Positions 1 through 36,189 of a DNA stretch of 36,189 bases are shown in pieces. The DNA is taken from positions 1-36,189 of the forward strand of contig JAQUHN010000018.1 of assembly GCA_028683555.1 (NCBI GenBank), given 5' to 3'. The first letter of the stretch is position 1, and each line of letters begins with the position of its first letter. Made by a program: the position numbers and the translations under genes. Origin of the DNA: Geobacteraceae bacterium. Its GTDB lineage: Bacteria > Desulfobacterota > Desulfuromonadia > Geobacterales > Geobacteraceae. Below the pieces are notes generated by a model. That model worked only from the letters and a program-made list of their open reading frames with translations, made no database searches and was not told where the DNA came from.

Positions 1-60
1 GGTTAGGCCAAGGAAGACCAGCGGTATGAAGAGGAAAAATTCGATGGAGTTGAAATTCAT
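1..60 (-). CDS. MBOAT family O-acyltransferase (AlgI-like), N-terminal fragment
   Basis: Only the first 20 codons are in the window; the gene continues beyond position 1. The start ATG (60-58) overlaps the TGA stop of the upstream algJ-like gene as ATGA, which fixes the start. The visible peptide begins MNFNSIEFFLFIPLV, matching the usual N-terminus of AlgI/MBOAT membrane acyltransferases, a short hydrophilic stretch with an FNS/EF motif followed by the first membrane helix. AlgI-type proteins pass acetyl groups across the inner membrane to a periplasmic AlgJ/AlgX-type partner, and such a partner is the preceding gene. The family call rests on few residues and on that context. Confidence 0.7.
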   Translation of the reverse strand, partial: MNFNSIEFFLFIPLVFLGLT

Positions 61-1169
61 GGCTGACGGTACCGGACGGCTCCTGGCTTTTCTACCGCGG
101 TCTGCTTTCTCCTGTTCAGGTTGGCAATTTCACGGACGCATTCCTCCACCAGGACCATCTTTCCGACAGCGGTGTAGTGGGTGTCGCCGGCAAAATACAG
201 CGGACGCCGATCCTCTCGCCGGAAGCGCGCATAGACACTGTAAAGGTCTACGGCAGGGACGCCTCGCTCCCGCAATCTGCTCACCAATCGGGGAATGTAT
301 CGGTCATATGGTTTTACCTTGCCCAGGTAATCCCGGTACACGGAATACTTGTCCGGCACGACCACAAACAGCAGTTCGAGATTATACCGCTGGCGCAGGG
401 TCCGGGCCAGTTCGGCAACCCGGTCGGCGGCCCGGTCGAGTACCGGGTCGGGCTTGGGGCGGGCCGCGAAATCCAGATCGCGCTGATAGAAGAGCATATC
501 GGGGTTCAGCGAATAGGCTCCGATCGCCTTGTCGATGCTGCCGAACCAGTCAAAGCGAAGGTTCTTTACCCATTTGATTGCCGGATGAGTAGCGAGATTG
601 TTTTTGAAAAAGTACTCCACGTCGTTGTTCTTCAGCAGCTTGAAGGCAACGGCATTGAGGCTGTTCGCGGCGCTTCCGGCTGCTGAGGCGAAGGTGGAGG
701 TCCTTTCCAGAGAACTCCGCTCCACCGATTCCAGGATCAGGATCCGCCGCCGGTCCGGTTGGTAGCCGATTGCCTTCAGATAGGCCAGCGGGTAGCTGAA
801 CGGCTCGAAAAAATCACTGTCGGCAAGGTTGTGAACTGCGTAGCCGCTTTTTGTTGCCAACACCGTGGCGAAAAGGTTCGACTGCAGGGAACTGTTGAAA
901 AAAGAATCACCGAGAGTGAGGATCTCCGATTGCTCCAGCGGTGCTGTCGGGGCTTGCGGGAGTGCTTCAATGGACTCTCTGAAACGGTCCACTTCGCACA
1001 GGCGGTACAGGTCTCCCGAGACTAGGTCTGCCGATCCCTGTGCCATGAATTTCTTGCCGATGGCCGGAACTTTGCCGCACAGCACGACTGCCACGGCGCC
1101 CAGCATGATACAGGCCAGCAGGGTTTTCTGTAGCCAATTAAGCTGTTTTTCAAGGGATGGTTCGGTCAT
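57..1169 (-). CDS. AlgJ/AlgX-like SGNH-fold polysaccharide acetylation protein
   Basis: This 370-residue protein has one N-terminal membrane anchor (about residues 14-32) and then a periplasmic domain. It carries an SGNH block I, LTLGDSF (Ser89 the likely nucleophile), and a late AGDTHYTAVG block with Asp329 and His331 as the other catalytic residues. This pattern is typical of AlgJ/AlgX/DltD-type proteins that transfer acetyl groups to exported polysaccharide. It overlaps the upstream GT2 gene by 20 bases and the downstream MBOAT gene by 4, so the three are probably translationally coupled. The weak Shine-Dalgarno site fits coupling. The inferred role is O-acetylation of the fucose-containing polysaccharide made by this operon. 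Substrate and acetyl position cannot be read from sequence. Confidence 0.82.
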   Translation of the reverse strand: MTEPSLEKQLNWLQKTLLACIMLGAVAVVLCGKVPAIGKKFMAQGSADLVSGDLYRLCEVDRFRESIEALPQAPTAPLEQSEILTLGDSFFNSSLQSNLFATVLATKSGYAVHNLADSDFFEPFSYPLAYLKAIGYQPDRRRILILESVERSSLERTSTFASAAGSAANSLNAVAFKLLKNNDVEYFFKNNLATHPAIKWVKNLRFDWFGSIDKAIGAYSLNPDMLFYQRDLDFAARPKPDPVLDRAADRVAELARTLRQRYNLELLFVVVPDKYSVYRDYLGKVKPYDRYIPRLVSRLRERGVPAVDLYSVYARFRREDRRPLYFAGDTHYTAVGKMVLVEECVREIANLNRRKQTAVEKPGAVRYRQP

Positions 1170-2091
1170 GGTGTCGCATTTCTTTCCTCAGTTCCTTGGC
1201 AAGGAGCACGGAATAATTGAGCTGAAACAGAATGAATGCAACAATTCCGGACCCTGCATTGTTGAGGAACGCTTGTGCGAAAAAACGATCCAGAGCCGTA
1301 AGCACCTTTTCCGGCAGTATTGTCAGGGTTTGGGCAAGATTGCCGACAGTTGCCACAGCAAATGCCGCCGGATACAATCTGCGGAGCAGGAGATAGTTAG
1401 GAACGGCTTGTCGCATTTTCTCGAATGCCGTAGCCTTCGAAATCAGGCCAAGGTGCGAAGCGGTGTTTTCTATGTGCAGTATTTCCCCTTGCTTGGCCAG
1501 TCGGATACCCCACTCGATGTCTTCGTAGCCGTAGCCGATGAACTGTTCATTAAAAGGGACCGCCCGGTACACGCTCTTCCTGACCATGACATTGGAAGTT
1601 AGGATATGCCGCCACGGCATGGCGTTTCGAACCTCTGCTGACTTTACTTCCTTCTTATTTCCGAAATACTCGTAGTAATCATATTCCGTCCCCTGCAGGA
1701 TGCGGGTCTGGTAACTTCTGCCGCCGCAGATTACATCATGGTCATTCAAGTGGACGTGTTCCAGGTAATCCCGGATGAAACATTCCGAATCGGGCAGAAC
1801 ATCGCAATCCAGAAACAGGAAAAATTCCCCTTGTGCCTGCTCAGTCAGGATATTCCTCACTACGGAACGTCCGGTGTTTCGGTCGAGTCGGCTGTAGTGC
1901 AGGTAAGAATGCTGATTTTCCACAATGAATTTTTCGTTGTCGAGGAGAATATCCTCCGCGCTGGAGCAATCGTCCAAGACGATTATTTCCACCCTTGAGT
2001 CGAGGGAAAATCCGTTGATCTCGTCGAGGATTTTGCGCAGCAACAGGGTGATGTTCCAATTGTAGACGGGTATGAGAATCGATAGGTCCAT
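1150..2091 (-). CDS. Family 2 glycosyltransferase with galactosyltransferase-type C-terminal motif
   Basis: This 313-residue GT-A fold enzyme opens with SILIPVYNWN, has the nucleotide-binding VLDDCS region (about 38-43), a DCD metal motif at residues 95-97, and YGYEDIEWG at about 187-195. The last resembles the GYxxED acceptor/base motif of the Glyco_transf_7C and chondroitin-synthase type domain. A hydrophobic stretch near 265-300 may anchor it to the membrane. It should transfer a sugar from a nucleotide donor to the lipid-linked repeat unit on the cytoplasmic face. It starts 13 bases after the preceding GT2 gene and overlaps the algJ-like gene. Donor and acceptor are unknown. Confidence 0.85.
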   Translation of the reverse strand: MDLSILIPVYNWNITLLLRKILDEINGFSLDSRVEIIVLDDCSSAEDILLDNEKFIVENQHSYLHYSRLDRNTGRSVVRNILTEQAQGEFFLFLDCDVLPDSECFIRDYLEHVHLNDHDVICGGRSYQTRILQGTEYDYYEYFGNKKEVKSAEVRNAMPWRHILTSNVMVRKSVYRAVPFNEQFIGYGYEDIEWGIRLAKQGEILHIENTASHLGLISKATAFEKMRQAVPNYLLLRRLYPAAFAVATVGNLAQTLTILPEKVLTALDRFFAQAFLNNAGSGIVAFILFQLNYSVLLAKELRKEMRHHDRTIP

Positions 2092-2104
2092 AATTCAGGT
2101 TATG

Positions 2105-2875
2105 TCATTGGCGCAGTAGACGTTGCACGAACATTCGGTTGCGCCTCTTTTTTATCAGGTAATAGAGATAATGGAAGAAAAATCTGACCGGCTGGCCACA
2201 TAGAAAATCCTTTCTTATCGCCAGTTCCTCAGCGAAAGCTTTTTCGGTTTCCGCAGTTGAAAGACTTCCGCCGTGGAAGCGGAAGCAGGCCAGGGACTTG
2301 TCCACAGTGATCGGTGTGCCCATTGCTCCGAGACGTAGCCAGAGATCGTAATCCATCGCATATTTTCGGTTGATTGCAAAACTGCCCGCTTCGAGAAAGG
2401 CGGTGCGTCGGATGAAGGTAGCCGCATGGAGAATGAAGTTGCTCCGTATCAACTTGCGGTACGAATAGTTGCGTACCCGTATTTCCCTCAGGGATTTTCC
2501 CGCATCATCAACTATATATTCGCCGCCGGTGAGCCACAGGGCTTCGGGATGGCCGGCGAACTCTGTCGCAACCCGGGAGAGGACGGAAGCATCGGCGTAC
2601 CGGTCATCGGAATGGAGGTGGGCGATGACGTCGCCGGTGGCCAGCAACACGCCCTTGTTCATGGCGTCGGCGATCCCCCGGTCCGGTTCGGAAATCCAGC
2701 GGATGCGAGCATCCTTCCGAGCCCATTCCTTGATCGTGTCCAGAGTTCCGTCGGTTGAGCCGCCATCGACGATGATATATTCGAGATTGCGATAGTCCTG
2801 GGAAAGTACGCTGGAAATTGTTTCGTCCAGATACTCCCGGCTGTTCATGGTTATGGTGATGATGGAGAATCTCAT
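2105..2875 (-). CDS. Family 2 glycosyltransferase (WcaA-like)
   Basis: This 256-residue protein is almost entirely a GT-A catalytic domain. It starts FSIITITMN, has IIVDGGSTDGT at about 34-44 and the metal-binding HSDD at 88-91, followed by a region containing YDLWLRLG. This arrangement is common in short GT2 enzymes of O-antigen and exopolysaccharide clusters. Its ATG overlaps the TGA of the GT4 gene upstream (2872-2875), so the two are probably co-translated. It lacks the C-terminal membrane helices of synthase-type GT2 enzymes, so a soluble or peripheral transferase acting on undecaprenyl-linked sugars is the best reading. The sugar specificity is not deducible. Confidence 0.85.
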   Translation of the reverse strand: MRFSIITITMNSREYLDETISSVLSQDYRNLEYIIVDGGSTDGTLDTIKEWARKDARIRWISEPDRGIADAMNKGVLLATGDVIAHLHSDDRYADASVLSRVATEFAGHPEALWLTGGEYIVDDAGKSLREIRVRNYSYRKLIRSNFILHAATFIRRTAFLEAGSFAINRKYAMDYDLWLRLGAMGTPITVDKSLACFRFHGGSLSTAETEKAFAEELAIRKDFLCGQPVRFFFHYLYYLIKKRRNRMFVQRLLRQ

Positions 2876-4119
2876 GGCTCGGCAAGTTCCTCATAGAGTT
2901 CCGCATGGCGGCGGGCAATCCGTTCCAGGGCATACTGCGATACCACCTTGTTCCGCGCAGCATAACCCATGTCGGTGCGTTTTTCGTCATCCACCAGGAG
3001 GGATGCTATCCCTTTTGCCAGGTCATCGGTTTCGAACGGTCGGGCCAGCCAACCGGTCCGACCGTGTTCCACCAGATCGGGCAGCCCGCCGACCGCGAAG
3101 GCGACGGAGGGAGTGCCGCAGGCTGCCGCTTCCATGACGGTGTTGGGGAGGTTTTCCTGGGTGGATGGAGCAACGAAAATATCGGCCGAACAATAGAGGA
3201 GCGCTGTCGTCACATCATCGTGAACGTGGCCCAGGTAATGGCACTTCAGGCCGAAGTCCGGCGCTTGGTCAGGTTCCGTCGAGCCGAAAACCAGGACCTC
3301 CGCTTTTTCTCCCCATCCCTGGGCGGACAATTTTCGCAGAGCATCAGCCAGGTACTGAAACCCCTTGTTCGGGTCGCTTGCTGCATGGACTCCGCCAAAC
3401 ATGAGCAGTTTCCTGTCCCGCGGCAGCGAGAGGATGTCGCGGGCGGTACCCTTGTCGATGGGGCGGAACCGGTTCGTGTCGAGACCATTGGGGAGCACTT
3501 CGATGCGCTTCTGCCGGAACAGGGCGCTGGCTCCGGCACACTCCGCCAGCCAGCGGCTCGGTGCAATAACTGTCAGGTCGAGATTCTCCCAGGCCTTCCT
3601 TTTTCTGTTCCAGATCCGACGGGTCAAATCACTGTCCCGTGCAGAGCCGAGGGTTGGGCAGGCGCCGCAGGCCTCGCGATAACGCAGACAGTCGAAGGGC
3701 AGGTGGCATCCTCCGGTAAACGGCCAGGAATCGTGCAGGGTCCAGATCAAGGGACGGTTGAGCTTGGCCAGTGTTTCGATGCGCAGAAAACCGGCTGCGA
3801 CCCAATGGAGATGGACTATTTCCGGGCTCAGTTTCGTGATTTCCCGATTCAAGCGGTCCGGGAGCATGGCTGGAGAGAAGGTGATTCGCTGTCTCTGTGG
3901 ATACTGCCTGAGCGGGAGCGAGTCAAGCATCGGCCGGAAAGCCGACAGTGCCCGGCGCAAGGGGGTGGCCGGTTCGATAACGAACGGGTCGTCGCTCCCC
4001 TTCTCCTGGACCAGCATCCGTGAATCGATGCCGATGCGGCGCAATCCGGTATGCAGGCGGCGGGCGGCGATTGCGGCCCCGCCCCGGGTATCGAAGGTTG
4101 AAAGCATCAGTATCTTCAT
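2872..4119 (-). CDS. Family 4 glycosyltransferase
   Basis: This 415-residue GT-B fold protein begins MKILMLSTFDTRGGAAIAARRL, with the glycine-rich acceptor-side loop of GT4 enzymes. Its C-terminal donor domain contains STQENLPNTVMEAAACG, where Glu322 and Glu330 form the EX7E motif of retaining GT4 transferases. The pattern near 130-160, HDSWPFTGGCHL followed by a cysteine-rich CLRYREACGACP, is common in polysaccharide-cluster GT4 proteins that act on exported glycans. It begins 64 bases after the methyltransferase gene and overlaps the following GT2 by 4 bases. It probably adds a sugar, possibly L-fucose since the operon makes GDP-L-fucose, but the donor assignment is inference. Confidence 0.88.
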   Translation of the reverse strand: MKILMLSTFDTRGGAAIAARRLHTGLRRIGIDSRMLVQEKGSDDPFVIEPATPLRRALSAFRPMLDSLPLRQYPQRQRITFSPAMLPDRLNREITKLSPEIVHLHWVAAGFLRIETLAKLNRPLIWTLHDSWPFTGGCHLPFDCLRYREACGACPTLGSARDSDLTRRIWNRKRKAWENLDLTVIAPSRWLAECAGASALFRQKRIEVLPNGLDTNRFRPIDKGTARDILSLPRDRKLLMFGGVHAASDPNKGFQYLADALRKLSAQGWGEKAEVLVFGSTEPDQAPDFGLKCHYLGHVHDDVTTALLYCSADIFVAPSTQENLPNTVMEAAACGTPSVAFAVGGLPDLVEHGRTGWLARPFETDDLAKGIASLLVDDEKRTDMGYAARNKVVSQYALERIARRHAELYEELAEP

Positions 4120-4183
4120 GAAACCGGGAACCTCTTAATCAGGCAGGAAAATTTCTTTCCAGTTGGAGCGGATACAATCGCAA

Positions 4184-5593
4184 TCATGCCTTTTCCCTCA
4201 GTCTGCCGACGAACAGGATGCGGTTTTCTTCCAGCTGCTCTTCCAAGAGTAACTCGTATTGCCGGGCAAAATTCGACCGGAACCATTCGACGGTGTACCA
4301 GGAGGGTATCGGCGGTGCGTTCGTTCCATCATGCAGTCCCAGCGGCATGAACTCGATCATCACGTATTCCGAAGAGAAGGACGCAATGGTCCGCAGCACA
4401 TTTTCTATGTTCAGGCGGGCGGTCAGGAGGAGATGATGGGTTACTGCCAGCGCCAGCACCACCTGCGACCGAAGCCGGTCGGCAGGATGCTCGCGGGTAG
4501 GAGTCAACACCGGAAACATGAAGTCGAGCAGTACGGGAGTTATTCTTCCGTCTCGCTCCCGGGTGGTTCGGTACATGACGTCAACTGCAATTTCGTCGTA
4601 ATCGCTGCACACGACAGAGGCTTCCGGCAGCGCTTCTGCCAGCAGTGTTGAAAGGATTCCCTGGTTACCTGCCAGTTCCAGGATCGAGGACGGGTTGATG
4701 TTCCGCACCAGGGAAATGATTCTTTCAAAACGGGGGCTAGGGACGATGTTTCCCTGCCGGGAAAATTCGTCATGATAGCCGCCCCACATGGTTGCGAATT
4801 TTTTCAGGGAAAGTTTTTCAACCTTGCCCTGCCATGCCTGGAGATCGACCTTCATGCCGGGTAGAAGGTTTCGTGCCGCAAGGCTTCTGGCTAGATTCAT
4901 CAGCACGCCGTCGTCTTTTTTTCGCAAGGTTTCGGGTGACGACACCTTAAGCTTGAGAAAAAGCCGCGCCATCTTTTCCTGCCAGGCATGGTTCAAAATC
5001 CGGCAGAGGGGAAACCGGTAGAGCAGGTAGCTGACATGGGGCATCGCGGGGTTGCCCTGGAGCATTCTCCTGGCAATGAAGCCGTTGCCGTCTTTCCAGA
5101 TGCACAGGGGATAATAGTAGAAGCAGAGGAATTCCTCGAAGGCCAGCCAGCCCCTGAAGCCCTCGGCGACTTTCACGAAGCTTCCCAGGTCGACGAATCG
5201 GGGTGAAGTCCCCTCGAAAACAATATTGAAGCCGTGGCAGTCTTTGGTCTGGTACCCGTACTTGCTTGCCACCAGATTGGCCCTGAGCACGCTCAGCGCG
5301 GCGTCACGAAGCATGCTGAACGACCATTCATAGGGGTAGGTCACGGGGTGACAGCGTTTATGTTCGAGAACCATGCCGTACCCATCGAGGGTGTGTTCGG
5401 TGATCCGGGTTTCCGGCAGGATGCCGCTCTCCACGAGATCGCTGACCAGCCCACAGGTGAACAGTTCCCGCACCCTGTCTGAGGCATCCTCCCTGATCGC
5501 CCGAAAAATCCTGCCGTCCAGAAAAAAGACCCGGCCGTTGTCGTCAATTGATGAAAGGTCTGAGAATTCAATATCGTCTGGGTTTATGTTCAT
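4184..5593 (-). CDS. SAM-dependent methyltransferase with N-terminal kinase-like region
   Basis: The preferred start is the ATG at 5593, 10 bases after the flippase stop, giving 469 residues; a longer frame would overlap the flippase and has no support. The C-terminal part is a class I methyltransferase: ILELAGNQGILS at about 304-315 is the SAM-binding motif I, and CSDYD at 329-333 supplies the acidic residue that binds the SAM ribose. Residues 1-200 are different. DCHGFNIVF (Asp118, Asn123) followed by PRFVDLGS (Asp135) looks like the catalytic HxDxxxxN and Dx(G) elements of small-molecule kinases, with a changed context. NoeA-type nodulation methyltransferases have a comparable layout as I remember them. 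Its likely role is methylation, perhaps after phosphorylation, of a sugar in the repeat unit. Confidence 0.75.
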   Translation of the reverse strand: MNINPDDIEFSDLSSIDDNGRVFFLDGRIFRAIREDASDRVRELFTCGLVSDLVESGILPETRITEHTLDGYGMVLEHKRCHPVTYPYEWSFSMLRDAALSVLRANLVASKYGYQTKDCHGFNIVFEGTSPRFVDLGSFVKVAEGFRGWLAFEEFLCFYYYPLCIWKDGNGFIARRMLQGNPAMPHVSYLLYRFPLCRILNHAWQEKMARLFLKLKVSSPETLRKKDDGVLMNLARSLAARNLLPGMKVDLQAWQGKVEKLSLKKFATMWGGYHDEFSRQGNIVPSPRFERIISLVRNINPSSILELAGNQGILSTLLAEALPEASVVCSDYDEIAVDVMYRTTRERDGRITPVLLDFMFPVLTPTREHPADRLRSQVVLALAVTHHLLLTARLNIENVLRTIASFSSEYVMIEFMPLGLHDGTNAPPIPSWYTVEWFRSNFARQYELLLEEQLEENRILFVGRLREKA

Positions 5594-5603
5594 TGCGGAC
5601 CTG

Positions 5604-6944
5604 TTATCTGCGTGCCGGAATCCAGCCGTAGAGTGATTTGAGAAACATTTTGACCGAACCTGATGTGCTCCTGCTGAGGAAAGGGACAACCAGGGCACAC
5701 AACATCCAGGATATCAGCGAAGCGCTGGAAGCGCCTATACCCCCAAATGCCGGAATAAGCGCATAGTTGAGGATAATATTGAACAGCATGGTGAAAAAAG
5801 AAAGGACGGCGATAAACGTCTGCAGTCCTTCGATCATCAGCGACCTGGTGCGGATCGAAACATGAAAGACGAAAAGACCGGTCCAGATATGGATCGAAAG
5901 CATGTTTCCGGCCGCGGCGTAGCCTGATCCGTACAGCAGGGCAATGAGTGCCGGGGCGAGAAAGGTCAGGGGCAGGGCAAGGGACAGGCTGCAACCGCTC
6001 ATCAGGTTATAGGTCCGCTGCAGTTTTTCCTGGTAGCTTTGCTCGTTTTCCAGCCGTTCCTTCACCAGCGACGGCATGACCGAAGCGCCGACCACCATGG
6101 GAATGAAATACCAGAGTTCCGACAGCCTTGTTGCTGCCGAGTACAATCCCACTTCGGCGTTGCTGGAAAGATTGCCCAGCATGATTTTGTCAATCAGCAT
6201 GTTCACCAGCACGAAGGTGCTGGAAAAGATCAACGGCCAGCTGTCTTTCAGCAGCTTTTTGGCCAGGGAAAAATCTACCCTCCACGACAGGGGGGACTGG
6301 CCGTTCATCCGGTAGGCCACGACCAGACCGGCAGAACCGATCACCGTTTCCGCCAGGCCGGCCCAGGCGAAGGCGACCAGGGGGGCTGCCACCATGATCA
6401 GGACAACCTTGACGCCCGAGATCACCAGGTAGGCACAGTTCTTGGCGTATACGGTGTACTTCGAGCGCACCTTTGACTGAAACCAGAAATCGATCGTATC
6501 GAAGGCCTGAAAAACAGTGCCGATCGCGGTAATCCCCACCAGCCAGTGGGTCAGCCTGTCGTCGGGACGTACCTGAAGAATAATCAGGATCGTCACCAGC
6601 AGGGTGAGCAGACCGCCGACTCCCTTGAGCAGAAAGGCCGTGCCCAGGATGTCTTCCTTCCGGGAGGGGTCATGGACCAGGTCACGTATTACGATCCCTT
6701 CCAGGCCGAGGGTTGCCAGCGATGAAAACATTGCCACGAAGGCAACCGCATAATTGAGAATGCCAAACTGCGAGGGGCCGAGATAGCGGGCTATCCAGAC
6801 GCCGACCAGGAAGCCGACCGCCATGCGGAGCATCTTGTCGGACAGCAGCCAGCCGGTATTGCTGACGATATCCTGCAGGTCCTGACGGCCTTCAAGTTTT
6901 GCCCTGACAAACCCCGGCAGGTACGCAACCCAGTTCCGATTCAC
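5604..6944 (-). CDS. Wzx-like polysaccharide flippase (MOP superfamily)
   Basis: I place the start at the GTG at 6944, which overlaps the fcl stop as GTGA and has an AAGGAG site about 5 bases upstream; this gives 446 residues. The protein is strongly hydrophobic, with 12 or more likely membrane helices. It contains the family pattern [19 protein letters not shown] near the first two helices. It fits the polysaccharide transporter/RfbX group that moves undecaprenyl-linked repeat units from the cytoplasmic to the periplasmic leaflet. Its position between the GDP-fucose genes and the glycosyltransferases supports a Wzx/Wzy-dependent pathway. No Wzy polymerase or Wzz chain-length regulator is seen in the window, so those should lie elsewhere. 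Confidence 0.86.
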
Positions 6945-7900
6945 CTGTTCTCCTTGAACCACTGATAGGCGTCTCTGATTCCTTCTTCCAACCCTTTGCG
7001 GTGTTGCCAGCCGAGGGCATGGAGCTTTGAGACATCGCACAGTTTGCGGGGCGTGCCGTCCGGTTTTGAGGTGTCGAAGACCATTTCTCCTTCGAAGCCG
7101 ACAACCTTCCTGACGAGAAGGGCCAGTTCCCGGATCGTAACCTCCTCGCCGGAACCGATGTTTATCAAGGCGGGTGAGGAGTGAAGCGTGAGGAGTGAGG
7201 AGTAAACCTGATCAGGCAGATTCATGAGGAAGACACAGGCGTCGGCCAGGTCGTCCACGTGAAGGAACTCCCGGTAGGGGCTGCCGGTGCCCCAGATCGT
7301 AACCGTTTCCGCTGCAGATTCTTTTGCCTCGTGAAACTTCCTGATCAGCGCCGGCAGCACGTGGGATTTTTCCAGATCGAAGTTGTCGCCCGGACCGTAG
7401 AGGTTGGTCGGCATGGCGGCGAGGTAGCGGGTGCCGTACTGGTGATTGTAGGAACGGCACTGGGTGATCCCGGCAATCTTGGCCACGGCATACGGTTCGT
7501 TGGTTGGCTCCAGCGGGCCGGTGAGGAGGTATTCCTCCTTCAGCGGCTGGGGTGCCATTTTCGGGTAGATGCAGGAACTGCCGAGGAACAGTAGCCGCTT
7601 CACGCCGTTTTCGTAGGAGTTGTGGATGACGTTGCCCTGGATCATCAGGTTGTTGAAGATGAACTCCGCTGGATAGGTGCTGTTAGCGACGATTCCACCC
7701 ACCTTTGCGGCGGCCAGGAAAACGTACTCCGGCTTTTCCGAAGCGAAGAAGTCACGAACGGCAGCCTGGTTTTTCAAGTCGAGCTGGCTGCTGGTACGCA
7801 GGATGAGATTCTGGTAGCCCGCCAACCGGAGCTTGCGGACGATGGCAGACCCGACCAGACCACGATGTCCGGCAACGTAAATTGTTGCATTTTTATCCAT
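6941..7900 (-). CDS. fcl: GDP-L-fucose synthase (GDP-4-keto-6-deoxymannose 3,5-epimerase/4-reductase)
   Basis: This 319-residue short-chain dehydrogenase/reductase converts GDP-4-keto-6-deoxy-D-mannose to GDP-L-fucose using NADPH. It shows the Rossmann motif GHRGLVGS (11-18), GSSCIYP (108-113) and the catalytic YAVAK (Tyr137, Lys141). DASKPDG-like [11 protein letters not shown] near the C-terminus is a hallmark of the family. It overlaps gmd by 8 bases and the flippase by 4. Residues about 231-244 ([11 protein letters not shown]) are a low-complexity insert in a surface loop, encoded by a heptanucleotide tandem repeat described separately. The conserved protein resumes directly after it with [16 protein letters not shown], so the enzyme appears intact. 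Confidence 0.95.
7174..7201 (+). repeat. Heptanucleotide tandem repeat inside fcl
   Basis: Four consecutive 7-base units on the plus strand: GTGAGGA, GTGAAGC, GTGAGGA, GTGAGGA. They encode part of a variable loop of Fcl on the minus strand. The unit length is not a multiple of three, so gain or loss of a single unit would shift the reading frame of fcl. Confidence 0.9.
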
Positions 7901-8942
7901 TGGCCCGTTTCTCCCGTTCGGCCAGATGAAGGTCGGAATCGGTCATCATTGCCACCAGCGCATCCAGATCGGTCTTCGGGATCCAGCCCATCTTTGTCCG
8001 GGCTTTCGTGGCGTCGCCGAGGAGCAGGTCGACTTCGGCGGGACGGAAGTACTTGGGGTCCACTTCGATGACGATTTTGCCGGTCTTCGTGTTGATTCCC
8101 TTTTCGTGGACACCTTCTCCCTGCCATGCCAGGGGCATATCAAGCCGGGCAAACACCTTTTCGGCAAATTCACGGACTGAGCGGGTTTCGCCGGTAGCCA
8201 CCACGTAATCGTCCGGTTCGGCCTGCTGGAGCATCAGCCACATGGCTTCCACGTAATCGCCGGCAAAACCCCAGTCGCGCTTGGCGTCCAGATTTCCCAG
8301 ATACAGGCAGGACTGGAGCCCCAGCTTGATCCGGGCGGCGGCGCGGGTAATCTTTCTGGTGACGAAAGTCTCTCCGCGCCGGGGAGACTCATGGTTGAAG
8401 AGGATACCGTTACAGGTGAACATGCCGTAGCTTTCCCGGTAATTGACGGTGATGTAGTAGGCGTAGGCCTTGGCGCAGGCATAGGGGGAGCGTGGGTGGA
8501 AGGGGGTGGTCTCCTTCTGGGGTGTCTCCACCACTCTGCCGTACAGTTCCGATGAGGAAGCCTGGTAGAACCGGGTGTTGAGACCTGTTTCGCGGATTCC
8601 CTCGAGGATCCGTACCGCTCCGAGGGCATCCACCTCGCCGGTGTATTCGGGGACGTCGAACGAGACCTTGACGTGGCTCTGCGCTCCCAGGTTGTAAATC
8701 TCGTCGGGCCGTACATCTCGCAGCACCTTGTTGAGGGAGCTTGCGTCGTTAAGGTCGCCATAGTGGAGAATCATCTGGACATCCTCTTCGTGCGGGTCCT
8801 GGTAGATGTGATCGATCCTGCCAGTATTGAAAGAGGATGAACGGCGGATGATGCCGTGCACTTCGTAGCCCTTGGCCAGCAGCAGTTCCGCCAAGTACGA
8901 GCCGTCTTGGCCGGTTATTCCGGTGATCAGTGCTTTTTTCAT
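7893..8942 (-). CDS. gmd: GDP-mannose 4,6-dehydratase
   Basis: This 349-residue protein catalyses the first step from GDP-D-mannose to GDP-L-fucose (or GDP-rhamnose), giving GDP-4-keto-6-deoxymannose. It has the NADP-binding [12 protein letters not shown] motif (8-19), [13 protein letters not shown] (33-45) typical of GMDs, SSSELYG (129-135) and the catalytic YACAK (Tyr154, Lys158), followed by [17 protein letters not shown], a near-invariant GMD signature. It overlaps the regulator gene upstream as ATGA and fcl downstream by 8 bases. The gmd-fcl pairing points to GDP-L-fucose as the product. The length is normal and no key residue is missing. Confidence 0.97.
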
Positions 8943-9577
8943 AGGTCCTCCGAACGGTTGGTACGGTGAGTTCGGCCGTTTCCGGCCCGGAAAATTATAT
9001 TCCTCTTGAAGCCTCGCTGCAGGAGTTCTGCTTCAAGGGCGTCGCCCCTTTTCAGTGAAGTGACGATGATTGGCATGGTTTTCGTGCCGTTACTTTCGGG
9101 AAGGGCGGAGATCGTCTGTTCGAAAAAATTTTCTCCGGAATGCAGGTCGTCCATTACTTCGATCAGTTTTATTCCGGTTTCCTTGAGCGAGAGATAGGCG
9201 ATTTCCGCGGTTTCGTCAACACCGCAGAAGGCGACCTGTCTTACTCCCGCGGCATGGAGCGTGCGGAACAGGGCCAGATAGTCCTGGCGGGTCACCTGGT
9301 AAAGATTGGTGAAATAGCTGAGATGCTGATAGGCGAGGCGGCTCTTTTCCGCCAGTCCCTGGGGGGTCAGCAGGTAGCCGTAACGATTCCTCGGGAATGA
9401 TTTGATCCGGATGTATCCTTTGGCAACCAGGTTTTTCAGATAGGAGTTCACCAGTCCCAGGGCGATGCCGAGTCGGCTTGCCAGTTCTCGCTGGGATAGC
9501 GACTCTTCCTGTTCTATCTCGCTGAGGAGGAGGAAGGAACGGTAGGTATCCATGGTCTTTTTATCGCTATCGTTCAT
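8939..9577 (-). CDS. MarR-like winged-helix regulator heading the polysaccharide operon
   Basis: I prefer the ATG at 9577 (212 residues). An upstream in-frame start at 9613 would lie before the predicted -10 box, and ATG 9553 is an alternative. The N-terminal part contains a winged helix: [23 protein letters not shown] at about 28-50 followed by a wing ([12 protein letters not shown]). The C-terminal 110 residues ([17 protein letters not shown], then [17 protein letters not shown]) look like a small Rossmann-type ligand domain. Similar proteins commonly lead Geobacter polysaccharide operons. It is the first gene of the operon and overlaps gmd by 4 bases, so it is probably a local, autoregulating controller that senses a cluster metabolite. 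The ligand is not known. Confidence 0.8.
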
Positions 9578-9592
9578 TTCGTGAACATTATA
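9572..9592 (-). promoter_or_regulatory. -10 box and GTTCA-N5-TGAAC dyad at the operon start
   Basis: On the minus strand a perfect TATAAT lies at 9592-9587, and a perfect dyad GTTCA-N5-TGAAC lies at 9586-9572, overlapping the expected transcription start and the proposed ATG (9577). The -35 region is weak (TATTGC at 9615-9610 with a 17-base spacer, or TTGCTC with 15). The arrangement suits autorepression by the winged-helix protein or an activator-dependent promoter. Binding is inferred. Confidence 0.55.
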
Positions 9593-9962
9593 CCAGTTGA
9601 AGTGAGAGAGCAATAGAAAATGTTTTGCTTCCCGTGACGTTTTTCAGGTGTCTTTCGGGTAGTGTCATCGGGAAATAACAAACGGGCATCTCCTTTGCCC
9701 AAATTGCCATCTTACGAAAAATCTTGCCAGGCATTTGTCTTGACGTACGAATGTCGTATACTTTTTGTGTCATAGTTGAAGTAACTCGGTGCATAACAAT
9801 CAGATTTGTTGTTCTATAACCTGCCTGAACAGTTCGGGACAGTCGAAAGGAGGTGTACTGGGCATCGTTTTTACGGAGTGAACAGTGTGGTGGCTGCCTG
9901 CTATGGGTAGCGTATTGTTGGCAGATTGCTTCTGGAGACAAGGAAACAAGGAGGAATTGGGT
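9593..9962. other. Intergenic region between the polysaccharide operon and the lipoprotein gene
   Basis: I find no convincing gene here. The region holds a perfect TACGA-ATG-TCGTA dyad at 9746-9758 preceded by TTGACG, of the kind found in toxin-antitoxin promoters, with no toxin or antitoxin following. It also holds an AACAA-N6-TTGTT inverted repeat near 9796-9812 and a good AAGGAGG ribosome site at about 9947 serving the lipoprotein gene. A GTG preceded by AAAGGAGG near 9851 opens only a short frame of no recognisable family. Confidence 0.6.
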
Positions 9963-10766
9963 ATGAAAATGATTATCCGCTTAGTGCTGGTACTCTTTGC
10001 ATTCGGTTTGCTTACGGCTTGCGGGGACGACGACAATCTGACCTATGTACGACAAGTAACAATGTATGGCACAACTCTCGGACATACTGACCTTGGAACG
10101 AGTGACCTCGTGCTCCTGAATTCGAGAACCGGCGAATATATCCGCACAATCGGCGATACCGGTTATTATGTCAACGGTCTCGCCTATGACACGACCACCG
10201 GAACACTCTTTGCCACGACCTCGGCAAATGACCCAATTTTCCCGGCAGGGCTGATCGAGATTGACACTGCCACGGGAGCGGGCACTCCCATCGGTACGGG
10301 TCTTGGCGTGCCTGAGGGAGATGCCATTGTCTGTCTGGCCGTCAATGCGGCCGGTCAGTTGTATGGCTGGTGGGAAGCTGGTGAAGACGACCTCGTCACC
10401 GTCGACAAGGTAACGGGTCTTGCTTCAGCGGCAATTGGCGATTCCGGCCTGAGTACCGGGTCACAAGGCATGGATTTTGATGCCAACGGCATCCTCTACC
10501 TGGTGAACTCCGGCGGCGAGGTCTACACCATCGATACCGCCACCGGCGCTTCAACTTTGGTCGGCGATATCGGCGTAACGGCACATCACGGTAAATTTCA
10601 TCCGTTGGGCGACTATGTTGGTATCGATCAGACGGGTACGGGAGATCCCACCCGGAACCTGATTGCCGCCGACCTGGAAAGCTTCGAGATACTCGATACT
10701 GCTCCGACCCTGGATTACCTGCATACCATTGCCTTCGTTTCCAGGTGGATTCCCGTTTCCATGTAG
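9963..10766 (+). CDS. Secreted lipoprotein with beta-propeller-like repeats
   Basis: The start is ATG 9963, preceded by AAGGAGG at a suitable distance; upstream in-frame starts lack a ribosome site. The 267-residue protein begins with a charged tip and hydrophobic stretch ending in the lipobox LTAC (Cys20), so it should be a lipoprotein. The mature part contains at least three repeats of the type IDTATGAGTPIG, VDKVTGLASAAIG and IDTATGASTLVG, each preceded by a short beta-rich segment (LYGWW, LYLVN). This resembles propeller blades of the DUF4394 or PQQ-like class. No catalytic residues are evident. It appears monocistronic, ends at a strong terminator, and its function is unknown. Confidence 0.8.
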   Translation: MKMIIRLVLVLFAFGLLTACGDDDNLTYVRQVTMYGTTLGHTDLGTSDLVLLNSRTGEYIRTIGDTGYYVNGLAYDTTTGTLFATTSANDPIFPAGLIEIDTATGAGTPIGTGLGVPEGDAIVCLAVNAAGQLYGWWEAGEDDLVTVDKVTGLASAAIGDSGLSTGSQGMDFDANGILYLVNSGGEVYTIDTATGASTLVGDIGVTAHHGKFHPLGDYVGIDQTGTGDPTRNLIAADLESFEILDTAPTLDYLHTIAFVSRWIPVSM

Positions 10767-10821
10767 CATAGCGGGATTACGCCGGGCGTATCAACGCTGT
10801 ATCAAATTGGTTGTTTCACGG

Positions 10822-10853
10822 CAGGCCGCTCCATCGAGCGGCCTGTTTTTTTT
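10822..10853 (+). terminator. Rho-independent terminator of the lipoprotein gene
   Basis: A perfect 10-bp stem (CAGGCCGCTC / GAGCGGCCTG, 10822-10831 and 10836-10845) with a 4-base CATC loop is followed by eight T residues (10846-10853). A run of nine G residues follows immediately (10854-10862). The hairpin is 55 bases after the lipoprotein stop. Confidence 0.93.
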
Positions 10854-10893
10854 GGGGGGGGGAGGTGGGAAGCCCCACCGCTTCAAATTTGAC

Positions 10894-12873
10894 TCAGAGT
10901 TGATGCTTTTGTTGCATGGTCTCGGCAAGGTTTTTTGCGAGGGGCCGTTTCACCGGGGTGAGAATATCTGTTGACGTTGTGCCTTGAAACTGCCTGTTGC
11001 GGAACAGCTGGTTTGTCCCCTGGTAATATCCCAGTGCATCCTGCAGGTAGGCATCCTGAAGAGGGACTTCGGTTGTTTTTCCGGCACGCATGTCGCAGCG
11101 ATAGAAGGAAATTTCCTTTTTCGGCGAGAGCACCAGCAGTTTGTCGTCCTGCAGATACCCCAGTTTTTCGTAGGTGGAGATGAAGGCGCGCCGTGGTCCG
11201 GCATCTTCATCGAGGATGTCCCGACCGACGAAACGGCTGGTATAGCTGAAATTGAGCAGCCCGAGCACGGTCGGCGCCACATCTATCTGGCTTGCCATGG
11301 CATCCACCTGCCGCGGGGCAATCAGTGCAGGCGAATAAACGATGAGCGGGATGTGGTACTTCTGTACCGGAAGGGCAAATTTACGTGCGCTTTCGGCGCA
11401 ATGATCCGCCACGATAACGAACATGGTCTGGTTGAACCAGGGCTGTTTGCGTGCCTCGACGTCGAGCCTGCCGATGGCGTAATCGGCATACATAACTCCT
11501 CCCTCACGCCCGGAACCGGTGGGGACGTAAACTTTGCCGGAGGGATAGGTGAACGGGCGATGGTTGGATGTGGTCATGACGATGCTGAAGAAAGGCTTGT
11601 GCTGTGAAAATGATTTGTTCGCTTCCCGGATGACCTTGCCGAACAGGTCTTCGTCGCAGACACCCCAGGCATTCTCGAAGGTTTTTTCCGTATCCCTGAA
11701 ATCGGCTTTGTCCACAATGCTGAAACCGTTGTGGGAGAAAAAGTAGTTCATGTTGTCGAAGTAGCCGCGGCCACCATAGATGAACTTGGTGTCGTAGCCC
11801 TTGTTTTTCATCACCGTGCCCCAGGAGAACAGGTTCTCGTTATTGGGGCGTTTCACCATGGAACAGCCGGGCAGCGGCGGGATGGAAAGAGTTAATGCTT
11901 CCAGTCCTCGTACAGTTCTTGTTCCGGTAGCGAAGAGATTGGTGAACAGCAGGGATTGGCTCGCAATCCGGTCGAGGTTGGGCGTAAGGTTGAGGCGGTT
12001 GCCGAAGGTCCCGAGAAAATCGGCGCTCAGGCTTTCTTCGACGATGACAATGACATTGAGCTTTTTTTCAAATCCTTCGGGCCGTATGGTGCGGCTTATG
12101 TCCGTGCCGGTTTTGTGCAGAAAATACTCGTCCTCGTCTTTCAGCATTCCCCGCAGGCGTTCGAAAACCAGCTTCGTCTCGCCTCCGGCATAAAAACGAT
12201 CATAGTCCAGTTCATTGTTCCGGAAGGCGGCTGCAATCGAATAGAGACCGTTTGCGGCCAATTCGTTTGCATAGTTGTTGCGGGATACGTCAGCCCATGA
12301 AAGGTCAACGCACAGCCATGCCAAAACCGGCAGCAGCATGAAAAGAGATCCGCTCCGCAGCCTGGTGCCCAACGTGGTTGTGGTCTCGCAGCACTGATCG
12401 AGTGACCTTTTGACGCCAAGGAAAACTGCCGTGTTCAGCGCAAAGATGGTTCCAAAAATCCAGACCACCGGATAGGATTCCCAGATGTTGCGGACAACTT
12501 CGGTTGTATAGATCAGGTAGTCGATGGCAATGAAGTTGTAGCGGGTGCCGAATTCATCAAAAAAGACATATTCGGCGACCAGGTTGAAAAGTAGTGCATA
12601 GGTGGTGAGAAAAAATGCCGACCAGAGGATTGGCCGCCACCTGAATATCCGGTCGGGGACAATGATTGCGTACAGGAGAAAGGGGAGGGCGGCATAAGAG
12701 AAGGTGACGCAATCGAAGAAAAAGCCGACAGCTAAAACTTTTGTCAGGAGAATAAAATTTAGATCAAGATTGGGAAGGGCTTTTATCAGTAAAACCGTTC
12801 GGGTGATGAGGGAAAAGATCTGGAAAGTGAGGAAAAAGAGTAACAGCGTACCTGTCCTGCCTTTAAATTGCAT
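10894..12873 (-). CDS. LtaS/OpgB-type membrane phosphoglycerol transferase or sulfatase-family protein
   Basis: This 659-residue protein has about five N-terminal membrane helices (roughly residues 8-25, 40-70, 82-104, 135-153, 177-192) and then a periplasmic alkaline-phosphatase/sulfatase-fold domain. Visible motifs are VIVIVEES (Glu279/280, metal ligand), ATGTRTVRG with Thr320 the likely phosphorylated nucleophile, SWGTVMKNKGYDTKFIYGG, and FVIVADHCAES carrying the Asp-His metal pair. This is the LTA synthase-like layout. In Gram-negative bacteria such proteins add phosphoglycerol or phosphoethanolamine to periplasmic glucans or surface glycans. It stands alone, facing the lipoprotein gene. 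The head-group substrate is not deducible. Confidence 0.87.
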   Translation of the reverse strand: MQFKGRTGTLLLFFLTFQIFSLITRTVLLIKALPNLDLNFILLTKVLAVGFFFDCVTFSYAALPFLLYAIIVPDRIFRWRPILWSAFFLTTYALLFNLVAEYVFFDEFGTRYNFIAIDYLIYTTEVVRNIWESYPVVWIFGTIFALNTAVFLGVKRSLDQCCETTTTLGTRLRSGSLFMLLPVLAWLCVDLSWADVSRNNYANELAANGLYSIAAAFRNNELDYDRFYAGGETKLVFERLRGMLKDEDEYFLHKTGTDISRTIRPEGFEKKLNVIVIVEESLSADFLGTFGNRLNLTPNLDRIASQSLLFTNLFATGTRTVRGLEALTLSIPPLPGCSMVKRPNNENLFSWGTVMKNKGYDTKFIYGGRGYFDNMNYFFSHNGFSIVDKADFRDTEKTFENAWGVCDEDLFGKVIREANKSFSQHKPFFSIVMTTSNHRPFTYPSGKVYVPTGSGREGGVMYADYAIGRLDVEARKQPWFNQTMFVIVADHCAESARKFALPVQKYHIPLIVYSPALIAPRQVDAMASQIDVAPTVLGLLNFSYTSRFVGRDILDEDAGPRRAFISTYEKLGYLQDDKLLVLSPKKEISFYRCDMRAGKTTEVPLQDAYLQDALGYYQGTNQLFRNRQFQGTTSTDILTPVKRPLAKNLAETMQQKHQL

Positions 12874-12982
12874 AATTGTCTGAGCTCGCTAACTCCGGGT
12901 AATGTAATAATTTTGATAATGATACGCTGCGAGATTGAAAATGTCCAGTAAGTGTTATGGAGGTGTTCTGTTGCTGAGATGA

Positions 12983-13018
12983 AAAAGAAAAGGCCTGCAA
13001 AAGCAGGCCTTTTCTTTT
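12983..13018 (-). terminator. Rho-independent terminator of the aldehyde oxidoreductase gene (symmetric)
   Basis: A 16-bp perfect stem (12983-12998 with 13003-13018) closes an AAAA loop. The arms end in A-rich and T-rich tracts, so it can act in either direction. It lies about 110 bases after the aor stop and upstream of the LtaS-like gene, isolating that gene from aor transcription. Confidence 0.88.
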
Positions 13019-13130
13019 CCCTTATAGGAGGGAGAGGGTGGCGGACGCCCGGGCAGACGCCCGCCGGTTGGAAACGCACCACTTAAGAATGGGAATGGAG
13101 GCGTTTCCTGGGAGAAAATCTTCGTCGATA

Positions 13131-14858
13131 CTAGAAGTTCCAGAACTCGTCAATTTCCGCATCGGAGAAGTCCCAAACGGCATTGTGCGGTGGAATCTGC
13201 TCTTCGAAGAATTCGGGGAGACGGTCGTCCTTGTTGCTGAAGCCGGCTGCAAGGTTGAATTCGTGTTCGGTCTTGAGAACATACTTGCCGAATTCTACGA
13301 CGCCATTAGCATCAAGTTCGCAGCCGTAACGGGCATTGATCATCTCAAAGATGGCGGTGAAGCACTCCGGGATGTCAAGGGCCGGGAAGGCAACGAAAAT
13401 ACAGAGACCGGTGCTGTCAACTGCAGCAGTGGCAATCTGCAGGTTACGGGACAGTTCCACCTGGCCGGCTTTTGACAGCGGATCGACATAACCGCCGACC
13501 TTGAGGATGTTGGTGGCGATGGTGTAGCCGGATGTATGGTCGGCGCCCATGGTCGAGGTGGCATAGGTAATGCCGATACCCTTGACGGAGCGTGGATCAT
13601 AAGCGGGGATACCCTGGTTTTTGACCACCGGGATCCTGGTCAGGCCATAGGTTCTGCCAACGGAACCGGCGCCGTTGCCAAGGATGCGGCCAAGCGGTGT
13701 GCCCTTGCGGATGTCTTCATCAATCAGTTTGATTGTTCCTTTGCCGTCGCCCCAAGGCAGAATGCCGGCTTCCATGGCTACGTTCATGATTACGGCGCCT
13801 TCGATAGAGTCGATACCGACATCATCCATCAACCGGTCGCATACGGCGATGTCGTCGAGGCTTTCAATCAGGCTGTTGGCGCCTAAGCCCCAGACGGTTT
13901 CATATTCGAAGCCGGAGGTGATGTATTTCCCGTCGGCATCGTTGTAAATCTGGGAGCACTTGATGATACAACCGGCGTGGCAGCCGTGGCTCGGGTTGCC
14001 TTTACGGGCAACGATGGTGTCATGCATGGTCTCGCCGCAGATTTTTTCGGCGTGATCACAGGTACCGAAACGGAAGTTCTTGGTGGGGAGGCCGCCGGCT
14101 TCGTTGAGGATGTTGATCAGGACGTTGGTGCCGTAGGTGGGCAGACCCTGGCCGCTGACCGGGTGATCAAGCAGCGCTTTGGCGAAAATTCTTGCCTGTG
14201 TTTTGAATTTCTCGGGATCTGCCAGCGTAATGCCGGGGCCACCAGTATCGTCGACGGTAATGTACTTGATCTTCTTGGAACCCATAACTGCGCCGCCGCC
14301 GCCACGGCCGTGGCTGCGAATGTTGCCGTCCGGGTCTTTTACCGAAATATTGGCTGCTGCCATCTTGTACTCGCCGGCAGGACCGATGGAAAGAACGCCA
14401 ACCTTGCCCATTTTTTCGCCGATGATATTGTACAGTTCATAGTTGCCTTTACCGATATACTCGACATCTTCCTTGATCGTTGCGCCGTCTTTATCTATGT
14501 GGATGCTGTACCAGGTGTCTTTTTCCGGCATACCTTCGATAATAACGGCTTTGATGCCAAGTCTTTCCATCTTCTGTGCTGCGGTGCCGCCAGCGTTACT
14601 TTCTTTGATGCCGCCTGTCAGGGGGCTTTTGAAGCCGGCGGAGAGACGCCCGGAGTTTGCCGCTGCAGTGGCAGTCAGCAGGCCGGGAGAGAATACCAGT
14701 TTGTTATACTTGCCCAGGGGTTCACAGGTTGGGGGTACTTCTTTGGCAACTACGGTCGAGGTTAGTGCTCGTCCGCCGAGAGCTGCCCATTCTGCCGGAA
14801 CCGCTTCGATTGCTGTCGTCAGGTTCGTCATGTTGATACGGATAATCTTTTCTCCCAT
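13131..14858 (-). CDS. aor: Tungsten-type aldehyde:ferredoxin oxidoreductase
   Basis: This 575-residue enzyme oxidises aldehydes to carboxylates with ferredoxin as electron partner, using a tungsten bis-pyranopterin cofactor and one [4Fe-4S] cluster. The N-terminal domain shows the family pattern GGRALTS (28-34), SPLTGGIKESNAGG (78-91) and SHGRGGGGAVMGSKK (182-196). TMGADHT (437-443) is a pterin-binding signature. Cluster ligands appear as Cys293, Cys297, Cys301 and Cys486. The first three are spaced CxxxCxxxC rather than the CxxCxxxC of Pyrococcus AOR. The ATG has an excellent AAAGGAGG site. It is transcribed alone, diverging from a MocR-type regulator that probably controls it. The physiological aldehyde is unknown. 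Confidence 0.93.
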   Translation of the reverse strand: MGEKIIRINMTNLTTAIEAVPAEWAALGGRALTSTVVAKEVPPTCEPLGKYNKLVFSPGLLTATAAANSGRLSAGFKSPLTGGIKESNAGGTAAQKMERLGIKAVIIEGMPEKDTWYSIHIDKDGATIKEDVEYIGKGNYELYNIIGEKMGKVGVLSIGPAGEYKMAAANISVKDPDGNIRSHGRGGGGAVMGSKKIKYITVDDTGGPGITLADPEKFKTQARIFAKALLDHPVSGQGLPTYGTNVLINILNEAGGLPTKNFRFGTCDHAEKICGETMHDTIVARKGNPSHGCHAGCIIKCSQIYNDADGKYITSGFEYETVWGLGANSLIESLDDIAVCDRLMDDVGIDSIEGAVIMNVAMEAGILPWGDGKGTIKLIDEDIRKGTPLGRILGNGAGSVGRTYGLTRIPVVKNQGIPAYDPRSVKGIGITYATSTMGADHTSGYTIATNILKVGGYVDPLSKAGQVELSRNLQIATAAVDSTGLCIFVAFPALDIPECFTAIFEMINARYGCELDANGVVEFGKYVLKTEHEFNLAAGFSNKDDRLPEFFEEQIPPHNAVWDFSDAEIDEFWNF

Positions 14859-15052
14859 TCCTTCCTCCTTTGAGTGTAGTGAAAACGGTGAAGTTGCCTT
14901 CGGAAACAGTATCGAAATCCCGCAACGTAACGGATCTGCCCAGACCGGAACGCTGATTGGGAAATGTTCCGAAGTGACTCCCGATCATTGTTTACACGGT
15001 AGTGAAAAACTGGTAAGAATAACAGACGCAGATAATAATATATGAGCGCAGT

Positions 15053-15106
15053 ACAGTTTAGTGATACTGAAAACTGTGCGCGTTCCAAACAGGGTAAACT
15101 GTGTGC
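15053..15106. promoter_or_regulatory. Repeated AAACTGTG words, likely MocR operator
   Basis: Two near-identical direct repeats, AAACTGTGCGC (15071-15081) and AAACTGTGTGC (15096-15106), lie 25 bases apart. An inverted copy ACAGTTT (15053-15059) forms a dyad with the first. The cluster lies between aor and the MocR-type gene, 34 bases before the latter's ATG. It covers the probable -35 region of the leftward aor promoter, whose -10 may be TATATT near 15043-15038. MocR-family dimers are known to bind direct plus inverted half-sites, so this is the best operator candidate. Confidence 0.65.
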
Positions 15107-15139
15107 TGCGAAATGAACATCTTGGGGAAGGGGATAGCA

Positions 15140-16588
15140 ATGGGAAGACAGAAAACGGAGCGTGATGTAGTTGATGAATCCTTTCTCTACGAGATGGTTG
15201 CCGATCGAATTGCCCGCTTGATCCGTAAGGGGACATATCGTACCGGAGAGCGGATTCCTTCTGTGCGTACTCTCAGCAGGCAGATGGAAGTGAGTATTTC
15301 AACCGTTGTCAAAGCGTATTTTTACCTTGAAAACCAAGGTCTTATCGAGGCCAGGCCGCAGTCCGGATACTACGTCAGGCATCAGCTTAGCCGGGTTCAA
15401 CCGGAGCCGGAAATGAGTCAGTCCGCGCCTGCTCCGACCCATGTGAGTGTCGGTGAACTCGTCATGATGGTCATGCGTGACATGCGCAATCCCGACCTGG
15501 TTCCGCTTGGGGTTGCGACACCCAATCCGGAGAATCTGCCGACCGATAAACTGAACAGGATCCTTTCAACTGTGGCGCGTCGCAATAAATATCAGGCGAT
15601 TTCCTACGATTTTCCCCCCGGTTGTGAACGGCTTCGCGTCCAGTTGGCACAGCGAGCGATGAAAGTCGGTTGTTCGCTTACTCCCGATCAGATCGTGATC
15701 ACCAGCGGTTGTCTTGAGGCGGTCATGCTCTCCCTGCGTGCCGTGTGCCGCCCGGGCGATACGATTGCTATCGAGACGCCGATTTTTTACAACCTGCTGC
15801 AGGTAATCGAGATGCTCAATCTGAAAGCCTTGGAGATTCCGACCCATCCCGTATACGGTATCAGTCTGTCCGCTCTCCGCTACGCCCTGGAGCACAACCC
15901 GGTACACGCCTGCCTGGTCATCCCGAACTTCAACAATCCGTTCGGCAGTCGCATGCCGGAGGAAAACAAGCAGGAACTGGTCAGGATTCTTGCGGCCCGG
16001 GGTGTTCCTCTCATTGAAAACGATGTCTATGGTGATCTTGGTTTCATGAATGAGCGACCCAGCGTCGCAAAGCGCTACGACACGAAAGGGTTGGTGATCC
16101 ACTGCTCGTCGTTTTCCAAGACCCTTGCGCCCGGGTACCGTGTCGGGTGGGTAGTCGCTGGTCAATTTCAGGAGAGCATCGAGAGATTGAAAGCGGTCAG
16201 TAATATTGCCTCGGCAACCCTGCCACAGATGGCCATTGCCGAGTTTCTTGCCAATGGCGGATATGATCAGTATTTGAGGAAGATTCGAGGAGTCTACGGT
16301 CGCCAGACATCACTGATGGCAAAGGCGGTGGAGAGGTATTTCCCAAAGGGGACCAGGGTCAGTACACCATCCGGTGGATTTGTTCTCTGGGTCGAGATGC
16401 CTGAAGGGGTTGATTCCATTCAATTGTATGAAGAATCCTTGCGCTGTGGTGTTACCATTGCGCCCGGCAAGATATTCTCCGCTACGGGAAAGTACGGCAA
16501 TTACATCCGGCTCAATACTGCGTACTGGTCAAAGCGGGTCGAGCAAGCCGTTGCCACGGTGGGTGGCCTGGCAAACGCCCAGTTATAG
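15140..16588 (+). CDS. MocR-type GntR/aminotransferase-like transcription regulator
   Basis: I choose ATG 15140, preceded by GAAGGGGA, giving 482 residues; in-frame GTG 15101 and ATG 15113 are less well served. Residues about 14-80 form a GntR winged helix (RIPSVRTLSRQMEVSISTVVKAY). The C-terminal 370 residues are a fold-type I PLP aminotransferase domain with NFNNPFG, ENDVYGD and SFSKTLAPGYRVGW, in which Lys327 should form the Schiff base. Such regulators sense PLP, amines or amino acids rather than catalyse. Its divergent position and the repeated words between the genes indicate that it controls aor and itself. The effector is unknown. Its 3' end overlaps the convergent Spy-like gene by 77 bases. 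Confidence 0.9.
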   Translation: MGRQKTERDVVDESFLYEMVADRIARLIRKGTYRTGERIPSVRTLSRQMEVSISTVVKAYFYLENQGLIEARPQSGYYVRHQLSRVQPEPEMSQSAPAPTHVSVGELVMMVMRDMRNPDLVPLGVATPNPENLPTDKLNRILSTVARRNKYQAISYDFPPGCERLRVQLAQRAMKVGCSLTPDQIVITSGCLEAVMLSLRAVCRPGDTIAIETPIFYNLLQVIEMLNLKALEIPTHPVYGISLSALRYALEHNPVHACLVIPNFNNPFGSRMPEENKQELVRILAARGVPLIENDVYGDLGFMNERPSVAKRYDTKGLVIHCSSFSKTLAPGYRVGWVVAGQFQESIERLKAVSNIASATLPQMAIAEFLANGGYDQYLRKIRGVYGRQTSLMAKAVERYFPKGTRVSTPSGGFVLWVEMPEGVDSIQLYEESLRCGVTIAPGKIFSATGKYGNYIRLNTAYWSKRVEQAVATVGGLANAQL

Positions 16589-17525
16589 AAGAAACCTGTC
16601 GCGGTATCGTTGAACCGGACAGACGAGACGTTGCGCCGGTTCCCTTCATAGGTCGCAGGTTGATAGCAGAATCTTTCTCCCCTTGGCACAGTATCCGCGT
16701 CCGGATACACGACTCCAATTCGTTGGTCTTTTCTCCGGCCATTTCCCGCTGCGCTTCGCCGAGCAATTGAAACATTTTCGCGGTAGTCCTTTCAGAGACG
16801 ATCAGGATAGCCGCCATTTTTTCCGCCTGTCGGTTGGCTCTGTTTCGGGCTTCGCTGTCATTGAAAAAACGGAAACATGACAGACACTGGGCATTTGCGT
16901 TGTTTGTCCTGCCCAGTGGCGAGATTTGCCGCCGTGCTGTATCGATGGCTTCCGCCACGTTTGCTGCCTGGTCATTGGTAAGGGAAAGAAGGGTATTCAT
17001 TCTTTCGGCAACAACTGATGCCAAGTGGGGGGTGTTGTTTTCTCCGGAGAGAAGAATTTCGATAGACTGTAAAATTTCTTCCGCCTGTTTCTGTTGTTCC
17101 CTGGAAAGGACAGCATAGAGTTTCGCATCCAACCGCTCCCTTTCAACCAGGATTTCCGCCAGCAGGGATTGCACTCTCTGCTGGAAGGAGTGTGTGGACG
17201 CTTCATCGAAAATGCCGGTACGGGTGGATTGGTGAATTTTTTCTCTGACAGCAAAGAATTTTCTCAGTAGTGGTTGTAGTACCGGTTGGTGATTCTCGAA
17301 AAGGGATGCGACGCCGGCGAGTTGTTTAGTCGAGAGATTGAGAGGGTTTGCCACTGTGAATAGGGGGGCCAAGCGGGATGGTGGCTGGCATGAGTACTCG
17401 TAGGGAAAATACTGTGGAAGCGACGTACCCGCCTGCATGCAGGTGCGCCCGCTGTCCTTGGTGGCGCAGATGGATATTGCCGTGGCACAGAAGGAAAGCA
17501 GCAGCAGGCAACAGGTCTTTTTCAT
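16512..17525 (-). CDS. Secreted Spy/CpxP-like protein with two LTxxQ-like modules
   Basis: The 337-residue protein starts with a probable signal peptide (MKKTCCLLLLSFCATAISICA). The mature region is helical, with Spy/CpxP-type features: LSTKQLAGVASL and LYAVLSREQQKQ in a first module (about 65-150) and LTNDQAANVAEA followed by MFQLLGEAQREM in a second (about 175-265). Members of that family are periplasmic chaperones or metal sensors. The last 70 residues are proline/arginine-rich without family character, and their coding DNA runs antisense into the mocR 3' end, so they may be a non-conserved tail or reflect a lost upstream stop. Several extra cysteines (CLSC pair near 216) are unusual. The two-module reading is my inference. 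Confidence 0.65.
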   Translation of the reverse strand: MKKTCCLLLLSFCATAISICATKDSGRTCMQAGTSLPQYFPYEYSCQPPSRLAPLFTVANPLNLSTKQLAGVASLFENHQPVLQPLLRKFFAVREKIHQSTRTGIFDEASTHSFQQRVQSLLAEILVERERLDAKLYAVLSREQQKQAEEILQSIEILLSGENNTPHLASVVAERMNTLLSLTNDQAANVAEAIDTARRQISPLGRTNNANAQCLSCFRFFNDSEARNRANRQAEKMAAILIVSERTTAKMFQLLGEAQREMAGEKTNELESCIRTRILCQGEKDSAINLRPMKGTGATSRLSGSTIPRQVSSITGRLPGHPPWQRLARPALTSTQY

Positions 17526-17914
17526 GCGCGGAGGTCCCTTCGGGAGTAGCAGCTAAATAGTTTTTAACTGGAAACGGTTCTTTTTCGCCCTGGCTGTGTC
17601 AGTCCGCGGGCTTGCTTGTGCGGCGTACCTGGGTACGCCGCAGCGCAACTCCTTGATTTCCTTGCCAGGACAAAAAAACCCTCGTTTCCGAATTGAAAAC
17701 CAATAGTTTCAAATCCGGGGTTTCCGGATGGAAACTAAATATATTCCCTGTACGAGAAAATGCGCCCCATCAGGCATGCTGTCCGAACCGGATGACTGTT
17801 GGTGATCGGCTACAGGAGGTTTCAGGAACGTTCCAATCCGGTCCCTGCAGCTGCTTTCCGGACGGACAATGGAACCAGAACTCGATCTCCCTACCATGAC
17901 TTGCGGGCTCGCTC
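17526..17914. other. Intergenic region carrying repeat copy 1
   Basis: No gene is convincing in these 389 bases. Positions 17570-17735 are the first copy of the dispersed repeat, annotated separately. The remaining bases (17736-17914) contain only short open frames without ribosome sites. A GTTAA half-word near 17563-17567 (minus strand) is too degenerate to call a CpxR box for the Spy-like gene at 17525. Confidence 0.6.
17570..17735 (+). repeat. Dispersed repeat, copy 1 (most complete)
   Basis: About 166 bp. The left end reads GGAAACGGTTCTTTTT, followed by CCTGGCTGTGTCA. The centre is a perfect palindrome at 17620-17641 (GCGGCGTACC-TG-GGTACGCCGC). GCCAGGACAAAAAAACCC then mirrors the left part as an imperfect inverted repeat. 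The right end carries GAAAACC...TAGTTTC and an ATCCGG...CCGGATGG hairpin, closing with GGAAAC. Related copies lie at 29509-29672 and 33885-34041. It has no coding potential and no recognisable transposase ends, so a REP/BIME-like or MITE-like element is the best description. Confidence 0.8.
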
Positions 17915-18157
17915 CTAGTTTTCACTGGGCTTTTGAATGGTCTTGCCAGCGAGGGATATCTCCTGACTGTGTGTTTCCATGGTCAGTTTTTGCAGAATGA
18001 CGCTCATGATTGCAAAATCAGCAGGATCCTGGTCGCCGGAATACCGGGCAAGCGGATTCGTTCCATAAAGCTTCCCGGAACCGGGCGGTAATGTGCCGCT
18101 GATGGAAAGTTTCCCGCGTTGGGACAGCTTGCTTTGCACTAGCTGTTCTTTTTTCAT
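17915..18157 (-). CDS. Hypothetical 80-residue protein
   Basis: The ATG at 18157 has a good AGAGGAA site 5-6 bases upstream; the frame stays open further upstream but without a supported start. The product is a small, polar, basic-then-neutral protein starting MKKEQLVQSKLSQRGK, with a central SGTLPPGSGKLYG stretch, NPLARYSGDQDPADFAIMSVILQKL and a polar tail. I recognise no domain, signal peptide or membrane segment. It lies between two Spy-like genes on the same strand, downstream of a terminator, so it would need its own promoter in 18158-18270. It could be genuine or a chance frame; the ribosome site is the main support. Confidence 0.4.
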   Translation of the reverse strand: MKKEQLVQSKLSQRGKLSISGTLPPGSGKLYGTNPLARYSGDQDPADFAIMSVILQKLTMETHSQEISLAGKTIQKPSEN

Positions 18158-18515
18158 GCAATTCCTCTCCCGATAATGGCATGGGCGGACGCTGATTCCT
18201 TCAGAAAAGTTTTTCGTGACGTCGGGGTCTTCCGGTGCATTAGATAATTTCCAGTCCTGAACAGGATGATAAAAAATGCGGCTCGGGGAGGAACACCGAG
18301 CCGCCAAGAAGGCATCACGGAGGGTAATGCCCGGAGACGCTCTTTGAACTCTTCTGGCTGGTAGTGGTTTGCGGTTTATTCGGCATATTCCGGTGCTCAA
18401 TGTTACGTTTTTCGCGTCGTTACAGATGTGCTATATGGCGTCGAAGCGATCCATGGGGGAACCTTGTACCAGGGGAGGAATACCGGTTTTCCCCCATTGA
18501 CCGATCCGATGGGGG
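18158..18515. other. Intergenic region after the second Spy-like gene
   Basis: This region contains the minus-strand terminator at 18304-18270, more than 200 bases after the Spy-like stop. That leaves an unusually long 3' untranslated region or a separate short transcript (roughly 18460-18270). A small hairpin GGCAT-N11-ATGCC (about 18311-18331) precedes the terminator. The only minus-strand frame of note there is 23 codons (MPNKPQTTT...), without a good ribosome site. Confidence 0.5.
18270..18304 (-). terminator. Rho-independent terminator reading leftward
   Basis: On the minus strand a 9-bp perfect stem GCGGCTCGG / CCGAGCCGC (18304-18296 with 18286-18278) has a 9-base loop and is followed by A then TTTTTT. 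It most likely ends the transcript of the Spy-like gene at 18516-19049 or of a short RNA between them. Confidence 0.85.
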
Positions 18516-19049
18516 TTATCGCTCATGCCTGGTGTCGGGATTCGGTCCTTTTGGCGGTCGGGGATGAGCAGGGTGGTGATTTCTTTCCGTTTCTAGCTGC
18601 AGAAGGATATCTCGCTGTTCCGGTGTCAGGATCGCGGTAATTTGACGGTTTGTCTTTACATGGGAAACAATCAGCTCGGCTTCGGTTTTTGCCAGGTCGC
18701 CGGCAATGACCCGGAGGGCCGTTTCGTCAAAGTTCGTTGCTCGTTCGGCCTGCATAAGGCGTTGCCGGATTTCATCCTGTTTCTTCAGCAGTGGCGCTAT
18801 CTTCTTTTGTTCACTGGTCAGGATTTCGGCAATTTTCTTTTCCTGGTCGCCATTGAGGTGGAGGGGTGAGTTTTTCCCCTGTGCAGCGAACATCTGTGGC
18901 GGCATCCCTTTGCCCGGGGGCATTTCATCCCCCTTCTGCTTATCCTGCAATGTTTTCGGAGCATCCGGCGGAGTTGCTGCATGGGCTCCGGCAACTCCTG
19001 ACAGCAATGTCGCACTCAGAAGTGATACCATCAAGATAGGCCTTCTCAT
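18516..19049 (-). CDS. Spy/CpxP-family periplasmic protein
   Basis: The start is ATG 19049, with AAAGGAG just upstream, giving 177 residues; the frame extends upstream but without a ribosome site. A clean signal peptide (MRRPILMVSLLSATLLSGVAGAHA, cleavage after AHA) precedes a proline-rich linker and a helical LTxxQ domain: LNGDQEKKIAEIL, RLMQAERATNFDETALR and ILTPEQRDILLQLE. The last is the family's defining LTxxQ motif. A histidine/proline-rich tail could bind metal. Spy/CpxP proteins are ATP-independent periplasmic chaperones and negative regulators of Cpx signalling. A CpxR-type box lies at 19188-19202, about 140 bases upstream, and a CpxRA-like pair is 2 kb away, so Cpx control is likely. 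Confidence 0.85.
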   Translation of the reverse strand: MRRPILMVSLLSATLLSGVAGAHAATPPDAPKTLQDKQKGDEMPPGKGMPPQMFAAQGKNSPLHLNGDQEKKIAEILTSEQKKIAPLLKKQDEIRQRLMQAERATNFDETALRVIAGDLAKTEAELIVSHVKTNRQITAILTPEQRDILLQLETERNHHPAHPRPPKGPNPDTRHER

Positions 19050-19187
19050 AGTTTTCTCCTTTATCGTATCTTGCAGGTGTGTTTTCGTTGTTTTCCGATG
19101 GGCTTGACTATACGGCTTTCCGCCGTCAAGTTGGGTTAAGAGATATGCCTTGAATGTTAAGATTGCCGACATGCGGGAGGAGCTGTT

Positions 19188-19202
19188 TTTACACTTTTTA
19201 AC
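19188..19202 (-). promoter_or_regulatory. CpxR-type box upstream of the Spy-like gene
   Basis: The minus strand reads GTTAA-AAAGT-GTAAA, one base from the consensus GTAAA-N5-GTAAA with exact 10-bp phasing. It precedes the spy-like gene (start 19049) on the same strand. It matches the perfect box in front of the cpxR-like gene. Confidence 0.65.
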
Positions 19203-19280
19203 AGACTGTCTGAAGGTGCGGTGAGTGGTGCAAAGGAGAGGATGGCGCTGATGGCGCGTACAGGAAAAGTTGCGGTGCCG

Positions 19281-19304
19281 CGCACCCCTTCTCTCTGGGG
19301 TGCG
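19281..19304 (-). terminator. Hairpin after the AAA+ ATPase gene, possible weak terminator
   Basis: An 8-bp perfect stem CGCACCCC / GGGGTGCG with an 8-base loop lies about 40 bases after the ATPase stop in the leftward direction. Only a poor T tract follows (ACTTTT about 12 bases later), so efficient intrinsic termination is doubtful. Confidence 0.35.
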
Positions 19305-19342
19305 GCCTGATGGAGGCTGATTTTTTACGAAATCACCAAGAT

Positions 19343-20833
19343 TTATTTTGCGCCCGAGGCAGGAACCGCCCGCTTAAAGGCCCATGCTTCGATTTTCTTG
19401 ATCTGTTCGGCCATGGTGATGGAAAGGGGTACCGTGCGACTCACCATGGTCATCAGATCCTGCTGGGTCATGGGGTGCTGGTCGGCAAGCGCCTCGAAGG
19501 TTGCGGCGTTGACCACCTGTTCGATCTCCGCGCCGGAAAACCCCCTGGTCGAGCCGGCCAGGAGTTTGCAGTCGATGGTGGCGAGGTCGGCATTCTGTTT
19601 TGCCAGGTGGATGCGGAAGATCTCTTCCCGGGCGGCGGTTTCCGGCAACCCGACATAAAATATTTCGTCAAATCGACCCTTGCGCAATACCTCGGCCGGG
19701 AGCATTTCGATGGCGTTTGCTGTAGCGGCAACGAACACCGGTTCCTTTTTTTCCTGCATCCAGGTGAGAAACGAGCCGAGAATCCTTGACGACGCGCCTC
19801 CTTCCGATTTGAATCCGTGGGTTGTTATGCCTGATTCTATTTCATCGATCCAGAGCACGCAGGGCGCAACCGCTTCGGCGGTCTTGAAGGCCTGGTTCAG
19901 GCTCGCCTCAGGCGACCCGAAAACACCGCTGTAAACCGTGGACATATCCAGACGGATCAGGGGCAGGCGCCATTCAGCGGCAATTGCCTTGACGAACAGT
20001 GACTTGCCGCAGCCGGCGACACCCATGATCAGTACGCCTTTGGGGAGGCCGACGCCCGATGAGATGCCTTCCAGGCCGAATGCGGTTTCGCGTCGTTTGA
20101 GCCACTGCTTGAGGTTTTCCATGCCGCCAAGCTGGTCGCTGCCGTCAGTGTCGATAACCAGTTCCATGATGCCGCTTTGCTGCAAGATCCGCCGTTTGTT
20201 TTCCAGCAGTGCCCGGACCGCATCGGCACCGGTCATATCCGCCAGCCGCAAAGTACGGATTGCCCGTTCAAGATCTGTCAGGTCAAGCCCGCGGGCAGCT
20301 ACCACCAGTCTTTCCAATAACGTCGGATCTGTTTCGCATGCCTTGGCAAGGGTTGGGTCATTTTCCCGTGCCTGGCCAAGAAACGCACGAATCTCCTCGA
20401 CTTCGGGGAGCCCCTGCTTGACAATGATGATCTCATCCCGGAGACACTGCGGCGTCCACTCCTCTTCGCCGAGGATCACGGTTACTTTCCCTTTGTTTTT
20501 CGAGGTAAAGGCAAGGTCTTTGATTTTTCTGACGAGAATCGGGTTGTCCCGCCAGAACCACTGGATATCCTTGAGGACAAGCAGCAGGGGCCCGGTCTGG
20601 GACAGGGCGAAGTCGAGACATTTGATCAGATCGACCGTGTCCGGGATGAACTCTCCATCACGGCTGAGGCCTTCGGTGCAGGTCCATATCATGGGGCTTC
20701 CCATTCCCTTGATCCGGGCGGCGGCCTGGGTAAGGAGTCTTTCGCAGCGCCGCTCATTCTCGGTGATGACATACAAAAGCGTTGTCCCGATGCTGATTTG
20801 ACGAAGGAAGTGCTGCTGGGTCAGTTTTTCCAT
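19343..20833 (-). CDS. Ycf46-like AAA+ ATPase
   Basis: The 496-residue protein has an N-terminal region (1-210) resembling an inactive P-loop domain (LLLVLKDIQWFW, residues 83-94) and a C-terminal AAA+ module. The module has LGGMENLKQWLKRR (235-248), Walker A GVAGCGKS (271-278), Walker B VLWIDEIE (326-333), sensor-1 Asn373 in ATANAIEMLP, and arginine-finger candidates Arg384 and Arg387 in LRKGRFDE. This domain plan fits the Ycf46 group known from chloroplasts and cyanobacteria, whose role is poorly understood. It is divergent from cpxR, with a perfect CpxR box in the shared 206-base promoter region, so it may belong to the envelope-stress regulon. It is predicted soluble; the substrate is unknown. 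Confidence 0.85.
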   Translation of the reverse strand: MEKLTQQHFLRQISIGTTLLYVITENERRCERLLTQAAARIKGMGSPMIWTCTEGLSRDGEFIPDTVDLIKCLDFALSQTGPLLLVLKDIQWFWRDNPILVRKIKDLAFTSKNKGKVTVILGEEEWTPQCLRDEIIIVKQGLPEVEEIRAFLGQARENDPTLAKACETDPTLLERLVVAARGLDLTDLERAIRTLRLADMTGADAVRALLENKRRILQQSGIMELVIDTDGSDQLGGMENLKQWLKRRETAFGLEGISSGVGLPKGVLIMGVAGCGKSLFVKAIAAEWRLPLIRLDMSTVYSGVFGSPEASLNQAFKTAEAVAPCVLWIDEIESGITTHGFKSEGGASSRILGSFLTWMQEKKEPVFVAATANAIEMLPAEVLRKGRFDEIFYVGLPETAAREEIFRIHLAKQNADLATIDCKLLAGSTRGFSGAEIEQVVNAATFEALADQHPMTQQDLMTMVSRTVPLSITMAEQIKKIEAWAFKRAVPASGAK

Positions 20834-20971
20834 GGATTTCTTCTCCGAAGGGGCCGATTTGGCTGGATCATGCAGCGCAGGCGTCTGCTGTCACGGACAA
20901 AGGATAGACCAAAAAATGATAAGATGCCAATTATTCTTTTACAAATCGGCTATGGGTAAGCGCCGCAAGGT

Positions 20972-20986
20972 TTTACATTTTTTTAC
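20972..20986. promoter_or_regulatory. Perfect CpxR-type box in the ATPase/cpxR divergent promoter
   Basis: TTTAC-ATTTT-TTTAC on the plus strand equals GTAAA-N5-GTAAA on the minus strand, a perfect match to the known CpxR consensus. Its centre lies about 42 bases before the transcription start expected from TATACT at 21009-21014, a typical activator position. A further TTTAC occurs at 21001-21005. Both the ATPase and the cpxR-like gene could be controlled from it. Confidence 0.75.
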
Positions 20987-21008
20987 AGATCCGGAGAGGG
21001 TTTACGAT

Positions 21009-21014
21009 TATACT
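21009..21014 (+). promoter_or_regulatory. -10 element of the cpxR-like operon
   Basis: TATACT lies 25 bases before the cpxR-like ATG. No good -35 hexamer lies at 16-18 bases (the nearest TTTACA is 21 bases away), consistent with an activator-dependent promoter using the adjacent CpxR-type box. Confidence 0.5.
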
Positions 21015-21039
21015 GAAGCAAATTTGTGCGAGGCGGAAT

Positions 21040-21759
21040 ATGACAAACAAGGTACTGATCATTGATGATGATGTTGAGCTGTGCGAATTGTTGCGCGACT
21101 ACCTTTCCGTTGAGGGGTTTGCCGTCGAGGCGGTCCATGACGGGGAAGCCGGGGCTGAAAGGGCGCTGGCCAATGGTTTCGGCCTGATAGTGCTCGATGT
21201 GATGCTGCCGAAACTCAGCGGTTTTGAAGTTCTGCGCCGCATTCGCAGCGGATCGCCGGTTCCGGTGCTGATGTTGACCGCACGGGGGGATGAAGTAGAC
21301 AGGATCGTCGGTCTCGAGATGGGCGCAGATGACTATCTGCCCAAGCCGTTCAATCCCCGGGAACTGGTTGCGCGTCTGCGTGCGATTCTACGGCGCGCCA
21401 TGGCTCCCCTTGCCGGTACGGAAGCATCCTCCGCCCTGCTTGTGGTGGGTGATGTTGCGGTCGATCCGGGTGCCAGGACCGTGGTGTGCGGCGGCAGACC
21501 GGTCGAGGTGACATCGGTTGAGTTTTCTCTTCTTGAAGTCTTGCTGCGCATGGCGGGCAAGGTCATCAGCCGTGAGGATCTTTCCGTCCAGGCCCTGGGG
21601 CGAACACTCAATTACCAGGATCGCAGTATCGATGTTCATGTGAGCAGTCTGCGTAAAAAACTGGGATCTTCCAGCGAAGGAAGCGAGCGGATCAAGTCTG
21701 TTCGGGGGGTCGGATATATTTATGCCTGTCCTGCTGCCGAACGGAATCCTGATTCGTAG
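21040..21759 (+). CDS. cpxR: CpxR-like OmpR-family response regulator
   Basis: This 239-residue protein has a receiver domain (KVLIIDDDVELC, acidic pocket Asp10/11; phospho-acceptor Asp53 in VLDVMLPK; Thr80; Lys102 in DYLPKPFNPREL). A short linker joins it to an OmpR-type winged helix ending in LNYQDRSIDVHVSSLRKKLG and VRGVGYIY. The receiver sequence, especially LIVLDVMLPKLSGFEVLRRIR and GADDYLPKPFNPREL, is close to CpxR. The ribosome site is GAGGCGGA. It starts 20 bases before the sensor kinase gene, forming an operon. The CpxR-type box upstream suggests autoregulation. It should activate envelope-stress genes such as the Spy-like gene at 18516. Confidence 0.87.
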   Translation: MTNKVLIIDDDVELCELLRDYLSVEGFAVEAVHDGEAGAERALANGFGLIVLDVMLPKLSGFEVLRRIRSGSPVPVLMLTARGDEVDRIVGLEMGADDYLPKPFNPRELVARLRAILRRAMAPLAGTEASSALLVVGDVAVDPGARTVVCGGRPVEVTSVEFSLLEVLLRMAGKVISREDLSVQALGRTLNYQDRSIDVHVSSLRKKLGSSSEGSERIKSVRGVGYIYACPAAERNPDS

Positions 21760-21778
21760 CAGGCGGTAGAGGATATTT

Positions 21779-23173
21779 ATGCGGACAATGTTTGTGAAAT
21801 TGTTTTTCTGGTTCTGGCTTGCCATGACCCTTTCGGGAGTCGTCATCTTCCTGATTGCATTCAATATGCGCATGGGCCCCATGCATGCCCAGTTCGAGCG
21901 TCGCTATACTGCCGAACGTGCCCGTATCGTCTGTGAGGCCCTTGCCCTGTATGGCCATACTGCCGCCGGAATCTACGAGAAATACGGCGAGATGGCTACC
22001 AGGAACTTTGTCCAGCAAAGGGAACCGCACGGCATGCGCGCCTACCTCTTTTCCACCACCGGCAACTCGCTTTCCGGGCCCGCGCCGCACCATCTCGAGG
22101 TGGCTGTCCGGCAGTTGCTGGACAGCGGTGTCACGGAACTCGTTTTTGATAAGGGAGTTGTTGCAGCGGCCGTGCTGGTGAAGAGTCCGCGTGGCAAGAT
22201 CTATGTGGCCGCCGCTACCGGGGTGCCGCCCATGCCGCCACCCCGGGTGCTTCTGCAAGGGTGGCCTTTTCCACCGGATTTCTGGTTTCACTTCTGCGTG
22301 TACTTCGTCATTGGCGGCTTGGTCTGCTATGGCCTTGCGTGGCACCTTACCTCGCCGGTCCGCCAGCTTCGCGCCGCGGCTCAGCGCCTGGGTACCGGAG
22401 ATCTGACAACGCGGGTATCTATTCGGACAAAGGGCCGGGGCGATGAAGTGACCGACCTGGTGCGGGACTTCAACCGCATGGCCGAGCGGATCGAGAAGTT
22501 GATGACTGCGCAGAAACAACTGGTGCGGGACGTGTCCCACGAACTACGCTCCCCTCTTGCCCGGTTGAATGTTGCCCTGGGACTGGCGCGGCGCACTGCG
22601 TCTGCCGAAGCCGCGGCGCCCCTCGACCGGATCGAACAGGAAGCGGAGCGCCTGAATGAAATGATCGGCGAACTGCTGACCCTCAGCCTGCTGGAAAGTG
22701 ACAGTGCGCGATTCGAGAAGGAGACTTTCGATGTGGCGGAAGTAGTGGCGGAGGTGGTCGGGGATGCCGATTTCGAAGCGGCTGGCCGCAATCGGAGCGT
22801 CCGGTGTATTTCAACGGTACCGCTCAGTGTGACGGGTAGCCGGGAGATGCTGCGCCGCGCCTTGGAGAACGTGGTGCGCAACGGCGTGCGCTATACCGCT
22901 GAAGGGACGCCTGTCGAGGTGTCGCTGGAGGAAGTGTCCGGTCATGCTGTAATTCGGGTCAGGGATCATGGCCCGGGTGTGCCGGAAGAATCCCTGACGC
23001 AGATCTTCCGTCCGTTTTACCGACTCGCGGAAGCCCGTGATCGTCAGACTGGTGGTACCGGCATAGGTCTGGCAATTACCGAACGTGCAGTGCAGCTCCA
23101 TTCAGGGAATGTGCTGGCCGCCAATGCTCCGGACGGAGGGTTGGTGGTTGACATTCGTATTCCCGTTTCTTGA
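21779..23173 (+). CDS. cpxA: CpxA-like sensor histidine kinase
   Basis: This 464-residue inner-membrane kinase has TM1 at about 8-28, a periplasmic domain of about 140 residues, TM2 at about 168-188, a HAMP domain (190-241), a dimerisation domain with the phospho-acceptor His254 in VRDVSHELRSPLARL, and an ATPase domain. The ATPase domain has the N box (RRALENVVRNGVRYT), G1 (DHGPGVPEE), F box (IFRPFYRL) and G2 (GGTGIGLAI). The VSHELRSPLARL sequence and N-terminal layout resemble CpxA. The AGAGGA ribosome site is in the 19-base gap after cpxR. It should sense envelope disturbance, with the Spy/CpxP-like proteins nearby as candidate periplasmic modulators. Confidence 0.87.
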   Translation: MRTMFVKLFFWFWLAMTLSGVVIFLIAFNMRMGPMHAQFERRYTAERARIVCEALALYGHTAAGIYEKYGEMATRNFVQQREPHGMRAYLFSTTGNSLSGPAPHHLEVAVRQLLDSGVTELVFDKGVVAAAVLVKSPRGKIYVAAATGVPPMPPPRVLLQGWPFPPDFWFHFCVYFVIGGLVCYGLAWHLTSPVRQLRAAAQRLGTGDLTTRVSIRTKGRGDEVTDLVRDFNRMAERIEKLMTAQKQLVRDVSHELRSPLARLNVALGLARRTASAEAAAPLDRIEQEAERLNEMIGELLTLSLLESDSARFEKETFDVAEVVAEVVGDADFEAAGRNRSVRCISTVPLSVTGSREMLRRALENVVRNGVRYTAEGTPVEVSLEEVSGHAVIRVRDHGPGVPEESLTQIFRPFYRLAEARDRQTGGTGIGLAITERAVQLHSGNVLAANAPDGGLVVDIRIPVS

Positions 23174-23221
23174 GGATAGTGTGTCCGCCGCTTCAAAGAC
23201 TCTTGCCGGAAAGGGCAGAAA

Positions 23222-23584
23222 TCATAAATAGGGCTTACCAGTCTGTTTCCTTTTTTCTGGAGCAAGCTTTGCCTTTATTCCATCCAGGAAGTGCAGCAAG
23301 GTGAGCAGCGGGTGACGAAGAAGCATACGGGGGCCGGAATAGCGCATGATTTGCCGGATGTTTTCCCGCATGGCCGGCTTGTGGCAGTGAACCGGGCATC
23401 CGGAGCAGGCCGGTTTTCCTTCCTGGTACGGGCAGCTGTCCATGCGTTCCTGGACATAGATCAGCAATGCCCGACATTCCAAACAAAGTCCTTCCTTGGT
23501 CGTATGGTGTGCCTTGCAATAGATCCTAGCCATTTTCCTGATTGTCTGTTTCTCTCGCTGCAGGCGCCTGTCTCTACTTTTCAC
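23222..23584 (-). CDS. ygbA: YgbA-family (nitrous oxide-stimulated promoter) protein
   Basis: The best start is GTG 23584, giving 120 residues; ATG 23533 inside the domain is less likely because the conserved EKQTIRKMARIYC precedes it. Conserved cysteines are in YCKAHH, GLCLECRALL, SCPYQ and ACSGCPVHCHKP, followed by MRYSGPRMLLRHP. This is the pattern of YgbA, a family linked to NsrR and nitrosative stress, where the cysteines probably bind a metal or iron-sulfur cluster. The gene faces cpxA tail to tail with a 48-base gap. A palindromic word (23611-23630) lies directly upstream and may be its operator. Confidence 0.85.
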   Translation of the reverse strand: MKSRDRRLQREKQTIRKMARIYCKAHHTTKEGLCLECRALLIYVQERMDSCPYQEGKPACSGCPVHCHKPAMRENIRQIMRYSGPRMLLRHPLLTLLHFLDGIKAKLAPEKRKQTGKPYL

Positions 23585-23610
23585 GATTATTCTGCCTTTC
23601 TCTCGCCACT

Positions 23611-23630
23611 AAGCTTCAAGTTGAAAACTT
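23611..23630. promoter_or_regulatory. Near-palindrome upstream of the ygbA-like gene
   Basis: AAG-c-TTCAA-G-TTGAA-aa-CTT, an imperfect dyad centred about 35 bases before the GTG start. NsrR sites are also A/T-rich dyads with AAG...CTT ends, but the inner bases differ. It is a possible regulator site only. Confidence 0.35.
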
Positions 23631-23631
23631 A

Positions 23632-23671
23632 CCACCCCTTGCCCTTCCAAAACAGGAGGGGTTGGGGGTGG
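23632..23671 (-). terminator. G/C-rich hairpin after the MFS gene
   Basis: CCACCCC...CCCTTCC pairs with GGAGGGG...GGGGTGG around a short A-rich loop, giving an imperfect stem of about 17 bp, 31 bases beyond the MFS stop in the leftward direction. A T tract is nearly absent (TAAGTTTTC), so it may stabilise or weakly terminate the transcript. Confidence 0.45.
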
Positions 23672-23701
23672 TCGAATGTCGTGCCTTGGATAACTTGCCA
23701 A

Positions 23702-24859
23702 TCATAACGTGTCCGGATGTCCGGATTTCTCCGGCAGCCGGATGTATTGGGCAAAAAACAGTGAAACAGCGCCGAGAGCGGCGCCGGCGAAGAACGGAAT
23801 GCGATAGTCTATCATCCAGAGGAGTCCGCCGATTGCCGGAAGGAATACTGCCGCCATATGGTTGATAGTGACCCCTACTGCGGTGCTCGGCGCAATGTCC
23901 GCGGGGTCGGCGATTTTGTGGAAATAGGTTCGGATGGCAATAGCGAAGTTGAACAGTAGTGCATCGAGGATGTACATGCCGGCGGCAACGCCCTTGGAAG
24001 TGGTGAAGGCGTAGGTCAGGAAAACAAGGATTACCACCGAATATTCGAGGGTGCAGAGGGTTCGCTCGCCAAAGGCGATGATAGCCCGGCCGATGAGCGG
24101 ATTGAGAAACCAGTTGATGCTGTTGTTGACCAGGAAAAGCAGCGTAACTTCCTGCACGGTGAAATGAAAAATCTTAACCAGCAGGAAGATGGAAAATACC
24201 GTAAAAATCTGCCGTCTGGCTCCGGACAGGAAGGTGAGGATGTAATAGAGCCAGTAGCGTTTCCGGAGAACCATTTTCAGCCGTTGAGGGGGGATGCTGC
24301 TGTGGGTGGGATCCTGCACCAGACCCCAGCATCCGGCGAGAAAAACCAGCCCGCCGATGACGAGAAAAAGGCCCTTATAGCTAAGAAAGTGTCCGAGTAG
24401 CCAGATAAGGAGGGCGGCGGCGATGCTTGAGGCGGCGGCGATGCTCCGCAACTTGCCGATCACCAGAGGCGAAACGTTGGTGGCGAAGTACTGCAGGGTG
24501 AGGGACTGGTTGGTGGTTTCGTAATAGTGAAAGCCAAAGCTCATGATAAGGGTAGTGAGCATGATCCCGGCATAGGTGGGGAGCATGCCGGTCATGGCGA
24601 CGCCGATGCCGAGAATGACGATGGAGAGGGCCGAAAGACGATGTTCCCGAATGACCAGCATTACATATACTGCGAGCAGCGCGAGGAAACCGGGCGCTTC
24701 GCGAATTGACTGGATGATCCCCACGTGACGGCCTTCAAGGTGGACCACTTCCACGGCAAAGTTATTGAAGAGGATCGTGTATCCCTGGATGCCGATCATC
24801 GATGCGGCAGTCAGGATAACCAGAAAACGCAGCATCGGTTTCTGCGTGTTTTCAATCAT
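23702..24859 (-). CDS. Major facilitator superfamily transporter
   Basis: I choose ATG 24859, preceded by AAAGGA, giving 385 residues. The frame stays open about 320 bases further upstream, but that part is not transporter-like and overlaps the divergent radical SAM gene. The protein is hydrophobic throughout with about 11-12 membrane helices. A central loop (near residues 185-210, PTHSSIPPQRLKMVLRKRYW) separates two six-helix halves, and a charged loop IREHRLS follows an early helix, as in MFS carriers. No substrate-specific motif is visible. The divergent partner is a radical SAM protein, which hints at a shared pathway but does not prove one. Confidence 0.8.
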   Translation of the reverse strand: MIENTQKPMLRFLVILTAASMIGIQGYTILFNNFAVEVVHLEGRHVGIIQSIREAPGFLALLAVYVMLVIREHRLSALSIVILGIGVAMTGMLPTYAGIMLTTLIMSFGFHYYETTNQSLTLQYFATNVSPLVIGKLRSIAAASSIAAALLIWLLGHFLSYKGLFLVIGGLVFLAGCWGLVQDPTHSSIPPQRLKMVLRKRYWLYYILTFLSGARRQIFTVFSIFLLVKIFHFTVQEVTLLFLVNNSINWFLNPLIGRAIIAFGERTLCTLEYSVVILVFLTYAFTTSKGVAAGMYILDALLFNFAIAIRTYFHKIADPADIAPSTAVGVTINHMAAVFLPAIGGLLWMIDYRIPFFAGAALGAVSLFFAQYIRLPEKSGHPDTL

Positions 24860-25117
24860 GGAGGTCCTTTCATGGCTGGTTCGGTCGGTTGGTGATCCAT
24901 TGTATGCCACATGGCAGCCTTCTTCAACTGTCATTCCAAAAACTGCCGGCGGAGGTATTTCCAGCCCGAATAGGGCCTGCGCAATTTTCTTCTGGAGAGA
25001 CGAGGCTGTTTTGTATAAAATGCCCGGACAGTACCTGGCAACAGGCTTGGCCAGTGGCAGTCCGTTGGCAATTATTTTTTTGGTGCCGACGATCATCTTT
25101 TCGGCTTTGGAGGAATT

Positions 25118-26545
25118 GTGAAGGCAGAAAAAGGGTGGTGCGATACTTCCCGCTCCTCGGTACAGCCGCCATTCCGTCAAGCATCTCCGGCCTTTCGTCC
25201 GTATCCGTCAAAATTGTTTGTCGAGCTCACCACGCACTGCAACCTCGCCTGCCCGATGTGTGTGAAGCAGTCGATGGGTAACGAGATACCGCAGGGCGAC
25301 ATGAGTCGGGATACTTTTCGTGCCCTGTCTCCCGCGTTCCCTTTTATCGACGCGTTGATTCTCAACGGCGTAGGCGAGTCTTTGCTCAATCCCGAACTGG
25401 AAGAGTTTGTCCGGATCGCACGGGCGGCCATGCCGTCGGAGAGCTGGATCGGTTTCCAGTCCAATGGCCTGCTGCTGGATGATTCGCGTGCTCTTTCGCT
25501 GGTCAGGGCCGGTCTTGACAGGATATGCCTTTCCCTCGATGCAGCCTGTCCCGATACGTTCCGGGCAATCCGTGAAGGTGGCGAGATAGATGACCTCCGG
25601 AAGGCCTTTGCCGCAGTGCGGTCGGCACGGCAAGCCTGTCCCGAATCCCGCCTTCAGCTTGGGGTTGAATTCGTGGTGATGCGTGATAATCTTCAGCAAC
25701 TGCCTGAAGTGCTTCGCTGGTCTGCTGCCCAGGGAGCTGACTTCGCCATTGTCAGCCACTTTCTGCCGTATGATTTCGACCACGTTTCCCAGGCGCTGTT
25801 CGACACCAATTCTGATCGTGCCGTGGAACTGTATCATGACTGGAAAAGACGGGCCGAAACGGCCGGGATCGACATCAGCCAGTATTTTTTTATCAATTTC
25901 TACAAGTTCTACCGAACGGACGAAGAACAACGGGTAGTGGATTTTGTCAAGGAAATGGTCGCCGACGCACGGGCCAAGGGCATGTTTTTTCACGTGAGAA
26001 ACCTGCTGGCTCGAGACGAGGCGCTGGCGGAAGAGGTGGCCCGGGTTTTTGCCGAGGCGCAAGCGGTTGCCGCTGAGCTGGGGCTCAGTCTGAAGCTGCC
26101 GGGACTTTCCCCCCGGGCAGAGCGCAACTGTGATTTCATCGCAGATGGGAGCGCCATGGTATCGTGGGATGGCGGTGTCCATCCCTGCTATTTTCTCTGG
26201 CATAGTTATCAGTGCCATTTTTCTTACTGGAGAAAATATGTGCCCGGCCTGGAGACGCCATGGGGTAGCAGTACGGCGCTCCACTTTACCTACTGGAAGA
26301 AGTCCGTGCAGGCGAAAGTGTTTGGCACCGTAGCGGACCGGGACATCCTCGATATCTGGAACGATCCGGTTTTTCTGTCGTTCCGTGAGGAGGTGCTCCT
26401 TGATGAGTATCCGTGCTGCTCCAACTGCAACCTGGTTCCCTGTGACCATCTCACGGCTGACCAATTCGAGAAGGACTGTTATGATACTTCTGTGCCCTGT
26501 GGCGACTGTTTCTGGGGTTTAGGGATTTACAACTGCCTGCAGTAA
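25118..26545 (+). CDS. Radical SAM/SPASM protein, putative metalloenzyme maturase type
   Basis: The GTG at 25118 follows GGAGGAATT at ideal spacing, giving 475 residues. The radical SAM core carries CNLACPMC (Cys41, Cys45, Cys48, the CxxxCxxC cluster motif) and NGVGESLLNPEL (the GGE-like SAM-binding strand). The C-terminus is a SPASM-type domain with GSAMVSWDGGVHPCYFLW and a dense set of cysteines (CCSNC, PCDH, DCYD, PCGDC, NCLQ), enough for two auxiliary [4Fe-4S] clusters. Geobacter genomes contain an rSAM/SPASM group described as putative metalloenzyme maturases, and this protein resembles it from memory. Such enzymes usually modify a peptide or protein. It is followed by a small zinc-ribbon protein 55 bases downstream. 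Confidence 0.85.
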   Translation: MKAEKGWCDTSRSSVQPPFRQASPAFRPYPSKLFVELTTHCNLACPMCVKQSMGNEIPQGDMSRDTFRALSPAFPFIDALILNGVGESLLNPELEEFVRIARAAMPSESWIGFQSNGLLLDDSRALSLVRAGLDRICLSLDAACPDTFRAIREGGEIDDLRKAFAAVRSARQACPESRLQLGVEFVVMRDNLQQLPEVLRWSAAQGADFAIVSHFLPYDFDHVSQALFDTNSDRAVELYHDWKRRAETAGIDISQYFFINFYKFYRTDEEQRVVDFVKEMVADARAKGMFFHVRNLLARDEALAEEVARVFAEAQAVAAELGLSLKLPGLSPRAERNCDFIADGSAMVSWDGGVHPCYFLWHSYQCHFSYWRKYVPGLETPWGSSTALHFTYWKKSVQAKVFGTVADRDILDIWNDPVFLSFREEVLLDEYPCCSNCNLVPCDHLTADQFEKDCYDTSVPCGDCFWGLGIYNCLQ

Positions 26546-26600
26546 TCATATGGCAGATTCAAGCTGGGTAAAATAAATTGGTACTCCAAGGAGTTTTTCC

Positions 26601-27005
26601 ATGTACGAGCTTTCCGACATGCATGAAAAATGCAGGCAGTGTGGTTTCGATTATGCGCGGATTGATACCGAGCGGTGGAATAATAACAGTGCTCGCCGTG
26701 TTATGTGTCCGGTCTGCGGTTGGACCAAGCATGAAGAGCATCAGTGGATACAAGAACAGCCGATGCTGCTGAAACGTAATGAAAGCCATGGCTTCGGGGC
26801 ATATCGCCTGGTGCCGCCCGGCGGCTATTCCGGATACAATGCCTTTCATTCCATACCTGACCCGGCTGTCGTCGAGCATATCAAGGAACTGCTGGAAACA
26901 AGGGGCTGGAAGGGATACCTGACGCTTTGGGATCTTACTGCGAATCGTGCCACGTTGGTGGCTGGGAGCCCGCTGCAGAAATTCGATCAGGCCGGTAACG
27001 GTTAG
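26601..27005 (+). CDS. Small zinc-ribbon protein of unknown function
   Basis: This 134-residue protein starts at an ATG preceded by AAGGAG. Two CxxC pairs, CRQCG (about 11-15) and CPVCG (about 36-40), form a probable zinc ribbon of about 30 residues. A conserved-looking middle follows (SHGFGAYRLVPPGGYSGYNAFHSIP), then an amphipathic segment HIKELLETRGWKGYLTLWD. I recognise no named family. It lies on the same strand as the radical SAM gene with a 55-base gap and no terminator, so co-transcription is likely. It could be a partner or even a substrate of the radical SAM enzyme, but nothing in the sequence decides this. Confidence 0.7.
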   Translation: MYELSDMHEKCRQCGFDYARIDTERWNNNSARRVMCPVCGWTKHEEHQWIQEQPMLLKRNESHGFGAYRLVPPGGYSGYNAFHSIPDPAVVEHIKELLETRGWKGYLTLWDLTANRATLVAGSPLQKFDQAGNG

Positions 27006-27219
27006 TGTCTGCTGCGGTTGGCTCACCGCATTGATTTTAAGGGATTTTTTCTGGCACGGCGACGCGGCGCAGGCATGGCCGGGTTATCTTGAGGAATTGC
27101 AAAGCAGTCGGGGGGCGAAAAGAACCGCACTTGCAAAGGAGCCTATTGACCGTACCGGCCGTTAGGCGCGGTTTGAAAGCTGCAACCCGGCTGGTGTGTT
27201 TGTCGAGAGAGGAGTAGTA

Positions 27220-27495
27220 ATGGTTCGTGAAGGAGACCTGGTCGCCATTTTCAACAGCATCCACCGGGTCATGAAGGCGGAAAAGGTTCTCAAGGAGCGT
27301 CGCATGGCTATCATGTTGATTCCGGTACCCCGTTCCCTGACGTCGGACTGCGGCCTTGCTATCCGCTATGCGGAGACGGATCGTGAATCGATTCTGGCTG
27401 TTCTGGCGGAGTCAGATCTTGTTCCCGAGCAGATCTACCGGTTCACTGCCGGTGAGTTCGTGCGTATAACGGATGATTTGCCGGTCGGTTCCTGA
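27220..27495 (+). CDS. DUF3343 (putative Se/S carrier-like) protein
   Basis: The start is ATG 27220, with GAGAGGAG 5 bases upstream, giving 91 residues. The sequence has the layout of DUF3343: a start strand (DLVAIFNSIHRVMKAEKVLKE), a middle strand IMLIPVPRSLTSDCGLAIRY with a conserved cysteine (Cys44) in the SDCGLA motif, and a short C-terminal helix. The family is proposed to carry persulfide or selenide on that cysteine. It lies 214 bases after the zinc-ribbon gene, possibly in the same transcript. A role in sulfur or selenium delivery to a metalloenzyme would match the radical SAM context, but this is inference. Confidence 0.82.
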   Translation: MVREGDLVAIFNSIHRVMKAEKVLKERRMAIMLIPVPRSLTSDCGLAIRYAETDRESILAVLAESDLVPEQIYRFTAGEFVRITDDLPVGS

Positions 27496-27607
27496 CTATC
27501 GGGCGGTTGTGCGGCATGTCCTGCCGGGGGTCGCACCGGGTTAAATTTCGTTCCGAGTGCAAAGGGAAGTTCCCGACGAATTGGTTGCTCATCGGTAGCC
27601 TTTTTCC

Positions 27608-27636
27608 TTGACATTGTGAATGATGTGCTATATAAC
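27608..27636 (+). promoter_or_regulatory. Sigma-70-type promoter upstream of the CAU tRNA
   Basis: A perfect TTGACA at 27608-27613 is separated by 17 bases from TATAAC at 27631-27636. It would start transcription near 27643, leaving a leader of about 140 bases before the tRNA. No other strong promoter is seen closer to the tRNA. Confidence 0.8.
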
Positions 27637-27782
27637 CAACAAGCGCATGTGGCTGTGGCTGAATTATGGCATATGGCCTGTTCTTTCAAAGTATCACGAA
27701 GTATCAAACCAAACAAAACTATGCCTCTTTGGTACGTCCGGAGAGGTATTTTTTACGGTACCTTTTCCAATACATGAAGTTT

Positions 27783-27859
27783 GGCGGTGTAGCTCAGCCG
27801 GTTAGAGCATACGGCTCATATCCGTAGTGTCCGGGGTTCAAGTCCCTGCACCGCCACCA
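27783..27859 (+). tRNA. tRNA with CAU anticodon (probably elongator Met; Ile2 possible)
   Basis: This is a complete 77-base cloverleaf: acceptor stem GGCGGTG/CACCGCC, discriminator A and encoded CCA (27857-27859), D arm GCTC/GAGC, anticodon stem TACGG/CCGTA with loop CTCATAT (anticodon CAT at 27817-27819), and T arm CGGGG/CCCTG. The paired G1-C72 excludes initiator tRNA. CAU tRNAs are either elongator Met or the Ile2 tRNA whose C34 is changed to lysidine by TilS. The next gene is tilS, so the identity matters. I lean to Met by general resemblance to delta-proteobacterial tRNA-Met, without proof. Confidence 0.96.
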
Positions 27860-27864
27860 TATTC

Positions 27865-27896
27865 CCCCTCTTTCCCAGGAAAGGAGGGGTTTTTTC
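27865..27896 (+). terminator. Rho-independent terminator after the tRNA
   Basis: CCCCTC-TTTCC pairs with GGAAAGGAGGGG (one bulge) around a CA loop and is followed by six T residues. It begins 5 bases after the tRNA CCA and separates the tRNA from tilS, although some read-through to tilS is possible. Confidence 0.88.
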
Positions 27897-27929
27897 GTTT
27901 CTGAGGTTTTTTGGTTGTAACGCGAAGAG

Positions 27930-29423
27930 GTGAGTGCGCCGTTTGATTTCTCAGCCGGCAGCGCGCTTTTGCGGGAGGACCACCTGCGTACGGATCCAGT
28001 ACTGAAAAAAGTTTCCGCAGCTATTCGGGAAAACCGACTGTTTCACCAAGGTGACACGGTGGTTGTCGCAGTTTCGGGCGGCGCCGATTCGGTGGCGCTG
28101 CTGGACATGCTCGCCTCGCTGACCGATTTGCGTCTCACGTTGGTGGTGGCACACCTGAATCATGACTTGCGCGGCACAGAATCGGATGCCGACGCCGCAT
28201 TTGTCGAGGAACTTGCCGCTCGCTACGGTCTTGCCGTTACGATGCGGCGGGTTTCCGTGGCGGAGTTCAGCCGGACGCGAAAGTTGTCCCTGGAGGAAGC
28301 CGGCAGAATCGCTCGCTATGAATGGTTCGATACGGTTGCCAGATCCTGTAACGCCCGGTCCGTGGCCTTGGGTCACCATGCGGATGACCAGGCCGAGACT
28401 TTTTTGCTGCGCCTTTTTCGGGGTTCCGGCACCACCGGCCTGGCAAGTATGCGTCCCCTGTCGTCCGAAAGATACGTCCGGCCGTTGTTGACGCTGACGC
28501 GGGAAGAAATTCTCGACTATCTGGCAAGGCGTGGGCTTTCCTGCCGTCATGACAGCAGCAATGATGATACCGCTTTTCTCCGGAACCGCATTCGCCACGA
28601 GTGTCTGCCGTATCTGAAATCCTTTAATCCGGCCATTACCGAGCGATTGACATGTGCTGCGGAGATTCTCGCCGCGGACGAATTGGTTCTGGAGCGGCTC
28701 ACCGATCAGCTTTTTTGCCGCGTTTCCCATGCCGATTCCGGGGGGGTTGTTCTCCAACTGAAAGAGCTGCGAGCAGATCTTGCCGGCGTGCGTTTCCGCC
28801 TGTACCGCCGGGCGCTCCATGTTCTGCAGGGCAATCTGGCCCGCATTTCTGCGTCTCACTTGAAACATATTGACCAATTGGTGCATTCCTGCCGAACCCA
28901 AGCGGAGCTGTCCCTGCCGGGCGGGGTCACGGTGTTGCGCTGTTACGAGACACTCCATTTTCTGCCGGCGAAAGAAGCGCCCGGCAACGAAACCTGGGAG
29001 ATCGTGATCGAGGGTCCCGGACGCTATGTACTTCCCGATGGCCAGGCTGTTTCGGTACGCCTGACCGCACCACCGGTAAGCTTTGACGGACTGCCGCCGT
29101 TCCGGGCATTCTTTGATCCGGGTAAAGCACCGTTTCCCTGGATGGTGCGGACCTTTCGTCCCGGGGACCGCTTTCAACCGTTCGGCATGTCCGGAACCAG
29201 GAAGGTGAAGGATTTCTTTATTGACCGCAAGATCCCCTTGCCGGTGCGAAAGCTGGTACCGCTATTTTTTTCCGGTGCCGAGCTCATCTGGGTCGCCGGC
29301 CTCCGGGTCGCGGAGTCAGGGCGCATTTTTCCGGGAACCCGTGAGGTTGCGGAGGTTGAAATTCCCGAAATTACACCTTATATTGCTTGTAAAACAGCAG
29401 ACCCTATGGTATTTCATCAATAG
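27930..29423 (+). CDS. tilS: tRNA(Ile)-lysidine synthetase
   Basis: This 497-residue enzyme uses ATP and lysine to convert C34 of tRNA-Ile2(CAU) to lysidine, changing both decoding and charging from Met to Ile. It has the PP-loop SGGADS (49-54), AHLNHDLRG, LGHHADDQAETFLLRLFRGSGTTGLA, RNRIRHECLPYL, and a complete C-terminal TilS domain (VRTFRPGDRFQPFGMSGTRKVKDFFIDRKIP). The start is uncertain: GTG 27930 has only a close AAGAGG, and the conserved protein begins near residue 24. The neighbouring CAU tRNA could be its substrate or the look-alike it must avoid. It begins the housekeeping run that continues to pdxJ. Confidence 0.94.
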   Translation: MSAPFDFSAGSALLREDHLRTDPVLKKVSAAIRENRLFHQGDTVVVAVSGGADSVALLDMLASLTDLRLTLVVAHLNHDLRGTESDADAAFVEELAARYGLAVTMRRVSVAEFSRTRKLSLEEAGRIARYEWFDTVARSCNARSVALGHHADDQAETFLLRLFRGSGTTGLASMRPLSSERYVRPLLTLTREEILDYLARRGLSCRHDSSNDDTAFLRNRIRHECLPYLKSFNPAITERLTCAAEILAADELVLERLTDQLFCRVSHADSGGVVLQLKELRADLAGVRFRLYRRALHVLQGNLARISASHLKHIDQLVHSCRTQAELSLPGGVTVLRCYETLHFLPAKEAPGNETWEIVIEGPGRYVLPDGQAVSVRLTAPPVSFDGLPPFRAFFDPGKAPFPWMVRTFRPGDRFQPFGMSGTRKVKDFFIDRKIPLPVRKLVPLFFSGAELIWVAGLRVAESGRIFPGTREVAEVEIPEITPYIACKTADPMVFHQ

Positions 29424-29508
29424 TATCATATGTGTTCTGCCTTTCCGTGCGCCCAGCATGCGGCGCACTTCTTGATGATTTTTCTTAGCCAGTTAGTTGA
29501 TTTCCATC

Positions 29509-29672
29509 GGAAACGGGTCTTTTTTGCCCTGGCTGTGTCAATCATCGGCCTCGACGGTGCGACGTACCCAAATTCGTTCCCGTATAACCTGCCGATTTAC
29601 TGCCATGAAAGAAACTCTCCGCTGCCGTTTTGGAAATCTTCTGTATCACATCCGGACTTTCCGGATGGAATC
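29509..29672 (+). repeat. Dispersed repeat, copy 2 (ftsH leader)
   Basis: About 164 bp, matching copy 1 at the left end (GGAAACGGGTCTTTTTTGCC, then CTGGCTGTGTCA), in the middle (GTGCGACGTACCC, right palindrome arm lost; GATTT-CT-GCCA-GA-AAA-CTC) and at the right end (CATCCGGACTTTCCGGATGG). The whole element is diverged but colinear. TTTCCATCGGAAA forms a small palindrome at its left edge (29501-29513). It ends 17 bases before the ftsH start codon and so forms the untranslated leader of ftsH. Confidence 0.75.
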
Positions 29673-29689
29673 AGTTACCGGGGGTACCT

Positions 29690-31525
29690 TTGAATCAATT
29701 TCATAAAAATCTTGCACTGTGGCTTGTCATCGTCCTGATGATGATCCTTGTCTTCAATCTTTTCAATAAATCCCAAACGGGCCAGGAAAAGACGAATTAT
29801 ACTGAATTCATCGCTGCTCTTGATGCGGGGAAGGTTTCGACCGTCACGCTGCGTGGTAACGAAATCATCGGTAAGTATACCAGCGGCAAGGACTTCAAGA
29901 CCTATAAACCCGAAGACCCGCAGTTGACCCAGAAGCTGCTGGAAAAGAAGATACCGGTTACGGCCGAGCCGGCGGAAGACAAGGTACCCTGGTTTTCCAT
30001 GCTGCTGTCCTGGTTTCCGCTGATTCTCCTGGTTGCCGTCTGGATTTTCTTCATGCGCCAGATGCAGTCCGGCGGCGGCAAGGCAATGGCGTTCGGCAAG
30101 AGCCGGGCAAAACTGTTGACCGAGGCCCAGGGAAAGATAACCTTCGAGGATGTGGCTGGTGTGGATGAGGCCAAGGAAGAGCTTGCCGAGATCATTTCTT
30201 TCCTGAAAGATCCGAAAAAGTTTACCAAGCTTGGCGGAAGATTGCCGAAAGGGGTGCTGCTGGTCGGCCCTCCGGGCACCGGCAAGACTCTGCTCGCCCG
30301 TGCCATAGCCGGCGAAGCGGGGGTTCCGTTTTTCTCCATTTCCGGTTCGGATTTCGTTGAAATGTTTGTCGGTGTCGGTGCGAGCCGGGTACGCGACCTG
30401 TTCGTTCAAGGGAAAAAGAATGCCCCCTGCATTATCTTCATCGATGAAATAGACGCTGTCGGACGGCATCGCGGTGCGGGTCTCGGCGGCGGTCATGACG
30501 AGCGGGAGCAGACCCTCAACCAGCTTCTGGTGGAAATGGACGGTTTCGAGTCCAACGAAGGCGTTATCCTCATCCCCGCCACCAACAGGCCTGACGTGCT
30601 CGACCCGGCGCTGCTCCGGCCGGGGCGTTTCGACCGCCAGGTTGTGGTGCCGAGGCCGGACGTCAAGGGTCGCGAAGAGATTCTCAAGGTCCACTCGCGC
30701 AAAACGCCCCTCTCTCCCGGTGTCGATATGTCGGTCATTGCTCGCGGAACGCCGGGATTCTCCGGGGCCGATCTTGCCAATGTCGTTAATGAAGCCGCAC
30801 TGCTTGCCGCGCGCAAGGACCGTAACTTCGTCGAGATGCAGGACCTGGATGACGCCAAGGACAAGGTCCTGATGGGTGTCGAGCGCCGCAGCATGGTCAT
30901 TTCCGAGGAGGAGAAGAAGAATACCGCCTACCATGAGGCCGGACATACCCTGGTGGCGAAACTCATTCCCGGCACCGATCCGGTACACAAGGTTTCCATC
31001 ATTCCCCGTGGCAGGGCGCTTGGCATAACAATGCAGCTGCCCACCGAGGACAAACACTCCTACAACAAGGAAACCCTGCTGAACAGGATTGCGGTTCTCA
31101 TGGGTGGTCGTGCCGCTGAAGAGCTCGTCTTCCACACCATGACCACCGGTGCCGGTAACGATATCGAGCATGCCACCGAGATCGCCAGGAAAATGATCTG
31201 CGAATGGGGCATGAGCGACCGTCTCGGTCCGGTTTCCTTCGGCAAAAAGGATGAGCAGATTTTCCTCGGTCGCGAGATGGCATCGATGAAAAACTACAGC
31301 GAGGCAACCGCGGTCGAGATCGATGAAGAAATCAGACGGATTGTGGAAGATAACTACAGTCGTGCCCGGACTCTACTTACCGACAATATCGATGTTCTCC
31401 ACAAGCTGTCTCGAGCACTTATCGAGAAGGAAAATCTGAACGGCGCCGATGTGGACGTGATCATCGGCCGCGAAGCCGTTGCGACTCCTACTCCGGTTGA
31501 ATCCGGAGATTCGCCGGCGGTGTGA
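29690..31525 (+). CDS. ftsH: ATP-dependent zinc metalloprotease FtsH
   Basis: I choose TTG 29690 (611 residues), because the protein then starts [15 protein letters not shown] (N-terminal Leu read as Met), like other Geobacter FtsH proteins; a longer frame from 29630 would be encoded by the repeat element. Two membrane helices (about 9-26 and 107-122) flank a periplasmic domain. The AAA+ domain has Walker A GPPGTGKT (193-200), Walker [12 protein letters not shown], and the second region of homology [25 protein letters not shown] (415-419) is the zinc protease site. FtsH degrades misassembled membrane proteins and short-lived regulators. The unusual TTG start and the repeat-derived leader suggest translational control. 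The stop overlaps folP as GTGA. Confidence 0.97.
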
Positions 31526-32439
31526 TTCCGCCGGTCGGGATTATGAGGCATACCGTGATGCCTGATACCTCAGGAGTTGGCGCGCAAAGCGCTTCCCCCA
31601 TCTGGAAGGTTGGGGAGCGGACGTTGGAGTTTACGCACCGTCCCCATATCATGGGGATTCTCAACGTAACGCCGGACTCCTTTTCAGACGGCTCGTTGTT
31701 TCTCGACCCCGAAAGGGCGGTGGAGCGTGCCCTGGAGATGGAGGAGGCGGGCGCCGACAGTATCGATATCGGCGGTGAAAGCACTCGTCCCTTTGCTCCT
31801 GCGGTTGCCGAGGATCAGGAGTTGCAGAGAGTGATTCCGGTCATTGAAAGGCTTGCCGGCCGTCTCCGTGTGCCGATCTCCATTGATACCTACAAGGCGT
31901 CCGTGGCAAGGGAAGCCATTCGTGCCGGAGCTGAAATTGTCAATGATATCAGCGGCGGCACCTTCGATCCCCGTATGCTCGATGTGGTGGCAGCTTCAAC
32001 CGCCGGTCTGGTTGTCATGCATACCCGGGGAAAGCCGACCGAGATGCAACGGAATACGTCCTATGCCGCGATCATTCCTGAGATTATCCAGTTCTTGCGT
32101 GAGCGACTGTCCGCGGCGGGGTCACGGGGTATTGCCCCTGAGCGGATCGTGGTGGATCCCGGTATCGGCTTTGGCAAGAGCCTTCAGGGCAACCTAGAAA
32201 TACTCCGGAACCTGGAGCAGCTTGCCGTACTCGATCGCCCCATTCTTATCGGCACATCGCGCAAGACGTTCATCGGTACGATACTTGGTCGCGAGGTGGA
32301 AGACAGGGCCTTCGGCACAGCGGCTACGATAGCGTTGGCCGTTGCCAACGGTGCTTCCATCCTCAGGGTGCATGACGTCCGGTCCATGCGCGACGCGGCG
32401 ATTATGGCCCATGCCGTGATACGGCCTCCGGCAGAATAA
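31522..32439 (+). CDS. folP: Dihydropteroate synthase
   Basis: This enzyme condenses dihydropterin pyrophosphate with p-aminobenzoate in folate synthesis. From GTG 31522, which overlaps the ftsH stop, it has 305 residues; ATG 31543 or 31558 are possible starts because the conserved part begins near residue 28. Signatures are [16 protein letters not shown] (pterin loop), [44 protein letters not shown] and [11 protein letters not shown]. All expected motifs are present, and TSRKTFIG carries the sulfonamide/PABA-site Ser-Arg-Lys. Close coupling to ftsH and the order ftsH-folP-cdaA-cdaR-glmM are conserved in many bacteria. Confidence 0.96.
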
Positions 32440-32646
32440 CCGTTCCCGCCGGCATCACCTGTTCCCATCCTGTCTTATTCGACTTCTGCCAGGCTGCTGA
32501 AAATCGTCATGAGTAAGGCCGGATGCTCGATGCACGGAGTGTAACCGCTCTGGATTGGCGGGGGAATTTGGCATTGCCGGATAGTGCCGCCGGTTCTCTC
32601 TAATATTTTTTTCATAGCCTGTTAAGACCTATTGGTGGACGTGATG

Positions 32647-33414
32647 ATGACCCCCCTGGGACATGTAGCCTGGCTTGACCTCGTCGACATCCTGCTTGTC
32701 GCGTTCATCCTCTACCAGATCATTCTGCTCATTAAAGGGACGATCGCTGTCCGCCTGCTGGTCGGTCTGACCGGCCTTTTCCTTTTTTACTTTTTTTCCC
32801 AGTTGTTCGGCTTGCAGACACTGTACTGGATTCTGGACAGTTTTTTCGGCGCCATTCTCCTCGTCCTGGTGGTAATTTTCCAGCATGATATTCGTCGAGC
32901 CCTGTCCTCCATGGGGAGGGGGTCGTTTGTCAGGGAGCGGGAAGAGGGAGGTTCCGAGCTTGTGGAGGAACTGGTCACGGCAACGGATGTGCTGTCGAAG
33001 AAGAAAGTCGGCGCCTTGATTGTCGTTGAACGGGAAATCGAAGTGGAGAACCATCTGGAAGTAGGCACCCAGATTGATGCCAAGGTTACCAGCGAACTTA
33101 TTACCTCGATTTTTCTTCCCTACTCTCCGATCCATGACGGCGCGGTAATAATCGAGAAAGAAAAATTGACCAAGGCCGGTTGTTTCCTGCCGCTTTCCCG
33201 CAACCCTGAACTGAGCAAGGCGCTTGGGACACGTCATCGGGCGGCAATAGGCCTCACGGAGATTACGGATGCCGTGGTGCTCGTTGTTTCGGAGGAAACC
33301 GGAGCGGTTTCGCTGGCCTGCGATGGAAAAATAACGCGGGACATTGATCAAAACACGTTGCGCAAGATGCTGAAGAAGCTGATCCATCTCAAGCAGCGCA
33401 GGTGGTTCCGATGA
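32647..33414 (+). CDS. cdaA: Diadenylate cyclase CdaA
   Basis: I prefer ATG 32647, 7 bases after GGTGGA, giving 255 residues; TTG 32632, GTG 32635 and ATG 32644 are in-frame alternatives. Three membrane helices (about 12-80) precede a DisA_N/DAC domain with the catalytic DGA (164-166, in SPIHDGAVII) and RHR (196-198, in LGTRHRAAIG) motifs. The enzyme makes cyclic di-AMP from two ATP at the inner membrane face. It overlaps the cdaR gene as ATGA. The cdaA-cdaR-glmM order is a known conserved module in which CdaR and GlmM modulate the cyclase. The 207-base gap after folP contains no obvious terminator. Confidence 0.94.
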   Translation: MTPLGHVAWLDLVDILLVAFILYQIILLIKGTIAVRLLVGLTGLFLFYFFSQLFGLQTLYWILDSFFGAILLVLVVIFQHDIRRALSSMGRGSFVREREEGGSELVEELVTATDVLSKKKVGALIVVEREIEVENHLEVGTQIDAKVTSELITSIFLPYSPIHDGAVIIEKEKLTKAGCFLPLSRNPELSKALGTRHRAAIGLTEITDAVVLVVSEETGAVSLACDGKITRDIDQNTLRKMLKKLIHLKQRRWFR

Positions 33415-33809
33415 TACACTGGCAGGTGCTGGGCAAAAACCTCTCCCTGAAACTTCTTGCGCTGACACTGGCGGTTGCGCTCTGGATGCTGGCGACCGGT
33501 GCGAAAGACGCGAAGCGGGATATTTCCGTACCCCTGTTGTTGCAGAACCTGCCCGCCGGACTTTCCATAGCCGGCCCGCTGCCCGGTGCGATCGACGTTA
33601 CGATCGCCGGACCGAAGATCCGCTTGCTGGGTCTTCGATCCGAGGAACTGTCCCTTTCGCTGGATTTGAGTAATCTCCGTGCCGGGACCGTAACTTTCAG
33701 CGGGATGGAAAAGCGTCTCCGGTTGCCGCCGGGGATCACCGTGATGCGGGTATTTCCCTCCGTCATCGAGGTGAAGCTGGTTCGCGCTCCGCGGCAGGGA
33801 AATAAATGA
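33411..33809 (+). CDS. cdaR: CdaR/YbbR-domain protein, single-repeat form
   Basis: ATG 33411 overlaps the cdaA stop (ATGA), giving 132 residues. One N-terminal membrane helix (NLSLKLLALTLAVALWMLATG, about 10-30) is followed by a single YbbR domain: ISVPLLLQNLPAGL, VTIAGPKIRLLGL, LSLSLDLSNLRAGTVTF and VMRVFPSVIEVKL. Firmicute CdaR proteins have three or four YbbR repeats, so this is a short form. The known role of the family is to bind CdaA in the membrane and tune c-di-AMP production. Overlap with cdaA supports complex formation. Confidence 0.88.
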   Translation: MIHWQVLGKNLSLKLLALTLAVALWMLATGAKDAKRDISVPLLLQNLPAGLSIAGPLPGAIDVTIAGPKIRLLGLRSEELSLSLDLSNLRAGTVTFSGMEKRLRLPPGITVMRVFPSVIEVKLVRAPRQGNK

Positions 33810-34111
33810 GATAGTGTTTGTCAGGAACGTGTCGGCACCGTGTTGGATGGCACTGCGCAAGGCTTTCATGATAGACACGTGATAGCTAGCCGCCGATCCG
33901 GGAATCCGGATTAGATGCTAGCGGTTTTCTACTCGGGAACGGGGAATTATTTGTTCCGGCACGATTCTTTTGTCAGTGAAATTGAGAACGAAGGATGCCC
34001 GGATGGTAATGCGCGGGGCTGAATCAAAAGGACCCGTTTCCGGAAACTAGCGTGCTCTGCGCGGTACTATGTGGAGCTGATCAGATAAATACATGAAGAG
34101 GATGAAATTAT
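33810..34111. other. Intergenic region between cdaR and glmM
   Basis: The 302 bases hold no gene. More than half is the inverted third copy of the dispersed repeat (33885-34041). It includes the palindrome GTTTCCGGAAAC (34036-34047) and the hairpin ATCCGG-GAAT-CCGGAT (33895-33910). I see no clear terminator, so the cdaA-cdaR transcript may run through into glmM. Confidence 0.6.
33885..34041 (-). repeat. Dispersed repeat, copy 3 (inverted)
   Basis: Read on the minus strand it starts GGAAACGGGTCCTTTT (as in copy 2) and ends with a segment aligning to copy 1 over about 50 bases (CGTTCCCGAGTAGAAAACC, then TAG, ATCCGG and CCGGAT in the same order and spacing). ACAAAAGAATC corresponds to the ACAAAAAAACCC of copy 1. 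The middle is strongly diverged. Length (about 157 bp) and end structure agree with the other copies. Confidence 0.65.
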
Positions 34112-35473
34112 ATGAAGAAACTGTTCGGAACTGATGGCGTGCGCGGCGTGGCCAATGTCTACCCCATGACCACGGAAATGGCAATGCAGATCGGCCGGGC
34201 CGCGGCCCATGTCTTCAAAAAAGACGGCGATAGCCGGAGACACCGTATCGTGATCGGCAAAGATACCCGACTTTCCGGCTATATGATTGAAAATGCGCTG
34301 GTGGCAGGGATCTGCTCCATGGGCGTTGATGTATTGCTGGTGGGTCCCTTGCCGACGCCCGGGATTGCCAATATAACTTCTTCGATGCGGGCCGATGCCG
34401 GCGTGGTTATCTCCGCCTCCCATAATCCGTTCCAGGATAATGGTATCAAGTTTTTCTCCCGCAAGGGTATGAAGCTTCCCGATGCCGTGGAACTTACCAT
34501 TGAAGAACTGATTTTCTCCAAGAACATCGACTCCTTTCGTCCCACTGCCACCGAGGTCGGCAAGGCCTACCGCATTGATGACGCGGCCGGGCGCTACATT
34601 GTTTTCCTCAAGAACGCTTTTCCCAAGGAACTGGACCTGGCCGGGATGAAGATCGTCCTGGACTGCGCCAATGGCGCTGCCTACAAGGTGGCTCCGGCGG
34701 TGTTCCAGGAACTGGGAGCAGAAGTCATTCCGCTCGGCATCAAGCCCAATGGTACGAACATCAACGCCGGGTGCGGCTCTCTGTATCCCGAGGTTATCAG
34801 TGAGGCGGTCAGGAACAATGGTGCCGATCTCGGTATCGCCCTTGACGGCGATGCAGACCGCGTTATCTTTGTCGATGAATACGGCAATGAAGTGGATGGC
34901 GACCATATCATGGCCATTTGCGCCACGGACCTGCTGAAAAGAAGGAAACTGCGCAAAAACACCCTGGTGGCAACGGTGATGAGTAACATGGGCCTGGATA
35001 TCGCCATTAGAAACGCCGGCGGCAAGATCGTCAAGACTGCGGTCGGTGACCGGTACGTGGTCGAAGAAATGATCAAAAACGGCTACAACTTTGGCGGCGA
35101 GCAGTCCGGGCATCTCATTTTCCTCGACTACAACACCACCGGCGATGGCATCCAGTCAGCGCTCCAGGTGTTGGCCATCATGCGGAGAAAGGAGCTGCGG
35201 CTTTCAGAGTTGGCTAAGGTCATGACGGCGCTGCCCCAGGTTCTGGTCAATGTGCGGGTGAAGAAGAAAAAAGATATTACCACCTTCCCGGAAATTGCCG
35301 CGCTGATTGCCGATATCGAGGGAAAAATGAAGGATGAAGGGCGGATACTGATCCGTTATTCCGGAACCGAACCACTGTTGAGGATCATGCTCGAAGGACG
35401 CGACAGCGATGAAATACAGAGTTGGGCAGAGGAGATCGCCGGACTTGTTCGCACCAGGATAGGGGGAGAGTAA
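34112..35473 (+). CDS. glmM: Phosphoglucosamine mutase
   Basis: This 453-residue enzyme interconverts glucosamine-6-phosphate and glucosamine-1-phosphate, feeding UDP-GlcNAc for peptidoglycan and lipopolysaccharide. It starts [14 protein letters not shown], has the phosphoserine loop [12 protein letters not shown] (Ser103 the phospho-acceptor), the metal loop DGDADR (245-250), the sugar-binding GEQSGH near residues 329-334, and the phosphate-binding [11 protein letters not shown] near the C-terminus. GAAGAGGA lies upstream of the ATG. It is followed one base later by pdxJ. GlmM of other bacteria binds and inhibits CdaA, which is encoded just upstream here. Confidence 0.97.
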
Positions 35474-35474
35474 C

Positions 35475-36189
35475 ATGGCGAAACTTGGAGTCAATATCGA
35501 TCACGTGGCAACCATCCGGCAGGCACGCGGCGGTTCCGAACCTGACCCGATAGCTGCTGCCGCAATTGCCGAACTGGCCGGCGCCGACGGTATAACCATC
35601 CACCTGCGGGAGGATCGCCGCCATATTCAGGATCGTGATCTGAAACTTCTCCGCCAGACGGTCGGGACAAAATTGAACCTGGAGATGGCCGCAACCGAGG
35701 AGATGATCGAGATCGCCCTTACCGTCAAGCCCGACATGTGCACCCTTGTTCCGGAAAAGCGTCAGGAGTTGACCACCGAAGGAGGACTCGATGTGCGGCT
35801 TCATGCACAGGCCATCGAAAAGGCAGTTGCCCGGCTCCAGGACGGAGGCATCCTGGTAAGCATCTTCATCGACCCTAACTCGGACCAGATCAAGGCGGCC
35901 GGCAAGATCGGCGCTGACTATGTGGAGATCCACACCGGAAGCTTTGCCGACGCCGAAGACTGGAAAACCGAGGAGCAGGAACTGATAAAGATCGAAAATG
36001 CCATCAAGCTGGCTGCAAAGCTCGGCCTCGGGGTGAATGCCGGCCACGGGCTCAACTATACCAATATCAAGAAAGTGGCAGCTCTCGGTGGTGTCGAAGA
36101 GTATAACATCGGCCATTCGATAATTTTCAAAGCGGTCATGGTCGGGCTAGACCGGGGTGTCCGGGACATTGTCGACCTGATCAAATACG
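35475..36189 (+). CDS. pdxJ: Pyridoxine 5'-phosphate synthase, 3' end outside the window
   Basis: The ATG at 35475 follows the glmM stop by one base and has GGGGGAGAG as ribosome site. The 238 visible codons are nearly full length for the family (about 240), with no stop before the window ends. Motifs include [76 protein letters not shown] and EYNIGHSII. The enzyme condenses 1-deoxyxylulose-5-phosphate with 3-amino-2-oxopropyl phosphate to pyridoxine phosphate in the DXP-dependent vitamin B6 route. All phosphate-binding and catalytic segments are present. Its coupling to glmM matches the usual arrangement in related genomes. Confidence 0.96.

Follow-up and report, generated by a model that had tools for sequence, protein, structure and literature searches.

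Three related non-coding segments lie in a 36,189-nucleotide stretch (hereafter the window; contig JAQUHN010000018.1, 1-36,189) of a Geobacteraceae bacterium (GCA_028683555.1), and the question is what kind of repeat they represent. A preliminary description, made from the sequence alone, had regarded them as one dispersed palindromic family and had proposed a REP/BIME-like palindrome, a MITE-like element or a structured RNA leader. The source genome (G000) is a draft assembly of 3.88 Mb in 293 contigs, which is 93% complete. The repeat is, with high confidence, a MITE of 176 bp and thus a non-autonomous DNA transposon. The following features were located in the window:

17554-17559, no strand: left target-site duplication of copy 1, TAAATA (sequence)
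17560-17735, plus strand: copy 1, full-length 176-bp element (sequence, genome and profile searches)
17560-17575, plus strand: left terminal inverted repeat of copy 1, GTTTTTAACTGGAAAC, with three mismatches to GTTTYCATCCGGAAAC
17620-17641, plus strand: apical hairpin of copy 1, GCGGCGTACC TG GGTACGCCGC (sequence, folding)
17706-17735, plus strand: right-end hairpin module of copy 1, 30 bp, GTTTCAAATCCGGGGTTTCCGGATGGAAAC
17720-17735, minus strand: right terminal inverted repeat of copy 1, GTTTCCATCCGGAAAC, exact
17736-17741, no strand: right target-site duplication of copy 1, TAAATA (sequence)
29490-29495, no strand: left target-site duplication of copy 2, CAGTTA (sequence)
29496-29671, plus strand: copy 2, 176 bp, between tilS and ftsH (sequence and profile search)
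29672-29677, no strand: right target-site duplication of copy 2, CAGTTA (sequence)
33889-34047, minus strand: copy 3, decayed, about 159 bp, with ends at 34047 and about 33889 (profile search)

The segments of the preliminary description are real, as is the perfect 10-bp core palindrome around TG that it had noted in copy 1; its limits were slightly short, and those of copies 1 and 2 are now set from the flanking duplications. Copy 2 is only about 70% identical to copy 1, yet both measure exactly 176 bp. A profile built from 69 family members matches copy 1 at 17560-17735 (E=4e-55), copy 2 at 29501-29670 (E=1e-29) and the right half alone of copy 3 (33963-33896, minus strand, E=7e-10). Copy 3 reaches 33.0 bits, a score to be compared with 500 dinucleotide shuffles of that stretch, none of which rose above 5 bits; the three segments are thus more alike than chance would make them. 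In addition, the window contains exactly three occurrences of the left-end motif, and nine if three mismatches are allowed (2.05 expected).

Copy 1 is situated 35 bp from the start codon (17525) of an LTXXQ-motif gene (16512-17525, minus strand), on its upstream side, and copy 3 between a YbbR/CdaR-like gene (33402-33809) and glmM (34112-35473). The copies in the window are insertions tolerated beside ftsH and glmM and upstream of the LTXXQ-motif gene. In the region 16512-19172 around copy 1, one LTXXQ-motif gene lies at 16512-17525 and a second at 18516-19172, and the open reading frame between them belongs to no known family. Copies 2 and 3 belong to a single gene cluster, whose genes at 29690-35473 are ftsH, folP (Pterin_bind), cdaA (DAC domain), the ybbR/cdaR-like gene and glmM, the usual c-di-AMP neighbourhood.

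The ends of the element are near-identical 16-bp inverted repeats, GTTTYCATCCGGAAAC, a sequence that occurs 103 times in the source genome with up to two mismatches (a reversed control pattern occurs twice). The target follows the consensus TANNTA and is duplicated over 6 bp, in a few copies over 7 bp (TANNNTA). Duplications were scored in 88 copies of 170-180 or 203-244 bp. The 6-bp duplication is perfect in 53 of them, whereas shuffled pairing of the flanks averaged 3.6 such cases and peaked at 10 over 1000 trials; the search for target-site duplications suggested earlier was thus positive. Furthermore, the two variable bases in the centre of the target agree in 68 of the 88 copies (8.4 expected), and no fixed motif explains this agreement. 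Most copies are 176 bp long, under the limit of about 600 bp that is usual for MITEs and too little for a transposase gene.

The high copy number predicted from the three segments was found as well: the source genome contains 27 detectable loci (E<=1.2e-6, split matches joined), more than the handful below which the preliminary description would have counted as refuted. About 12 of these loci share 92-96% identity with copy 1, and some copies carry an extra 61 bp or so in mid-element and reach about 239 bp. The proposed search of relatives yielded matches in 64 of the 97 genomes searched (own genome and relatives), including all eight of the source genome's genus; in the genus g13 a single genome out of 19 gave a match, a marginal one. 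Named matches belong chiefly to draft genomes of Geobacter, Geobacteraceae and Desulfuromonadales. A plasmid search returned one weak partial match, to pSD of Geobacter anodireducens (72% over half of the length). The 176-bp element had no match in a phage search, and the 16-bp end repeat was found once each in 16 viral contigs. By a crude call of open reading frames, 37 of 40 copies lie outside them. Their orientation relative to genes is mixed; some copies sit between convergent genes and others, in places, close upstream of start codons.

For 40 of 56 copies the closest relative resides in the same genome, and within G017, which we take to be Geotalea daltonii FRC-32, copies are on average 92.5% and at most 99.4% identical. 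Since nearest neighbours are mostly from the same genome and copies can be so similar, amplification has been recent in places. The copies of the source genome in that set average 84%, so that young as well as old copies exist; the mean between genomes is 82%. A point against the MITE reading is that the uniform length of 176 bp together with about 82% identity across genera is unusual for purely neutral repeats.

The site between tilS and ftsH is filled, decayed or empty across species within one genus. G000 and G003 carry the element there and G006 and G007 a remnant, while G005, G004, G001 and more distant genomes are without it; these empty sites are too diverged for a base-by-base view of the join. 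It is the combination of inverted ends, 6-bp TANNTA duplications, the lack of room for a transposase, sites almost always between genes and the filled and empty states of the tilS-ftsH site that argues for a MITE, and of the options named at the outset the MITE-like one is upheld by these copy-specific duplications, the copy number and the presence or absence among relatives.

Two further kinds of element have the ends and the kind of duplication in common with the 176-bp element and are unrelated to it in their interiors: one of 209 bp in G003 (about 12 places by end pattern, six examined) and one of 178 bp in another draft genome. Because only ends and target duplication are shared, the enzyme that reads the ends probably acts in trans. 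A transposase, most likely of the DDE type, would be supplied in trans and recognise the element ends, cut the palindromic AT-rich target TANNTA with a 6-bp stagger and insert the element, and repair of the gaps would then create the target duplication. Such an end-reading enzyme cutting at TANNTA would account for the mainly intergenic insertions and for the ends common to the 176-, 209- and 178-bp types. The fixed length of the target duplication points to the DDE class. Once inserted, the long imperfect palindrome would be unstable, and deletions between short internal direct repeats would reduce it to remnants of graded size (51, 30 and 16 bp) which retain the target duplication.

An autonomous element was sought at insertion-sequence distance in G000, G017, G026 (presumably G. 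uraniireducens Rf4), G003 and all fetched loci. No transposase gene lay between ends in the source draft genome (all ends, up to two mismatches) or in G017 and G026, each assembled as a single contig (up to one mismatch), and no end-flanked transposase gene was present in any fetched locus with looser ends. Likewise, none was enclosed among the exact ends listed for G004, G001, G007, G003 and part of G005, a set that leaves aside G015 and G061. Since no pair of ends enclosed a transposase gene, we infer the enzyme as well as the class to which it belongs; repeated insertion sequences drop out of draft assemblies, which bears on this search, and many described MITEs are without a known autonomous partner. 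Three end pairs at most 6 kb apart passed a loose filter and were rejected, as their ends were unconvincing and their duplications unmatched. An end pair spanning 1079 bp on contig C33 of G003 was also discarded as an autonomous element because it consists of a long-form copy and a separate palindrome.

That the segments form an RNA family, be it a conserved structured leader or a regulatory RNA, is very improbable. The fold is stable (z = -4.0 for copy 1 as single-stranded DNA, z -3.1 for copy 2 as RNA), which is what any near-palindromic MITE shows, and the position of some copies close upstream of start codons would suit a leader, but the mixed orientation and the copies between convergent genes would not. 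An Rfam scan of the window gave no family match above the gathering score at the element; its sole match was a tRNA. Compensatory changes in the core stem, which the preliminary description had proposed to look for, exist at one apical pair (alignment columns 64/80), with G-C in 34 and A-T in 28 copies; otherwise covariation is weak. The paired fraction is 0.904 against 0.886 in column shuffles, and 15 pairs have double changes against 10.1 in the shuffles, within the shuffle maximum of 16. Cells with double changes number 77 against a shuffle maximum of 38, an excess that relatedness alone can produce. Most helices decay on one side, and the palindrome at the tip can be corrected from its own other arm, which also speaks against an RNA leader. 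A promoter scan of copy 1 found no promoter-like site, and a terminator scan three weak terminator-like sites (0.9 expected in shuffles). A tRNA gene is located at 27783-27856 of the window on the plus strand.

An identity as REP/BIME-like palindromes that a RAYT (Y1) transposase mobilises is likewise very improbable. REP/BIME sequences associated with RAYT are palindromes of 20-40 bp without target duplication, and to our knowledge no target duplications are expected from single-strand Y1 transposition. The element does resemble them as a palindromic, intergenic, multi-copy sequence with small hairpin modules at its ends. However, its unit length is fixed at 176 bp and its 6-bp target duplications, of the DDE type, are specific to each copy. 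Neither the REP/BIME-like nor the RNA-leader option is thus supported.

A different matter is the origin of the small forms. The counterpart of the 30-bp right-end module of copy 1 occurs solo with target duplications in relatives. Seven solo 30-bp hairpins from five genomes and six solo 16-bp palindromes were examined, and every one has a perfect 6-bp duplication in otherwise unrelated flanks. From this it could be argued that the 30-bp hairpins, and perhaps the 16-bp palindromes, are themselves mobile at TANNTA with a 6-bp duplication, the more so as the 176-bp element can be read as a composite of a palindrome of about 140 bp, a 6-bp spacer and a 30-bp hairpin; if true, the hairpin would rank among the smallest transposable units known. 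The search pattern for the 30-bp form, however, demanded TANNTA on both sides and was thereby biased toward perfect duplications. Moreover, every size can be obtained by deletion between direct repeats of the long element: GGAAAC yields the 16-bp form, TAGTTTCnCATCCGG the 30-bp form, and the left and inner 16-bp repeats yield the 51-bp form, which is present in G017. That such deletions do occur is indicated by a G017 copy (L188) which lacks exactly the 30-bp part, lost between TAG repeats. These two points make mobile small units improbable, and on the sequences compared here the solo hairpins and palindromes are better understood as putative deletion scars. Nearly precise excision of Tn10 offers a precedent: an inverted-repeat element loses the DNA between short repeats in its interior, and what stays behind is a short palindromic scar together with the target duplication. 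The 30- and 16-bp remnants resemble these scars, although for the 176-bp family we infer the process only from natural genome sequences.

Among known systems, Correia elements and RUP are MITEs tied to IS630-type transposases and duplicate TA (2 bp). They are likewise short, multi-copy, bounded by inverted ends and adjoining genes, but the 176-bp family duplicates 6 bp of TANNTA and sometimes 7. An IS630/Tc1-type MITE was rejected, given that four bases beyond TA are duplicated copy by copy. Closer in host is Chunjie, a MITE of Geobacter uraniireducens Rf4, reported to be 178-235 bp in size and present in tens of intergenic, hairpin-folding copies (Chen et al. 2008, as summarised in PMC10969869). 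Its published signature is a phosphate operon that has been duplicated and carries an insert in one of the two copies (PMC10969869). This insert was located in the duplicated phoU operon of G026, with the ends CAGCGTTGTCCGGTTTGGTTT and the 9-bp duplication AAAAAAAGC. Both families are MITEs of the same bacterial group, similar in size, present in tens of copies, intergenic and hairpin-forming; they differ in their ends and in the length of the duplication, share no similarity and coexist in G026. Identity with Chunjie, which size (176/239 vs 178-235 bp) and host group had suggested, is ruled out by the G026 phoU insert.

MITEAba12 of the Moraxellaceae is described as a MITE that derives from an IS, is non-autonomous and has spread through a bacterial family (PMC6382973); the likeness is one of description only, in different organisms. 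Palindromic intergenic multicopy families have been catalogued from G. metallireducens and from G. bemidjiensis. One palindromic set reportedly recurs in G. sulfurreducens, G. uraniireducens and P. propionicus, and the descriptions, as far as these extracts go, contain neither a MITE label nor target duplications (PMC2700814, PMC2996986). We regard the 176-bp family as a new MITE family of Geobacter-type bacteria; the listed multicopy families may include it (PMC2700814, PMC2996986). A literature search with the end sequence returned papers on unrelated subjects only.

A widespread mobile repeat is now defined in Geobacter-type metal-reducing bacteria, and with its exact ends and target given the transposase becomes searchable. 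In studies of promoters, riboswitches or small RNAs of these bacteria, copies that lie unannotated directly upstream of genes, ftsH among them, could be misleading, and remnants of fixed size that retain the target duplication are a way to read past insertions.

Some single loci add to this picture. In the source genome, L071 (contig C61, just before 42557-42572) is an apparent member of the 209-bp type of G003, an assignment made by eye from a common stretch around GGTGACCGATTAC, and L066 (contig C33, from 7817) is an element of about 103 bp whose ends are similar and whose interior is another hairpin, rich in GC. L013 (contig C250, 10610-10759) is a copy truncated at its right end; about 40 bp beyond it follows a sequence which by eye resembles the first part of a gene for RNase P RNA. 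L305 on contig C33 of G003 contains at 2263-2291 a perfect 29-bp palindrome made up of the same ends; it has the inverted flanks GAGACTC/GAGTCTC and no direct duplication.
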